Positions 1 to 64,000 are shown, numbered from the stretch's first letter. The stretch: 64,000 nucleotides of DNA from Solirubrobacteraceae bacterium (GCA_025449845.1 JANWIP010000020.1:62001-126000); one strand, 5' to 3'. Translations and numbers: made by a program. The notes: generated from the sequence alone by a model not told the origin.

Positions 1-237
1 GCCGGCGAATACGAACAGGGGGATCCGCTCGCCGAACGCCTCCACCGCTGGCAAGACCGCGCCGCCGTGGTGCTTCCGGCTCCAGTCGCTGAGGAGCTGC
101 GGATCGAGGAGCAGACGCGCCTCCTTGAGCAGACGCTCCTTGACGTCATCCAGGCCAACCAAGCGGTCGTAGCGGTCCCCGGCACTTGGGTTAGGGAACT
201 TCTGGGCGGGGTCGAAGAGGTCGGTAGGTTCGGTCAT
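1..237 (-). CDS. TRIP13/Pch2-like AAA+ ATPase of type III CBASS (Cap6-like), N-terminus only, truncated by window edge
   Basis: Reverse-strand open frame from ATG at 237..235 reads MTEPTDLFDPAQKFPNPSAGDRYDRLVGLDDVKERLLKEARLLLDPQLLSDWSRKHHGGAVLPAVEAFGERIPLFVFAG and runs off position 1 just where a Walker A would begin. ATGA overlap with the HORMA gene. Not in the ORF track because it has no stop in the window. Confidence 0.8.
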   Translation of the reverse strand, partial: MTEPTDLFDPAQKFPNPSAGDRYDRLVGLDDVKERLLKEARLLLDPQLLSDWSRKHHGGAVLPAVEAFGERIPLFVFAG

Positions 238-743
238 GCAGGCACGAACCGCCGCCGCCGAAGACCCGTCCCCGCAGCCGCGTAGCTTCGGTCTTCAGCG
301 ATCCAGCGCCCTTCCCCGTCGATCGGGGCGTAGCCAAAGACCCGCCGGACCGGCATCCTCGCCTTAAAGGCTTCTCGCTGCAGCTGCGGCAGGCGACCAA
401 AAGCCTCGGACCGCTTCAGGAAGTTGAACGGCGACGCGCCCTCAACATCGACGTCCGCCGGGACGCCACCGGCTCGCGAGTCCGAGAGCGACCCATCGGC
501 AAGCACCTCGTAGTAGAGCGTGAACAGGCGGCGCCCATTGCGCTTGAAGCCGATCTCGAAGCTGTAGAGGTAACTCTCCATGAGATGCTGCGCAAGCTCC
601 TCAAGGTAGTTGTCGATCTCCGACTCGTCGGGGTAGCCGTAGTAGCGGTTCATCTGCCGCATGTCGGCGGCGACGCGCGAGCAGACGTGTCGTGCGTGCG
701 CGATGGTGAAACTCTCGGATTCGCTGTATGAGCCGCTCATCAC
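234..743 (-). CDS. Bacterial HORMA-domain protein of type III CBASS (Cap7-like)
   Basis: 169 aa; SFTIAHARHVCSRVAADM..RYYGYPDESEIDNYLEELAQHL..SYLYSFEIGFKRNGRRLFTLYYEV..DSRAGGVPADVDVEGASPFNFL resembles the bacterial HORMA family. Sits directly between a CD-NTase and a TRIP13-like gene. Confidence 0.82.
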   Translation of the reverse strand: MMSGSYSESESFTIAHARHVCSRVAADMRQMNRYYGYPDESEIDNYLEELAQHLMESYLYSFEIGFKRNGRRLFTLYYEVLADGSLSDSRAGGVPADVDVEGASPFNFLKRSEAFGRLPQLQREAFKARMPVRRVFGYAPIDGEGRWIAEDRSYAAAGTGLRRRRFVPA

Positions 744-1724
744 CTACACCGCCCCCGCGAAGGTAGGGCCGAGGATGTCGCGCCAGTCTTCGACCGAGCG
801 CCCCTTGGTGGTGGCGTAGGCGGCGTCCGCCAGTGCGTCGTGCGCCTCCGCAGCGGCGGTCACGATCATCTCGCGGTGCGTGCGCGTGTATGAGGCGGCG
901 ACGTTGTTCTCCGGGTTGACGGGGTCGAGGATTTCGATCTCCGCGCCGGTCAGCGCCGGCAGGTCGCTGGCGGAGCAGAAGTCCGTGAAGGCGATGCGCT
1001 CCTCCAGGCCGGTGGTCACGATGTAGGTGAAGAACGCCTCCATCGCCTCCACGTAGTCGGCGAAGTCGGTGCCGATGTCATGGACGTGAGCGCAGATCAG
1101 CTCGATCATGAAGGACTTGAAGCGGAAAGACGGATCGCGATCCTTCAGCTCGCCCGCCCACCACTTGAGCAGACGGATCACCTGCGCGAAGTCGCTCGGC
1201 GAGACCCCCTTACGCGCGCGGATGAAGTCGAGGTGCCGGGAGACGCTGGTGATCACGCGCTCGCCGGTGTCCCTGACGATCAGGCAGCCGACGTTGTCGG
1301 GCTCTCCGTCGTAGAGGACGGGCACCACGTCAACGTCCACGAGGTTGTGGGAGCGAAACCGGAGCTGGACGCAGTGATCCCGCAGCTCGAACTGATCGTC
1401 GTCCAGTTGCGGGTAGCACTCTCGCAGGCGGTCCCTCAGCCATTCGACCAGCTCCTCGTCGCCTTCGGGCACGGCGGCGCGCTTTACGTACACAGCGAGG
1501 TCCATGTCACCGATCGTGGCGAGCGCCGTGCCCTTGGCCACGCTCCCCGCGTTGAGCATCTTCACGAGCGCGTAGCCGGGGTGGGCGGCGATGTGCTTCT
1601 CCAGCTTGTCCCGCATCCGGTTGCCCTGTTCGCGGTATTCCCGCGCCCGCTGGGGTGAGAGGTTCACGTGGTCCTGTGCGAACTTGGCCAAGACCTCATG
1701 CTGTACGTATCGCGCGATCGTCAT
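744..1724 (-). CDS. CBASS CD-NTase (cGAS/DncV-like nucleotidyltransferase)
   Basis: MTIARYVQHEVLAKF...; NTase motif GSVAKGTALATIGDMDLAVYV plus second Asp VDVDVVPVL; RLLKWWAGE helical region. Start placed at ATG 1724, shorter than the tracked ORF. TAG is followed directly by the HORMA start. Confidence 0.85.
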   Translation of the reverse strand: MTIARYVQHEVLAKFAQDHVNLSPQRAREYREQGNRMRDKLEKHIAAHPGYALVKMLNAGSVAKGTALATIGDMDLAVYVKRAAVPEGDEELVEWLRDRLRECYPQLDDDQFELRDHCVQLRFRSHNLVDVDVVPVLYDGEPDNVGCLIVRDTGERVITSVSRHLDFIRARKGVSPSDFAQVIRLLKWWAGELKDRDPSFRFKSFMIELICAHVHDIGTDFADYVEAMEAFFTYIVTTGLEERIAFTDFCSASDLPALTGAEIEILDPVNPENNVAASYTRTHREMIVTAAAEAHDALADAAYATTKGRSVEDWRDILGPTFAGAV

Positions 1725-1781
1725 CTGGGGTTGAGCCCTCCTTTTGGCTGCGCACCGGTGGTACGCATTGAAGGTTTTGCA

Positions 1782-1797
1782 GTTCTTGATCGAGAAC
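1782..1797. promoter_or_regulatory. Candidate CapH operator: GTTCTTGATCGAGAAC near-palindrome
   Basis: GTTCT-TGATCG-AGAAC in the 122-bp intergenic region between the divergent CD-NTase and CapP-like genes. Confidence 0.45.
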
Positions 1798-1846
1798 GCT
1801 AGCAGGTCCGCTGCCAGGCATGCAAGAATGAGATCTCGCGTTCGCA

Positions 1847-2686
1847 ATGGAGAACCACCAATTATCGCTGTTCGAGCAGCTCAGCCAAGTAGAGCCGGCC
1901 TTGACCGACGAGGCGATCGTGCGGCGCCTATGCGAGGATCTGCTCGACCAGTCCGCCACCGTTCCTCCGGTGCCCGTCGAGCTGCTGGCATCCATGCGGG
2001 GCATCGCGCGCGTCGAGCAGCGGCTGCAGCCGTGGTCCGGCGTCCTGGCGCCAACGCGCGATGGGTTCGTTGTCGGCGTGCGCGCGCTGGACGGGATCGA
2101 GCGGCAGCGCTTCACGATCCTGCATGAGGTAGGCCACACCCTGCTCCCAGGCTTCGCGGACACCCGCCAGTACCGCTGCAGCGGCCCGAAGACCAGAGAG
2201 GAGCAGCTCTGCGACATCGCGGCGAGTGAGCTGCTGCTGCCCCGGCGGTTCTTCGTGCGCGATCTCCTCCACGCTGCACCGGGGCTGGCGGGCATCGAGA
2301 CGCTCGCCGGGTCCTACGAGGCCAGTATCGAGGCCACCGCGCTGCGTGCTGTTGACCTTCAACGGGACGCCGCTATGCTGCTCGTCTTCAGGGTGGCGCA
2401 CAAGCCATCCGAGAGGGGCCACGAGGACGAGTGTGAGCCCAAGTTGCGTATGTCCTGGTCACACGGGCGTGGTGACTGGCCGTACATGCGCCAGCACAAG
2501 TCGGTCAGCGACGGCTCACCAATCCAGCGCGCCCACGAGGGGGAGCTGGTCGACGAGGTGGGCACGCTCGGCGACCTGGCCAGCACCGAGTCTGGGCCAG
2601 TCAGAATCAGCGCGCGGCGCTACGGCAGCGGCGGACGGGTATTAGCGCTGCTCACGCCCGCGCGCACAAGGGGAGGTTCGACATGA
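1847..2686 (+). CDS. ImmA/IrrE-family zinc metallopeptidase (CapP-like CBASS activator)
   Basis: RFTILHEVGHTLLPG (HExxH) and EEQLCDIAASELLLP (distal metal-ligand region); C-terminal extension KLRMSWSHGRGDWPYMRQHKSV; divergent from CBASS; ATGA overlap with the XRE gene. Confidence 0.85.
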   Translation: MENHQLSLFEQLSQVEPALTDEAIVRRLCEDLLDQSATVPPVPVELLASMRGIARVEQRLQPWSGVLAPTRDGFVVGVRALDGIERQRFTILHEVGHTLLPGFADTRQYRCSGPKTREEQLCDIAASELLLPRRFFVRDLLHAAPGLAGIETLAGSYEASIEATALRAVDLQRDAAMLLVFRVAHKPSERGHEDECEPKLRMSWSHGRGDWPYMRQHKSVSDGSPIQRAHEGELVDEVGTLGDLASTESGPVRISARRYGSGGRVLALLTPARTRGGST

Positions 2687-3096
2687 ACAAATCCAGTGAA
2701 ACCATCGGTGAGCGCATCAAGCGCTTCCGCGAAGAGCGAGGCCTGAGCCCGAGCGAGCTGGCCGAGCAGGCCGGCGTCGCGAAGAGCTACCTATCAACCC
2801 TCGAACACGAGGATCAGACAAAGAATGTGCGCAGGCCATCGGCGGACACCCTCTACCGGATCGCCAGTGCGCTGGGCGTGGCGATGTCCGACTTGCTGGG
2901 CAGGCCCGTGATCACCGCTGCCCAGGCAGGCAGCCGACCTCCCAGCCTCGTCGAGTTCGCCAAGAGCCGGAGCCTCCCCGAGGCCGACGTGGAGATGCTG
3001 GCAAACATCAGATTCCGAGGTGAGGAGCCCAAGACTCCGGAGCGCTGGGAGTTCATCTACCAGGCGATTAAGAACAGCGCTCCCATGGACCGCTAA
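2683..3096 (+). CDS. XRE-family HTH transcriptional repressor (CapH-like)
   Basis: ERIKRFREERGLSPSELAEQAGVAKSYLSTLEHEDQTKNVRRPSADTLYRIASALGVAMSDLL, a SinR-type HTH; coupled to the peptidase gene. Confidence 0.87.
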   Translation: MNKSSETIGERIKRFREERGLSPSELAEQAGVAKSYLSTLEHEDQTKNVRRPSADTLYRIASALGVAMSDLLGRPVITAAQAGSRPPSLVEFAKSRSLPEADVEMLANIRFRGEEPKTPERWEFIYQAIKNSAPMDR

Positions 3097-3366
3097 CCAC
3101 TAAGTTCATGCCCGTCAGCGACAAAGCGATGGCTACCGCTGAAGGGGTCGGACACGGCGCTGCCCAAACCACGCGATAGGAGCGGCGAGACTCCTGGTCG
3201 CGTTGCCGCTGCTTCTCGTCCCAAGCGATAGGGGGTAACCTCGCGCAGCAACCCGCTCGCTCGCGTCCAAAAGCGGAGCTACGTGTGTGTGCCTGCTACC
3301 TTCGCCGGTTGCACGGACGGTCACTAGTAGGAGGTCATCCCCTGGTCTGTGGAACGCGCCAGTCGC

Positions 3367-4245
3367 CTAGTGTCGCCTGGACTCCGTGCGTGAGTCTCGT
3401 GCTTTGCGGAGGCGTCCTGCAAGTCCGTTGAGAAACAAACCGATGAGGACTATCCCTGCCAGCGCCTCGACCGCGACCGATATACGAGCCGCCTGGGATA
3501 CGGGCGTCAGATCACCCAACCCTAAAGTGGTGATTGTCGTGGCACTGAAGTAGAACATGCGCCACCACAGTCCAGATGCGTAGGACGGATCTCCCTCCAT
3601 AGCCCGGTATAAGCGCACAATCTTGTCGTCTAGGCGCTTCGACACAGCTAGCAGCCCTTCACTAGAGGGCGGCTCGGCAGCAGGTCGAGAGAGGAAGGGG
3701 AAAAGGATGGAGACAGGCGGCCTAGTGATGTCACGAAAGGTTGTAGGACCGCCGTTTGATTCTGTGAGCGAGACAGGGTAACCGACTTCCACCGCTCCGC
3801 TGGGTTCTGGGATTCCGGGTGGCGAGATCGCGAGATAGGATTCGTCCGGAATAACTTGAACCCACTCCCGGACGCCGCCGCCAAATTCGCCAGATACCGC
3901 TGACTGGCCAGTGAATTCGCCTTCAATGTCCAGCAAGAGCTGCTGATTATTCGTGTGGCGGATCGCAGCGACGTGGATGGTGCCAGGAACCAGCCACTCG
4001 TGTGCCACGCCACCGTTGATAGAGGTGCTCCAGTGGATCTCGGTGGCTCTCGCGCGCACCGGCGGCGTCAATTCGCGCGCCAGACTTCTTGCATCCCGTT
4101 CGAGCGACGACTCGAACTCAATGTTCGAGTCGTGGAAGCTTTTTTCTGGCTGAAACGCGTACCATGTCGCGAAGATCGGCGCCAGCACCAGGTACAGCAC
4201 GGCCCACTTCAGCGGCGAGGCTCGTAACCGATCCAAGGCCCGCAT
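3367..4245 (-). CDS. Two-TM potassium-channel-like ion channel with large N-terminal extracytoplasmic domain
   Basis: N-terminal TM (LKWAVLYLVLAPIFATWYAF), ~190-aa soluble region, then pore helix/filter FYFSATTITTLGLGDLTPVS and a final TM helix. Confidence 0.75.
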   Translation of the reverse strand: MRALDRLRASPLKWAVLYLVLAPIFATWYAFQPEKSFHDSNIEFESSLERDARSLARELTPPVRARATEIHWSTSINGGVAHEWLVPGTIHVAAIRHTNNQQLLLDIEGEFTGQSAVSGEFGGGVREWVQVIPDESYLAISPPGIPEPSGAVEVGYPVSLTESNGGPTTFRDITRPPVSILFPFLSRPAAEPPSSEGLLAVSKRLDDKIVRLYRAMEGDPSYASGLWWRMFYFSATTITTLGLGDLTPVSQAARISVAVEALAGIVLIGLFLNGLAGRLRKARDSRTESRRH

Positions 4246-4758
4246 TATGGTGACAGGCTACTGATGCAGCACCTCGGACGGCCCGCGGTAGATAGGCGCC
4301 TGCACAGTACGTTGCTCTGACCTCAAGGCAAGATCGCCCAACCTAGTTCTGCGCCGGTTCACTGAGGCAGCCCTCCCTGCAGCTGTGACGGGAACAGCCG
4401 TTCCCAGCTGCGCTGGTATATCCCGCCCGAGAAAACAAGGGCTCTCGTATGGCCCGGCCTCGGTTTCACGAGCCTGGATGTTCCGGGCCTGGAACAGGCC
4501 GACGAGCCCGACAAAGACGAGATGCTCGACACGCACTCCCTGCTCTGTGCTGCAAGTGAGAGCGCCACCCCCGAACTCACCGCTAGCGCATTGGACGAAA
4601 CCCAGGTCTGGAGCTCAGAGAAGCGCCCGCTTCCGCTTTGATCCGCTCAAGCGGGCGTATGCCCGTCCTCGGTCAGCGCACCTGAAGTCTCGCCCACACG
4701 GTGAGCACGTCGACCTCGGGGGGCGTCTATTTTCCCTCTTGCTTCCGGGGGGCGGGCG

Positions 4759-5281
4759 TCAGGCCTTCCACTTGATCGAGCAGCCGACCGGCGGCGTCTC
4801 GGGCTCGTCGGGGTCGCGACTGTCGAGCACGGCGTCGAGGGCGGAACGCAGGAAGGCGGCGTTCTGAGCGGGGTCCTCGTAGTCGGCGTCCGGGGCGCCG
4901 CGGTAGCGAAGTGTGCCGTCGGCGTCGAGCACGAACACGTCCGGTGTCGTCTTCGCGTCGTAGGCACGCGCGATGTCCTGGGACTCGTCGCGCAGGTACG
5001 GGACGCCGTCGAACTCCCCGCGCTCGACACGGGCGCGCATCGCCTGCGGCGAGTCGCCGGGGTAACGCCCGGCGTCGTTGGGGTTGACCGCCAGCATCCG
5101 CACTCCGCGGCCGGCGTAAGTCCCGCGCGACCGCGACGATCCGCTCATGCCACGCCAGTGCGTAGGGGCAGTGGTTGCACGTGAACACGACAACAGTCGC
5201 GGGGGCGCCGCCCGGCCCGTGCGTGGCCCCTTCGGTGTCCGGCAGCGCGAACGTCGGGGCGCGATCGCCGATCCTCGTCAT
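4759..5281 (-). pseudogene. Thioredoxin/AhpC-TSA-like family protein, frameshifted
   Basis: MTRIGDRAPTFALPDTEGATHGPGGAPATVVVFTCNHCPYALAWHERIVAVARD in one frame; YAGRGVRMLAVNPNDAGRYPGDSPQAMRARV...TPDVFVLDADGTLRYRGAPDADYEDP in the next. The frames join if one T is removed near 5117-5122. Confidence 0.75.
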
Positions 5282-5619
5282 CCAAAGCTCCTCTCGGTGG
5301 CAGTGGCGGTCTGTGTGGCCCCCAGCGCGTCGCGCACGTCGGCCGGGTCCGGGGTCGGGGAGATCCGTCCATCGCGCCGATGGTAGACGCGGCACGTCAA
5401 CCCGAACGGCTCCTCGCCGGGCGGCTGGATGTCCACGCCATCGATACGGATCGTCGGGGACCCCACAAAGCGCTCCCGGGCCGCCTCGGCCTCCGTGGAG
5501 ACCTCACGGAGAATGACCATGTCCGGATCCAGCCCCGCGTCCGCCATCGCCGAGCGCAACTCGGCGAGCGCCTTGGGATGCGAGGGACAGCCCTCCCAGA
5601 ACAGAAGCTCGACGCGCAC
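5278..5619 (-). CDS. Small thioredoxin-fold family protein
   Basis: MRVELLFWEGCPSHPKALAELRSAM...REVSTEAEAARERFVGSPTIRIDGVDI; 4-nt overlap with the downstream frameshifted gene. Confidence 0.65.
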   Translation of the reverse strand: MRVELLFWEGCPSHPKALAELRSAMADAGLDPDMVILREVSTEAEAARERFVGSPTIRIDGVDIQPPGEEPFGLTCRVYHRRDGRISPTPDPADVRDALGATQTATATERSFG

Positions 5620-5926
5620 ACCTTCAGGCTAGGACACGCCGAGGCGCTCCACAGCACGCCGGCTGGACGCGGACACCCGGGCATGAGGGTCGCGAGGCCC
5701 CCTCAGACACCCCACCTCCCGGCTGCTTGATAATAATGTACAATACCTGTTTACATGGTCTTTCATGCGCTTCGTTCCAGCATCCGCGGTCCCACGAGCG
5801 GCCACCTGGGGCCTGTCGCCTTCGTCAACGGCGAGACGGGGGGTTCGGTTTGGCGGAATGACGAGGCACGCCAGAGCGTCGCGTGCTCAGCGGCTGCGAG
5901 TGCGGCCCGATACTATTTGGGGCTGC

Positions 5927-5999
5927 GGCGAGATAGCTCAGCTGGTAGAGCACGGCACTGAAAATGCCGGTGTCGGCGGTTCAAGTCCGCCTCTCGCCA
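5927..5999 (+). tRNA. tRNA-Phe (GAA)
   Basis: Full cloverleaf: GGCGAGA acceptor, GCTC/GAGC D-stem, CGGCA-CTGAAAA-TGCCG anticodon arm, GGCGG-TTCAAGT-CCGCC T-arm, TCTCGCC, A. Confidence 0.95.
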
Positions 6000-6202
6000 T
6001 CCATCCACCGAGGGTCAGCAACGGTTGCTGGCTACTCGGACCGGGCACGAGCGAGTCCTTGAGGCCGCGCCTAACAGCGGCCCGAAATTCCTTCGGGGGC
6101 AAACCAGTGGTGTGCCCGACGAGAAGGTATGGAGAGTAGCCGCCCACCGAAAGACCGCCCGCGGCACCTGAGGCCGAGCAACTCGACCCTGGCCGATATC
6201 TG

Positions 6203-7780
6203 ATGGCCAGGCCCTTGACAGGCAGTATCACCCAAGAAGCTCAGGCAGACGATACGCTGGCTTTCCGGCTGCGATTTACAGTCCACGGGTCCCGCCAGAC
6301 GATCGTGCTGCACGAACGTCGCGTGTGTGAGTGTGGATGTGGCGGAGGGTGGACTGAGCGCACGGCCAGTGCCGAGCTTCGAAGCATCATCACGGCGGTC
6401 ACCGCGGGGTTATGGGAGCGTCCTGCCAGGGCCGCTCGCACCAGCAAGAAGCGAATGCCAACCTTTCATAAGTACGCCTCCTACTGGCTGCAAGCCAGGA
6501 TGGAAGGCGTCCTTGGCGGCAGACCCTTGAGCCCCAGCTCATGCAAGGACTACCGCTGGAGGCTCGGCCATCTGCTGGCGTTCTTCGGGCACTACCGGCT
6601 CGATCAGATCAGCAGCGAACTGTGCCTTGCCTTCAAAGCGCACAAGCTCAGAGAGTCACGCGAGCTCGCCCAAGCCATCGCAGCTGGCGCCGATCTCCGC
6701 GACGAGCGCGGGCGCCGGATCAGGCCAGTCGGTGCGTCCTCGCTCAAGAAGCTCCTCGACATGCTCGCGGCGATCATGCAGGACGCCCTCGAAGACGGGT
6801 ACATCACCGTCAATCCCGCGCGCGGCAGGCGGATGAGGATCGACATCCCCAAACCACGCCGGAGCGTCTTGGAGCGCGACGAGCTGATCGCCCTGGAAGA
6901 TGCCGCCAGCGACCAGGACCCCTCGCTGGCCACCTATGCCAGGGCATACCGCAACGCCCCCGCAGACTCCACCCAGGCAGCCGTTGCCCGCGCACTCTCC
7001 CACGGCATGCGCCCCACCCAGATCGTGCAGGCACTCGGGCTACCGAAGGCGACGGTCGGGTATCACTGCGCCAAGATCGACCATCTGGCAGGCAACTACG
7101 TCGGCCGCAAGGCGATCGTCCACACGCTCGGGCGATCAGGGATACGGGTCAGCGAGCTGTGCGACCTCAAGATCGGCCAGCTCACCCTGAACGGGGTGGA
7201 AGGCTCCCGGTTCGAGATCCCCGACGCCAAAACCGACGCCGGGATCAGAGCAGTCGAGATGACCGACCAGCACGTAGAGGCAATCACCGAGCACATCGAC
7301 CGGCTACAGCGAGCCGGCTTCGACACCGGCCCCCAGGCGCCGCTGTTTCCCAACCGTCGCGGCCGGAAAATGTCCCGCCAGCGCGTGTGGGAACTCCTCG
7401 TCGCGGCGAAAGAGCTGGCCGACGAGCGCATGCGCTCCCGCGGGCTACCGCCCCTTCCAACCGTGACCCCGCACACACTGCGCCGCACCTACATATCGAT
7501 CGCCCTACTCGCGAACAACTTCGACATCAAGTGGGTCATGAGCCAAGTCGGCCACGCCGACTCCACCATGACCCTCGATATCTACGCCCAGCTACAACAG
7601 CGCGTCAACCGCACGCACGGCGCCGAGATCGACCGCCTGATGCAAGAAGCCCGCACGCACCTGTACCGCGACGACAACGACGCAGACCCGTCCGCGAAAA
7701 CATACCCAGCAGCCGTTTTGGACGAAGTTTTGGACGGAACATCAAACGAACCCCCCGCCACACGCAAGGAACCCCCCTAA
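6203..7780 (+). CDS. Tyrosine recombinase/integrase with HTH-like insertion
   Basis: Catalytic motifs SGIRVSELCDLKIGQL (Arg I), PHTLRRTYISIALLANNFDIKWVMSQVGHADSTMTLDIYAQL (HxLR..GH..Y). Immediately downstream of tRNA-Phe. Confidence 0.93.
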   Translation: MARPLTGSITQEAQADDTLAFRLRFTVHGSRQTIVLHERRVCECGCGGGWTERTASAELRSIITAVTAGLWERPARAARTSKKRMPTFHKYASYWLQARMEGVLGGRPLSPSSCKDYRWRLGHLLAFFGHYRLDQISSELCLAFKAHKLRESRELAQAIAAGADLRDERGRRIRPVGASSLKKLLDMLAAIMQDALEDGYITVNPARGRRMRIDIPKPRRSVLERDELIALEDAASDQDPSLATYARAYRNAPADSTQAAVARALSHGMRPTQIVQALGLPKATVGYHCAKIDHLAGNYVGRKAIVHTLGRSGIRVSELCDLKIGQLTLNGVEGSRFEIPDAKTDAGIRAVEMTDQHVEAITEHIDRLQRAGFDTGPQAPLFPNRRGRKMSRQRVWELLVAAKELADERMRSRGLPPLPTVTPHTLRRTYISIALLANNFDIKWVMSQVGHADSTMTLDIYAQLQQRVNRTHGAEIDRLMQEARTHLYRDDNDADPSAKTYPAAVLDEVLDGTSNEPPATRKEPP

Positions 7781-7840
7781 AACGGACCCTTCTGTAGGCA
7801 AACCACGCCCCTCAGCCCCTCCAGATTTCACGCAACAGAT

Positions 7841-7878
7841 TTTTCAGTCGTGTGCTCTACCAACTGAGCTATCTCGCC
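7841..7878 (-). repeat. tRNA-Phe 5'-half remnant (candidate att site), inverted relative to the intact tRNA-Phe
   Basis: Reverse strand GGCGAGATAGCTCAGTTGGTAGAGCACACGACTGAAAA, then ATCTGTTGCG instead of the expected TCGTG 3' stem strand. Homology stops at the end of the anticodon loop. Confidence 0.85.
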
Positions 7879-7976
7879 GCGACCCCAACCTTAGCTGTTT
7901 GGGGACGCCAGCCTACCGCTGCGCAGAGCCCCCCACCCCAGCCCAATACGTCTACGCGCAGCCAAGTCGTTCGTCC

Positions 7977-8618
7977 TCACCGGACGCGCTGGGCAAGGCT
8001 CGAAAGGAGCTGGGTCGCTGCTGTCTGGAAGCGCTCGACCTCGCCGTAGGGCCGAGCGACAAGCATGGCGCCCTCAAGGCCGCTGACGATGCTCCTCGCC
8101 GTCTCCCGCGCCGAGCCGCTGAACCGCAAGCTCGCGTCCTTGCGGCCCTGTTCAAGCACGCCCTCAAGCCAGAGCTCGCTGTCGTCAAGGAAGGCGATGA
8201 CCGCATCGCGGATCGGCGCCGCGAGGGTCTCGTACTCGGCCGCGAGCATTCCGCACAGACACATCCTGCGCTCGCGCAGCACGTCGGCATACAAGCCGGC
8301 GTACCCGTCGAGCTTGGCTGGCGCCTCGGCGATGTCACCGTCGATCACGCTCAGTGCCTCGGCAAAGCGCTCTGCATAGCGCGTCATGAGCGCCTCGCCG
8401 AGCTCCGCCTTACCCGGAAAGTGGTAGTGAAGACTGGCCTTGGTGAGGGCCAACTCGGCGGCGACGTCGGCATAGCTGAAGCCATTGAAGCCGCGGACCT
8501 GCACGAGCCGTTCGGCAACGTCGAGGATGCGCGAACGAGTGCCCCCCTCCTGCGGGCCTGTGTTCGTCACGGGCAATGCGGCGCTTCTGTTTTGTGCTCT
8601 CGCTGCCACGGTGCGCAT
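7977..8618 (-). CDS. TetR-family transcriptional regulator
   Basis: TRSRILDVAERLVQVRGFNGFSYADVAAELALTKASLHYHFPGKAELGEALM; start re-placed at ATG 8618. Confidence 0.9.
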   Translation of the reverse strand: MRTVAARAQNRSAALPVTNTGPQEGGTRSRILDVAERLVQVRGFNGFSYADVAAELALTKASLHYHFPGKAELGEALMTRYAERFAEALSVIDGDIAEAPAKLDGYAGLYADVLRERRMCLCGMLAAEYETLAAPIRDAVIAFLDDSELWLEGVLEQGRKDASLRFSGSARETARSIVSGLEGAMLVARPYGEVERFQTAATQLLSSLAQRVR

Positions 8619-8641
8619 TCTTGCAATCCACCTTGTCTTCT

Positions 8642-8657
8642 TACCTACTAGTAGGTA
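8642..8657. promoter_or_regulatory. Perfect palindromic operator TACCTACTAGTAGGTA
   Basis: 16-bp perfect palindrome between divergent TetR and cupin genes. Confidence 0.75.
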
Positions 8658-8715
8658 GTGTACTTCGTACGTGACCGGGACCCACATCACCTCCAAACCA
8701 CAAGAGGAGACAGTC

Positions 8716-9069
8716 ATGAGCTTTAAGCTCGCCCATCGAGAGGACTGCGAGGCCACGGGCAACTGGCAACTCGTCCGCCGCACGCTCGGCCTGGGGGCAT
8801 TCGGCATCAACATCGTTGAGATCCCTCCAGGCGAGCGCATTCCCGAGCACGACGAGAGCGAACGTGATCAGGAGGAGGTCTTCTACATCCTCAGCGGCAG
8901 CCCAACGCTCCTCATCGACGGTGAGAGCCACACGGCGCCCGCGGGGACGTTCGCGCGGCTCGACCCTGAACACAAGCGCACCGTCAGTAACGATGGCCAG
9001 GAGCCCGCAAGCGTGCTCATCGTCTCGGCGCCTCGATCGAGCGGCTACGAACCGATGGGCTGGGCATGA
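8716..9069 (+). CDS. Cupin-domain protein
   Basis: NIVEIPPGERIPEHDESERDQEEVFYILSGSPTLLIDGESHTAPAGTFARLDPEHKRTV. Confidence 0.88.
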   Translation: MSFKLAHREDCEATGNWQLVRRTLGLGAFGINIVEIPPGERIPEHDESERDQEEVFYILSGSPTLLIDGESHTAPAGTFARLDPEHKRTVSNDGQEPASVLIVSAPRSSGYEPMGWA

Positions 9070-9491
9070 GCAGCGTCAGCGAGCAACTGCACGCGACGAT
9101 CGCCGCCTACAACGACGCCTGGAACGCCCACGACGTGCAGCGGATCTCCACGATGCACGCGCCTGACATGGTGTTCGAGAACCACACTGCCGGCGAGCGC
9201 GCCGAGGGGGATGAGGCGCTGACACACATTGCTCACATCTTCGAGTCCTGGCCCGACATCAAGTTCGAGACTCGCCGGCTCTATGTGCGCGAGGACCTGG
9301 TGGTGCAGGAGTGGACCGCCACGGCCACCCACGTCAAGCCGCTCAGTCGGGGCGAGATCGTGGCCGAGCCCTCGGGCAAGCGGATCACATGGAACGGCAT
9401 GGACGTGATCCCCTTCGAGCAAGGCAAGGTCAAGCGCAAGGACGTCTACTCGGACTCGGTGTCGATCCTGCGCCAGGTTGGGCTGCTGTAG
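9066..9491 (+). CDS. SnoaL-like/ester cyclase-type NTF2-fold protein
   Basis: IAAYNDAWNAHDVQRISTMHAPDMVFENHTAGERAEGDEAL...WPDIKFETRRLYVREDLVVQEWTATATH. Confidence 0.8.
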   Translation: MSSVSEQLHATIAAYNDAWNAHDVQRISTMHAPDMVFENHTAGERAEGDEALTHIAHIFESWPDIKFETRRLYVREDLVVQEWTATATHVKPLSRGEIVAEPSGKRITWNGMDVIPFEQGKVKRKDVYSDSVSILRQVGLL

Positions 9492-9531
9492 CCCGCGACC
9501 ACGGTGCAGCTCGCGCTAACGGCGCGGCGCT

Positions 9532-10464
9532 CTAGGTCTGCGGCGCGAACTCCTGCACCAGCGCCTCATAGGTCCGTCGCAGCCCGTCATCCAGCCCGAC
9601 CTCGGCTCGCCAGCCAAGCTCGCGCGCGGCGAGGGAAGGATCGAGGCAGCTGTCCTGCAGCTCCCCCGGGCGCAGGTCCGCAAGCTGGGGCTCGATCTGC
9701 ACCCCGGCCGCCTGACCCAGCCCCTGCCATACGGTCAGGACATCGGCGGCGACGCCGGTAGCGATATTGAAGGTGCCGGAGCGGCCACTGGCGGCGAGCA
9801 GCGCGCGGACGACGTCTCCCACGTAGACATAGTCGCGCGTCGGCTTGCCGTGGCCATAGAGCTTGGGTGTCTTGCCGACGTGCAGGTGATGGCTGAAGAT
9901 CGCGACGACCCCGGCCTCGCCGTGAGGGCTCTGGCGGGGGCCGTAGACGTTGCCGAGCCGACACACCGCATGAGGCACACCCGAGGAGAGCGACCAGGTG
10001 TTCACGTATGCCTCCCCGGCCCACTTGGAGGCGCCATAAGGCGACAGCGGAGCGGGAATGCGGTCCTCAGCAGTCGGCCGGGGAGCCTCGTCGCCGTAAA
10101 GCGCGCCGCCGGTTGAAGTGAAGACCACGGGCACACCCAGGGGGCTGGCTATGTCCACCACGTTCAGCGTGCCCATCACGTTGACTTCGCAGTCGCGCAA
10201 TGGGTTCTCCACGGAGACGACGACGCTCGACTGCGCCGCCAGGTGGTAAATCGCTCGCGGAGCGATCTCCTCGATCGCGGCCTCCAGTTGGCGCCGGTCG
10301 ACGATGTCGAGCTCCAGCAGCCGCGCCTCCGGGTTGACCCGCTCGGCCTTGCCGGAGGAAAGATCGTCGATGACCGTCACCTCGCCGCCGGCCGCCAGCA
10401 GGGCATCCACGAGGTGCGAGCCGATGAACCCGGCGCCGCCGGTGACTATCGCGCGATCTGCCAT
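9532..10464 (-). CDS. NAD-dependent epimerase/dehydratase (UDP-glucose 4-epimerase-like)
   Basis: IVTGGAGFIGSHLVDALLAAGGEVTVIDDLSSGKAERV; SPYGASKWAGEAYV (YxxxK). Confidence 0.9.
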   Translation of the reverse strand: MADRAIVTGGAGFIGSHLVDALLAAGGEVTVIDDLSSGKAERVNPEARLLELDIVDRRQLEAAIEEIAPRAIYHLAAQSSVVVSVENPLRDCEVNVMGTLNVVDIASPLGVPVVFTSTGGALYGDEAPRPTAEDRIPAPLSPYGASKWAGEAYVNTWSLSSGVPHAVCRLGNVYGPRQSPHGEAGVVAIFSHHLHVGKTPKLYGHGKPTRDYVYVGDVVRALLAASGRSGTFNIATGVAADVLTVWQGLGQAAGVQIEPQLADLRPGELQDSCLDPSLAARELGWRAEVGLDDGLRRTYEALVQEFAPQT

Positions 10465-10473
10465 GCGCGCAAT

Positions 10474-11703
10474 CTAGCCAAGCGCGTGCTCGCGCGCGGC
10501 GAGACGCTCCTGCAGCGACGCAACGCATTGCTCCAGGCGTTCGATCACCAGTTCGCGGCTCGGGTCGGTGCCGCCCAGCATGTAGCGGTGCAGCGTGGCG
10601 AGGATGCGGCGGGTGATGACAAGCGCCTGGCGCTCGCCGTCCTGGTCCAGCTCGCCTGTCTCACACAACTCGTCAATGTGAACAAGCGCAGGTTCGATTA
10701 CATCGGCGTGCAGGGTCGCCGGCGTGAGGCCGTCCTCGATCGCCTGCGCCACGGTCCCCTCGGCGGTCTCCGCGTCGCCGCGTTCCAGTGCCTGCATGTA
10801 GGTCTCGCGCACGTGCGCGAGCAGCGCCTGGGGGTTGGACTTGATCTGCGCGCGCGCGTCCGGGCCGCTGCGGCCCAGCACTTCCATGAAGGCATCCAGC
10901 AGCACCGGGTCGAAGTGCTGGCCGCGCTGCTCCAGCATCATCTCCACGGCCTTCTCCACGGAGAAGGCACGGCGGTACACGCGATCGCTCGTCAAGGCGT
11001 CAAAGACATCGGCGATCGCCACGACACGCCCCTCGATGGGAATGGCCTCGCCGCTGAGGCCGCGCGGGTAGCCGGTGCCGTCCCACTTCTCGTGGTGACT
11101 CAAGGCGATCGAGGCCGCGAGGTCAAGGATCGATGAGGAGCTTCCGCGCAACAGCCTGTGGCCCTCCTCGGCGTGCGTCTCGACGATCGCGCGCTCATCC
11201 TGGGTCAAGGCACCGGGCTTCAGGAGAATCGCGTCGGGGATCGCCACCTTGCCAACATCGTGCAGCGGCGCGGCGTGGCTCATGCGTGTGCACCAGTCGC
11301 CCTCCATGCCCACCTGCACCGCGAGTAGCGTGGAGAAGCGCCCGATGCGCTCGATGTGCGCGCCGGTGTCCTCATCCCGGAACTCGACCGCCATCGAGAG
11401 GCGGCGCACGGTCTCCGCCTGGGCCACCTCCAGCTCGCCGAGCGCGCGGCGCAGCTCGCCAGCGCTGCGCTCGATCTCGCGCTCCAGCTCACCTTGACGG
11501 GCCATGCCCACGCGCCAGCCGATCACGCTGGCGGCGCCCGCCACGACAAGCGCGCAGGCCACACTCGCGGCCGCCCCTACGCCAGCCGCCAGCACCGTCA
11601 CCGCCACGGCCCCGGCGACCAGTGCCGCCACCGACATCAGAGTGTCACGAGATGTTCCGCGCATGGCGGACCGCTGAAGGTCGGCTTGGGTGACTCCGCG
11701 CAC
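10474..11703 (-). CDS. HD-GYP-domain protein (putative c-di-GMP phosphodiesterase) with C-terminal helical domain
   Basis: RDEDTGAHIERIGRFSTLLA...HAAPLHDVGKVAIPDAILLKPGALT...HHEKWDGTGYPRGLSGEAIPIEGRVVAIADVFDALTSDRVYR. Confidence 0.9.
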   Translation of the reverse strand: MRGVTQADLQRSAMRGTSRDTLMSVAALVAGAVAVTVLAAGVGAAASVACALVVAGAASVIGWRVGMARQGELEREIERSAGELRRALGELEVAQAETVRRLSMAVEFRDEDTGAHIERIGRFSTLLAVQVGMEGDWCTRMSHAAPLHDVGKVAIPDAILLKPGALTQDERAIVETHAEEGHRLLRGSSSSILDLAASIALSHHEKWDGTGYPRGLSGEAIPIEGRVVAIADVFDALTSDRVYRRAFSVEKAVEMMLEQRGQHFDPVLLDAFMEVLGRSGPDARAQIKSNPQALLAHVRETYMQALERGDAETAEGTVAQAIEDGLTPATLHADVIEPALVHIDELCETGELDQDGERQALVITRRILATLHRYMLGGTDPSRELVIERLEQCVASLQERLAAREHALG

Positions 11704-11826
11704 TAGATAACGGGCTCCTTGTTCATGCTGTTCGGTTCTTCCCCGTCCAACCTTGAGCCAAGCAGGCCCGCGACCAGCGAATGGACGAATAGATGAGCCT
11801 GACAGGCATCCGGCTTAGCGGCTAAG

Positions 11827-12552
11827 GTGCCCGGCGTGAAATGTTTCCGACTCCTTCCGGCAGCGGCCTGCGTGGTACTGGCGCTCGCTGCGGCCGCCAT
11901 CGTAGGCTGCGGCAGCTCGGGCTCGAGCTCCTCGGAAAACGGCGTCGCCGCCAAGTCCCCCACGGAAATCCTCAGCGCCTCCAAGACCGCGGCCCAAGGC
12001 GCCAGCGCGGTGCACGTCTCCGGCTCGATGGTCTCAGGTGGCGCCCCCATCACGCTCGACCTCAGCCTCGTGGCGGGCAAGGGCGGCAAGGGCAAGATCT
12101 CCGAGAACGGGCTCAGCTTCGAACTGATCCAGCTCAATGGCACCGCCTACATCAGCGGCAGCTCCGAATTTTATAAGCACTTCGCCGGCCCCGCCGCCGC
12201 GCAGCTGCTGCAAGGCAAGTGGCTGAAGGCCTCCTCCACCAGCGGCAGCCTCGCTACTCTCGCCTCGCTCACCGATCTGCAGAAGCTCATCAGCGCGGCG
12301 CTCGCGCAGCACGGCACGCTCACCAAGGGCAGCAAGACGACCATCTCGGGGCAGCCCGCGATCCCCGTTACCGACACAACCCAGGGCGGCTCGCTCTATG
12401 TGGCTACGACCGGCCAGCCCTTCCCCATCCAGATCTCAAAGAGCGGCTCGGGCGGCGGCAAGATCACCTTCGACGAATGGAACAAGCCGGTGACCATCAC
12501 CGCGCCCGCCAACGCCGTCGACATCAACGAACTGCAGCACGCCGGGCACTGA
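11827..12552 (+). CDS. LppX/LolA-like lipoprotein
   Basis: Signal peptide with lipobox-like AAIVGC; beta-rich LprG/LppX-type sequence. Confidence 0.65.
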   Translation: MPGVKCFRLLPAAACVVLALAAAAIVGCGSSGSSSSENGVAAKSPTEILSASKTAAQGASAVHVSGSMVSGGAPITLDLSLVAGKGGKGKISENGLSFELIQLNGTAYISGSSEFYKHFAGPAAAQLLQGKWLKASSTSGSLATLASLTDLQKLISAALAQHGTLTKGSKTTISGQPAIPVTDTTQGGSLYVATTGQPFPIQISKSGSGGGKITFDEWNKPVTITAPANAVDINELQHAGH

Positions 12553-12555
12553 GGC

Positions 12556-14028
12556 CTACAGGCTCAAAGCGACGTACTTGGTCTCCAAGTACTCGCCGAT
12601 CCCCTCAAAGCCACCCTCGCGCCCATACCCCGACTGCTTGACGCCGCCAAAAGGCGCGGCGGGGTTTGAGACTATGCCCTGGTTGAGACCGACCATGCCG
12701 GTTTCGATGCCCTCGGCCATGCGCATGGCGCGTTCGAGGTCGCGCGTGTAGAGGTAGGCGACAAGACCGTACTCGGTACGGTTGGCCGCCTGCAGCGCCT
12801 GCTGCTCGGTGGCGAAGGTGGCGATCGGTGCCACCGGGCCGAAGACCTCCTCGGCCAGCACATGCGCATCCGCCGGCACGTCGGCAAGCACCGTGGGGGC
12901 GTAGAAATAGCCAGGACCATCGAGCGCCTCCCCACCGACGAGCACGCGGGCGCCGCGCTGCACGGCATCCCCCACCAACTCGGCGACCTTCCTCCGCTGC
13001 TTGTCGTCGATGAGCGGGCCCACATCGGTATCGGGCTCGGTCCCACGCCCGACCTTCATCGCGCCCAGACGCTCGGCTAGGCGCCGCGAGAACTCCTGCG
13101 CAATGGGCTCCTCGACGTGAAAGCGATTGGCGGCGGTGCAGGCCTCGCCGACGTTGCGCATCTTGGCGATCACGGCCCCCTCGACGGCGGCATCGAGATC
13201 TGCGTCGGCGAAGACGATGAAAGGGGCGTTGCCGCCCAGCTCCATGGAAACGCGCAGGATCTGCTGGGCGGACTGTTCGATCAGCGAGCGCCCCACCTCG
13301 GTGGAGCCGGTGAAGGAGAGCTTGCGCGTGCGCTCGTCCTTGAGCAACGGCTCGATGACTTCGCCCGAGCGGCGTGAGGTGATGACATTCAGCACCCCAC
13401 CGGGCAGCCCTGCCTGCTCGAGGATCTGCGCGAGCGCAAGCATCGAGAGCGGCGTCTGCTGCGCAGGCTTGACGACCATCGTGCAGCCCGCGGCGATGGC
13501 GGGGGCGATCTTGCGCGTGCCCATGGCGGTGGGGAAGTTCCAAGGCGTGACGAACACGCAGGGCCCCACCGGCTGGCGCATGGTGAGGATGCGTCCCTTG
13601 CCGGTGGTGTTGACCATGTAGCGGCCATGCACGCGCACGGCCTCCTCGGAGAACCAGCGGAAGAACTCGGCGGCATAGGCAATCTCGGCGCGCGACTCGG
13701 CCAGCGCCTTGCCCATCTCAAGCGTCATCAGCAGCGCCAACTCATCGCTGCGCGCGACGATCGCCTCGTAGGCCCGCCGCAGGATCTCGCCCCGCTCGCG
13801 CGGCGCCCAGGCGGCCCACTCGCTCTGCATCTCCGCGGCGGCCGCCAAAGCAGCCAGCGCATCCTCAGCCGTCCCGTCGGCGATCTCCACCAGCGGCAGC
13901 TGGGTCGAAGGGTCCTCCACAGCGAACCGCGCCCCTGCGGCTGCCGCCCGCCACTCGCCCGCGATGTAGAGGTCGCTGGGGACCGCCTGGAGCACGTGCT
14001 GCTCGTTGGCTGCAAGACTGCTGCTCAT
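12556..14028 (-). CDS. NAD(P)-dependent succinate-semialdehyde dehydrogenase-type ALDH
   Basis: FVTPWNFPTAMGTRKIAPAIAAGCTMVVKPAQQTPLS; FTGSTEVGRSL; MELGGNAPFIVF; GEACTAANRF. Confidence 0.9.
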   Translation of the reverse strand: MSSSLAANEQHVLQAVPSDLYIAGEWRAAAAGARFAVEDPSTQLPLVEIADGTAEDALAALAAAAEMQSEWAAWAPRERGEILRRAYEAIVARSDELALLMTLEMGKALAESRAEIAYAAEFFRWFSEEAVRVHGRYMVNTTGKGRILTMRQPVGPCVFVTPWNFPTAMGTRKIAPAIAAGCTMVVKPAQQTPLSMLALAQILEQAGLPGGVLNVITSRRSGEVIEPLLKDERTRKLSFTGSTEVGRSLIEQSAQQILRVSMELGGNAPFIVFADADLDAAVEGAVIAKMRNVGEACTAANRFHVEEPIAQEFSRRLAERLGAMKVGRGTEPDTDVGPLIDDKQRRKVAELVGDAVQRGARVLVGGEALDGPGYFYAPTVLADVPADAHVLAEEVFGPVAPIATFATEQQALQAANRTEYGLVAYLYTRDLERAMRMAEGIETGMVGLNQGIVSNPAAPFGGVKQSGYGREGGFEGIGEYLETKYVALSL

Positions 14029-14064
14029 GGATCGCGGGGGTTGTTCCGATCCATCACGTGCGTC

Positions 14065-15192
14065 ATGGCCTCAACCTACCACCGCACCGCGGCGTCTAAC
14101 CGTCGTTCGCCCGTGGGCGTAACGGCTTTTGCTGCTGCCTTGCTGGCGATGCTGTGCCTGGGGTGTGTATGCGGCGGCACACCGGCGCAGGCGGGCCAGT
14201 CCCGCGCCGCCACGCTCATCATCGTTGGCGCGGGCTACGGCCACGGCGTCGGCATGAGCCAGGACGGCGCGCTGGGCTACGCCCAACACGGCTACAACTA
14301 CCAGGCCATCTTGGCCCACTACTACACAGGGACCGCCATCGGGCAGGTCTCGCCCAAGACGCGCGTGCGTGTGCTGATGGGCGGCAAGGTGCACAAGGTG
14401 CCGATCGAGTCCTACGTGCGCGGCGTAGTGGCGGCCGAGATGTCCCCGCAGTGGCCATTGGCGGCGCTTGAGGCCCAAGCCGTCGCGAGCCGCACCTATG
14501 CGCTGACGGCGCACGCCGGCGAAGGCAAGTTCGATGTCTACGCCGATACGCGCTCGCAGGTGTACCGCGGCAGGGCGGCGGAAACGCCCGCAAGCAATCG
14601 CGCGGTGCAGGCCACAGCAGGCCAGATCGTCACCTACGCGGGCAAGCCCGCGATCACCTATTTCTTCGCCAGCTCCGGCGGCAGCACGGAGAGCATCCAA
14701 AACGCCTTCCCCGGCTCGACGCCCGAGCCGTGGCTGCGCGGCGTCCCGGACCCCTTCGACGCCGGCCCGTTGCACACCTGGCGCACAAGCCTTAGCTTTG
14801 CCGCTGCCGCCAAAGACCTGAGCGGCCTCGTGCGCGGTAGCTTCCGTGGCATCGAAGTGCTCAAGCGCGGCGTCTCACCGCGCATAATCTCCGCCAATAT
14901 CCTCGGCACAAAGGGCTCCACCCCAATCACCGGCAACGAACTCGCAGCTCGCTTGAACCTATTCGACACCTGGGCCTACTTCACCGTGCACGACTCCCAC
15001 GGCACCCACCGCGAGCCCGACCACAGCGGCGCACCCGCGCCGGCAGCATCGGCTCCGACGCCTACGCCGACTCCCTCCCCCCCGCCGGTGGGGCCAGGCG
15101 GCGGAACCTCAGCGAGCACCGGAGCGGGCTCAGACGGCACAACCGCGGCAAGTGGCAGCCGAGTAACAGGCGGCACGACCGTTGGCCGCTAA
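14065..15192 (+). CDS. SpoIID/LytB-domain protein
   Basis: GYGHGVGMSQDGALGYAQHGYNYQAILAHYYTGT...VLMGGKVHKVPIESYVRGVVAAEMSPQWPLAALEAQAVASRTYAL; Pro/Thr/Ser-rich tail. Confidence 0.9.
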   Translation: MASTYHRTAASNRRSPVGVTAFAAALLAMLCLGCVCGGTPAQAGQSRAATLIIVGAGYGHGVGMSQDGALGYAQHGYNYQAILAHYYTGTAIGQVSPKTRVRVLMGGKVHKVPIESYVRGVVAAEMSPQWPLAALEAQAVASRTYALTAHAGEGKFDVYADTRSQVYRGRAAETPASNRAVQATAGQIVTYAGKPAITYFFASSGGSTESIQNAFPGSTPEPWLRGVPDPFDAGPLHTWRTSLSFAAAAKDLSGLVRGSFRGIEVLKRGVSPRIISANILGTKGSTPITGNELAARLNLFDTWAYFTVHDSHGTHREPDHSGAPAPAASAPTPTPTPSPPPVGPGGGTSASTGAGSDGTTAASGSRVTGGTTVGR

Positions 15193-16051
15193 CCCACTGC
15201 TGCTGGCAGATGTCCCGTGGCTCTTGTACCGGGCGTTCTTCTCGCTGCCAAAGTCGATCAAAGGCGCCGAAGGCAAGCCGGTCAACGCGCTCTTGGGGAC
15301 AGTAAATGCGCTACTAAATGCGGCCGAGGCATGCCACCCCCGCGCGGTCGTGGCGTGTTTCGGAGCCGAGCAGGCCGCCTACCGCGTAGAGCTCTACCCC
15401 CCCTACCACGCCCACCGCGACCCGATGCCTGAAGAGCTGGCGGCGCAGTGGCAGCGCGCCCCCGAGCTGCTGGCGAGCCTCGGCTGGACGGTCAGCGACA
15501 GCGACGATCTGGAGGCCGACGACGTGATGGGTTCGCTGGCGGCGCTGGAGGCCAAGGCTGGCGGGCGCGCGCTGCTGCTCACCGGCGACCGCGACATGTT
15601 CCAGGCGGTGAACGAGCACGTAGCGATCCTCGAACTGAAGAAAGGCGCCGCTCCGCTCGAAGTCGGCCCCGCCGAGGTCCGTGAGCGCTACGGCATCGAT
15701 CCTGCCTTGGTCCCCGACTTCATCGCGTTGCGCGGCGACCCTTCTGATGGCTTGCCCGGCGCCCCCGGCATCGGCGCCAAGACGGCCGCCGAGCTGCTGA
15801 ACAGGCATGGTCCCCTGCAGGACATCCTCGCCGCCGCCGCGAGCCCCGACTCAGCCCTCAGAGCGAGGTCCTCCGCGACTCTGCTGCACCACGCGGAGCT
15901 GCTGCGCACCTTCAAGCAGGTGGCCACGCTTGTTCCCATCGAGTTCGAACTCCCACCTGATGCCCCAACAGATTTTGCCCGCGGCGCCCTCAAGGCGCGA
16001 GAGTTTGGAATGGAAGGGTTGGCCGCACGCCTGGAGAAAGCTGCCAACTAG
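15182..16051 (+). CDS. 5'-3' exonuclease (PolA N-terminal domain-like)
   Basis: LLLADVPWLLYRAFFSLP...DSDDLEADDVMGSLA...LLTGDRDMFQAV...DFIALRGDPSDGLPGAPGIGAKTAAELL; TTG start. Confidence 0.9.
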   Translation: MAANPLLLADVPWLLYRAFFSLPKSIKGAEGKPVNALLGTVNALLNAAEACHPRAVVACFGAEQAAYRVELYPPYHAHRDPMPEELAAQWQRAPELLASLGWTVSDSDDLEADDVMGSLAALEAKAGGRALLLTGDRDMFQAVNEHVAILELKKGAAPLEVGPAEVRERYGIDPALVPDFIALRGDPSDGLPGAPGIGAKTAAELLNRHGPLQDILAAAASPDSALRARSSATLLHHAELLRTFKQVATLVPIEFELPPDAPTDFARGALKAREFGMEGLAARLEKAAN

Positions 16052-16067
16052 GAGAATCAGGGGTGGG

Positions 16068-16571
16068 TCAAGCTGGTGGCAGGATCTCTTCGTCCTTGGC
16101 CCAGCGCGCAAAGCGGGTGACGTAGCGGTCGAGCTCCTGCACCAGGACCAGTACGCCCTCGTGCAGCGTTTTCCAGTTGGCCGGCGGATAGGCGTGGCCG
16201 AGCGCGTCGCGCATCTCCTTGGCCTCCTGGAGGCGTTCGGCTGACATGTGTGAAATGACGCCGAGCGCGGCGAGGCGCTCCCACGCATGGCCGGGGGCCT
16301 TGTCCACAACGCCTATGCGCTGACCCTCGGCAAGCCCACGCGCCGCCAGCTCGTGGACCCAGTTGAGCAGCACCTCATACTGGCGCTCGATGACCGCCAC
16401 CCTGTTGCGTTCGCCGGCGTCCGAGGACCGCGCGGCAACGATGAAGAGATCCTCCTCGAAGTCCTCTCCGAACCCCTCCATCGCAACCAACAGCTGCTCG
16501 CGCGCACTGGGGATCTCTTGGAGGATGGTCGCGATCCGCCGCTGGCCTTTGGACGCCCGCGGCTCAGTCAC
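16068..16571 (-). CDS. HEPN-domain toxin candidate
   Basis: All-helical protein with RDALGHAY = RX4HXY HEPN motif; 4-nt overlap with upstream MNT gene. Confidence 0.72.
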   Translation of the reverse strand: MTEPRASKGQRRIATILQEIPSAREQLLVAMEGFGEDFEEDLFIVAARSSDAGERNRVAVIERQYEVLLNWVHELAARGLAEGQRIGVVDKAPGHAWERLAALGVISHMSAERLQEAKEMRDALGHAYPPANWKTLHEGVLVLVQELDRYVTRFARWAKDEEILPPA

Positions 16572-17134
16572 GCCTGTGCAAGCCGCTCCTGCGCAGCCGC
16601 GACTGCCGCGTGCGCCTGGGCCATAGTGCGCGCGTCTTCGCGAGCCCCTGCCGCCAGGAGCTCATCGCGACGCTGCTGTAGCCCCCTCCAGAGATCGTCG
16701 CGGTCGATCAGCACGCGCCCCTCGCACAGGACATCGGCGAGCAGCGTGGGTTGTGTCTCGGCCTGCTCTAAGGTCACGACATCCACGGGAATACCCAGAA
16801 TCCGGCGCAGGCGGCGCTGCACACCGGCCTGTGCCCTCCACTCCGAGCGACGATGGACGATCAGCAGGTCCACGTCGGAGACCGGGGTGTCCTCGCCGGT
16901 CGCGGTCGAGCCAAAGAGGACAGCCAGGCGCACGTCGCGCTCGGTGCGCAGCGCTTCCATCAACTTGCTCAACAGCCCCCAATGACCACGCAGATAGGCA
17001 GCTTCCGCCTGTGACAGTTCGAGCTGACCGCGGGCAACTCTGCGGCCGCGCAGCAGCCCCCTGTTGATGTAGCGACGCAGCGTGCGCTCACTGCACCCGA
17101 GTTCATCTGCTGAGCTGTTCAGCGCCAATCCCAT
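16568..17134 (-). CDS. HTH-fused minimal nucleotidyltransferase (MNT antitoxin candidate)
   Basis: N-terminal HTH (SADELGCSERTLRRYINRGLLRGRR), then LFGSTATGEDTPVSDVDLLIV = GSX10DXD. Confidence 0.82.
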   Translation of the reverse strand: MGLALNSSADELGCSERTLRRYINRGLLRGRRVARGQLELSQAEAAYLRGHWGLLSKLMEALRTERDVRLAVLFGSTATGEDTPVSDVDLLIVHRRSEWRAQAGVQRRLRRILGIPVDVVTLEQAETQPTLLADVLCEGRVLIDRDDLWRGLQQRRDELLAAGAREDARTMAQAHAAVAAAQERLAQA

Positions 17135-17208
17135 AGGTCCAGTGTACCAAGCGGTGTGTCCGGGTCTTTAGGCCGTGTGTCCGAGTGCCCTGCGTGAAGA
17201 CGCTCTCC

Positions 17209-18294
17209 CTAAGGCGTGAACTTGACCGTGATCACATCGCCGTCAGTCATGACGTAATCACGCCCCTCCAGGCGCAAGGTTCCGCGTTCACGGCCACCCG
17301 CGTAGCCGCCGGCATCGACCAGGTCCTGCCAGCCGATGACTTCGGCGCGGACGAAGCCCTTCTGGATGTCGGTGTGGATCTCGCCGGCTGCGTGCCAGGC
17401 GCTCAGGCCCTGGCGCAGGTGCCAGGACTGGGCGGGCTTGGCCTCGCCGGCGGTGAAGAAGGCAATCAGCTGCAGGAGTGAGAAAGCGCCGTGGATGATC
17501 CTTTCAAGGCTGGATTCGCTGACGCCGAGCTCGGCTCGCATGGCCGTGGCGTCCGCCTCATCGAGTTCGGCCAACTCGGCCTCGATGCGGGAGGAGACGG
17601 CCACCGCCCCGGCGCCCTGCGCCCGGGCATGCGCGGCGATCGCGGCGGGCACCTCCTCGGAGCCCTCATCGACATTGGCGACGTACAGCACGGGCTTGGC
17701 CGTTAGCGAGCCGAGGTCACGGACCGCGTTCGGTGCATCTGCCGGCACGGGCACCGTGCGCACGGGCTTGCCCGCCTGCAATGCGGCGATCGCTTCTCCG
17801 AGCCAGGCCTCCTCGGCCACCGCCACACGGTCGCCTCCGCGTGCGGTGCGCGTGACGCGTTCCAGGCGCCGCTCGGCCTGCTCCAGGTCGGCCATGATCA
17901 GCTCGGTCTCGATCGTGTCGATGTCGCGCACCGGGTCGACGCTGCCCTCGGGGTGAATGACACCGTCATCGCCATGCGCCCGCACGACGTGCACCAACGC
18001 GTGGGTCTCACGGATGTTGGCGAGGAAACGGTTGCCAAGGCCCTCGCCCTGATGCGCGCCCGCCACCAATCCGGCGATGTCGTGGAAGTCGATCGTGTCC
18101 CACACGAGCTCCGAGGCTCCTACCGTCTCGGCCACCTGCTCCATGCGCCGATCCACAACCGGCACGACCGCCACGTTTGGCTCAATCGTCGTGAAGGGAT
18201 AGTTGGCGGCCTCGACGCCAGCCTTGGTCAAGGCGTTGAACAGCGAGGACTTGCCCGCGTTGGGCATCCCCACGATGCCGATGCGTGTGCTCAC
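17209..18294 (-). CDS. ychF: Redox-regulated ATPase/GTPase YchF
   Basis: VSTRIGIVGMPNAGKSSLFNALTKAGVEAANYPFTTIEPNVAVV...DIAGLVAGAHQGEGLGNRFLANIRETHALVHVVR; GTG start 18294. Confidence 0.93.
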   Translation of the reverse strand: MSTRIGIVGMPNAGKSSLFNALTKAGVEAANYPFTTIEPNVAVVPVVDRRMEQVAETVGASELVWDTIDFHDIAGLVAGAHQGEGLGNRFLANIRETHALVHVVRAHGDDGVIHPEGSVDPVRDIDTIETELIMADLEQAERRLERVTRTARGGDRVAVAEEAWLGEAIAALQAGKPVRTVPVPADAPNAVRDLGSLTAKPVLYVANVDEGSEEVPAAIAAHARAQGAGAVAVSSRIEAELAELDEADATAMRAELGVSESSLERIIHGAFSLLQLIAFFTAGEAKPAQSWHLRQGLSAWHAAGEIHTDIQKGFVRAEVIGWQDLVDAGGYAGGRERGTLRLEGRDYVMTDGDVITVKFTP

Positions 18295-18776
18295 CGCGCG
18301 ACCTCTGCGACGAGCGCACCGAGCAAGCCGCCGGCAAGGATGTCGGAGGGATAATGGACACCCAGGTACAACCGCGACAGCGCCAGTCCCTTCGCCAGCA
18401 CAATCAGCGGCACGGCGGGCAACCCCAGCCGCGCATAGGAGATCGCGCCGGCGACGGACGTCGAAGCATGAGCGCTGGGGAAGCTCAATTGGGTCGGCGT
18501 GCTCGTCAACGCCGGCAGTCCCGGCAGCTGCGGGCGGGGCCGGCGGACGATCTGCTTGATGGCCGTGTTCAACGCGTACGTGCCGGCCACGGTGCCCGTC
18601 GCTCGCCGCCACTGCGCCCGGCGACGGGCATCGATCGCCCAACCCCCCACACCGATCGCCAGCCACACCGCGCCGTGCTGCCCCAACCGTGAGAAGCCGG
18701 CGACCGCGCGCTCCGCACCGGGGTTGTGGAAGCGCGTGCGCGCCGCCAGCAGCACCCGCTCATCAAAGGACATCAA
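18291..18776 (-). CDS. PAP2-family phosphatase
   Basis: KQIVRRPRPQLPG...SFPSAHASTSVAGA...SRLYLGVHYPSDILAGGLLG. Confidence 0.9.
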   Translation of the reverse strand: MMSFDERVLLAARTRFHNPGAERAVAGFSRLGQHGAVWLAIGVGGWAIDARRRAQWRRATGTVAGTYALNTAIKQIVRRPRPQLPGLPALTSTPTQLSFPSAHASTSVAGAISYARLGLPAVPLIVLAKGLALSRLYLGVHYPSDILAGGLLGALVAEVAR

Positions 18777-18782
18777 CTCGCC

Positions 18783-18891
18783 CGTCTAAGCAGTCGAGGG
18801 GCAAGCGATACAAGGACGCACCGAGCGAAGTGTGCTTCGCACACGAGCGAGGGAGGACGCCGTAGCGCGCCGCTCATCGGCTGCTTAGACG
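18783..18891. repeat. Intergenic inverted repeat with nested hairpin
   Basis: CGTCTAAGCAG (18783-18793) / CTGCTTAGACG (18881-18891), perfect 11-bp arms; inner GTGTGC-TTC-GCACAC. Confidence 0.7.
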
Positions 18892-19103
18892 CCGAAACCG
18901 ACGCGCTGGTCGTCTGTCTCGGCACGGACGTAGACGACCTGGCCGAGATACAGGCGCACCGGCCCGTCCTCGCTCTCAAGCTCGTGCCAGCCGCCCTCGC
19001 CGAGCCCGGCGTAGAGACCCTTGAGCTCATCTTCGTTGACCTTCAGCGCAAGCGAGTGCCCACCCTGGAAGCCGATGCTGATGCGACGAAATTGCAAAGC
19101 CAT
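18885..19103 (-). CDS. Small conserved hypothetical protein
   Basis: 72 aa, MALQFRRISIGFQGGHSLALKVNEDELKGLYAGLGEGGWHELESEDGPVRLYLGQVVYVRAE; abuts the next gene. Confidence 0.65.
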   Translation of the reverse strand: MALQFRRISIGFQGGHSLALKVNEDELKGLYAGLGEGGWHELESEDGPVRLYLGQVVYVRAETDDQRVGFGV

Positions 19104-19525
19104 CAGTGTCCCTCTCCATCTGCCGGCTGGACGATCTCGGTGAGCACGCGGCCGGTTCCCTTAGGCTCCAGGAAGGCCACGAGCGCGCCGCCGATGCCCA
19201 CGCGCGGGGTCTTGTCGATCAACGGTAGTCCGGCTTCAGCGAGCTGCTGCAGGGTGGCCTCGATGTCTGGGACCTGGTAGGCGATGTGGTGCATCCCCGG
19301 CCCTCGCTTGGCCAGAAACTTGCCGACAGGGGTGTCGGGCCCGAGCGGGGCCAGCAGCTCGATGTGGTTCTCGCCGACATTGAGCAGCACCGCCTCGACT
19401 CCCTGATCCTCGACGATCTCACGGTGCGCCACATCAAGCTTGAAGCCATCGCGCCAGAGCTCCAGCGCGGAGTCGATCTCCTGCACGGCAACGCCGACAT
19501 GGTCGATACGGTCGAACACGCGCAT
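19103..19525 (-). CDS. mce: Methylmalonyl-CoA epimerase
   Basis: FDRIDHVGVAVQEIDSALELWRDGF...ENHIELLAPLGPDTPVGKFLAKRGPGMHHIAYQVPDIEATLQQL; start re-placed. Confidence 0.88.
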   Translation of the reverse strand: MRVFDRIDHVGVAVQEIDSALELWRDGFKLDVAHREIVEDQGVEAVLLNVGENHIELLAPLGPDTPVGKFLAKRGPGMHHIAYQVPDIEATLQQLAEAGLPLIDKTPRVGIGGALVAFLEPKGTGRVLTEIVQPADGEGH

Positions 19526-19583
19526 GAGTGTATCCGTGTTCCCGAGCCCCTGCGGGAGCCGCGTAGGTTCGCTCGCCGCGCGT

Positions 19584-21320
19584 CTAGAGGCGGGCGCTGC
19601 CGGGTGGGGTCTCCCCCAGCGCGGCGTCCACGGCGGTGGCAGCGGCCACCACGCGCAAGCCCACACCCGGCGCGCGCTCCAGGCGCGGCACGCCGCGCAT
19701 GATGCGATCGATCGCATCGCGGTCGAGCACCTCGTTCTCGAGCAGCTCCTGCGCCAGCTCGTCGAGCTTGCCGCGATGACCGACGATCAGCTTCTGCGCC
19801 GCGCGGCGCGCCTCCTCGATCAGCCCCTGGCGCTCTTCGTCGCGCAGCCGCAGCGTCGTCTCCGAGAGCTGCACGTTCCCATCGGGCGAGCGCCCCACCC
19901 CGGCGGTGCCCATCGCGTAGTCGTGCACCATCGAGTGCGATATCTCCGCCACGCGCTTGAGGTCATCCGAGGCCCCCGTGGTGACCGCCCCGAACACGAT
20001 CTGCTCGGCGACCCTGCCGCCCAGCAGCACCGTCAAGTAGTCGAGCAGCTCCTCGCGCGTCTTCAGGTAGCGGTCCTCGGCGGGCAGGTTCAGCGTGTAG
20101 CCAAGCGCCCGGCCGCGCGGGACGATCGAGATGCGATGCACGCGGTCGACCGAGGGCAGCAGCTCCCCGCACAAAGCGTGCCCCGCCTCGTGGAAGGCGA
20201 CGACACGCTTCTCGTGCGCGTTCAGCACGCGCCTTGACTGCACCCCGGCGATCACGCGCTCAAGCGCCGAGTCGAAATCCTGAGCGCCGATCACCTTGGC
20301 GTTGCGGCGGGCCGCGAAGATCGCAGCCTCGTTGCAGATGTTCGCCAAATCCGCCCCAGTCAGGCCGCTCGTCTGCTGCGCTACCAGTTCCAGATTCACA
20401 TCGTCAAGCGGCTTGTTGCGCGTGTGCACCATCAGCACGCCTTGGCGCCCGCGCACATCGGGCGGGGCCACGAATACCTGACGATCGAAGCGCCCGGGGC
20501 GCAGCAGCGCCGGGTCGAGCTTGTCGAGCAGGTTGCTGGCGGCGATCACCACCACCCTGCCGCTGGAGTCAAAGCCGTCCATCTCCACCAGCAGCTGGTT
20601 GAGCGTCTGGTCCTTCTCGCCTGAGATGTCTGAGCCGCGGCGCCCGCCGACGGCGTCGAGCTCGTCGATGAAGATGATCGCCGGTTCGTGCTTGCGCGCC
20701 TCGCTGAACAGGCGGCGGATGCGCGCCGCGCCCAGGCCCGCGAACATCTCCACGAAGGCTGCCGCGCTCTGCGCGAAGAACTGCGCGCCCGATTCGCGGG
20801 CCACGGCCTTGGCCAGCAGTGTCTTGCCCGTGCCGGGCGGGCCGTGCAGCAGGATGCCCTTAGGCACTCTTGCGCCGAGCGCGTGGAACTGCGCGGGTTC
20901 GCGCAGGAACTCCACGATCTCCTGCAACTCCCCCTTGGCCTCGTCCACGCCGGCGATGTCGCCGAAGGACACCGCCTGGCCCGATGCCGGCTTGATCTGC
21001 TGCGGCTTGACGCGTGGCATCACCTTCAGCGTGCGCCACATCAGGAAGATAAGGCAGAGGAAGAAGATGATCATCACGACGCTCGACCACTGGTAGGCCC
21101 AGTTCTGGATGTGTTCGGCGATCGAGATGTGCGGCGCGGAGGTATGCGCCTGCTCGCTCTTAAGGATCGCCGCGCGATGGGCGGCAGCCAGCGCGGCCGC
21201 GTGCTGCGCCTGGGCGGCGGCCTTCACGGCTTCCGCGTGGTGATGCGCAGCGGCTACCACGGCCGCATGGTGTGTCTGCGCCTTCGCGCTTACGGCTTCA
21301 GTCGCTTCGCTCACAGTCAT
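19584..21320 (-). CDS. ftsH: FtsH-type ATP-dependent zinc metalloprotease
   Basis: GPPGTGKTLLAKAVARE; FIDELDAVGGRRG; AFHEAGHALCGELLP; single TM; His/Ala-rich N-terminus. Confidence 0.92.
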   Translation of the reverse strand: MTVSEATEAVSAKAQTHHAAVVAAAHHHAEAVKAAAQAQHAAALAAAHRAAILKSEQAHTSAPHISIAEHIQNWAYQWSSVVMIIFFLCLIFLMWRTLKVMPRVKPQQIKPASGQAVSFGDIAGVDEAKGELQEIVEFLREPAQFHALGARVPKGILLHGPPGTGKTLLAKAVARESGAQFFAQSAAAFVEMFAGLGAARIRRLFSEARKHEPAIIFIDELDAVGGRRGSDISGEKDQTLNQLLVEMDGFDSSGRVVVIAASNLLDKLDPALLRPGRFDRQVFVAPPDVRGRQGVLMVHTRNKPLDDVNLELVAQQTSGLTGADLANICNEAAIFAARRNAKVIGAQDFDSALERVIAGVQSRRVLNAHEKRVVAFHEAGHALCGELLPSVDRVHRISIVPRGRALGYTLNLPAEDRYLKTREELLDYLTVLLGGRVAEQIVFGAVTTGASDDLKRVAEISHSMVHDYAMGTAGVGRSPDGNVQLSETTLRLRDEERQGLIEEARRAAQKLIVGHRGKLDELAQELLENEVLDRDAIDRIMRGVPRLERAPGVGLRVVAAATAVDAALGETPPGSARL

Positions 21321-21372
21321 CCTTGCCTGCCTGGTACACCATCCATGGCGTCATAAACGACAGTATGAGGGC

Positions 21373-22719
21373 TCAGCCCAAAATACGCAACGCCAGGTCG
21401 CGGAAGAACTCGGCCGCGAAGCCCAGGTCGCGCACATCGATGCGCTCGTCGGCCCCGTGGATCAAGGGCATCGTCTCGAACAGCGACTGGTGGCGGTGGG
21501 GAAAGAAACCGTACGCAACGCACTCCGGGAATGCCGCGCGGAAGTGGCGTGAGTCGGTGAAGCCGGGGAGGATCACGGGCACCACCTCGGCGCCCGGGTC
21601 GTGCTCAGCGACCCACTTCGAGATGGTCTGCATGAGGGGTGTATCGATCGGCGAGCGATTGCCCACCACGCGCTCGGTGAACTCAACGCGGGGATTAGGA
21701 CCTGCCGGTGGGTGGGGGGGTGGGTGGGGGGGTGGGTGGGGACCCAATACTTCCTCGATGCCGCGCAGCACCTCCGCTTCGCCCAAACCAGGGGGCACGC
21801 GGCAGTCCACCTTCAGCTCGGCCCGACTGGGTATCACGTTGATCTTCTCCGACGCCTTGATGCGCGTGGGTGTGAAGGTCACGCCGAACATCGGCTCAAA
21901 CACCGTCACCAAGCGCTCGTCCTCCGCCGCCATCCGCGCCACGGCGGCTACAGGGTCGGCAGGGTCCTCGCCCAGTCCCTTTAGGAACGCCTCGGGCTCG
22001 GCCGTCAACTCGTAGGCCGGCTGGCGGGCCGCCAGGCGCTCCAGCAGCGGCGCCATCTTCAACAGCGCGTTGTCTCCCATCTTGGGCATCGAAGCGTGTC
22101 CCGCCACGCCGTCGGTCGTGAGCGTGAAGCGGAACACGCCCTTCTCCGCACAGCACACGCCGTACAGGCGCCGGGCGGGCGGGCCTCCATACTCGAACAC
22201 CGCACCGCCGCCCTCGTTCACGAGCAGGTCACAGCGCACCTTCTCGGGGTGGTTCTTGGTGATCCATTCCGCGCCTAGTTCGCCGCCGGTCTCCTCGTCA
22301 ACCACCGTCACGATCAGCAGCTCGCCGTGCGTGGGGCGCCAGCCTTCGCGGGCCAGCGCGGCCGCCGCCGCGATCTCGGCCGCCACCTGGGACTTCATGT
22401 CAAGGGCGCCTCTGCCCCATATGTAACCGTCGTGCACCTCGCCGGACCAGGGACCGTGACTCCACTCCTCGGCGTCGGCCAAGACCGTATCGACGTGGCC
22501 CAAATAGCAGAGGGTGGGGCCGGGCTCCGTGCCTGTCAGGCGCGCCACCAGGTTTGGCCGCCCTGGCTCCGCGCCTAGCAGCTCGCACTCAAAACCCGCC
22601 TCGCCCAGCAGCTTCGCCAGGTACTCCTGTGCCGGGCGCTCATTGCCCGGGGGGTTGACCGTGTTAAAGCGCAGCAGCTCGCCCAGCAGCTCGGTCGCCT
22701 CCTGACTCAGCCCACTCAC
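21373..22719 (-). CDS. M20-family metallopeptidase
   Basis: LCYLGHVDTVLADAEEW...WGRGALDMKSQVAAEIAAAAAL...VVDEETGGELGAEW; GTG start overlapping the upstream stop. Confidence 0.88.
   Translation of the reverse strand: MSGLSQEATELLGELLRFNTVNPPGNERPAQEYLAKLLGEAGFECELLGAEPGRPNLVARLTGTEPGPTLCYLGHVDTVLADAEEWSHGPWSGEVHDGYIWGRGALDMKSQVAAEIAAAAALAREGWRPTHGELLIVTVVDEETGGELGAEWITKNHPEKVRCDLLVNEGGGAVFEYGGPPARRLYGVCCAEKGVFRFTLTTDGVAGHASMPKMGDNALLKMAPLLERLAARQPAYELTAEPEAFLKGLGEDPADPVAAVARMAAEDERLVTVFEPMFGVTFTPTRIKASEKINVIPSRAELKVDCRVPPGLGEAEVLRGIEEVLGPHPPPHPPPHPPAGPNPRVEFTERVVGNRSPIDTPLMQTISKWVAEHDPGAEVVPVILPGFTDSRHFRAAFPECVAYGFFPHRHQSLFETMPLIHGADERIDVRDLGFAAEFFRDLALRILG
21708..21745. repeat. G-rich microsatellite inside M20 peptidase gene
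   Basis: Tandem ggtgggtggggg units encoding PHPPPHPPPHPP. Confidence 0.85.
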
Positions 22720-24488
22720 ACCGCCGATCGTACCTGCCCGGGGAGCTTTAAACACGCCGCCAGCAACGCCTGGGTGTACTCGTGTTGCGGCGCGCGGAAC
22801 AGCTCCTCTGTGGGGCCCACCTCGACCACCTTGCCGTTGCGCATCACCGCTACGCGGTCGCTCACGCCGCGCACGACCATCAGGTCATGGCTCACCAGCA
22901 GGTAGCTCAAGGGGCGGGTGGGGGCCCCTTCCTCCTGTAGGCGGACGAGCAGATCGAGTACCTGCGCGCGCACCGTCGCATCGAGCGAGGACACCGGCTC
23001 GTCCAGCACCAAGGCCCTGGGGTCACAGGAGAGCGCACGCGCGATTCCCACGCGCTGGCGCTCACCACCTGAGAGCTCATGGGGGTAGCGCTCCAGGTGC
23101 TCCGCGCGCAGTCCCACCCGCTCCAGCAGCTCAGTCGCGCGTTCGCGCCACTGGGCGTGCGGGACCTCGCGTAGACGCAGGCCCGTCTGGAGAATCCACT
23201 CCACGCGGCGGCGGGGATTAAGCGACGCGTGGGAGTCCTGGAAGACCATCTGCAGATCGCGCCTGACGGGCGTCAGCTGGCGGCCTTTGGCCTTGGTTAT
23301 GTCCTGGCCCCGGAAGTGGATCGTGCCGCTGCTCGCGTCCGTCAGCCGGATCAGGCAACGGATCAGCGTCGTCTTCCCGGCGCCCGACTCGCCCACCACG
23401 CCGAGCGTTTCGCCCTCGCCCAGCGTCAGTGACACGCTGTCGAGCACCTGCACACGAGTACGCCTGCTGCCGCGGAAGGTGACGCTCAGCTCGCGCGCTT
23501 GGAGCAGCGCCCGACCCTGCAGTTGCGCCCGCTCCTCCAACGGTGCCTCTCCAGCGATGCCCAGCCCAGTTGAGTAGTGCGATCCCCCGGCGGCTCCCGG
23601 CGTAATCGAGGATTGTGGCCCGACCCACGCGCGCGGCGAGCGCACCGGGCGCGGAGCGTATGCCGCAAGCAGACTCTGCGTGTAGGGGTGCGCGGGCGCC
23701 TGCAGGATCGCGTCCGCCTCGCCCTGCTCGACGAGCTGCCCGCCGCGCATCACGAGGATGCGGTCGGCGAGCTCGGCCACCACGCCCAGGTCGTGGGTGA
23801 TGAACAGGATGCCCATCTCGGTGCGCTCACGCAGCTCCCGCAGCTGGGCCAGTATCTGCGCCTGCGTGGTGACATCCAGCGCTGTCGTGGGCTCATCCGC
23901 GATCAACAGCCCCGGCTCGCAGGAGAGCGCCATGGCGATCATCACCCGCTGGCGCATGCCGCCCGAGAGCTCGTGTGGGTAGGCGCGCACGCGCGAGCGC
24001 GCGTCGGCGATGCCGGCGCGGTCCATCAGCTCCACCGCCTGCTCGAGCGCCTGCGCACCGTTGACGAGCGGCTGGTGCGCGCGGATCTGCTCGGAGATCT
24101 GCCAGCCAACCCTCTGCACCGGGTTTAGCGAGCTAATGGGGTCCTGGAAGACCATCGCCATGCGCCGGCCGCGCAGGGCCTGCAACTCCCGCTCGCTCGC
24201 GCCCAGCAGATCCTCCTCCTCCAATCTCACCGCGCCGGACATGCGCGCGCCGAGCCTGCGCGTCAAGCCCATCAGCGTCAGCCCGATCGTCGACTTCCCC
24301 GAGCCGGACTCGCCTACCAGCGCGAGTACCTCTCCTCGCCTGACCGCGAAGGACACGCCGTCCACCGCCCGCACCTCGCCGGCTTCGGTGTCAAAGGACA
24401 CGCGCAGGTTGGCCACATCCAGCAACTCAGCGGCCCGGGCCGCGGTGTCGGCGCGCGGCGCCTCGCCGGATACGGAAGCGTCGCTCAT
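22716..24488 (-). CDS. Oligopeptide ABC transporter, fused dual ATP-binding protein (DppD-DppF/OppD-OppF type)
   Basis: Two Walker A ([18 protein letters not shown]) and two signature motifs ([16 protein letters not shown]). Confidence 0.93.
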
Positions 24489-25435
24489 CGCGCCAAGCGG
24501 ATGCGCGGGTCAAGCGCGGCGTAGAGGATGTCCACCACCGCGCCGAGCACCACCACGGCGCAGGCGACCAGCAGCGTGACGACGAGCACCGGCGGTACGT
24601 CCAGGCGCGCGATCGATTCGGCGGCGTACTGCCCCACCCCGTGCAGATCGAAGACCGACTCGATCACGATCGCCCCGCCGCCCACCACCGCGGCAAAGTC
24701 CAGGCCCCACAGCGTGACGATCGGGATCATCGAGTTGCGCAACACATGGCGGACGAGCACGCGGCGCTCGGAAAGCCCTTTGGCATGAGCGGTGCGCACG
24801 TAGTCCTCACCCATCGTGTCCAGCACGCTTGAGCGCAACACGCGCGCATAGACGCCGATAAAGGCGACCGACAGCGCGAGCCAGGGCATCAGCATGTGTG
24901 TGAACCAGCCCCAAGGATCACTCGTCAGGTGCACGTAGCCGCCCAGCGGCAGCAGTTCCAGGCGGTAGCCGAGGTAGTAGAGCAGCAGGGCACCGAGGAA
25001 GAAAGCGGGCGTGGAGACGCCGACGAGCGCGACGACGGTCAGCGAGCGGTCGACGAAGCGCCCGGCGGTGATCGCGCTGAGCACTCCGAAGAGCACCCCG
25101 AAGAACAGCCAGATCACACCCGCCCCCACGGCCAGTGAGAGCGTTGGCGGCAGGCTGCGGAGGATTTCTTCCTCGACGTTGATCTGTTGCGAATAGGAGA
25201 CGACGCTGCCGTTGAGCACCTTTTCCATCGTCGTTAGGTACTGGTCATAGACAGGTCGATCAAAGCCCCACGCGTGGCGCACGTCCTGCACCTGCTGGGG
25301 TGTCGCCAGGCGCCCCGCCATCCGCACCGCGGGATCGCCACCGGGGATCACCTGGAAGATCAGAAAGGTGAGCAGCGAGATCGCGAGCAGCACAGCGGCC
25401 ATGCCGGCCAGGCGGCGTGCGAGGAAGCCGGCCAC
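24485..25435 (-). CDS. ABC transporter permease (DppB-like)
   Basis: MAGFLARRLAGMAAVLLAISLLTFLIFQVIPGGDPA; EDYVRTAHAKGLSERRVLVRHVLRNSMIPIVT. Confidence 0.92.
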   Translation of the reverse strand: MAGFLARRLAGMAAVLLAISLLTFLIFQVIPGGDPAVRMAGRLATPQQVQDVRHAWGFDRPVYDQYLTTMEKVLNGSVVSYSQQINVEEEILRSLPPTLSLAVGAGVIWLFFGVLFGVLSAITAGRFVDRSLTVVALVGVSTPAFFLGALLLYYLGYRLELLPLGGYVHLTSDPWGWFTHMLMPWLALSVAFIGVYARVLRSSVLDTMGEDYVRTAHAKGLSERRVLVRHVLRNSMIPIVTLWGLDFAAVVGGGAIVIESVFDLHGVGQYAAESIARLDVPPVLVVTLLVACAVVVLGAVVDILYAALDPRIRLAR

Positions 25436-25438
25436 CGC

Positions 25439-26506
25439 TCAGGCCTCCTCGACGGCCGCGCCGGCGGTAGTGGGTCGCGGCAAGCGCATGGCAATCGCCC
25501 GCTGACCCGCGCGCGGGTCGAGCGCGTCGCGCAGGCCGTCGCCAAAGACGTTGACGCCGAGCACTGCGACGACCAGCATCAAGCCGGGCGCAAGCACTAA
25601 ATGAATCGCTCCCGGGGTGAGACGGATGCCTTCCGCGAGCATCGTGCCCCACGAGGGATTTGGGTCCTGCACGCCCGCCCCCAGGTAGGAGAGACCGGCC
25701 TCCAAGAGGATGGCATTGGCCAGCATCAGCGGGATGAACACGACGATCGTAGAGGTCAGGTTGGGCAGGATCTCCTCGGCCAGGATGCGCAGGTGCCCGC
25801 GGCCTTGCACGCGGGCGGCGTCGACGAACTCGCGTCGGCGCAGGCTCAAAACCTGCCCGCGCAGCGGCCGCGCGACATAAGGCACGAAGACGACACCGAC
25901 GATCAGCGCAGGCAGCAACAGCGAGCCGCTGTGCAACTTCACCACCCCTAGGTCAAGCCCCCCGACCGCGAGGGCGACCCCCAGCGCGACCCCCAGCAAG
26001 ATCGGCGGGAAGGCCCAGATGACATCCAGCAGCCGTGAGAGCACGCCATCGGTCACGCCTCGGAAATAGCCGGCTGAGGTGCCGATCAAGACTGCCAGCA
26101 GCATCGTGATCAGCGTGGCAATGGCGCCGATCTCAAGCGAGTTGCGTCCTCCGTAGAGCAGCCTCACCGCCACGTCGCGCCCGTTGGCGTCGGCCCCGAG
26201 GAAAAAGCGCGAATGCCAGGTGGGACCGATCGGCACGCCTGTCGGCGAGACGACTTCCAGCGTCTTGCCGCCGACCTTGACGGTTTCAGTGATGTGATTG
26301 TCGTTCGGGCCCGTATGCGCAATGTCGTGCGCGTACACCGGCGCGAGCAGACACAGCACCACGACCGCCAGGAAAAGCCCGCCGAAGGCAAGCGTGGCCC
26401 GGCTGCGCGCCAGGCGCCGCCACGCGAGCCGCCAGGGTCCCCTACCCGCGGGGGGCGGCCCCTTCGTCGCCGGCGGCGACCTCATCCCCGGCCGCAGTGG
26501 TGTCAT
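25439..26506 (-). CDS. ABC transporter permease (DppC-like)
   Basis: LGADANGRDVAVRLLYGGRNSLEIG; EFVDAARVQGRGHLRILAEEILPNL. Confidence 0.92.
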   Translation of the reverse strand: MTPLRPGMRSPPATKGPPPAGRGPWRLAWRRLARSRATLAFGGLFLAVVVLCLLAPVYAHDIAHTGPNDNHITETVKVGGKTLEVVSPTGVPIGPTWHSRFFLGADANGRDVAVRLLYGGRNSLEIGAIATLITMLLAVLIGTSAGYFRGVTDGVLSRLLDVIWAFPPILLGVALGVALAVGGLDLGVVKLHSGSLLLPALIVGVVFVPYVARPLRGQVLSLRRREFVDAARVQGRGHLRILAEEILPNLTSTIVVFIPLMLANAILLEAGLSYLGAGVQDPNPSWGTMLAEGIRLTPGAIHLVLAPGLMLVVAVLGVNVFGDGLRDALDPRAGQRAIAMRLPRPTTAGAAVEEA

Positions 26507-28221
26507 TTCAGTTGCAGCGTGCTCCAGTCATTGCCGTAAACGGGGTGGAAAACGAGCGCACCGAAATTGATGCGTTCTGAGGTGAACTTCGGTACGTCGT
26601 CATAGCCGAGTACTGCTATGTAGGCCTTTTGAGCTGTGTATTCGTCCAGCGCCTGCCACTTCGGCACGACGCTGTTGAGCTTCGAGGAGGGCACGGGTGA
26701 GAGCGCCGCCAATTCGCTCTGGATGTGCGGATCGTTGACCTGCGAGAGGTTGTGGTTTTCCGTCGGTGAAATCGATTCCGCGTCCAGCAGCTGGTAGAAA
26801 TCGACCGGGTTGGGGAAGTCCTGGCTGAAGGCGATCCAGCCGGTCTGGGGGTTGACGTTCTTGATGTTGCCGATCGTCGCGGGGTACTGCGCGGCGGCGA
26901 CGATCTTGACGGTCGCCTTGAGGCCGATCGAATTGAGCACGCTGGCGTAGTAGTCGGCGTATTCCTTGTGTGGCGGATGGGACTCGCTCCAGACATTCAC
27001 GGAGGTCCCCGCCATGCCCGACTGCGTGATGAGTTCCTTGGCCTTGGCGAAGTTTGCCGCCGTCACCGGTTCGTTGGGGTCTCCGTAGGGGCAGGGCCCG
27101 TTGGGATGGCCCGGCATGCCGATCGGCAGCAGGTAACAGGCCGGCGTCAACTGCCCACCATCCAGGCGCGAGAGCGCACGACGGTCAAGCGCATAGTTGA
27201 CTGCCTCACGCGCGAGTTGTGAACTGAACGGCTTGGCCTGCGTGTTGAGGAAGAAGAACTCCGTGGAGACGGTGGGCTCCTGCGCGTAGCGCGAGGCGGC
27301 CTGGGAGTGCACCCGCGGCAGCAGCGTGCCGGGCACCGTGTCGTTCCAGTCAAACACGTCGGCGGTGTTGTTCAAGACCTGCTCGGCCGAGGACTGATTG
27401 TTGGTGACGATGTTGACGTCGATGTTGGTGTGCCCGCCAGGGATGCCGGAGATGGCCTCGCTGGCCCAGTGCGGGTTACCCGCCATACCGAAGGACTGGT
27501 TGGGCACGACATGGACGATCGTGTACGGCCCGACCCCCGCGGGGGGATTGTTGGGCAACGGCTTCATCGGCGTGCTCGCGGGCACAAGGCCAGCGGCAGG
27601 GAAGGCCAGCACGTTCAGGAAAGGCCCGAAGGGCGCTGTCAACTTGACGGTGATGCCTCCTGTGGCGTCATTGGCGGCGATGCCCGAGATGGAGTGTGCC
27701 TTGCCTGCATCGAAGGCTTCCGCACCGACGATGTGGCCGGTGAGGAACTGCTTGTTGCCCCAACCGAGCTTGATGGCACGCTCCAGCGTGTAGGCGAAGT
27801 CACTCGCCTTGACGGCTTCGCCGTTGGCATAGAGCAGGCCCTTGCGCAGAACGAAGGTGTAGGTCTTGCCATCGGCGGAGATCGTGGGCAGGCTCGTGGC
27901 GAGCCCGGGGATCAGCTGCGCCCCCGCGGCGCCTGAGGCGTGCGCGTAGGTGACGAGGCCCGTGTAGGCAAGCCAGGTGGCCTCATAAGACTGGGTGCTG
28001 ACCCCGAGCGCGGGGTCAAGCGAATCGGGCGCCGTCCCCATCAGCACCGTCACGGTTGGGCTGGAGGCGGTTACGCCGCCGGTATCCGAGGCATTCGTGG
28101 CCGAACCGGAACTGCTATTGGACGAGCTGCCGCAGGCGCTGAGACCGAGAGTGAGAGCAGCGGCCAGCACGCCGGCCAGGAGCAGCGAGAGCAGACCCGA
28201 GGGACGAGAGCGCTTGGTCAC
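26503..28221 (-). CDS. ABC transporter substrate-binding protein (SBP family 5)
   Basis: Lipoprotein signal LGLSACGSS; TVLMGTAPDSLDPALG; ADGKTYTFVLRKGLLYANGEAVKASDFAYTLERAI. Confidence 0.92.
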   Translation of the reverse strand: MTKRSRPSGLLSLLLAGVLAAALTLGLSACGSSSNSSSGSATNASDTGGVTASSPTVTVLMGTAPDSLDPALGVSTQSYEATWLAYTGLVTYAHASGAAGAQLIPGLATSLPTISADGKTYTFVLRKGLLYANGEAVKASDFAYTLERAIKLGWGNKQFLTGHIVGAEAFDAGKAHSISGIAANDATGGITVKLTAPFGPFLNVLAFPAAGLVPASTPMKPLPNNPPAGVGPYTIVHVVPNQSFGMAGNPHWASEAISGIPGGHTNIDVNIVTNNQSSAEQVLNNTADVFDWNDTVPGTLLPRVHSQAASRYAQEPTVSTEFFFLNTQAKPFSSQLAREAVNYALDRRALSRLDGGQLTPACYLLPIGMPGHPNGPCPYGDPNEPVTAANFAKAKELITQSGMAGTSVNVWSESHPPHKEYADYYASVLNSIGLKATVKIVAAAQYPATIGNIKNVNPQTGWIAFSQDFPNPVDFYQLLDAESISPTENHNLSQVNDPHIQSELAALSPVPSSKLNSVVPKWQALDEYTAQKAYIAVLGYDDVPKFTSERINFGALVFHPVYGNDWSTLQLK

Positions 28222-28447
28222 GTGGTGTCCTCCTTAGAGGCAATGCGGTTGCGGTGTGGGCTTTGTCGGGGAACGGCAGGGGCATTTCTCCCAGTAATTC
28301 CCTGCCAGGTGGATATTCCGTGTCATCCAGGCAGATCCTTCTTTGGACATTCCGGACAATTCACTGAATGTGACGCGCCTTGCAGGAGCGACGTGCGAGA
28401 AATGGACAAATCGATGAGTCGCCGCCGATGCGCGATAATCGCTCGGC

Positions 28448-30046
28448 ATGAGCGTGGGGATCAGCGAGACAGCGGCGGTGAAGGCGCGCGATCCGGCGAC
28501 GGGGGAGGCGTTGGGGGAGGTGCGGGCCAGCCTGCCCGACGCGATCGAGGGGGTCGTCGCGGAGGTAGCGAAGGTGCAGCCGCTGTGGGCGCTCTTGCGG
28601 GTGGAGGACCGCGCGCGCTACATGCGCCGGGTGGCGCAGGCGATCGTGGACGAACTCGACGGCCTCGCTGAGCTGCTCGGCCGTGAGCAGGGCAGGCCGC
28701 GCACCGAGATCGTCACGCTTGAGCTGCTGCCGGCGATCGACGCGCTGATCTGGATCGCCGATGAGGGGGGGGACATCCTAGGCACACAGAAGGTCGGCGT
28801 GCACCGCTCGCTGGGGCCGGCCAAGCGCGCCCGCATCGCCTATGAGCCCTACGGCGTGGTCGGTGTGATCGGCGCGGGCAGCGCCCCCTTCGCCCAGCCG
28901 CTAGCGCAGATCGCGGGCGCCCTGCTGGCGGGCAACGGCGTGGCGTTCAAGCCCGCACGCCGCGCCTGCCTGGCGGGCGAGCGGATCGCGCGGGTGCTGG
29001 CGCGGGCGGATCTTCCCGAGGGCCTCGTGCGCCTCGTGCACGGTGGCGCCCAGGTGGGAGTGGCGCTAGCGCGCGCCAAGAACTGCGACAAGGTCCTGTT
29101 CACCGGCTCACCGAGCGTTGGCCGCGCTGTGGCACGCGCATGCGTGTCACAGGAGAAGGAGGTCACGGTGGAGCTGGGCGGCAAGGACGCGATGGTCGTG
29201 CTCGCCGACGCCAACGTCCCGCGCGCGGCCAGCGGAGCGCTGTGGGCGGGCTGCGCCGGCGCCGGTCAGGCGCGCGGCTCAGTGGAGCGCATCTATGTCG
29301 CGCGCGAGGTACATGAGAATTTTCTCAACCGGCTCGTCGGCGGAGCCGGTGCGCTGACCGTGGGTGACCCGGGCAAAGCAGGCGTGCAGGTTGGTCCGTT
29401 GGCTTCGATGCGCAGGCTGGAGCACGTCAAAGAGCTGGTGGATGAGGCCGTCGCGCAAGGCGCCAGAGTGCTTTGCGGCGGCCCGCTTGAAGGCGAGAAG
29501 CAGCCAGAGGGTTGCAGCGGGGCCTTCTACGCGCCGACCGTTCTGACGGGCGTCACCCACGAGATGCGCGTGATGCGCGAGCCGCTCGATGGCCCCGTGC
29601 TGGCGGTCATGCGCGTGGAGAGCATCGCGCAGGCAGTCAGCCTGGCGAATGACAGCGACTACGGCCTGGGCGCCTCGGTATGGACCTCCGACCGCTACGC
29701 CGGCCAGCGCATAGCGCGCGACCTGGAGGCTGGAATGGTGTGGCTGAACGATCATCTTCCCGGCCCGGCGGTGTCGCGCGGACCGTGGGGTGCCGCCGCC
29801 GGCGCGGGCCTCGGGCGCACCTTGGGGGAGACGGGTCTGCGTGGCTGCGCGCAGGAGAAGCTGATCACCTGGGACCCCTCAGGCATGCGCGGGCTGTGGT
29901 GGGGGCCGTATGACGAGACGCTGGGCAAGGCTGCGCGCGCAGTGGCGTGGATGCGCAGCTCGCGCGACTCAGACCGCGAGCGCGCCTGGCGCGAAGGCGC
30001 GCTGGCGATCGGCCGCGCGAGCGCGCGGGCTCTGTCGCGCCGCTGA
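28448..30046 (+). CDS. Aldehyde dehydrogenase family protein
   Basis: KARDPATGEALGEVRAS...YEPYGVVGVIGAGSAPFAQPL...LFTGSPSVGRAVARA...VELGGKDAMVVLADA; WAGCAGAGQARGSVERIYV at the usual Cys position. Confidence 0.85.
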   Translation: MSVGISETAAVKARDPATGEALGEVRASLPDAIEGVVAEVAKVQPLWALLRVEDRARYMRRVAQAIVDELDGLAELLGREQGRPRTEIVTLELLPAIDALIWIADEGGDILGTQKVGVHRSLGPAKRARIAYEPYGVVGVIGAGSAPFAQPLAQIAGALLAGNGVAFKPARRACLAGERIARVLARADLPEGLVRLVHGGAQVGVALARAKNCDKVLFTGSPSVGRAVARACVSQEKEVTVELGGKDAMVVLADANVPRAASGALWAGCAGAGQARGSVERIYVAREVHENFLNRLVGGAGALTVGDPGKAGVQVGPLASMRRLEHVKELVDEAVAQGARVLCGGPLEGEKQPEGCSGAFYAPTVLTGVTHEMRVMREPLDGPVLAVMRVESIAQAVSLANDSDYGLGASVWTSDRYAGQRIARDLEAGMVWLNDHLPGPAVSRGPWGAAAGAGLGRTLGETGLRGCAQEKLITWDPSGMRGLWWGPYDETLGKAARAVAWMRSSRDSDRERAWREGALAIGRASARALSRR

Positions 30047-30089
30047 CCGCGCAGGGGCGCGAGCCTGCGCGCGCCGCTAGCCTGTGGAT

Positions 30090-30842
30090 ATGCCCGCACA
30101 GGCATATATGGGCAAGGAGTGCGTATGCCAGTTGCGCAAGGGCATCTGCGACCAGAGCTGCGTACGCGACATGCTCGACACGCCGTTCTACATCGCCTGC
30201 CTGAAGCTGAAGGGCAGGCGCTGCGTGGTCGTCGGCGCCGGCGACATCGGCCTGGAGAAGGTTGAGGGGCTGCTGGCCTGTGACGCGGACGTGACGCTGA
30301 TCGCGCCTGAGGCGATCGAGCCGCTGCGCGAGCATGCGCGCGAGGGCGCCATCCGCTGGGAGCAGCGTCCCTACGCCGGCGCGGCCGACCTGGAGGGGGT
30401 CTTCATGGCGATCGCTGCGACCGACGACACGGACGTGAACATCAGCGTGTACGACGACGCCGAGCGGCGCGCCATGCTGGTCAACGTGGTGGACGTGCCG
30501 CCGCTGTGCAACTTCATCCTGCCCGCGATCGTGCGCACCGGGCCGCTGGCGATCGCGATCTCTACGGCTGGTGCAAGCCCGGCCCTGGCCAAGCGCATGA
30601 AGCGCGAGATCGAGGCGCTATTTGGCGAGCCCTATGCCCGCTTGGCGGTGATGCTTAACGACGTGCGCGGCTGGGCGAAGGCGACGCTGCCGACCTACCA
30701 GGATCGCAAGGAGTTCTTCGAGGGCATCGTCAACGGCGATCCCGATCCGATCGCTCTACTGCGCGCCGACAACGAGCGCGCGGTGCAGGAGCTGATCGCG
30801 CGAGCCCAGGACGAGCAAGCAGCGCCACGAGTTACGGCCTGA
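30090..30842 (+). CDS. Siroheme synthase/precorrin-2 dehydrogenase with Cys-rich N-terminal extension
   Basis: [40 protein letters not shown]; preceded by [21 protein letters not shown]. Confidence 0.88.
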
Positions 30843-30844
30843 GC

Positions 30845-30868
30845 GCCCATGACAAATTTGTCATGGGC
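30845..30868. promoter_or_regulatory. 24-bp perfect palindrome GCCCATGACAAATTTGTCATGGGC
   Basis: Intergenic before ccmA; degenerate second copy tATGACggttctTGTCATg immediately downstream. Confidence 0.7.
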
Positions 30869-30870
30869 CT

Positions 30871-31584
30871 ATGACGGTTCTTGTCATGTCTGATTCGGCT
30901 TCGCTGACCCCGGCGCTCCAGCTCGAAGACCTAGAGCGCCACTATGGCGAACGTGTCGCGCTGAGCGACGTATCGCTGTCGTTGCCTGCAGGACAGACGC
31001 TGGTTGTATTCGGTCCCAATGGGGCCGGAAAGACGACGCTGCTGCGGGTGCTGGCGACTTTGCTGCGTCCGCACGCTGGCAAGGTGCGGCTGCTTGGGAA
31101 GGAGCTGCCTAGGGAGGGGTGGGCAGTGCGCGGACGGATCGGCCTGCTGGGTCACGCGCCGCTGCTGTACCGGGAGCTGAGCGCGGAAGAGAACTTACGC
31201 TTCCACGCCCGCCTGCACGGCGTGGGAGAGCTGCGCGTGGCCGAGGTGCTCAAGGCAGTAGGCATGGAGGGTCGGTCGGGGGAACCGGTGAAGATGCTGT
31301 CGCGGGGGATGCTGCAGCGCGTGGCCGTGGCGCGCGCGGTGCTGCACGAGCCGGAGGTGCTGCTGCTGGATGAGCCTTACGCGAACCTCGACCCGGCGGC
31401 ACGCGAGCAGGTGACGGGTTTGATCGGCGCGGGGAGCGGCTGCACGCGCGTGGTGTGCAGTCACGACCCCAGCGGTGGCGTTGCCGAGGCGGACGTCGTG
31501 TTGGGCCTGCGCGAAGGGCGCCAGGTCATGCTCAAGTTGGCGCGCGATGTCCGCGAGGGCGACATCGCTGGGCTCTACCGATGA
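30871..31584 (+). CDS. ccmA: Heme exporter ATP-binding protein CcmA
   Basis: FGPNGAGKTTLLRVLATLLRP; LSRGMLQRVAVARAVLHEPEVLLLDEPYANLD; followed by ccmB/ccmC. Confidence 0.88.
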   Translation: MTVLVMSDSASLTPALQLEDLERHYGERVALSDVSLSLPAGQTLVVFGPNGAGKTTLLRVLATLLRPHAGKVRLLGKELPREGWAVRGRIGLLGHAPLLYRELSAEENLRFHARLHGVGELRVAEVLKAVGMEGRSGEPVKMLSRGMLQRVAVARAVLHEPEVLLLDEPYANLDPAAREQVTGLIGAGSGCTRVVCSHDPSGGVAEADVVLGLREGRQVMLKLARDVREGDIAGLYR

Positions 31585-32327
31585 GCACGGGTAGCGCAAC
31601 CCACCCCCCCTCAACCCCTCCCACAATAAGGGTCCACCCCCGGCCACCCGGGGTGGCAGCCGTGGTGCTGGCCTTGCTGCGCAAGGAGTTCCTGGTCGAG
31701 CTGCGCACGCTTGAGTCGGTGCCCGGCATGGCGCTGTTCGCCGTCAGCACGTTCGTGGTGTTTCACTTCGCGCTGGACGCCACGAGCGTGAGCGGCAAGG
31801 AGGCCTCAGGGGTGCTGTGGGTCACGCTGCTGTTCGCCGCGATGCTGGGGGTGAACCGCCTGTTCGTCGCAGACGCCGAGCAGGGCGGCTTTGACGCGTT
31901 TCTGCTCGCGCCGGTGGATCGCAGCGCGCTGCTGATCGCCAAGGCCCTCGCGCTGCTGGCCTATCTCGTGGTGTTCGAGCTGGTTGCCGTGCCGGCCTTC
32001 GGGCTGCTGCTGCTGGAGCCGAGCCTCGGGCAGAGCATGCCGGACCTGCTGGCGGTATTGGCGCTGGCGGATATCGGCATTGCCGTCATTGGGACGCTCG
32101 TCGCCGCGCTGGCGGTGCAGACACGCGCGCGCGACCTGCTTGGGCCCCTGTTGGCGCTGCCGCTGCTGGTGCCGATCGTGATCGGTGCCGCCAAGGCCAG
32201 CGCTCCGCTGCTGGCAATCACCGGCGCTGGCGGCAGCCCGACACGCTGGCTGTTGGGTCTGGCGCTCTATGATCTGGTGTTCGGGCTGATTGCCTACGCG
32301 GTTTTCGACTTCCTGCTGGAGGATTAA
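31581..32327 (+). CDS. ccmB: Heme exporter protein CcmB
   Basis: LLRKEFLVELRTLESVPGMALFAVSTFVVFHFAL...GVLWVTLLFAAMLGVNRLF; ATGA overlap with ccmA. Confidence 0.88.
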   Translation: MSTGSATHPPSTPPTIRVHPRPPGVAAVVLALLRKEFLVELRTLESVPGMALFAVSTFVVFHFALDATSVSGKEASGVLWVTLLFAAMLGVNRLFVADAEQGGFDAFLLAPVDRSALLIAKALALLAYLVVFELVAVPAFGLLLLEPSLGQSMPDLLAVLALADIGIAVIGTLVAALAVQTRARDLLGPLLALPLLVPIVIGAAKASAPLLAITGAGGSPTRWLLGLALYDLVFGLIAYAVFDFLLED

Positions 32328-32330
32328 TCG

Positions 32331-33167
32331 ATGTACGGACGGGGTTTGCGCCCCCTTTCTCTGGCCACAGCGGCGGCGTTCACGGTCGCCTTGGGCCTCG
32401 TCTTCTTCTACGCCCCGCTGGAGGCGGATCAGGGCTTCGTGCAGAAGATCTTCTACGTGCACGTGCCGCTGGCGATCGTCTCGCTGTGCGGGTTCGTGCT
32501 CGGCGGCCTGCTGGCGATCCAGCATCTGCGCACGCGCGATTCGCGCTGGGACATGCGCTCCTATGTGGCGATCCACATGAGTCTCATTCTGGGGGTCGGC
32601 ACGCTGATAACGGGCTCGATCTGGGCCAAGGCCTCGTGGGGGCACTGGTGGGTTTGGGATGAGCCGACGCTGGTGTCGTTTTTGATCGTTTTTCTGCTCT
32701 ATGCCACCTACCAGCCGCTGCGCTTCTCGATCGAGGACCCCGAGCGCCAGTCGCGCTACGCCTCCGTGTTCGCGATCGCCGCCGGCGCCTTTGTGCCGCT
32801 CAATTTCGCCGCGGTGCGGATGTCCACGGGCTACGTGCACCCGCGCGTGCTGGGCGACACGTCCAACCTTCCGGGGCCGATGGCGCTGACCTTTCTCGTC
32901 TCGCTGCTGGCGATGGCGCTGCTGTACGCCACGCTTTGCAAGTACGAGATGACCGCCAAGCACGCGCGCGGCCAGGTGCGCGCTTTGCGGCGCAAGCTCT
33001 CCGGCGAAGTGCCGGCGCAGGGTCGCAGCGCGGCGCCGAGGTTGAGTGGGCCGCCTGCTCTGAGTGGCACTCCGGCCCCGTCCGCCCCCGCCCCGCTGAG
33101 CCCGCGTCCCGCGGGTGCAACGGCGACAGGCTCTACGACCCCCGCGGTAGGAAGGCCGGGCGGCTGA
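32331..33167 (+). CDS. ccmC: Cytochrome c biogenesis protein CcmC
   Basis: VQKIFYVHVPLAIVSL...SIWAKASWGHWWVWDEPTLVSFLIVFLLYATY (WGxxWxWD). Confidence 0.92.
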   Translation: MYGRGLRPLSLATAAAFTVALGLVFFYAPLEADQGFVQKIFYVHVPLAIVSLCGFVLGGLLAIQHLRTRDSRWDMRSYVAIHMSLILGVGTLITGSIWAKASWGHWWVWDEPTLVSFLIVFLLYATYQPLRFSIEDPERQSRYASVFAIAAGAFVPLNFAAVRMSTGYVHPRVLGDTSNLPGPMALTFLVSLLAMALLYATLCKYEMTAKHARGQVRALRRKLSGEVPAQGRSAAPRLSGPPALSGTPAPSAPAPLSPRPAGATATGSTTPAVGRPGG

Positions 33168-33385
33168 TGCCAGCACTGCCATTGCACGAGGCCGGCAAGT
33201 ACGTGGCGGCGGCGTACATCGTGGTATTCGCGCTGGTGCTGATCTACGTCGCGATCATGGCGATCCGGCTGAGCCGCGTGGAGCGCGAGCTGGGAGAGCT
33301 GCTGGAGCAGGCCGATCGCCAGCAGGAGCGCGGCGATAGTGTGCCGCTTGATCTGGCCCGTCCACCGCGCCCGGAGGCGCTATGA
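33167..33385 (+). CDS. CcmD-like small membrane protein
   Basis: MPALPLHEAGKYVAAAYIVVFALVLIYVAIMAIRLSRVERELGELLEQADRQQ; position and topology; nested in tracked ORF 32936..33385. Confidence 0.7.
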   Translation: MPALPLHEAGKYVAAAYIVVFALVLIYVAIMAIRLSRVERELGELLEQADRQQERGDSVPLDLARPPRPEAL

Positions 33386-34764
33386 GCGAGCTGCTGGCGC
33401 TGGGGATCTCCCACAAGACGGCGGGCGTCGAGCTGCGTGAGCGCCTTGCGCTGAGCGAGGCCATGGCGGTGGAGTTCGCGGCCCAGGCGCTCGGGACCCC
33501 GGAGGTGCGTGAGGCGATTGCGATCTCGACCTGCAACCGCACCGAGGTGTACCTCGTGGTGGGCGACCCCGTGCGCGCCGAGGCCGACGTGTTGGGCCTG
33601 CTGGCTGGCCGCGCCGGTATCCGTCCGACGACGCTGGCGGAGGCGATCTACTCGCCGCGCAACTGCGACGCGGCGCGGCAGCTGTTCCGGGTTACAGCGG
33701 GCCTTGAGTCGATGATCGTCGGCGAGGCCGAGATTCAGGGGCAGGTCAAGCGGGCGTACGAGACGGCTCTGCGCGAAGGCCACACAGGCGCGCTTGGCAA
33801 CCGCCTGTTCAGCGCCGCGCTGACAACGGGCAAGCGGGTGCGCACTGAGACGGGGATCGGCTCAAGCCGCGTCAGCGTCCCCTCAGTCGCGGTCGACCTC
33901 GCCGCTGGCGTGCTCGGCAGCCTGGAGAACCGCCACGTGACGATTCTCGGCGCCGGCGAGACAAGCGAGCTGACCGCACGCGCGCTGGCCGATCAGGGAG
34001 CAGGAACGATCTTCGTCGCCAACCGGCATGCCGATCGCGCGCTGGGTCTGGCGCAGCGCTTCGGTGGATCGGTCGTGGGCCTGGACGGCCTGCCCGAGCA
34101 GCTGGCGCTGGCGGACATCGTGGTGTGCTCGACGGCCTCGCCCCATGCGATCGTCGGCGCGGACGAGTTGGAGCTCGTGGTCAGCCGCCGCGAAGGGCGC
34201 CCGCTGCTGCTGATCGACATCGCGGTGCCGCGCGACGTCGACCCGCGCTGCGGCGAGCTGCCGGGCGTGACGCTATATGACATGGACGATCTGCAGGAGG
34301 TCGTGGAGCGCAACCTGAGCACGCGCTCCGCGGAGGTCCCGCGCGCGCAGGAGATCGTGGAGGAGGAGATCCACCGCTTCGCCCGCTGGCTCGGCCAGCT
34401 GGACACCCTCCCCACGGTGAGCGCGCTGCACGAACACGCGGGGGCGCTGGTGGAGCAGATCCTCGCCGAGAATGAGGGGCGCTGGGAGTCGGCCTCCAAG
34501 CGCGACCTCGCGCGCGTGGACGCAATCGCGCGGGCGGTCACCAAGCGTCTGCTGCACGAGCCGACGATCCGCCTGCGCAGCCTCAGCGAGGAGCGTGGCC
34601 ACGCGAGCCTTGAGCTGGTGCGCGAGCTGTTTGGGTTGCGCGATACCGCACCAGCAGAAGAGCCCGCCCGCGGTGACCCGCTCGACGCGCTGCCAGCGAC
34701 AGACGCCGCCGAAACAGGCCTGGCCGAAGTGCGCTCGCTGGACGCGCGCCGCCGGCGCGGCTGA
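33382..34764 (+). CDS. hemA: Glutamyl-tRNA reductase
   Basis: LGISHKTAGVELRERLA; ISTCNRTEVYLVV; GLESMIVGEAEIQGQVKRAYETA. Confidence 0.96.
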   Translation: MSELLALGISHKTAGVELRERLALSEAMAVEFAAQALGTPEVREAIAISTCNRTEVYLVVGDPVRAEADVLGLLAGRAGIRPTTLAEAIYSPRNCDAARQLFRVTAGLESMIVGEAEIQGQVKRAYETALREGHTGALGNRLFSAALTTGKRVRTETGIGSSRVSVPSVAVDLAAGVLGSLENRHVTILGAGETSELTARALADQGAGTIFVANRHADRALGLAQRFGGSVVGLDGLPEQLALADIVVCSTASPHAIVGADELELVVSRREGRPLLLIDIAVPRDVDPRCGELPGVTLYDMDDLQEVVERNLSTRSAEVPRAQEIVEEEIHRFARWLGQLDTLPTVSALHEHAGALVEQILAENEGRWESASKRDLARVDAIARAVTKRLLHEPTIRLRSLSEERGHASLELVRELFGLRDTAPAEEPARGDPLDALPATDAAETGLAEVRSLDARRRRG

Positions 34765-35657
34765 TGCGGATCGGAACGCGCGGCAGCGCCTTGGCGCTCG
34801 CCCAGGCGCAGCTGGTCGTGGAGCTGCTCGGCCGCGGCGAGACGGTGATCGTCACAACCGCGGGTGACCGGGGGGATGCGGTAGCCGACAAGTCCCGCTG
34901 GGTCGACGCCCTTGAGCAGGCGCTGCTGGCCGGCGAGATCGATCTCGCGGTGCACTCCGCCAAGGACGTGCCGGCGGTGCTGGCCGACGGTCTCTCGCTG
35001 CTGGGCACCCCCGCGCGTGCGGCGGCGGCGGACGTCCTGTGCGGCGCGGCGAGCCTGGAGGAGCTGCCTCACGGCGCGCGCCTGGGCACGGGCAGCGTGC
35101 GTCGCGCGGCGCAGCTGCTCGCGGTGCGCGAGGATCTGAAGCTCGTGCCGGTGACCGGCAACGTGGATACGCGTCTGCGCAAGCTCGGCGAAGGCGAGTG
35201 CGACGCGCTGGTGCTGGCGCACGCGGGTCTGCAGCGGCTCGGCCGCGAGGCCGAGGTTGGCGGTGTGCTCGATCCCACCAGCTTTGTGCCGAGCCCCGGT
35301 CAGGGCACGCTGGCGCTTGAGGGTCGCAGCGATGACGCCGCTGCCCGTGAGGCAGTGGCAGCGATTACGGATAAGGACACCAATGCGTGCTTGCGAGCCG
35401 AGCGCGCGGTGGCCAGCGCGCTGGAGGCTTCCTGCCACACGCCCTTGGGTGCCTGGGCGGTCCCCGCCGGCTGCGGCTGCCTGGAGCTACGTGCATGGGT
35501 TGGGCTGCCCGACGGCTCGGCGTGGGTCAGCGATGGCCTGCTCGGCGGCTTTTATGACCCCGAGGAGCTGGGGAGCAGAATGGCGAGGCGGATGACGGCT
35601 GCCGGGGCGGGGGAGTTGCTGAAAGGCGCGCGGGAGATGGCCCTTGACCGTGCCTGA
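34764..35657 (+). CDS. hemC: Hydroxymethylbilane synthase
   Basis: MRIGTRGSALALAQAQLV; DLAVHSAKDVPAVL; LGTGSVRRAAQL. Confidence 0.96.
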   Translation: MRIGTRGSALALAQAQLVVELLGRGETVIVTTAGDRGDAVADKSRWVDALEQALLAGEIDLAVHSAKDVPAVLADGLSLLGTPARAAAADVLCGAASLEELPHGARLGTGSVRRAAQLLAVREDLKLVPVTGNVDTRLRKLGEGECDALVLAHAGLQRLGREAEVGGVLDPTSFVPSPGQGTLALEGRSDDAAAREAVAAITDKDTNACLRAERAVASALEASCHTPLGAWAVPAGCGCLELRAWVGLPDGSAWVSDGLLGGFYDPEELGSRMARRMTAAGAGELLKGAREMALDRA

Positions 35658-37206
35658 ACGGCCGGCCGGGGGCGCGGAGGCCGAGGATGCTGTGCCATCC
35701 CCGGGGCGCGTTTACCTGGTCGGCGCTGGCCCCGGCGACCCCGGGCTGCTGACGGCAAGGGCGCTGGAGCTGATCGCGCAGGCCGACACGATCCTCTACG
35801 ACCGCCTGATCCCAGCACAGGCGCTGGACGGCGCGCGCGTTGATGCGGAGCTGCTGTACGTAGGCAAGGAGGGTGGCGGCGAAGCGGTGCCCCAGGAGCA
35901 GACACAGGCGCTGCTCGTGGCCCGCGCGGGTGAGGGCAAGCAGGTGGTGCGCCTGAAGGGCGGCGATCCTTTCGTGTTCGGTCGCGGCGGCGAGGAGGCG
36001 CTGGCCCTGCGCGAGGCCGGCATCCTCTACGAGGTCGTGCCGGGAGTGACGGCGGGCGTGGCGGCCGCGGCGTACGCGGGCATCCCCGTGACGCACCGCG
36101 GTGTAGCGAGCGCCGTGGCGCTGGTCACGGGCCATGAGGACCCCGACAAACCGGAGACGGCGCTGGACTGGCCGGCCTTGGCAGCCTTCCCGGGCACGCT
36201 CGTGTTCTACATGGGCATCCGCCAGCTCCCGAACATCGCGGAGTCCCTGATCGCGGCCGGGCGTCCTGCCAGCGAGCCCGCGGCCGTAGTGGAACGCGGC
36301 ACGCTGCCCGCGCAGCGCACCGTGACGGCGACGCTCGCCACAATCGCGCGGCAGGCGAGCGGGGCTGGTGTGAAACCCCCCTCGATCACGGTGGTTGGCC
36401 CGGTCGCCGAGCTGGCTGGCGAGATGGCATGGCGATCCCCAGGCCCTTTGAGCGGACGGACGGTAGCGGTGACGCGCGCCCGCGCGCAGGCCAGCGGCCT
36501 GGCACGGAGGCTGGGGGAGTTGGGGGCGAGCGTCATCGAGGCGCCGACGATCCGCATCAAGTCGCTGCCAGGCGATCCGTTGGACCCCTCGCTGTATGAC
36601 TTGCTGTGCCTGACGAGTCCCAACGGGGTCGGGTACCTGTTCGAGCGTTTGCACGCCGGCGGGCGCGATGCTCGCGCGCTGGCGCATGCACGTGTGGCGG
36701 CGATCGGGCCAGGTACCGCGCGCGCACTGCGCGAGCATGGCGTCGTGGCCGACGTGGTGCCTGAGCGCTTTGTGGCCGAGGCCCTGGTGGAAGCCCTTTC
36801 CGAGCTGCCGGTAAAGCATGCGCTCGTCGCCCGCGCCAAGGAGGCCCGCGACGTCCTTCCCGACGCTTTGCGGGCACGGGGTGCCGAGGTGGACGTGCTC
36901 GCGTTGTACGAGACCGTTGCCGAGCCGCTTTCCGCGCGCGCGCTCGCCGGCGCGCGGGCAGCCGACTACATCACCTTCACCTCCTCATCGACCGTGCGCT
37001 TCTTTCTGCAGGCAGTTGGCGAAAATCCGGCGCTATCGCCGAGCACGCGCATCGTCTCAATCGGCCCCGTGACAAGCGAAACCCTGCGCGAGCACGGCAT
37101 CGAGCCACACGTCGAGGCCGAGAGCCATGACATCGAGGGCGTACTCGATGCACTGGTGACCGACGCGTTGACGAGCAGCCCATGCGTCACGGACACCCAC
37201 GAATGA
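35644..37206 (+). CDS. cobA-hemD: Fused uroporphyrinogen-III C-methyltransferase/uroporphyrinogen-III synthase
   Basis: VYLVGAGPGDPGLLTARALELIAQADTILYDRL...RLKGGDPFVFGRGGEEALAL, then HemD-like C-terminal half. Confidence 0.94.
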   Translation: MTVPERPAGGAEAEDAVPSPGRVYLVGAGPGDPGLLTARALELIAQADTILYDRLIPAQALDGARVDAELLYVGKEGGGEAVPQEQTQALLVARAGEGKQVVRLKGGDPFVFGRGGEEALALREAGILYEVVPGVTAGVAAAAYAGIPVTHRGVASAVALVTGHEDPDKPETALDWPALAAFPGTLVFYMGIRQLPNIAESLIAAGRPASEPAAVVERGTLPAQRTVTATLATIARQASGAGVKPPSITVVGPVAELAGEMAWRSPGPLSGRTVAVTRARAQASGLARRLGELGASVIEAPTIRIKSLPGDPLDPSLYDLLCLTSPNGVGYLFERLHAGGRDARALAHARVAAIGPGTARALREHGVVADVVPERFVAEALVEALSELPVKHALVARAKEARDVLPDALRARGAEVDVLALYETVAEPLSARALAGARAADYITFTSSSTVRFFLQAVGENPALSPSTRIVSIGPVTSETLREHGIEPHVEAESHDIEGVLDALVTDALTSSPCVTDTHE

Positions 37207-37234
37207 CAAACGCGCCGGCCCACACAGGCTGACG

Positions 37235-38005
37235 GTGGCGGCAGCTCCTCAGTCCGTCGCGCTGGGCCGCCCGCGTCTGCATCTGCGCAGCACGACTTCG
37301 ACCAACGATCGCGCACGGGGGCTGGCGATCGCGGGAGCCCCGCACGGAACGCTTGTGACGGCGGCCGAACAGACGGCAGGACGCGGCCGCCAGGGGCGCA
37401 GCTGGGCGGCGCCGGCAGGCAGCTCGCTACTGATGTCGCTGGTGCTGCGCGACGCGCCATCACCGCTGCCACTGCTGGCCGCCGTCGCGGTATGCGACGT
37501 GGCGGGACCGCAGGCGCGCGTGAAGTGGCCGAACGACATCGTGATCGAAGCGCGCGGCGCGATGGGCATCGCGAGAAGCACACTGAGGAAGCTGGCCGGG
37601 ATCCTGGTCGAGGGCCGTCCCCAAGAGGGCTGGGCTGTTTTGGGCATCGGCCTGAATGTGGCGCTGCGCCTCGAGGACCTACCCCCCGACCTGCAGGAGA
37701 CCGCGGCGACACTCGGGCTGTCGCCCGAGATGATCGAGCCGACCCTGACGAGTCTGCTGGCGGCATTGGAACGCCGGCTGGCAACGCCGGCAGGGACAAC
37801 ACTCGATGCGTGGCGCGAGCTGGACGCCCTACGTGGGCGTGAGGTCCACTGGGCAGAGCGCAATCGCCAGGAGCAGGGGCGTGCTGAGGGCATCGACGGC
37901 ACAGGGCGCCTCATCGTGGTTGGGGTGAGTGGCGAGCAGACAGTGCTGGAGGCAGGCGAGGTGCACTTATCAAGCGGCGGCGGGACCACCCTTCAACGCC
38001 GCTGA
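37235..38005 (+). CDS. birA: Biotin--[acetyl-CoA-carboxylase] ligase (lacks HTH)
   Basis: STNDRARGLAIAGAPHGTLVTAAEQTAGRGRQGRSWAAPAGSSLLMSLVLR; VKWPNDI. Confidence 0.93.
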   Translation: MAAAPQSVALGRPRLHLRSTTSTNDRARGLAIAGAPHGTLVTAAEQTAGRGRQGRSWAAPAGSSLLMSLVLRDAPSPLPLLAAVAVCDVAGPQARVKWPNDIVIEARGAMGIARSTLRKLAGILVEGRPQEGWAVLGIGLNVALRLEDLPPDLQETAATLGLSPEMIEPTLTSLLAALERRLATPAGTTLDAWRELDALRGREVHWAERNRQEQGRAEGIDGTGRLIVVGVSGEQTVLEAGEVHLSSGGGTTLQRR

Positions 38006-40807
38006 GGCGGGAGCGCCCTTCGTCTCGCCGCCCGCCTTCGCAGTCTCTCCCCCACCGCTCCCCTTGGGGGCGCCTCCTCTGGAGGTCGCTGCCGCGGGAG
38101 CCCCCTTCGGCCGCCGCCGCTTGTTACGCGCGCGGCGCTTGGGGAAGTTCCTGAGCAACTCCCGCGCTAGAGCGGGCGGCTTGCGCGCCATCCGTGTCCG
38201 GGCCCCCCGCAGCGCCTCTTCGGCCTCCGGGGTATGCGCCAGCGCGGCTGCCAGCAGCGCGGCGGCCAAGCGCCGGTCCTGTTTGCGCGAGGCATGGATG
38301 AGCCGGCGGGCATTGCGAGCATGCGCGCCCCCTGAAGAGTTCACAAGCAGCCCCAGCAGACGCTTGGTCTCAGGCCAGCGCTGCACGGCATACTCCTCGT
38401 GCACTTCGCGCGTGTACTCGGCAAGCCGCCAGATCCAGGCGGTGGCCTGATCGCGCCGCCCAATCCGCCGATCGACCAAGGCGCGCAGCAGAATCTTGGT
38501 GGCCTCGCGCCGTTCATCGCGAGGCCACGCGCCGATGATGTCGATCGCCGTGTCGAAGGCGTCGGGGTCGCGCACGGTCGCGATCTCGGTAACGGCGCGC
38601 ATGCGCAGCGCGGCATTTTTGTTGCGCTGCAGCGCGGTGACGAGAAAGCGCGAGCGCAGCTCCCCGGTGCGATCGAACTGCAGCATGGTGCGCACGCGGC
38701 GCCACCCCGAAGCGACCACGCGGGCTCCGGCAAGCGCGGCCCACACATGCTGCTCGCCGTAGTCGAGGTTCTCGACGTAGATCCGCCACAGCTCGCGCTC
38801 GAAGACCTCAAAACGCCGCTCCTCCTCGGCACAGACCGGTAGCACGCGCCGCTCAACCCGCATCCTTCTCCCTCGCCCGCGCCGCACGGGACCGACAACG
38901 ATGGCGCCGCCACGATAGACATCGCGATCCAGCAGGGAATGCAGCGTGATCACGGGATCGTCGTTCTTCGTCGCGGGGTGCACGAAGTCCACGACCAGCC
39001 CGGCCTCCTTGCCGGGATGGCGACGCGTGACGCGTCCCACGCGCTGCTGATAGATCCGTCGCGAAGCGGTAGGGGCCAGGTGCAGACATACGGTGGCTCG
39101 CGGCGAGTTCCAACCCTCGGCCAGCAGCTGGGCGTTGATCAGGACATCGACATCGCCACGCTCGTAGCGAGCCAAGATATCCGCCAGTTCGCGCTTGGGG
39201 GTCTCCCCGGAGACAGCCTGTGCCTTGATCCCTTCGGCCCGAAAGGCCTCAGCGAGGTTGTAGGCGTGGCGCACTCCGGCCGCGTAGACAACTCCCGGGA
39301 CGCCGTTGAAGCGGGTCTTGTACAAGTTGGCGGCAGCCAGGTTGAACGGGTGGTGGTCGAGGACCTTGGCGAGCTCCTCGGGGTCGAACTCGGTATCGAC
39401 CTCCCCGCGCCGCAGCGGCACCTTGGCGATCGTACGCACTCCTACCCCAGGCGGAATGCGCACGCAGCGCAGCGGCGAGATGACCCCCCGCCGTGCGGCC
39501 TGCGCAAGGTCAAAGCGCGAAGTCTGCGTGGGGAAAAGATCGGTGACATGCCGAGCGATCAAGGCGCCTGTGGCGGTCATGCCGATGAAGATCGGCCCCG
39601 TCCACTCCCGGATTGCGCCGCTGGTCTTCTCCCCCAGCGCGGTGTGAGCCTCGTCGCAGATGACGATCGTGTAAGCGCTGGATATGCGCCCAGCGTTACG
39701 CACAAACCACTGGTAGGTCTCGACCGTCACCGGCCCCGTGGCCTTGTCCTCCCCCACGTAGAGCGGGCGTGAGATGCGCTTGGAGTAGCCGCGCTGGCGC
39801 AGCTCGCCGTTGAACTGTTCAACCAGATTGCGGCGATGGGTGAGGATCAGCACCCCGCCGGTCTGCGAAGACTCGACAAAGCCCAGCGCGGCGACGGTCT
39901 TGCCGGCGCCGGTGGCGTGCTCGAACCAGAAGCGCTTGGCGGCATTGGGGTCCTCGGGCTGCTCGCCGAGATCCTCCTCATCGTCATCGTCCACCCAGTC
40001 GCGCGGCTCCTCGCCATCGTCCTCATCCTCTGCGGCCTCGGCCTCATCGTCCTCATCATCGTCGAGTGCCAGCGGCGCGATTTCGTCGAGCTCATCCTCA
40101 TCCTCGTCCTCGTCAGGAGCGGCGGCGGCCACAGGTTCGAGGTCCTCGTCGTCGTCCACTTCGTCCTCGTCCTCATCCTCGAGGTCCTCGTCGGGGTAGT
40201 CCTCCTCGTCATCCTCGTCGGAGTCATCCCCGTCAGTCCGCCCAGCGGCGGACTCCGCGCCAGCCGAGGAACTCCCGCTGCCATCCCCACCCTCCACATC
40301 GGCCGCCGCGTTCTCGAGCCCGAGGATCGCGGCCGAGGCAAGCAGCTCAGGCGAGGCGGCGGCAGCGGAGGCGGCCCCAGAAGGGCGCCCGTTGCCACCG
40401 GCGGCGCCGGCACCTCCGTTGGTGCCACCGTTGGCACCCCCGTTGCCGTTCGAGCGCTGCGCCTCGGCCAGCAAGGCGGTGAGCGTGCCCGAGAGCGCAT
40501 CGACCTGGTGGGCGGAGAGGACGGTGCCGTCCTTGAGGCGAGGCTCCTCATCGGAAAGAATGCGTTCCAACCCGAGCAGCAGCGAAAAGCGCCGACGCCA
40601 ATGGGTGGATGGATGCTTGGCCTTTTCCTCCAGCTCCTTGAGCGCGACATCCAACGCGCGCCGTCGTGGAGAGCCGACAGCAAGCACGACCTCGGGGTCC
40701 TCCCCGTCATGCAGGAAGCGCTCGCGCACGAACTTCTCCGCGCGCGCAATGTCGGCGGTGTTAGGAATTGGCGCGGCCGCGAGGGCCACTGGCGTGGGCT
40801 CGGCCAT
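37970..40807 (-). CDS. DEAD/DEAH-box helicase with long acidic insert
   Basis: FEHATGAGKTVAALGFVES; ICDEAHTALGEK; INAQLLAEGWNSPRATVCLHLAPTASRRIYQQRVGRVTRRHPGK; ~115-aa Asp/Glu-rich tract before motif I. Confidence 0.9.
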   Translation of the reverse strand: MAEPTPVALAAAPIPNTADIARAEKFVRERFLHDGEDPEVVLAVGSPRRRALDVALKELEEKAKHPSTHWRRRFSLLLGLERILSDEEPRLKDGTVLSAHQVDALSGTLTALLAEAQRSNGNGGANGGTNGGAGAAGGNGRPSGAASAAAASPELLASAAILGLENAAADVEGGDGSGSSSAGAESAAGRTDGDDSDEDDEEDYPDEDLEDEDEDEVDDDEDLEPVAAAAPDEDEDEDELDEIAPLALDDDEDDEAEAAEDEDDGEEPRDWVDDDDEEDLGEQPEDPNAAKRFWFEHATGAGKTVAALGFVESSQTGGVLILTHRRNLVEQFNGELRQRGYSKRISRPLYVGEDKATGPVTVETYQWFVRNAGRISSAYTIVICDEAHTALGEKTSGAIREWTGPIFIGMTATGALIARHVTDLFPTQTSRFDLAQAARRGVISPLRCVRIPPGVGVRTIAKVPLRRGEVDTEFDPEELAKVLDHHPFNLAAANLYKTRFNGVPGVVYAAGVRHAYNLAEAFRAEGIKAQAVSGETPKRELADILARYERGDVDVLINAQLLAEGWNSPRATVCLHLAPTASRRIYQQRVGRVTRRHPGKEAGLVVDFVHPATKNDDPVITLHSLLDRDVYRGGAIVVGPVRRGRGRRMRVERRVLPVCAEEERRFEVFERELWRIYVENLDYGEQHVWAALAGARVVASGWRRVRTMLQFDRTGELRSRFLVTALQRNKNAALRMRAVTEIATVRDPDAFDTAIDIIGAWPRDERREATKILLRALVDRRIGRRDQATAWIWRLAEYTREVHEEYAVQRWPETKRLLGLLVNSSGGAHARNARRLIHASRKQDRRLAAALLAAALAHTPEAEEALRGARTRMARKPPALARELLRNFPKRRARNKRRRPKGAPAAATSRGGAPKGSGGGETAKAGGETKGAPASAALKGGPAAA

Positions 40808-41017
40808 TGAGGCTGTTGTGACTTCGAGACGGAGCCGGCGCGAAACTGATTCCCAGTTGCACGCGACCCAATGCCGGCGCTAGGCCAGCGAACGAAACGC
40901 CGGGTGCTCAGAGCGACCCGGCTCTGACGTGACTCCAGGATATAGCACCTCAGCACCAGATTGAAGTGCGCCTCACGGGTAGGCTCCCTGAGAGATGAAC
41001 CCACGGCCCCGTTGCAG

Positions 41018-41635
41018 ATGAACCCAAAGCTCTTATGGACAGCGGTAGCAGGGGCAGCGATGGCGCTGGCGGTGGTGCTGACGATCGGTGTGGCGGAGCT
41101 GCCCAAGAACGAGACCGCCACCCATGCCGGCGGCTCCCAGACGCCTTCAGCCCAGCTGACGCGCGCCGCGGTCAACGCCCGTCTCGCGGGCTCGCCGCCA
41201 GCGTTGGCGGCACTGCACGCGCACGGTGGAGAGCTGCTGGAAGGCGGCACCAGCGCCTGGCAAGCACAGCTGAAGGCGCTGCAGGGCAGGCCGATAGTGA
41301 TCAACAAGTGGGCTTCCTGGTGCGTGCCCTGCCAGGGCGAGCGGGTCGTGTTCCAGCAGGCCGCTGGCAACTGGGGCAAGCGCGTGGCATTCATCGGCCT
41401 GGACTCAAAGGACACGAGCCGTGGCGACGCGCGAGCGTTTCTGAAGGCCACGCCGGTGAGCTACCCGAGCTATTACGACAGCGGCGGTGCCCTGGGCCTA
41501 GCGGTGACAGACTCGTCGTTCACGCCGGTGACGGTGTTCCTGGCAAAGGACGGCAGCAAGTTCATCCACCAGGGCCCATATACGAGCACGCAGGCCCTAG
41601 AACACGACATCGAACGCTACGCGGTGGGGGTATGA
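41018..41635 (+). CDS. TlpA-like thiol-disulfide reductase
   Basis: KPIVINKWASWCVPCQGERVVFQ-type CxxC (WCVPC); N-terminal TM. Confidence 0.9.
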   Translation: MNPKLLWTAVAGAAMALAVVLTIGVAELPKNETATHAGGSQTPSAQLTRAAVNARLAGSPPALAALHAHGGELLEGGTSAWQAQLKALQGRPIVINKWASWCVPCQGERVVFQQAAGNWGKRVAFIGLDSKDTSRGDARAFLKATPVSYPSYYDSGGALGLAVTDSSFTPVTVFLAKDGSKFIHQGPYTSTQALEHDIERYAVGV

Positions 41636-41641
41636 GACGAG

Positions 41642-42628
41642 ATGCCTGAAGTGAGAGTGGATCCCCTGAGCGGCCACAAGACGATCGTGGCGGGCGAGCG
41701 CTCAAGACGGCCCGGAGGCGAGCCGAGATGCCCGCCGGCACAGCCGATCGAGGCTGCCAAAGACCCCTTCGCGGACGGCAACGAGGAACTCACACCCCCT
41801 GAGCTATATGCGCTGCGACCGGCAGGCGGCCAGCCCAACACGCCGGGGTGGAAGGTGAGGGTTGTTCCAAACCTGTATCCGGCGCTGGCGCCCCCGGGCA
41901 CACAGCAACCCCCAGCAGCCGAGGCACGGCCAGACCTGTTCGCGGTCGCGCCGGCCGCAGGCTGGCATGAGGTGATCGTGAACGGTCCCCAGTCGGTGCA
42001 GTCGCTGGCGGAGCTGCCGGCCGAGCAGGTCGAGCTGGCGATGCAGACGTGGCGCCTGCGGATGCAAGCGCACAGCCAGTGCGCATATACGCAACTGATC
42101 GTCAACGAGCGCCGCGAGGGCGGGGCCTCCCTGGAGCACACGCACGCACAGCTGTATGCGCTTGACTTCGTCCCCGCCGAGGTGGCACGCGAGCGCGAGC
42201 GGGCCAGCGCCTACGCGACCCGCACGCTCGGCCACGACCTCGTGGAGGACCTGGTCGCGGAGGAGGTCCGCCGCAGGGCGAGGGTCGTGGCGATCGATGA
42301 GGAGGCGGTGCTGCTGGCGCCGTGGGCCTCGCGGGTCCCTTTTCAGCTGATGCTGGCGCCGCGCAAGCCGAGGCCCCGCTTCGAGGAAGACGGGCCCCTG
42401 GGCGCAAGGCTGCTGCACGATGGCCTGCGCAGACTGCGCAAGCACCTGGGCGCGAGCCCCCCGCTGAACCTGTGGGTGAGGACGGCTCCCCGCGGCGTGG
42501 AGCGCATGTGCTGGCGAATCGACGTGATGCCGAGGCTCACGCACCTGGCGGGCCTGGAGCTCTCCACGGGAGTGAACCTGAACATCGTCGCGCCCGAGGA
42601 CGCGGCGGCCGCGCTGCGCGAGACATAG
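41642..42628 (+). CDS. galT: Galactose-1-phosphate uridylyltransferase family
   Basis: VRVDPLSGHKTIVAGERSRRPGG; HEVIVNGPQ; GGASLEHTHAQLYALDFVP. Confidence 0.88.
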   Translation: MPEVRVDPLSGHKTIVAGERSRRPGGEPRCPPAQPIEAAKDPFADGNEELTPPELYALRPAGGQPNTPGWKVRVVPNLYPALAPPGTQQPPAAEARPDLFAVAPAAGWHEVIVNGPQSVQSLAELPAEQVELAMQTWRLRMQAHSQCAYTQLIVNERREGGASLEHTHAQLYALDFVPAEVARERERASAYATRTLGHDLVEDLVAEEVRRRARVVAIDEEAVLLAPWASRVPFQLMLAPRKPRPRFEEDGPLGARLLHDGLRRLRKHLGASPPLNLWVRTAPRGVERMCWRIDVMPRLTHLAGLELSTGVNLNIVAPEDAAAALRET

Positions 42629-42642
42629 GCTGCAACGCAACG

Positions 42643-43257
42643 ATGCCGCCCGAGCCGAGACTGGTGCCGCGCTTCGCGGCGGAGCCCCCGCAGGAGAGCC
42701 TGCCCTATGGGCGTTGGGAGACGCGCCTGCGCGAGGCACTGCTGGCGGCCGTGGCGGACCTGCAGGACCCGCCCGCGGAGCTGGGCGAGCTGGGCGAGGT
42801 GGTGTGGTATCCGGACCGCAGCTGGCACGGCCGCACATACGTGCCCGCGACCTCCATGACGACGGGAGGCTACGAAATATTTGGCTACGTGCGGATGCTC
42901 AGCAGCGAGGAAGGGGAACCGAGCGCGCTTGAAGCCCACGCGGATTTCACGGACGAGACGGCAACCGAGAACCCGGACTGGCAGATCGACGTCTGCGAGG
43001 AGACAATCGGGCGCTGGCGGGGGGAGAGCGGCGCGGTCGCAAGCATGACGCTGGTATGGGGCCGCCCGCTGGTGCCCGGCGGCGCAATCGCCACGGCCGA
43101 GCTGGCGGGCCTGGCGGTTGACCAGTGCACCTTGGATGAGGAGCGCTTTACGCTGATCGCGCCTGATGACTACCGACAGGACCTCCTGGAGATCAAGCTG
43201 TGGGACGCGCGCGGGCGCGAAGTCGCGAGCGAGTCGCTGTACGAAGAGGAGGGGTGA
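42643..43257 (+). CDS. Conserved hypothetical protein
   Basis: MPPEPRLVPRFAAEPPQESLPYGRWETRLREALL...; internal ATG of a longer tracked ORF. Confidence 0.65.
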   Translation: MPPEPRLVPRFAAEPPQESLPYGRWETRLREALLAAVADLQDPPAELGELGEVVWYPDRSWHGRTYVPATSMTTGGYEIFGYVRMLSSEEGEPSALEAHADFTDETATENPDWQIDVCEETIGRWRGESGAVASMTLVWGRPLVPGGAIATAELAGLAVDQCTLDEERFTLIAPDDYRQDLLEIKLWDARGREVASESLYEEEG

Positions 43258-43351
43258 GAGAGGTCACGATGCGGCGCTCCTTTTTGACAAGGCGCTGAGC
43301 GACCCGGCATAGGCTCAAGCGCGCGGAAAAAGGGGCCGATGTGCGCATGAA

Positions 43352-44548
43352 ATGCCCGAGCTGTCAGTGAAACCATCCCGCGCGCGAACGGGCGCGCGGG
43401 AGCGTGAGCGCCGAGCGGAGGCACTACAGCGCCACCGCGAGGACACACACGTGCTGCGAATGGCTGCTGCGGGTGAGCTGGCGTACCTGCGAGCACAGCT
43501 GCGAGTGGCGTCGAAGCTGACCGGGCGCCTGGCGGCGATGCGCAATGTAGATGAGATGGTGCGCCTGGTGGTGGACGAGCTGCACGGCACGTTCGCGTTC
43601 TACCTGGCAGCGATACAGCGGCTTGACGAGGACGGGATGCTGCGTCTGGTGGCAAGCCGCGGCGCGCTGGCGGAGGTGATGCGCGAGTTCCTGCTGGTGG
43701 AGCAGTCGGCAGGTGAAGGCGTGAACGGCCGGGTGGCGCGCTCAGGCAACACGGCGCTGGTCCACGACACGCACAAAGACCGCGACTACATCGTGCGCGA
43801 CCCCCAGACGGACCCGCGCAGCGAGCTGGCAGTGGCGATCATGATCGATGGAAGAGTCTGGGGCGTGCTGAACATCGAGGCGGCCGAGCCAGCCGCGCTG
43901 GGCGAGGCCGATGCGGTGCTGGTGGAGGCAATCGCGGCAAGCCTGGGCGGCGCGCTGCACCGCGCGAAGCTCGTAGGCGAGCTTGAAAGCGCGTTCACCA
44001 CAACGCTTGCGGCATTGGCGAGCACCGTGGAGGCGAAGGACGACTACACCGCAGCCCACGGCGCGGACGTGGCGGAGCTGGCCGAGCGGGTGGCTTTGCA
44101 ACTGGGCATGGCGCAAGCGGAGGCAAAGGATGTGCGCTACGCGGCGATGCTGCATGACGTGGGCAAGATCGCGGTACCGAGCGAGATCCTTCTGAAGCCC
44201 GGCCCGCTGAATGATGAGGAGTGGAAGGTGATGCGCGGCCACGCGGCGGTAGGCGGCGATCTGGTGGCACGGATCGACGCCTTCGCGCACCTGGCGCCGG
44301 CGGTGCGCGGCAGCCACGAGCGCTGGGACGGAGGTGGCTACCCGGATGGCCTGGCCGGCGAGACGATCCCGCGGGCAGCGCGTATCATCGCGGCATGTGA
44401 CACCTGGGATGCCATCGTGACCGACCGCCCCTATCGCCCGGCGCGCACCGCGGCGCAGGCGCGGGCGGAGCTTGAGCGGGTGGCGGGCGAGCAGCTGGAT
44501 GCGGTCGTGGTGAGAGCCCTGCTTGAAGTGCTCTCCACCACTGCGTAG
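43352..44548 (+). CDS. GAF + HD-GYP domain protein
   Basis: GAF region ending MIDGRVWGVLNIEAAEPAALGEADAVLVEAIA; AMLHDVGKIAVPSEILLKPGPL; ERWDGGGYPDGLAGETIPRAARIIAACDTWDAI. Confidence 0.9.
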   Translation: MPELSVKPSRARTGARERERRAEALQRHREDTHVLRMAAAGELAYLRAQLRVASKLTGRLAAMRNVDEMVRLVVDELHGTFAFYLAAIQRLDEDGMLRLVASRGALAEVMREFLLVEQSAGEGVNGRVARSGNTALVHDTHKDRDYIVRDPQTDPRSELAVAIMIDGRVWGVLNIEAAEPAALGEADAVLVEAIAASLGGALHRAKLVGELESAFTTTLAALASTVEAKDDYTAAHGADVAELAERVALQLGMAQAEAKDVRYAAMLHDVGKIAVPSEILLKPGPLNDEEWKVMRGHAAVGGDLVARIDAFAHLAPAVRGSHERWDGGGYPDGLAGETIPRAARIIAACDTWDAIVTDRPYRPARTAAQARAELERVAGEQLDAVVVRALLEVLSTTA

Positions 44549-44679
44549 ATCCAACGAACGGCACTGGACAACGCGCGCGCAGCCGCGTGACAGGTCATCA
44601 TGCCGGCCACAAAAGCCTTGTGGCTAAAGGAAAAGAAGCAAATATCCGATAGGGGTACGACCTCGAAGGACCTCCTGAA

Positions 44680-46359
44680 TTGACCCCTGTTCCCACTTCG
44701 TTTCGCGCCATCGGCGCCGTGCTGTGCACGGTGGCGGTCGTCGTCGCGACGCTGTTCGCGACCAGCTCGATCGAGCGCGGAGCGGCCGATCGTGGCTATG
44801 AAGGCACACAGACGGCACAGACGCTGCTGAACACGATGCTGGACCGCGAGACGGGTCTGCGCGGCTTCCTGGAGACGGGCGACGAAACGTTCCTGGCTCC
44901 GTACATGAGCGGCAGCGCCCGCTTCACCGCCGCGGTGAAGAGGGCCGAGAGCTACGCCCACGGAGTGCCGGCGGCAGACCAGGCACTCGGCGAACAGGAG
45001 CTGCTGGCGGCGCGCTGGCAAGGCGTGGCGCAGGCAGTAATCACACTGGCGCGGCACCATGGGGTACACCATCTGTCGTTGAAGGACGCGCTGACGCGCA
45101 AGCGGATCATGGATTCCTTCCGCGCCGCCAACGCGAGCTACCTGGCCGCGATGAACGCGCGGCGCGTGCATCTGCTGTCGGTGGCAACGGCGCTCTCGAC
45201 GTGGATTGTCGTGGGCCTGTCCCTGCTGCTGACGCTGACCGGGCTGTGGCTGGTGCGTGTGAACTTCCGCCGCGAGCGCAAGGCCCAAGAGGCGCTGCGG
45301 GCCGTTGAGCTGCGTCGCGACGCTCGTGAGCGCGAGTACGTCGAAGACCGACGCCGCTTCGCGGAGGTGGTGCAGGTCTCCGAGACGGAGGATGAGGCGC
45401 GCGAGCTGATCAAGCGCCGCATCGAGACAGGTCTGCAAGGCGCGCAGGTGACAGTGCTGAGCCGCAACAACAGCGCAGACCGCCTGGAGGCAGCCACGCC
45501 GCTTGACAAGGGCCCGCTGGCAAAGGCACTGGAGGGCGCCAAGCCGCGCTCATGCCTGGCGATCCGCCTGGGGCGCGAGCACGAGGAGCGCGGAGCGCAC
45601 ACTGGGAGCGCCGTCGCGTGTGAGATCTGCGGCGAGACCGGCAGCCGCTCGCTGTGCGAGCCGCTGTTGGTGAGCGGCGAAGTGATCGGCTCCCTGCTGA
45701 TCTCCCATGAGGACCCGCTGAATGAGCAGGGCAGGCGCCTGATCAACGAGACAGTGACCTACACCGCGCCCGTGCTGGCGAACCTGCGCAACCTGGCGAT
45801 AGCGGAGCGGCGGGCCCATACCGACTCCTTGACGGGCCTGCCCAACCGCCGCGCCCTGGATGACACCTTCAGGCTGCTGATCGCCCAGGCAGGACGCTCA
45901 CTGACGCCGCTGTCGGCGATGCTGATCGACCTGGACCGCTTCAAGGACGTGAACGACACATACGGCCACGACCGCGGCGACGAGGTGCTGGCGGCGATGG
46001 CGACCACCCTGAAGGAGTCGGTGCGCACGAGCGACTTCGCGGCGCGACTGGGCGGCGAGGAGTTCCTGGTGCTGCTGCCGAACACCGACCCGACGACAGC
46101 CGGCGTGGTGGCCGAAGGCATCGCGAAGTCATTGGCGAAGACGAGCGTGCACGGCATGGAGCAGATGGTGACGGCGAGCTTCGGCGTGGCGGGCTATCCG
46201 ATGCACGGAGCGGACATGCCCAACCTGCTGCGCAGCGCCGATCGCGCGCTGTACCAGGCCAAACGCGACGGGCGCGACTGCGTGCGCGTGGCGACGGCGA
46301 TGACGGGGCGCGATGAAGCCCTGGCCAGCGTGCCGGCGGGTATGGCAGAGCCGATATAG
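44680..46359 (+). CDS. CHASE3/GAF/GGDEF diguanylate cyclase-like protein
   Basis: MLDRETGLRGFLETGDETFLAPY; HTDSLTGLPNRRALDDTFR...RLGGEEFLVLLP (GGEEF). Confidence 0.93.
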   Translation: MTPVPTSFRAIGAVLCTVAVVVATLFATSSIERGAADRGYEGTQTAQTLLNTMLDRETGLRGFLETGDETFLAPYMSGSARFTAAVKRAESYAHGVPAADQALGEQELLAARWQGVAQAVITLARHHGVHHLSLKDALTRKRIMDSFRAANASYLAAMNARRVHLLSVATALSTWIVVGLSLLLTLTGLWLVRVNFRRERKAQEALRAVELRRDAREREYVEDRRRFAEVVQVSETEDEARELIKRRIETGLQGAQVTVLSRNNSADRLEAATPLDKGPLAKALEGAKPRSCLAIRLGREHEERGAHTGSAVACEICGETGSRSLCEPLLVSGEVIGSLLISHEDPLNEQGRRLINETVTYTAPVLANLRNLAIAERRAHTDSLTGLPNRRALDDTFRLLIAQAGRSLTPLSAMLIDLDRFKDVNDTYGHDRGDEVLAAMATTLKESVRTSDFAARLGGEEFLVLLPNTDPTTAGVVAEGIAKSLAKTSVHGMEQMVTASFGVAGYPMHGADMPNLLRSADRALYQAKRDGRDCVRVATAMTGRDEALASVPAGMAEPI

Positions 46360-46370
46360 CGCTTTACAAG

Positions 46371-46445
46371 CGCGGCGCGTTCGGTGCGCACATGCACGTG
46401 CAGCTGATCAACGACGGCCCCGTGACGCTGCTGCTGGACGCTTGA
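46371..46445 (+). pseudogene. dtd: D-aminoacyl-tRNA deacylase C-terminal remnant
   Basis: Frame reads RGAFGAHMHVQLINDGPVTLLLDA*, matching the DTD C-terminus with its NxGPVT motif; nothing upstream belongs to dtd. Confidence 0.75.
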
Positions 46446-49400
46446 CGCGGGCCTTTGCCTTGCTTCTTGCTTGTGCCTTGCCTGCCCTTGGCTTGCCGGC
46501 CTTGGGGCAGCCGGCGAGCGAGATCTTGGTGCTCTGTTTGATGACGGCCCCGTTCTGCCCGGTGAGGGTCGTTGGCATGACGAGCTTCTGCCCGCAGAGG
46601 GACTTGACGGTGCTCGTAAGCACGCTGTGCTTGCCGCGGGGCAGCATCAGCTCAAAGGAGTTGATGGGCGCGTCGGGCACGCTCGCGAAGGTGCTGCTGG
46701 TGATGCTCTTGACGATCTTGGTGTTGCCGGTGAGGTTGATGCGTACCCCCTCGCCCTGCAGCACGATGACGAGGTCGGGAAACGCGGCGCCGCCGTGGGA
46801 TACGAGATAGGCGGGACCCGTCAAGGTGACAGGGAGAATGGGCGTGGTGGCCCTGACGATCCCCACAAGCGAGTTGGGATCGCAGGTGGCAGGATTGAGC
46901 GCGAAGACCGCCGCCGGACAGGCATGCTGGAGCGTAGTTAGTCTCGCCGGCAGCTGCTTGGGCAGTGTGACGGCCACCCCGCCGAAGTTCGCCTGACCTG
47001 TGCCCGAGGTCACCTTCACGTCGAGGCTCGCGCCCAGAGCCTTTGACACGGCTCCACCCGCGGAAGCCTTGAAGGTGGGCTTGAACGGCAGGCCATTGCA
47101 GCCTTCGGCCGCGACCGGCGCCGTCAGGTTGACGGAGGCGCCCTGCGTTGAATCCACGGTGGTGGCGATCTGCTTGATCGCACAGTTGGTGGGGTTGAAG
47201 AAGAATTCCTTGCGGTTGACCTGCACATTGACCATCTGCAGGTGCAGCGGCACGCCGTCCTTGACCTGCGGCAGCGGATCGCTGGTGACAGTGACAGCGC
47301 TGGTTTCGGGGTTGATGTCGATGCGCGAGCGCACGACGACGTTGCCGAGGTTGAAGGGACCGGCGACGGCAGGCACCACGATGGAGAATCCAAACGGCGC
47401 ACCGTTGTAGGGCCCGGTTAGATAGACCTTGCCGGTGACCCCCAGTGGCTGAGAACCCGAGCCGGCCCTGACGAGAGTGGTGCCGACGAGACTTTCTTCA
47501 CCGCAGGTGCCCAGCGAGGCCTGTGGTTCTGCGCAGAGCGGCACCTTGGAGAGCATTCCCAGCAGCCCCGGGGGCAGCTTGACCTGCAGCCGCGAGAGAT
47601 CCTGCTGGCGATCCCCGCGGGTGAGGGTGAAGGAGAAGGTGCTGAAGTGACCGGCGGCCGCATTGGTGACACCGGCTTCGAGGGAAGGCCTGAAGGGAGG
47701 CGTGCCCGGACAAGGACCGTTGTTGCCGTCCCAGTCGACATTGAACGACGCCGGCACGAGCGCGTCGGGCGTGATCGGGGCGCTCCAGGGCTTGAGGTCG
47801 GCGCTGGCGAGCGCTTCGCCGCACTGGCGCGGGTTGGCCACAGGGGCGCGTCCGCCGCCCTTGATGTTGAGCGTCACTTCGCTGAAAGGGAGCTGCGGAT
47901 TTTCTGTGAACCTAGCGGTGAGCTGGCCGGTAGCGGGATCGGCCGAGACGCTGCCCGCGAGCTTGACGACCGCGCCTGACCCTTCGGCTTCCAGATACAG
48001 CCCAAACAGGCGCCCTTCGCTGGCATCCGTGGCCGTGCACCCAGGCTGCCCCGGCCCGCCGCACTGCGGCTGCGCCACATATACATGCCCTTCCAGTGGG
48101 CTTTCCAGCACCGGAGTCTTGACCTCTACTGTCCCGATCTGCGATGCCTGCGGACAGTGTCCGAGCGTGAGATGGGTCATGCCATCCGCGCCGATCGCTT
48201 CTCCTTCGCCGGCTTCGGTCGGAGTGCCGCCTCCGGTAGGCATGTCGATGCCGTTGGGGCCCGTTGCGGGGCAGCCCACCAGGCCATCGCCACCACCCGG
48301 AGATATCGTCATGCCCGGCGGCAGCGCCATGGTCACGTCCTTGAGCTGGGGCACCGCCAGCACGGGGAACTGCGAGGGATTCTGCGGCACCTTGATCTTG
48401 ACCTGAAGGCCGGTGGGCGCTTCGGCCTCGCTGACTTCGGGGTGCAACTCGACGGTGGGCGCGAACTGCAGCAGTTCGCAGCCGTCTATTTTTGGATACG
48501 CCACTGTTTCGGCGGATGTCCAATGCCCAGGGGCGCTCCAGGGGTCAGCTTCGACCTTGGTCGTCAGTGGGCCGGCCTGGCAGTTGCTGGGGTTGGTGAA
48601 GAAAGCCTTGGCGCCGCTTGGGTTGCCGTCTTCGGTATTGGGGTCGCCGAAGAACGTCAGCTCCGCCCCCTCAAAGTTGATGGCCCGCGGAACGCCGGGG
48701 CTGGCGACGCGCAGACCGTAGCCAGCTCGTGTGCGTACCACACTCACATACAACGGAGCCTCATACCCAAAGACCTTGAAGCCAAACTGGGCAGGATAGC
48801 CTCTATCCGGGACCATGTTATAAACCGAAGACACCACCGCCTGATTTGCCGGTTCGAGGGAGCTGACGACACCGCTTTCGGTAAAGAGCAGAGCAGTACC
48901 AATGCGACTGGCAGGTGGACATTCACTCTTTGTCTCCCCGCCCTGGTTGAGCTGGCGCTCTGTACACTGGGCTGCCGCGGTTGGATCGCCTAGAAAACCA
49001 AGCGGCGGATAGACCGCGATATCCTTTGCGGGATCGACATCAGCAAATGAAAGCGGACCGCCCGATCTGGTTTCAATATTAGTATTTAGGTTCACTGTCG
49101 CCGTCACGCCATACGGGTGATTGTCCGCCTGCGCCTCCAGCTGACCTTCTATGCCATGCACCGCAAAGCCCAGGCCAGCGATCCCGAACCCAACGGATAG
49201 ACCTTCTGCGGTATTGGGCGTAGTCAAAGGCTCGGCCGTAAAGGCCGGCGCCGCACCACCACCCGAAACCCTGGCCGAATTTGTAATGGTGCCAACAGCT
49301 GACGTGACTTCCACCTTTAGGACCACAACCAACGTATCGCCCGGCCTAACCGTTTCGTTATAGCTACAGGTAGTATCAGTCGTGTCACATGACTGCGGAT

Positions 49401-49722
49401 AACCTTCGCTTTCAACATTAATCACCTGCATATTGCGGGGCCTTAGCCCCTGCGGAAGAGTGTCGGTGATAAGCACCGGCCCTTCCGTCGATCTGCCCCC
49501 AACATTAGTGAGCGTCACGATATACTGATCACAAATAGAATAGCCATTACTTGCGCATTTTGTATTGTCTTCGACGGAAAAGTTGGTTGGATGCGCAATC
49601 GATGCTACTTCCCATGCAGGAGCGGCTGAGACAGCCCCGGCGTTGGCCGGCGAGGGCTCCGCAGCTGTAAGTATTATTGCTATTGCGCAAAAAAGGAACT
49701 CGGCTATCACCCTTACCCGCAT
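46408..49722 (-). CDS. Large secreted repeat-type surface protein with DUF11-like N-terminal domain
   Basis: Signal peptide; VTLTNVGGRSTEGPVLITDTLPQGL...VRPGDTLVVVLKVEV; basic C-terminal tail GKAQARSKAKARVKRPAAASRGRR. Confidence 0.75.
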   Translation of the reverse strand: MRVRVIAEFLFCAIAIILTAAEPSPANAGAVSAAPAWEVASIAHPTNFSVEDNTKCASNGYSICDQYIVTLTNVGGRSTEGPVLITDTLPQGLRPRNMQVINVESEGYPQSCDTTDTTCSYNETVRPGDTLVVVLKVEVTSAVGTITNSARVSGGGAAPAFTAEPLTTPNTAEGLSVGFGIAGLGFAVHGIEGQLEAQADNHPYGVTATVNLNTNIETRSGGPLSFADVDPAKDIAVYPPLGFLGDPTAAAQCTERQLNQGGETKSECPPASRIGTALLFTESGVVSSLEPANQAVVSSVYNMVPDRGYPAQFGFKVFGYEAPLYVSVVRTRAGYGLRVASPGVPRAINFEGAELTFFGDPNTEDGNPSGAKAFFTNPSNCQAGPLTTKVEADPWSAPGHWTSAETVAYPKIDGCELLQFAPTVELHPEVSEAEAPTGLQVKIKVPQNPSQFPVLAVPQLKDVTMALPPGMTISPGGGDGLVGCPATGPNGIDMPTGGGTPTEAGEGEAIGADGMTHLTLGHCPQASQIGTVEVKTPVLESPLEGHVYVAQPQCGGPGQPGCTATDASEGRLFGLYLEAEGSGAVVKLAGSVSADPATGQLTARFTENPQLPFSEVTLNIKGGGRAPVANPRQCGEALASADLKPWSAPITPDALVPASFNVDWDGNNGPCPGTPPFRPSLEAGVTNAAAGHFSTFSFTLTRGDRQQDLSRLQVKLPPGLLGMLSKVPLCAEPQASLGTCGEESLVGTTLVRAGSGSQPLGVTGKVYLTGPYNGAPFGFSIVVPAVAGPFNLGNVVVRSRIDINPETSAVTVTSDPLPQVKDGVPLHLQMVNVQVNRKEFFFNPTNCAIKQIATTVDSTQGASVNLTAPVAAEGCNGLPFKPTFKASAGGAVSKALGASLDVKVTSGTGQANFGGVAVTLPKQLPARLTTLQHACPAAVFALNPATCDPNSLVGIVRATTPILPVTLTGPAYLVSHGGAAFPDLVIVLQGEGVRINLTGNTKIVKSITSSTFASVPDAPINSFELMLPRGKHSVLTSTVKSLCGQKLVMPTTLTGQNGAVIKQSTKISLAGCPKAGKPRAGKAQARSKAKARVKRPAAASRGRR

Positions 49723-49725
49723 AGC

Positions 49726-51891
49726 CTACCTATGCCTAACGGTCTTTTTGCCATGCCGATGCTTTGGCTGTGCATGCGCACGCGTCCTGTGCCTAGACTT
49801 CTTCTTCCCTCTAACGGTCTTCCTTTTGGGCGCAGCTGGCTTCTGCTTGGCGCCAACGACATCCGGCCCTGGGGGCGCTTCTCCTATTGCGGGCGCAGTC
49901 GCTGGCGGGAGAGGCAGCCCGCTGGTCGGACCCTGGCAGGAGTCGGCTGCACACTGTGCAAGAGTCGGCGAAGGCACAAATCCACCATTAATGCGCGCAT
50001 CATATATATCCGCTAATGTATCCGTATCCTGAGGCACAAGTTGGTCGGTAGTCGTGAAAAAAACGTCTTGCCCTGATCCATCGGTCCCTATTAGTTCGAC
50101 AGCAGGACTGCCCGTTGTGAGAGCTACATCGTGACCGTCAGAGATCAAGCCTACCCTCCCGTCGTGATATTCGTATATGTTATTAACACCTTCTAATGCC
50201 TGTGGCGTGAGTGCATCTTCGCTCGAGAAGAACACACGTGAGCCATCGGCTGATACCGCCAAGTGTGTTGAGCGCTGAATGTGCGGATCACGCTCGTAGC
50301 CCTGGATTGGGATCGTGGCACGGTATCTGGCCGAATGTCCGTTTTCGTTAAAGCCCCCCTGACCTTGCGATACCCGGACAAGTGTTTCCGTTTGTGAGTC
50401 GTACTCAAACACCTGTCCAGCTTCCTGTCGACCATTCTGGTCGGGCGTCAGGTTAGCGACACTCTGAAATACCAAGTAGCGTCCGCCGGGCGTGGCCTGC
50501 GCCGGATGGGACTCCTGTAATGTCCAGTCACTTTCATCGGCCGACGAAAGTGTGGTAACGAACGCCATATGTTCGCTACCTATTTCTTCACATCCAGACG
50601 CCGGCCCGGCACATTTAGTGGTCCAGACATACAGGTTAGGAGCCCCATCGATCGGGGCCTCCCCTTCCTTATTAGCGCCCGTCAGCCTCGCTTGTGAAAC
50701 GAAGTAAACATGTGACCCATCCTCAGACACCCGCACAACACCCAACACACGTCCAGCGGTACCGTCACCAGCGGAAACGAGCGTTACCCGTTTGCCTTCA
50801 GCAGCTTCGAAATCATATCTATATAGATAAGGACCTACGCCTATTGCATCGGGCAGCAGCGGCTGTTCAGTCGTAAAGAGCACCGTTGACCCGCTGAGTG
50901 ATGCGCCGCGAAACTGCGCATCCATTCTATTGGTCGTCTGGCATTCTGTACAAGCGATGGTTGAAGGCTCAGATATGGACACGGTCCGTGACGCTCCAAG
51001 ACGCGCATAAATTTCGTTGACCGATGGACCAAACGCGTGGCACACGCTTGAGGCGCTTGCCGTAAAAAAGACCGTAGCGCCGCTTGCAGACACGGCATTA
51101 TAGGTGTTTCCTTCGGGAAAACTTCCCAAATATGTACCACAATCACTTATCAAGTGGGCTGTCGGGACACTGGCGGGCATGCCGATATTGGTTATCCCAA
51201 CTAGCCGGGGTTCCGAGTTGCCCAGCCCTTCGTATTCATAAAGTGACGGTAGACGCCCACCCGCGGTAGTATCGCCCGGCCATAGATGGTTTACTTCTCC
51301 TCCACCAGGAGACCGGTCTGTGTACAGCACATGCGAGAGATCATCAGACGCTCCCTGGAACTCAAGCACCTCTCCCCCCGCATTCGGTGGTTCCCCGGGG
51401 CCAACGAGCTTCAGCGCTCCCTCCGGCGGCCCGCGGTAAATGCCTTCCAAGAGGGGCTGGTCAGGTGTGTGCGCAGACCAAAGACTGCTCTGGAAGTCCG
51501 GGCTGATTGTCTGAACAGCGTAAAGTGAGAACTCAGAATAGGGGGCGTCGAGCGGGGTCGAAGCCCATCCCGTGCTTGTCCGCATAAACTTGTAGGACTG
51601 GCCCAGTGCTCCTGTATCTTCGGTACCTGAGAAACTTCCAAAAGATTCACCGAGCACTTGGGTGCCTTCTTCGGAAACCCCATCAGCCGCAGCCGTAAAG
51701 CCCTCCTTGTACGACGGAGAAACCAGCTCATAGCTGCGGCAGTCCGGGAGATACGCTCGAAATCCCAAGGTGGAGCCGTTTGGACACGGACCAAGAGGGA
51801 CGTCGCCCGCAACTGCCGACGTAGTCACTGGGATTAGTATTGCGGCTGCAAACATCGCAGTTGCACATAGCCTTTTCAAAAAGGGACGCAA
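49726..51891 (-). CDS. Secreted protein with TolB/PD40-like beta-propeller repeats
   Basis: Signal peptide; repeated SxDGSxVYF/VFFSS-type blades (VSEDGSHVYFVSQARL, VSADGSRVFFSSEDAL); basic His/Lys/Arg tail. Confidence 0.75.
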   Translation of the reverse strand: MRPFLKRLCATAMFAAAILIPVTTSAVAGDVPLGPCPNGSTLGFRAYLPDCRSYELVSPSYKEGFTAAADGVSEEGTQVLGESFGSFSGTEDTGALGQSYKFMRTSTGWASTPLDAPYSEFSLYAVQTISPDFQSSLWSAHTPDQPLLEGIYRGPPEGALKLVGPGEPPNAGGEVLEFQGASDDLSHVLYTDRSPGGGEVNHLWPGDTTAGGRLPSLYEYEGLGNSEPRLVGITNIGMPASVPTAHLISDCGTYLGSFPEGNTYNAVSASGATVFFTASASSVCHAFGPSVNEIYARLGASRTVSISEPSTIACTECQTTNRMDAQFRGASLSGSTVLFTTEQPLLPDAIGVGPYLYRYDFEAAEGKRVTLVSAGDGTAGRVLGVVRVSEDGSHVYFVSQARLTGANKEGEAPIDGAPNLYVWTTKCAGPASGCEEIGSEHMAFVTTLSSADESDWTLQESHPAQATPGGRYLVFQSVANLTPDQNGRQEAGQVFEYDSQTETLVRVSQGQGGFNENGHSARYRATIPIQGYERDPHIQRSTHLAVSADGSRVFFSSEDALTPQALEGVNNIYEYHDGRVGLISDGHDVALTTGSPAVELIGTDGSGQDVFFTTTDQLVPQDTDTLADIYDARINGGFVPSPTLAQCAADSCQGPTSGLPLPPATAPAIGEAPPGPDVVGAKQKPAAPKRKTVRGKKKSRHRTRAHAQPKHRHGKKTVRHR

Positions 51892-52099
51892 GCAACAATC
51901 GCCTCCCCTTGGGCGCGGGATGTGAATGTAATATCAGCCTGCACGACTCCATTGAGGGTAAAGGACGAAAGTGGCTGGAGCAAGCTGTGTCTCTGACCCA
52001 GCCATACGCCGCCGTTGGGGCTGGGCGGGAAGCTGGTGCTTTCGCATCGCCAGCTTTTCCGCCCAGCCGATCGGCTAGGTTGCTACGTAGTTTGCGTGG

Positions 52100-52843
52100 C
52101 TATGTACTCCATACTCCGAATACTTTGTTATCACTCAGCCTTGCCCCATATCCTGCGATAAAGTGCGCTTCGTTGGCGCCTAAAGCGAGCGATACGCCCA
52201 GTTCGTCAGGTTGTACTTTTTGTTCGTTTTCAAACAAAAATACCTTGGTGATAGGCGTTTCGGGGAACACCAATTGACCTTCTTGTACTTCCGATTCTTT
52301 TGGCAATAGTTCGGCAGCCACAGTACCTTTTACGGGAAATGGATTGCCCGATTTAATGGGACAAGTTCCTCCTGGACCATCAAGGAAGGATATGTTGGTG
52401 AAAGTAGAGCCTTGTTGCGGTTCGAATAGCTCCGCGAATTTGGATTGATTGCCCGTGAAAGTTACGAGGTGTGATTTTGTTTGATTAGTGGTAATCGGTT
52501 CCTGTGGTTTGCACTTCGTCCCGTTACCTGCCACAACAGAGGTGCACGATGTGAATGCCAGGCGACCTTTGGCCTGGCCCGGTTTTTGGGGACCACTGCC
52601 TTCGATAGCCGCGCCTTCCGAAACACTGTTCCGGCATTCGACTCTCACGGCCATCAAAGAGACCGTCGAAGTGAGAACGGCTATGCCTTTCAACTGGAGT
52701 TTCAGTTGTTGTGTGCCTTGCGCGAACTTGCCTCCGTTCACGTGCCAGAACGGACCACCTGTAGCCGACGCAGTCGACGCACCGATCCCACTGACAACGA
52801 ATAGAGCAAGCACGCCAAGCAAGGCGAACCTCATTTTGAACAT
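52100..52843 (-). CDS. Secreted hypothetical protein
   Basis: Signal peptide MFKMRFALLGVLALFVVSGIGASTASA; start placed at 52843. Confidence 0.6.
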   Translation of the reverse strand: MFKMRFALLGVLALFVVSGIGASTASATGGPFWHVNGGKFAQGTQQLKLQLKGIAVLTSTVSLMAVRVECRNSVSEGAAIEGSGPQKPGQAKGRLAFTSCTSVVAGNGTKCKPQEPITTNQTKSHLVTFTGNQSKFAELFEPQQGSTFTNISFLDGPGGTCPIKSGNPFPVKGTVAAELLPKESEVQEGQLVFPETPITKVFLFENEQKVQPDELGVSLALGANEAHFIAGYGARLSDNKVFGVWST

Positions 52844-53167
52844 ACGAGATGCTTCCTTTCTCCCGGACTGATGCCGGAATGGACCTTCGATTGGATACAT
52901 CCTGCTAAGGCGACACCCCGGGCCTGCCCCGAACCTCGGGGCCTGCCGTTCGATGCCTATGTAGCGCCCCTCATCGCCGTCCACTGGGACGGCCAAAACA
53001 AGGAGCCCGGTTGAGTATGCCTATCGAAGATCTATTCGTCAAGATCAAAAAAATCGAACACATAGACTGGTTTCGAAGTCAGCCAAAAGCCCGTAAATAG
53101 GGGCTTTCTACTGACCGGGGTGCTCCGAAATCGGAAACATTCGCGCAGATTTGTCCACCCGGGATCG

Positions 53168-54073
53168 CTACCCGACGCCCACCTCTTCGGCCAGCGCCAG
53201 CCGCAGCACCTCATCAAAGCCTCGCGGCGCGACCCCCAAAGCATCGGCTCCCGAGCCATCGGTGACGACGGTCTCTGTCGTGAGCCCCTCCACCAGCGGC
53301 CGCGCCACGTTCGTATCGACCGGCGTGACCAGCCCAAGCCAGAGCGCCGAAAGCCAAGGCGTAATGAAGGGCACCGGTAGCTTGGGCCGCGGGCGCATCC
53401 CCATCGCAAGGGCCATCCGGTCGAGCATCTCCCCGTAGGAGAGGACGTCAGGGCCCCCGATCTGCACCTCGCGGCCCCTAGACTCGGGCACCTCCGGCGC
53501 GCGGCGCAAATACTCGATGACATCCCCGATGCCGATCGGCTGCGTGGCGATCTTCAGCCAGGCCGGCGCGATCATCACGGGCAGCCGCTTGACGAGGTAG
53601 CGCAGCGTTCGATAGGACTCGCTCTGGGCCCCCACCACCATCGCCGCGCGGAAGTAGGTGAGCGGCGGCCCCTCGGCCTTGAGCGCCAGCGCCGTCTCAT
53701 GACGGCTGCGCAGATGCTTGGAGACGCTTTCATCGCCAAGCCCCCCGAGGTAGACGACTTGCCCCACCCCCTCGCGCTTGGCCATACGCGCGAAGTTGCG
53801 AGCCCCCGCGCGCTCGCGCTCCTGGAATCCCTCCCCACCGGCCATGGCATGCACCAAGAAGTAAGCAACATCCACTCCCGCCCCCGCCCCCTCAAGGCTC
53901 GTGGGGTCGGTCACATCGCCTTGGCGAAGCTCACACCCCTGCAAGCGCAGCTGCTCAGCCTTCGCCGGTGTGCGCACCAGACACCGCACATCGACCCCCG
54001 AGCGGGCCAGTGACTCCGCGAGGCGACCGCCGATGAACCCAGTGGCCCCAGTGACAAGTGCGCGTGTGGCGAT
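53168..54073 (-). CDS. NmrA/SDR-like NAD(P)-binding protein; canonical start codon not found
   Basis: Frame upstream of tracked ORF reads IATRALVTGATGFIGGRLAESLARSGVDVRCLVRTPAKAEQLRLQGCELRQGDVTDP; only ATC available as start before an in-frame TAA. Confidence 0.78.
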   Translation of the reverse strand: MATRALVTGATGFIGGRLAESLARSGVDVRCLVRTPAKAEQLRLQGCELRQGDVTDPTSLEGAGAGVDVAYFLVHAMAGGEGFQERERAGARNFARMAKREGVGQVVYLGGLGDESVSKHLRSRHETALALKAEGPPLTYFRAAMVVGAQSESYRTLRYLVKRLPVMIAPAWLKIATQPIGIGDVIEYLRRAPEVPESRGREVQIGGPDVLSYGEMLDRMALAMGMRPRPKLPVPFITPWLSALWLGLVTPVDTNVARPLVEGLTTETVVTDGSGADALGVAPRGFDEVLRLALAEEVGVG

Positions 54074-54086
54074 GAGCCAAGGTTAC

Positions 54087-54116
54087 CCATGCCCCGCCAG
54101 GAGTCGAACCTGGATC
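54087..54116 (-). repeat. Candidate attL: tRNA-Arg 3'-end remnant
   Basis: cccatgccccgccaggagtcgaacctggatc, direct repeat of 56070-56101 with one C fewer. Confidence 0.85.
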
Positions 54117-54140
54117 GGGAGCAGGCCGTAGGCTGCGTCG

Positions 54141-54905
54141 ATGAGTACGACGCCAGCAATGCCCGCAACCAAACCGCCCTTTTCCAAGGGCCAGGTCAAT
54201 CGCGCTGGCAAGCTGCTCCTCGATGCGCGAAACACGACGCGACAGGAAGGCACCGATCGAGCGAGCGAGAAGTTCGGTGGCGCGAAGATCGTCAAGGCGT
54301 CCGATGCCGTGGCGTGGTGGCGGACGCTCCATGGCAGACCGCTGTCCAGCGTCGCCGCGAATCTGCGCTACCACGTAAGCAGAGAGGGCGGCCAGGTTGG
54401 TGGCCAGATCGAGGTCGCGCAGCGTTTGAAGCGGCACGACACGATGATCGACAAGCTTTCGCGCGAGCCTACGATGCAGGTCACGCAGATGCAGGACATT
54501 GGTGGCGTCCGCGCCGTGCTGCCGAGCTTGCGTCACGTCTACGCCCTGACTCGTCGCCTGCGCAAGTCATGGACGGTCATCAAAGTCAGGGATTACATCG
54601 CCGAGCCGAAGACCTCGGGATACCGAGCGCTACATCTGATCGTGAAACGCAGTGGCTATCCGGTTGAGGTTCAGCTCCGCACCGTCCGGCAGCACGCATG
54701 GGCCAACCTGGTCGAGGAGGACGGCAGAGAGATGGGAGTCGGATTGAAGTTCGGAGTCGGGGCAGGCGAGATCCATGCCTACTACCTGGCCCTCTCCGAG
54801 GTCCTCGCGCTCATCGACCAGGGCGAGTGTCCACCCGACGAGTTGCAGGCCGCCATCATGGAGCGCTATGCCATTATCAAAGACATCCTGCCCAGCGACG
54901 AGTAA
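54141..54905 (+). CDS. RelA/SpoT nucleotidyltransferase-domain small alarmone synthetase-like protein (toxSAS candidate)
   Basis: RLKRHDTMIDKLSREPTMQVTQMQDIGGVRAVLPS...WTVIKVRDYIAEPKTSGYRALHLIVKRSGYPVEVQLRTVRQHAWANLVEE. Confidence 0.88.
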   Translation: MSTTPAMPATKPPFSKGQVNRAGKLLLDARNTTRQEGTDRASEKFGGAKIVKASDAVAWWRTLHGRPLSSVAANLRYHVSREGGQVGGQIEVAQRLKRHDTMIDKLSREPTMQVTQMQDIGGVRAVLPSLRHVYALTRRLRKSWTVIKVRDYIAEPKTSGYRALHLIVKRSGYPVEVQLRTVRQHAWANLVEEDGREMGVGLKFGVGAGEIHAYYLALSEVLALIDQGECPPDELQAAIMERYAIIKDILPSDE

Positions 54906-54907
54906 AC

Positions 54908-55228
54908 ATGAACCCACCCATGAGCCCCGCCGACATCAAGCACTTCCTCATCATCTACGACATCAAGGCCCGCCACGCCGACGTTCGTCCTCTCGGCACG
55001 GACTACGACGCAGCACAGGCGGCATACGATCAAGTCGAGCGTGAAACTCGCGACCGCTCCGACCTCGACATCGTTCTGCTCAGCGCCGATTCACTGGCGA
55101 CGATAAAGCGCACCCACTCCAGCTACTTTCACTCCCGCAAGTCCTTCGAGGCGCTTTTACCCGCCGGGGTCCGTGCCGCTCGCACTCGCCAACCACGGCG
55201 GACCCTCACGGGCCACGGCAGCGTGTAG
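54908..55228 (+). CDS. Small partner protein of the RelA/SpoT-like gene (antitoxin candidate)
   Basis: MNPPMSPADIKHFLIIYDIKARHADVRPLGTDYDAAQAAYDQVERETRDRSDLDIVLLSADSLATIKRTHSSYF; starts next to the upstream stop codon. Confidence 0.6.
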   Translation: MNPPMSPADIKHFLIIYDIKARHADVRPLGTDYDAAQAAYDQVERETRDRSDLDIVLLSADSLATIKRTHSSYFHSRKSFEALLPAGVRAARTRQPRRTLTGHGSV

Positions 55229-55401
55229 CGACTCAGCCGGGGGCGATTATGAGCCCTTGTCGGAGCGTTTGATTGGGCAGCAATGGGCGGTGGATTCATC
55301 CACCAGCCGCCAGTGCCCAAACGATCTCCCCGTCGGCCGCCGCCCCGTGGTCGCCTTCGTGGGGGCGTAGATTGCGCGGTATCCTGACAGGAAAATAACG
55401 T

Positions 55402-55790
55402 TCAGGTTGCCACCGCCTCCTGTAGCGTGACGGTGTGTCCGAGCGCTTCGAGCTGGGTGACGAGGCGTTTGGTTGTGCGTTCGGGGTCGCGTTTGCGGAA
55501 GTAGTCGCCGCCGAGGTCGTTGTAGAGCTCGCCGGTGCTGAGCATGTGCCAGCAGGCGCACAGGATGGAGTGCTTGACAGCGCCGAGCGCCTTCTTGTGG
55601 CCGCGGCGGGGCTTCAGGCGGGCGTATTGCGCTGCGAGGTAGACGTCTTTGGTGCGGATCGCGGCCAGCGCGGACTCCTCGAGTGTCCAGTCGAGCCACT
55701 TGGAGCCCTTGCGGGTCTTTCCCGAGCGGCGTCTGCCGGCTGACTGGTGCAAACGACGCGGGGCAGGTGAGGCCCGATGACCAACAGGGC
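55402..55790 (-). pseudogene. IS110-family transposase C-terminal remnant
   Basis: HQSAGRRRSGKTRKGSKWLDWTLEESALAAIRTKDVYLAAQYARLKPRRGHKKALGAVKHSILCACWHMLSTGELYNDLGGDYFRKRDPERTTKRLVTQLEALGHTVTL; N-terminal half absent. Confidence 0.82.
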
Positions 55791-56073
55791 ACCGAAGGGC
55801 GAAGTGGTCCGCAACCCGACGTGCGGCGCGGCATCTGGCAGCCGCACACAACAGAAGCGCCACCTGAGGCGCCGCAAGACCTCGGCTTTCGCGAGTTCGT
55901 CTCCGCTTGGTTCGAGGCGATCCGTGGCGAGCGATCGGTGGCGACTGCGGCTGCTTCGAGGGCGCCCATCTGGCAGTAGATGGCAGTGGGCTCGAATTGA
56001 CGCCCCCGAGCCGAGGGTCGCGGCGAACGCCTGAGACAGAGAATGGCTTGATTGCAGGCCACTTCGCCCCCCA

Positions 56074-56145
56074 TGCCCCCGCCAGGAGTCGAACCTGGAT
56101 CTACCGCTTAGGAGGCGGTCGTCTTATCCATTGGACTACGAGGGC
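56074..56145 (-). tRNA. tRNA-Arg (CCT)
   Basis: Reverse strand GCCCTCGTAGTCCAATGGATAAGACGACCGCCTCCTAAGCGGTAGATCCAGGTTCGACTCCTGGCGGGGGCA; loop CTCCTAA. Confidence 0.93.
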
Positions 56146-56290
56146 GCAACCCGCTAAACCGGGTCGAACTAAGGCTACCGGCGCACACCCCAGCCCCGGA
56201 GCGCGGGGTCCCTGCGCGAGGCCCCACCCAGGCCGACAACATCCGTCCCCGCAAGGCCAAGGCGTCCACAGCGAAGCCTAAGCTCACAAC

Positions 56291-56656
56291 GTGAACGCCG
56301 TCTCTACAGCCCTGCGCCTAGGCTCGCGCATCGCCTGCCTGATCGTGCTGATCTCCTTCGCACTGTTCGTGATCGACCAGGCAGGCAACGCCTCGGCGCA
56401 CCAGCAGAACGAAGTCAACGCAAGCGCACCGGCCGGCACCGCGCCGCCCCCCAAGTCGACGAGCAAGAAGAAGCACGACAGCGAAATACGCACGACGATC
56501 GATGAAGCGTCGTCAACGATCACCTCGCCTTTCGAAGGCGCCGTGGCAGGAGTGCACAACGAATGGGCAAACCGCGGCGCGCTCTTAGTGCTGGCGCTGC
56601 TGGTGTACGGCTTCGGCGTGGGCTACCTGGCCCGCATGCTGCGAGTGCGCGTCTAA
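56291..56656 (+). CDS. Small two-TM membrane protein, hypothetical
   Basis: RIACLIVLISFALFVIDQAG and ALLVLALLVYGFGVGYLA hydrophobic segments. Confidence 0.65.
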   Translation: MNAVSTALRLGSRIACLIVLISFALFVIDQAGNASAHQQNEVNASAPAGTAPPPKSTSKKKHDSEIRTTIDEASSTITSPFEGAVAGVHNEWANRGALLVLALLVYGFGVGYLARMLRVRV

Positions 56657-56724
56657 AACCGCCCTAGACCATGCACAAACCGGCCACCACGGCCGCCTGT
56701 GGCGGCCTCCTCAAAACAAAACGC

Positions 56725-57690
56725 CTAAGGCCCAGCGTTGCCGTGAACCGTGTGGCTGCCGCCGCCGCTCTCGAAGTAGACATCGACAGGCGTGCCCAAC
56801 TGGACCCAGCCATAGATCGAAGAGGCATCCGGGACGGGCACACGCAGACAGCCATGGCTGGCGGCATAAGTGGGCACTTCGGCATACCCATGAATGGCGT
56901 AACCGCGGATGAAATAGTTGGCATCGACCATGCCCTTGGCATTGGTGCCGGGCGTCTGGGAATACACGCGAAAGCGCCCAATGACGGTCGGCGTTGAAGG
57001 CTTGCCCGAGCTCATGGTGTAGATGCGCCGCACCTTGCCCCCGGCATCGATCTCGGCCAGCACCTGCCGGGTCAGATCGGCCTCGACGTGGCGCCCATCG
57101 GAGCGATAGCGCACATGGAACTGCCCCGCGCCGCGCTGAAGCAGATGGAACATCGCGGCGTTCGTGCTGGTGATGCGCTCAAGTCCAGTGAGCTTGCGGT
57201 AGGCCACCACGGCGCGGCCGGTGGCTTCGCCGTAGTTGCCGTCGACGGGAACGGCGAAGTGCAGCGCGCTGAGCTGCTCCTGCAGCAGCTGCACCGCCGG
57301 CCCGCTGGCCCCTTCGTGCATCGTGGCACTGACAATGCGCACGGCGCCGGTACTAGCGGAGAAGGCCCCCTGCTCGGCGCTGGCCGCGTGCGCCGCGCTC
57401 ATCTTGATAACGCCGGTGGCCGAGCTGGCATAGGAGATGTGGAACTGCCCAGCGCCATTACCAACGGGGGTGACGGAGACGGTGCGCGAAAACACCTCGC
57501 GCCCGTTGCGCGCAAAGCGCACGACTACCTTCTGGTGCGCCACGTAGGGCAGAACGATGCCGCGCACGACGACGCTCTCGCCGGTCAGGGCGAAGCGCGG
57601 GTGACCGTGGGCACGCTGTACGGCAAGCGTCAGGTGCCCCACGACGGGAGCGGGCCTCACAGGCGGAGGCGGAGGGGCGGCGACGATCAT
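56725..57690 (-). CDS. L,D-transpeptidase with peptidoglycan-binding domain
   Basis: GPAVQLLQEQLSALHFAVPVDGNYGEATGRAVVAYRK; YFIRGYAIHGYAEVPTYAASHGCLRVPVPDA (HGxx..SHGCLR). Confidence 0.93.
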   Translation of the reverse strand: MIVAAPPPPPVRPAPVVGHLTLAVQRAHGHPRFALTGESVVVRGIVLPYVAHQKVVVRFARNGREVFSRTVSVTPVGNGAGQFHISYASSATGVIKMSAAHAASAEQGAFSASTGAVRIVSATMHEGASGPAVQLLQEQLSALHFAVPVDGNYGEATGRAVVAYRKLTGLERITSTNAAMFHLLQRGAGQFHVRYRSDGRHVEADLTRQVLAEIDAGGKVRRIYTMSSGKPSTPTVIGRFRVYSQTPGTNAKGMVDANYFIRGYAIHGYAEVPTYAASHGCLRVPVPDASSIYGWVQLGTPVDVYFESGGGSHTVHGNAGP

Positions 57691-57701
57691 TCCCCTAGAT
57701 C

Positions 57702-58550
57702 CTATGTGCCCGCGGCGACGGCAGACGAAGCAAGGGCGCCAGCAGGGGGCGGATCGCCGATGACGCCAGCGCGTCGCAGCAGCAACCCCAACGCAGCGAT
57801 GGTGGCAAGCGCGGCGAACATCAGCAGCACGGTCTGCCCCGCGTCCCAGCCCTCAAGCGCACCGAAGGCGATCGAGTTGTTGACGGCGTGGGTGGCGATG
57901 CAGGGGTAGAGCGAGCCAGTGAAGCGATACAGCAGGCATAGCGCAAACCCCAGGAAGGCCAGCGGCACGAGATCCACAATGGGGGCGGAGCCGGCATGCA
58001 CGCCGCCGAAGACGAGCCCGGTGAGCACCGCCGCCAGGAACCACCCATGCCAGTTGGAGAGGGCCGCGAAGAAATAGCCGCGAAACAGCACCTCCTCACA
58101 GATAGGCGCCACGATGCAGGTGAGCGCGGCGCTGGCGAGCAGCAGCAGCGTGCTTTCGTTGGCCCCTAGCTGTTCGAGCAGCTTCTCCTTGGTGCTGACT
58201 TCCACGGCGCTCGACCAGATTTCGGTGAAGACGAGAAAGATGAGGACCGTCCCGACGACGGCCCCCACGGCACGCCAGCGACGCGTGGGGCGCAGGCCGA
58301 GCTGCCAGGCCGCAACGGTGCGCCCCCCGAGCTGGGCAAAGATCACGGCGGCCGCCACAAAGGCGAGGTCCTGAATGGCGGTGTCGGCGATCTCAAGGCC
58401 AGAAGGCAGCTTGGAGGCATCGATCTTCACGCCGAAGAAGAGCGCCGCGGGAATATCCACGATGAGCCCGCCCACGGCCGCGAGCACCACGCCGGCGAAG
58501 AGCGCGGCGGGAGCCGTCCAAGGACGCCATGAGCTTGGGCCGGATTGCAT
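57702..58550 (-). CDS. CPBP-family intramembrane metalloprotease
   Basis: VAPICEEVLFRGYFFAAL (EExxxR); GLVFGGVHAG. Confidence 0.9.
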   Translation of the reverse strand: MQSGPSSWRPWTAPAALFAGVVLAAVGGLIVDIPAALFFGVKIDASKLPSGLEIADTAIQDLAFVAAAVIFAQLGGRTVAAWQLGLRPTRRWRAVGAVVGTVLIFLVFTEIWSSAVEVSTKEKLLEQLGANESTLLLLASAALTCIVAPICEEVLFRGYFFAALSNWHGWFLAAVLTGLVFGGVHAGSAPIVDLVPLAFLGFALCLLYRFTGSLYPCIATHAVNNSIAFGALEGWDAGQTVLLMFAALATIAALGLLLRRAGVIGDPPPAGALASSAVAAGT

Positions 58551-58552
58551 AG

Positions 58553-59254
58553 TCAGATCATGGCGGGCAGTTCGGCGAGCGAGGAGAGGGTGGCCACCCC
58601 CACAGGCGCGTCGGCCACATCCTGGCGGCACAAGAGCACCGGCAGCACGCCGGCGGCACGCGCCCCAAGTACATCGAGTCGAGCGTCATCTCCCACGTGC
58701 AAGGCTTCCCGTGGCGAGACCCCCAACAGGTCAAGCGCCGCACGGAAGACCTCGGGCGCAGGCTTGGCAGCGCCCACCTGCGCGGAGGTGATGACGGCAT
58801 CGAAGCACCCCCCGAGCCCCAGACCCTGCAGCGTAGGGGCGAGCGAGACATCCCAATTGCTGACGACCACCAAGCTAAGGCCGCGGGCGCGCAGGAGTGT
58901 CAACGCGGAGAGCACATCGGCATAGGCGCTGAAGCGCAGCGAATCAAGCATGGCCGCCATGACCTGGCGCAAAGAGAGAGCGCGAGCGGCGTGCGGCGGC
59001 AGCGAGGCATAGAGCACCTCGGCGCAGCGCCGGCGCAGCGCAGCCAGGCTCGCGGCGTCGCGCCCCTGAAGATGATGCGCGCGGTAGTAGTGCATCTCGG
59101 CGGTGAATGCCCACTCCGCCTGCTCGGTGCTCAACTCGATGCGGTAGTCCCGCCAGAGCCCGGCGGCCAACGCCTCCCACGGCGGCGCCAAGGCCACCAG
59201 GGTCCCCAGCCCGTCGAGCAGAACCGCGCGTAGCTTCAGGCCACCCAATGCCAT
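58553..59254 (-). CDS. HAD-family hydrolase
   Basis: AVLLDGLGTLV; LSLVVVSNWDVSLAPTL; GAAKPAPEVFRAALDLLGVSPREALHVGDDARLDVLGARAAGV. Confidence 0.88.
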   Translation of the reverse strand: MALGGLKLRAVLLDGLGTLVALAPPWEALAAGLWRDYRIELSTEQAEWAFTAEMHYYRAHHLQGRDAASLAALRRRCAEVLYASLPPHAARALSLRQVMAAMLDSLRFSAYADVLSALTLLRARGLSLVVVSNWDVSLAPTLQGLGLGGCFDAVITSAQVGAAKPAPEVFRAALDLLGVSPREALHVGDDARLDVLGARAAGVLPVLLCRQDVADAPVGVATLSSLAELPAMI

Positions 59255-60693
59255 GTTGAGAACTGTGCCACGAAGAGCGCCATGAGCAAGGCGCTGAGCG
59301 CAAGCGCGGCAATCGCGAGACGCCGCCGGGGAGCCAGCCAGGCGGCCGCCCAGATGCTCAAGGGAAAGAGCACGACGAGAAAGCGCGGCAGCGACATCAA
59401 AGGCTGAGAGGCCACGGGCGTTGAGAGCGGCAGCGCAAGCGCCGCCAACAGATAGACGCTGTAGGCAATAGGCAGCCGCCGCCAAACACCCACGAGCGCA
59501 GGCAGCGCGAGCAGCAGGAACGCGAGCAGCAGGACGTTATGCCCAGCGGCGATCATGGGGCTGCCCTGAGAAGGCGCGAAGTAGACGTGATGACTCTGTC
59601 CCGAGAGCAGCTGGCGCAGACCGTCAAACCCGGCGCGAAGCCCATCCCAGACGCCCACGAAAGGCCCGGCAAAGTGCCGGTTCCAGACGTCCTGGGCATG
59701 AAAAGGCAGCAGCGCATCCCCGCCGGAGAGCCCCAGGTAGGCCATGTAGACAGCGGCGCCCAGCGGCACGAGCGCCAGCCAGAGAGCATCCGCCCGCAAG
59801 CGATAGCGACGCACCGCCCCCGCCAGGTCGGGCGGGCGGTCCTCGCGAGGACCGTGCAGATAGAGCAGCAGCGCGGGCAGCAGCAGCAGCACGCCGGCGC
59901 TGCGCGTGGCGGCGGCGAGCGCGCCCAGCACCCCGACCCACATCCAGCGCCCGTGGCGGGCAGACCAGAAGAGCCCGACTGAAAGCGCGAGATAGAGCGA
60001 CTCCGTATAGACGGCGGAGAGGAAGAAGGCCATCGGCGCAAAGGCGGTCAAGAGCACCGAGAGCCGCGCCACGGAGGGACCGAGCTCAAGCGTGGCAAGA
60101 CGATGGATGCCGTACAGGGCGAGCGCGAAAGCAACCAGCGAAATGAGCACGCCGGCAAGCACGGGCGGCAGCCCGAGATCCGAGAACCCCCTGATCCCCA
60201 GCGGGTAGAGCGGAAAGAAGGCAGTGCGAGAAGCGGTGAAGGACCCCAGATCGGGCCGATAGCCGTAGTGCGCGATGACGAGGTACCAGGAGGCATCCCA
60301 ACGGGCCGCGGGGCCGGCCAGCAGGTCGCCGAGCGGCCCAAAACCACGCGTGACGCCCGGAGGATTGAAGGCGCCCCGCACGGGCCCCCAACCAAAGCTG
60401 AGCAGCGTGCCGGCGCCGGCGGCCCAGACCAGCAGCCGCGACCACCAGAGCGCCTGCCAAGCGTCGCGTACGGCAGTCATGCGTGCGGGATCGGCGCGTA
60501 GTCGCGCAAGCCAACGCCCAGATGCAGAGACATCGGTAAAAACAGCAGGGAGGGGGAGGGGGCCGCGCTCTGCGGCGCCAGCGGTCTCTCCGGGCGGTCC
60601 AGGCGCGGTGTGTTCTAACGCGCGGGGCCGCGCGGTGAGGTCAGAGACTGCCCCGCCATCTACGACAGCGAACTCGGCGGTATCGGGGTTCAT
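59236..60693 (-). CDS. PIG-V-like/GT-C mannosyltransferase family membrane protein
   Basis: RWDASWYLVIAHYGYRPD; SRTAFFPLYPLGIRGFSDLG; FFLSAVYTESLYLALSVGLFWSARHGRW. Confidence 0.85.
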   Translation of the reverse strand: MNPDTAEFAVVDGGAVSDLTARPRALEHTAPGPPGETAGAAERGPLPLPAVFTDVSASGRWLARLRADPARMTAVRDAWQALWWSRLLVWAAGAGTLLSFGWGPVRGAFNPPGVTRGFGPLGDLLAGPAARWDASWYLVIAHYGYRPDLGSFTASRTAFFPLYPLGIRGFSDLGLPPVLAGVLISLVAFALALYGIHRLATLELGPSVARLSVLLTAFAPMAFFLSAVYTESLYLALSVGLFWSARHGRWMWVGVLGALAAATRSAGVLLLLPALLLYLHGPREDRPPDLAGAVRRYRLRADALWLALVPLGAAVYMAYLGLSGGDALLPFHAQDVWNRHFAGPFVGVWDGLRAGFDGLRQLLSGQSHHVYFAPSQGSPMIAAGHNVLLLAFLLLALPALVGVWRRLPIAYSVYLLAALALPLSTPVASQPLMSLPRFLVVLFPLSIWAAAWLAPRRRLAIAALALSALLMALFVAQFSTWHWVA

Positions 60694-60746
60694 GGGTGCA
60701 AGCGGCAGGAAATCACACATTGAAGCGGTAATCTCGAATACCACCT

Positions 60747-62906
60747 ATGTCTCGACAGGCCAGAGAGCGCCGACGGCGCCATAACCGCGGCGGCCCGACG
60801 CGGATGCTGATGATCGGCTTCGGCGTGGTGGCGAGCATGCTGGTGGTGGGCACGATCGCGGCGGTGGCCTTCGTGATCTCGGTGGCGAACTCCTCGCCGC
60901 CGCTGTCGGATCTGCACCCGATCGTCAGCGGCGCGTCCTCGCAGGTGTTCGCGGCGAATGGCGAACGCCTGGGCTATATCCAGTCCGATGCGCTACGCAC
61001 CCCGATCACCTGGGGACAGATGCCGCACTACCTGAGCGAGGCGACGGTGGCCATCGAGGACCAGCGCTTCTATCAGAACAATGGCGTCGACCTGACGGGC
61101 ATCTTCCGCTCGGCGGTGAAGGACGTCGTGAACGGGCAGACGCTGCAGGGTGCTTCGACGATCACGATGCAGCTGGTGCGCAACCTGTACCTGGGCAACG
61201 ATCTGCACACCTTCAAACAGAAGATCGACGAGGCGAAGCTGGCGATCGAATACAACAAGAATCACAGCAAGCGCGCGATCCTGACGGGCTACCTGAACAG
61301 CGTGGCATACGGCACGGTGGGCGGCCAGACGGCGATCGGGGTGCAGGCAGCCTCGCGCATCTTCTTCGACAAGTCCGCCTCGCAGCTGAACCTGGCGCAG
61401 TCGGCGCTGCTGGCGGGACTGCCGCAGGCGCCGTCGCAGTACAACCCGTTCCTGTATCCACAGGCAGCGCGCGAGCGACGCAACGAGGTGCTGGCGAAGA
61501 TGGCGGAACTGCACTACATCAGCCCCCATCTGGCGGCGCGGGAGGAGCGCAAACCGCTGGGAGTGAAGCACAGCACCTATTACTCACAGCGCCGCGAGAA
61601 TTTCTTCTTCGAATACGTACGTGAGCAGCTGGACCACCGCTATGGGCGGGCGAAGGTGGAGCAAGGCGGACTGAAGGTCTATACGACGATTGATCTGAAT
61701 ATGCAGCGTTTGGCGCGTAAGGCGATCGCGAATGTTCTCAACCAGCCAGAAGACCCAGCGTCGGCGATCGTGACGATTAATCCCAACAACGGACACATCG
61801 AAGCGATGGCTGAGAGTCAGAGCTACGAGCAGAGCCAGTACAACCTGGCCGCGGACGGCCACCGTCAGCCGGGCTCGACATTCAAGGCGATCGTCTTGGC
61901 CGACGCGCTTACGCGGGGAATTGACCCGAACAGCACCTACTACGTGTCGCATACGCTGGCGCCCGGATGGCTGCCGGGATATCCGACCTATGAAGTGAAG
62001 ACCTTCGAGGGAACTTCGCTGAATCGTTCGATCAACCTGGTGCAGGCAACGCTGGCCTCGGACAACACCGTGTATGCGCAGCTGGCGGCGGATTTGGGCG
62101 AGGACACGATCACGAAGATGGCCTACAAGCTGGGGGTCAAAACGCACTTGGAAGGCAATGCGGGGCAGGCGCTTGGGGGCATAAAGGTCGGGGTCACGCC
62201 GCTGGAGATGGCCAACGTATACGCGACGCTGGCCGATGGCGGCCTGCGCAATACGCCGGTGGCGATCACGAAGGTGGTATTCGCGGACGGTCACGTTGAC
62301 AGCAATTGGGGCCGCGATCACCGCGTGCGTGCGATTTCCAGCGCCGTCGCCGCGGAGGAGACGAAGATTCTGGAGGAAAACGTGCAGAGCGGCACGGCCG
62401 TCAATTCGGCGATCGGCTGCCCCACGGCAGCCAAGACGGGGACCACCAGCGAACTTGCGGACGCGTGGCTTGACGGCTACACCCCGCGGTACTCGACAGT
62501 CGTGTGGATGGGTTATCCGAACCGGCGGGTGCCGATGACCGACGTCCACGGCGAAGCCCAGCAGGGTGGTCGCCTGCCGGCCCATATCTGGCACGCCTAC
62601 ATGACCGAAGTGGTAGGCAATAACTGCGTGCCGTTCCCGACTTCAAGCGAATCGCTCGCCTATCAGCCGTTCTTCGGCAAGTACGCATCGACGGGCAAAG
62701 CTGTGGAATCGAGCGGCAACGAAGAAGAATCGTCTTCGAGCGCCAAGAAGGAAAAGTCAAAGGGCACCCACGCCGAACCAACTCACCCGGAAACCGAACC
62801 CAAGCATCCCGCCGGGAACGAAGCCCCCAACGCCCCGGCGCCACAGGTGCACGAACAGACACCGCAGGCGGGCGCGGGCGGCGGCACCACGGCCCCCCAC
62901 GGCTGA
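60747..62906 (+). CDS. Bifunctional class A penicillin-binding protein
   Basis: [86 protein letters not shown]. Confidence 0.95.
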
Positions 62907-62953
62907 CACTGGTAGTTTGGACTGCGGAAACCCGCAAAGAATGGGATTGGCAC

Positions 62954-63172
62954 GTGGCAAAGGAAGACAAGGTTGAATTCGAGGGCGAGGTGATCGAGGC
63001 GCTGCCGAACGCGATGTTTCGCGTGAAGCTCGACAACGATCACGTAGTGCTGGGGCACGTGGCGGGAAAGATGCGCCGCTTCCGGATCAGGATCCTGCCG
63101 GGCGATCGGGTACGGTGCGAGCTCTCGCCGTATGACCTGGATCGCGCCCGGATCGTCTACCGGCATCGCTAG
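62954..63172 (+). CDS. infA: Translation initiation factor IF-1
   Basis: [75 protein letters not shown] start. Confidence 0.95.
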
Positions 63173-63227
63173 AACCAACCGCTCTGGACTGGGTCCCCCA
63201 CCCACCCCAGACATCGCCAAGTAGGTT

Positions 63228-64000
63228 CTGGACATCGCCGAGCGTTCTCTGATCGAGGCCATCGCGGCCGAGTTGGCTCCCACCTACGGGCCGCAGGTTC
63301 TGCGCGGGGCGGGAGACGACGCGGCGGTGGTGCGGGCGGGGGCGGTATGCGTGACGTCGGTGGACGCGATGGTCGAGGGCGTGCACTTCCGTCTGCGGGA
63401 TGGAGCAGGAGGCGGCTGGGCAACCCCGGCAGAGGTGGGCTGGCGGGCCCTCGCGGGCGCCCTGTCAGACCTGGCGGCGATGGGAGTGCCCGCGGGCGAG
63501 GCCTACATGGTGCTGGGATTGCCAGCGGGCTTGGGCGAGGAGCGGGCACTGGAGTTGGTGCGCGGCGCGCGTGAGCTGGCGCTGCAGACAGGCACGGCGA
63601 TGATAGGCGGCGACGTGGTGGCAGCGCCGGCGCTGATGGTGAGCATGACCGTGATCGGCTGGGCGCGGGAGAAGACCGAGGTGGTGGGCCGTGACGGCGC
63701 GCGGCCGGGGGACATCGTGGGCGTCACGGGCAAGTTGGGCGGCGCTGGCGCTGGACTGGCGGTGCTGGAAGGGCGGGCGCGCATGAAATCGGGGCAGACG
63801 GGCACTGGCCAAGACCAGGTACCCACAGGGCAGGCCCCGACAGGCACGCAACCAGCAACGCGGGCGGCGGTGGAACGAGTGCGCCGGCCAAGGCCCCGTC
63901 TAGCGGAGGGACACGCATTGGCAGCGGCGGGCGCCCATGCAATGATCGACCTCTCCGATGGGCTGGCCAGCGATGCCGCCCATGTCGGCCGGATGAGTGC
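63228..64000 (+). CDS. thiL: Thiamine-monophosphate kinase, 3'-truncated by window edge
   Basis: Frame LDIAERSLIEAIAAELAPTYGPQVLRGAGDDAAVVRAGAVCVTSVDAMVEGVHFRL...WRALAGALSDLAAMG...MIDLSDGLASDAAHVGRMS; first possible start after in-frame TAG is CTG 63228 (or TTG further down). Missed in ORF track. Confidence 0.87.
   Translation, partial: MDIAERSLIEAIAAELAPTYGPQVLRGAGDDAAVVRAGAVCVTSVDAMVEGVHFRLRDGAGGGWATPAEVGWRALAGALSDLAAMGVPAGEAYMVLGLPAGLGEERALELVRGARELALQTGTAMIGGDVVAAPALMVSMTVIGWAREKTEVVGRDGARPGDIVGVTGKLGGAGAGLAVLEGRARMKSGQTGTGQDQVPTGQAPTGTQPATRAAVERVRRPRPRLAEGHALAAAGAHAMIDLSDGLASDAAHVGRMS

Follow-up and report, generated by a model that had tools for sequence, protein, structure and literature searches.

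Three tightly coupled reverse-strand genes at the left end of the DNA studied here diverge from a metallopeptidase gene and a repressor gene, and the question raised by this arrangement is whether the latter pair acts as a DNA-damage switch for an immune operon. The window (64,000 nucleotides of a Solirubrobacteraceae genome, C20:62001-126000) was extended to the left with C20:50001-66000 (L002), the coordinates of which are offset by 12000 from those of the window. We regard it as very probable that the locus is a type III CBASS operon under a CapP/CapH damage switch, with the full mechanism proposed below.

Gene content of the reverse-strand operon

The gene coordinates, strands and tight couplings given in the original prediction are right in the sequence (Table 1), and profile-HMM matches far above chance establish beyond doubt that these are genuine genes. 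The TAG stop codon of the CD-NTase gene (746-744) abuts a GTG at 743 and the next ATG lies at 740, either of which may be the HORMA start codon, and ATGA overlaps join HORMA to TRIP13 (237-234) and capP to capH (2683-2686). The CD-NTase itself most likely starts at ATG 1724, as a longer open reading frame from TTG 1847 gains no support from homologues. The remainder of TRIP13 and an effector had been expected beyond position 1, and both are found in the left extension, where the complete TRIP13 gene overlaps that of a TIR-SAVED protein by 8 bases.

Table 1. Genes and predicted operators of the locus, in window coordinates unless prefixed L002.
Feature	Position	Strand	Remarks
CD-NTase, CdnC clade	744-1724	-	326 aa
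Bacterial HORMA (Cap7), bacHORMA_1 family	234-743	-	169 aa
TRIP13/Pch2-like AAA+ (Cap6), N-terminal 79 aa	1-237	-	remainder left of window
CapP, M78/ImmA-IrrE metallopeptidase	1847-2686	+	HEVGH + C111
CapH, XRE-family repressor	2683-3096	+	137 aa, DdrO-like 5+3 helices
Predicted CapH operator 1, GTTCTTGATCGAGAAC	1782-1797		
Predicted CapH operator 2, GTTCGCAATGGAGAAC	1840-1855		overlaps capP start codon
Complete TRIP13	L002:11305-12237		310 aa
TIR-SAVED effector, predicted	L002:10086-11312		~408 aa

The CD-NTase matches the PADLOC Cyclase profile (3.6e-112) and NCBIfam CBASS_cyclase_a (374 bits against a cut-off of 200), and its best solved relative is CdnC of E. coli MS115-1 (PDB 6p80, 3.1e-89), with which it aligns through the GS and acidic residues of an intact catalytic set (GS...DMD...DVDVVP), so that it is predicted to be a cAAA synthase. 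The HORMA protein matches its PADLOC profile at 1.3e-47, Pfam PF18138 at 131 bits (cut-off 35.6) and the E. coli MS115-1 HORMA (PDB 6p8v_H) at 6e-24; HORMA1-type complexes require dsDNA (review, PMC10419184). For TRIP13, the PADLOC match improves from 5.9e-19 for the 79-residue fragment in the window to 3e-117 for the complete protein, which has the Walker A motif GDVGTGKT and the Walker B motif LLIDEAD and resembles solved bacterial Pch2/TRIP13 proteins (6pb3, 5e-94; AAA+ chain of 6p8v, 4e-82). Since the best solved relative of each core gene belongs to a characterised type III CBASS, we read the core as type III CBASS. An AAA+ domain with Walker motifs beyond position 1, structural relatives for the CD-NTase and HORMA, and an effector in the extended operon, on which the original prediction had staked this reading, are all found. 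These matches support an operon of CdnC, HORMA/Cap7, TRIP13/Cap6 and TIR-SAVED, that is, an intact CD-NTase with an adjoining HORMA, a TRIP13/Pch2 remodeller and an effector of a cyclic-nucleotide-sensing family.

The effector is assigned from PADLOC SAVED_TIR (7.6e-68) and Pfam SAVED (87.8 bits, 1e-24), the score for Pfam TIR_2 (18.3) lying below its cut-off of 28. It aligns end to end, over both the TIR and SAVED parts, with the Microbacterium ketosireducens TIR-SAVED structure 7qqk (9e-15), and the similarity is low (57.7 bits over 392 residues). Residue E81 aligns with E84 of 7qqk, which we take to be the catalytic glutamate. According to a review (PMC10419184), cAAA is the activator of NucC and cA3, the same molecule, that of TIR-SAVED; the latter binds cA3 and assembles into filaments with NADase activity. 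The closest relatives of the effector in the plasmid collection adjoin ThiF-family genes rather than the HORMA and TRIP13 genes found here, and we therefore infer the pairing with cAAA at this locus; by the same analogy, cyclic tri-AMP would be the second messenger and the TIR-SAVED protein would act as an NADase. Related CdnC-HORMA-TRIP13 loci in the same class have NucC or a Cap4-type SAVED nuclease as effector, so the effector slot behind this core is variable.

The whole case is built on sequence from a draft genome of 92.6% completeness, and one might suppose from this that the operon is decayed or inactive, but this is hardly credible because the frames are all intact and coupled and the catalytic motifs of the CD-NTase, TRIP13, TIR domain and CapP are kept.

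The divergent capP and capH genes

CapP (PADLOC capP, 2.2e-23) is an M78 peptidase with HEVGH (H93, E94, H97), the third ligand E119 and an extra active-site cysteine, C111, followed by a sensor-like C-terminal domain; the overlap of operator 2 with the capP start codon leaves some doubt about the exact start. In Foldseek searches, the AlphaFold model of CapP (pLDDT 92.4) finds its best PDB folds in PprI bound to ssDNA (8sln, 1.9e-12), IrrE and the CapP of Thauera sp. K11 (7t5t, 5.2e-11). C111 falls on the Thauera CapP cysteine in a profile alignment (native Thauera numbering C113, with HExxH at 96), a residue that Lau et al. reportedly described in 2022 as a zinc-site switch. CapH matches the PADLOC capH profile (1.4e-16), full-length DdrO (6jq1/6rnx, 2.9e-19) and the N-terminal domain of E. 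coli MS115-1 CapH (PDB 7t5u), and its AlphaFold model has five N-terminal and three C-terminal helices, as DdrO does. Foldseek TM-scores against full-length DdrO are modest (0.41-0.47), and the relative placement of the two CapH domains is therefore uncertain. In the model, the loop that joins helices 7 and 8 contains FRG 111-113, and an alignment of 21 CapH-like proteins has R112 in every member. IrrE cuts DdrO in the corresponding loop (PMC8072749), and CapH is predicted to be cleaved at or next to F111-R112. The gene next to capP thus encodes an XRE repressor with a DdrO-like C-terminal part, which by analogy with DdrO would be both dimerising and cleavable.

These likenesses to the Deinococcus PprI/IrrE-DdrO pair, namely an M78 peptidase with an ssDNA-binding fold and an XRE repressor with a C-terminal loop that is cut in DdrO and predicted to be cut in CapH, could also mean that CapH is a DdrO and CapP a PprI, and that the CBASS operon is one target of a wider damage regulon. 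The alignment of CapH with full-length DdrO and the rank of PprI and IrrE ahead of CapP among the fold matches speak for such a response, yet we consider it very unlikely. In the alignment PprI has no cysteine of the C111 type, and capP and capH, unlike the Deinococcus genes, are adjacent, linked to an immune operon from which they diverge, and preceded by a different operator. Moreover, in a genome search for the CapH operator and its near copies, the exact sequence of operator 1 occurs once; near matches are many, the four nearby variants examined all lie inside open reading frames, and a wider CapH regulon was set aside as improbable.

The predicted GTTC-N8-GAAC operator and proposed control of the operon

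The divergent promoter contains two palindromes of the form GTTC-N8-GAAC, which are predicted to be CapH operators. They are not LexA-type SOS boxes, which read GAAC-N4-GTTC and have the half-sites in the opposite orientation. By a scan for CapP relatives and by genome searches, the order capP-capH was found in eight loci (the window, L042 and L048-L053). Seven of these have at least one exact site just upstream of capP; in the eighth, L042, the site is degenerate and present twice, at a spacing of 60 bp. The regions upstream of capP in the eight loci, 1260 bp together, contain 11 exact sites where the remaining sequence of these loci predicts 0.03, and about 10 of the 11 are independent as L052 and L053 are near-identical upstream of capP. 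E. coli, Proteus and Thauera K11 have the same half-sites in their MS115-1-type operons, where each stretch separating capH from cdnC contains exactly one site, GTTCGCTAT[A/T]CCGAAC. No site is present upstream of cdnC in 10 CdnC-type loci with another regulator or none (L163, L165-L170 and L019-L021), a comparison from which L018 was left out because its contig begins inside the gene. Within the loci examined, the operator thus separates CapHP-controlled from other CdnC operons, and it may help to find damage-inducible immune loci from sequence only.

Pairs of M78 and XRE genes are abundant, and the pair in the window might be of the ordinary ImmA/ImmR or toxin-antitoxin-like sort, standing beside the CBASS operon by chance without controlling it. 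In a comparison of 79 adjacent M78-XRE pairs, the HTH gene comes first in 71, and 70 of the 71 have neither an upstream operator nor a cysteine at +18 from HExxH; the single HTH-first pair with the motif (L043, from the same phylum, a CBASS whose effector is a phospholipase) also has no cysteine, and the idea that all HTH-M78 pairs are CapHP was accordingly rejected. The window's pair, in contrast, has both the CapHP cysteine and the GTTC-N8-GAAC operator in the promoter between the divergent operons, and six of the seven capP-first relatives adjoin other defence-type genes (Multi_ubiq/ThiF, SIR2, R-M, PLD-helicase and DUF4062). A chance neighbour is, as a result, unlikely. In both features, cysteine and operator, the window's pair thus agrees with characterised CapHP systems. 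Profile matches, folds, the active-site cysteine and the operator in common with the E. coli, Proteus and Thauera CapHP loci all support a CapP/CapH control module, as had been proposed; the identity of the module thus stands, and it has diverged less than the proposal implied, since the two features typical of E. coli and Thauera CapHP are present.

In relatives, CapHP is an ssDNA-triggered switch (PMC13373217; PMC10904395), and on this basis we propose that CapH bound to the two operators would hold down capP-capH as well as the CBASS operon. CapP would be activated by ssDNA arising from DNA damage or during phage replication, and would cut the C-terminal loop of CapH at F111-R112 or beside it. 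Once cut, CapH would lose the ability to dimerise on DNA, and repression of the two divergent operons would be lifted, making the CBASS operon inducible by DNA damage. The derepressed CBASS would still require its own phage signal, sensed via HORMA, for CdnC to be turned on. CdnC would then make cyclic tri-AMP, on which TIR-SAVED filaments would assemble and destroy NAD+, so that the infected cell would die and phage protection might follow, and TRIP13 would reset HORMA.

The nearest known system is the type III CBASS of the E. coli MS115-1 type and of Thauera sp. K11 (CdnC-Cap7-Cap6-NucC with divergent capH-capP), with which the locus shares the core genes and their order, divergent CapH and CapP genes, a CapP cysteine at HExxH +17/+18, and GTTC-N8-GAAC in the promoter between the divergent operons. 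Identities to the E. coli plasmid copy are 46% for CdnC, 33% for HORMA, 48% for TRIP13, 29% over 103 aa for CapP and 43% over the HTH for CapH. The differences are that TIR-SAVED fills the effector slot, taken by NucC in E. coli and Thauera, that capP rather than capH comes first, that there are two operators instead of one, and that CapH, at 137 aa, is 30 aa longer than the 107-aa E. coli protein. The C-terminal half of the longer CapH aligns with DdrO, whereas the short E. coli CapH aligned over the HTH only. The parts are hence familiar and this is no new system; new details are the way they are combined, the capP-capH order and the operator in common with E. coli, and both the CapH/CapP damage switch and CdnC-type III CBASS are extended to an actinobacterial lineage.

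Related loci and genomic surroundings

The capP-first loci may form a CapPH clade, mostly actinobacterial in our sample, that combines a DdrO-like CapH with the CapP cysteine and the E. coli/Thauera operator half-sites and lies beside CBASS, multi-ubiquitin/ThiF (Bub-like), SIR2, R-M and PLD-helicase loci, a proposal for and against which we find the balance even. If it is true, the clade would link the Deinococcus PprI-DdrO radiation response to the CapP-CapH immune switch, and with one portable operator damage-induced immunity would be predictable across phyla. One operator type across the defence loci of the capP-first clade agrees with the distribution of CapHP over immune operons that has been published, and extends it modestly. 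A search of phage records gave no CapP. In L042 (6448-12415), capP-capH has a DUF4062 gene on one side and, on the other, two large genes (390 and 511 aa) without a Pfam match, which makes this region a candidate for an uncharacterised damage-controlled defence locus.

Other peptidase-regulator arrangements were seen in passing. CapP relatives without the CapP cysteine occur at L043:3204-5627 and L044:7726-8915; the two loci have GTTCAACTACTCCGAAC in common near the divergent start, and the L043 pair, which diverges from a patatin/CD-NTase CBASS, keeps one GTTC-N8-GAAC site. At L020:10699-11571, an HTH-M78 fusion protein without GTTC-N8-GAAC occupies the CapHP position, divergent from CdnC-HORMA-TRIP13-NucC. 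In three alphaproteobacterial genera (L165:2077-4332, L168:2067-4332 and L169:2061-4321), an operon for a CopG-like regulator, GNAT, HTH and M78 proteins diverges from CdnC type III CBASS with SAVED effectors, and this four-gene operon is a possible alternative control module.

Around the locus, same-genus neighbours share no synteny. A two-TM ion-channel protein (Pfam Ion_trans_2) is encoded at window positions 3367-4245, convergent with capH, and nothing supports its membership of the CBASS. Window positions 5927-7780 hold a tRNA-Phe gene and, after it, the gene of a 525-aa tyrosine integrase that seems to carry an inserted HTH-like segment; beyond the CBASS/AbiE block, at L002:7459-7529, is a tRNA-Phe-like element, the 5' half of which is poor. 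These elements suggest a possible island with tentative ends, a search of the window and L002 for a repeated attachment site having found none. Downstream of the effector, after a gap of ~170 bp, are genes for AbiEi and for an AbiEii nucleotidyltransferase that has a WYL domain at its C-terminus (L002:7904-9915; C20:57904-59915), which belong to their own families and are probably a unit separate from the CBASS. AbiE-like genes also flank the CdnC CBASS of Agrobacterium vitis (L167:1644-3474).
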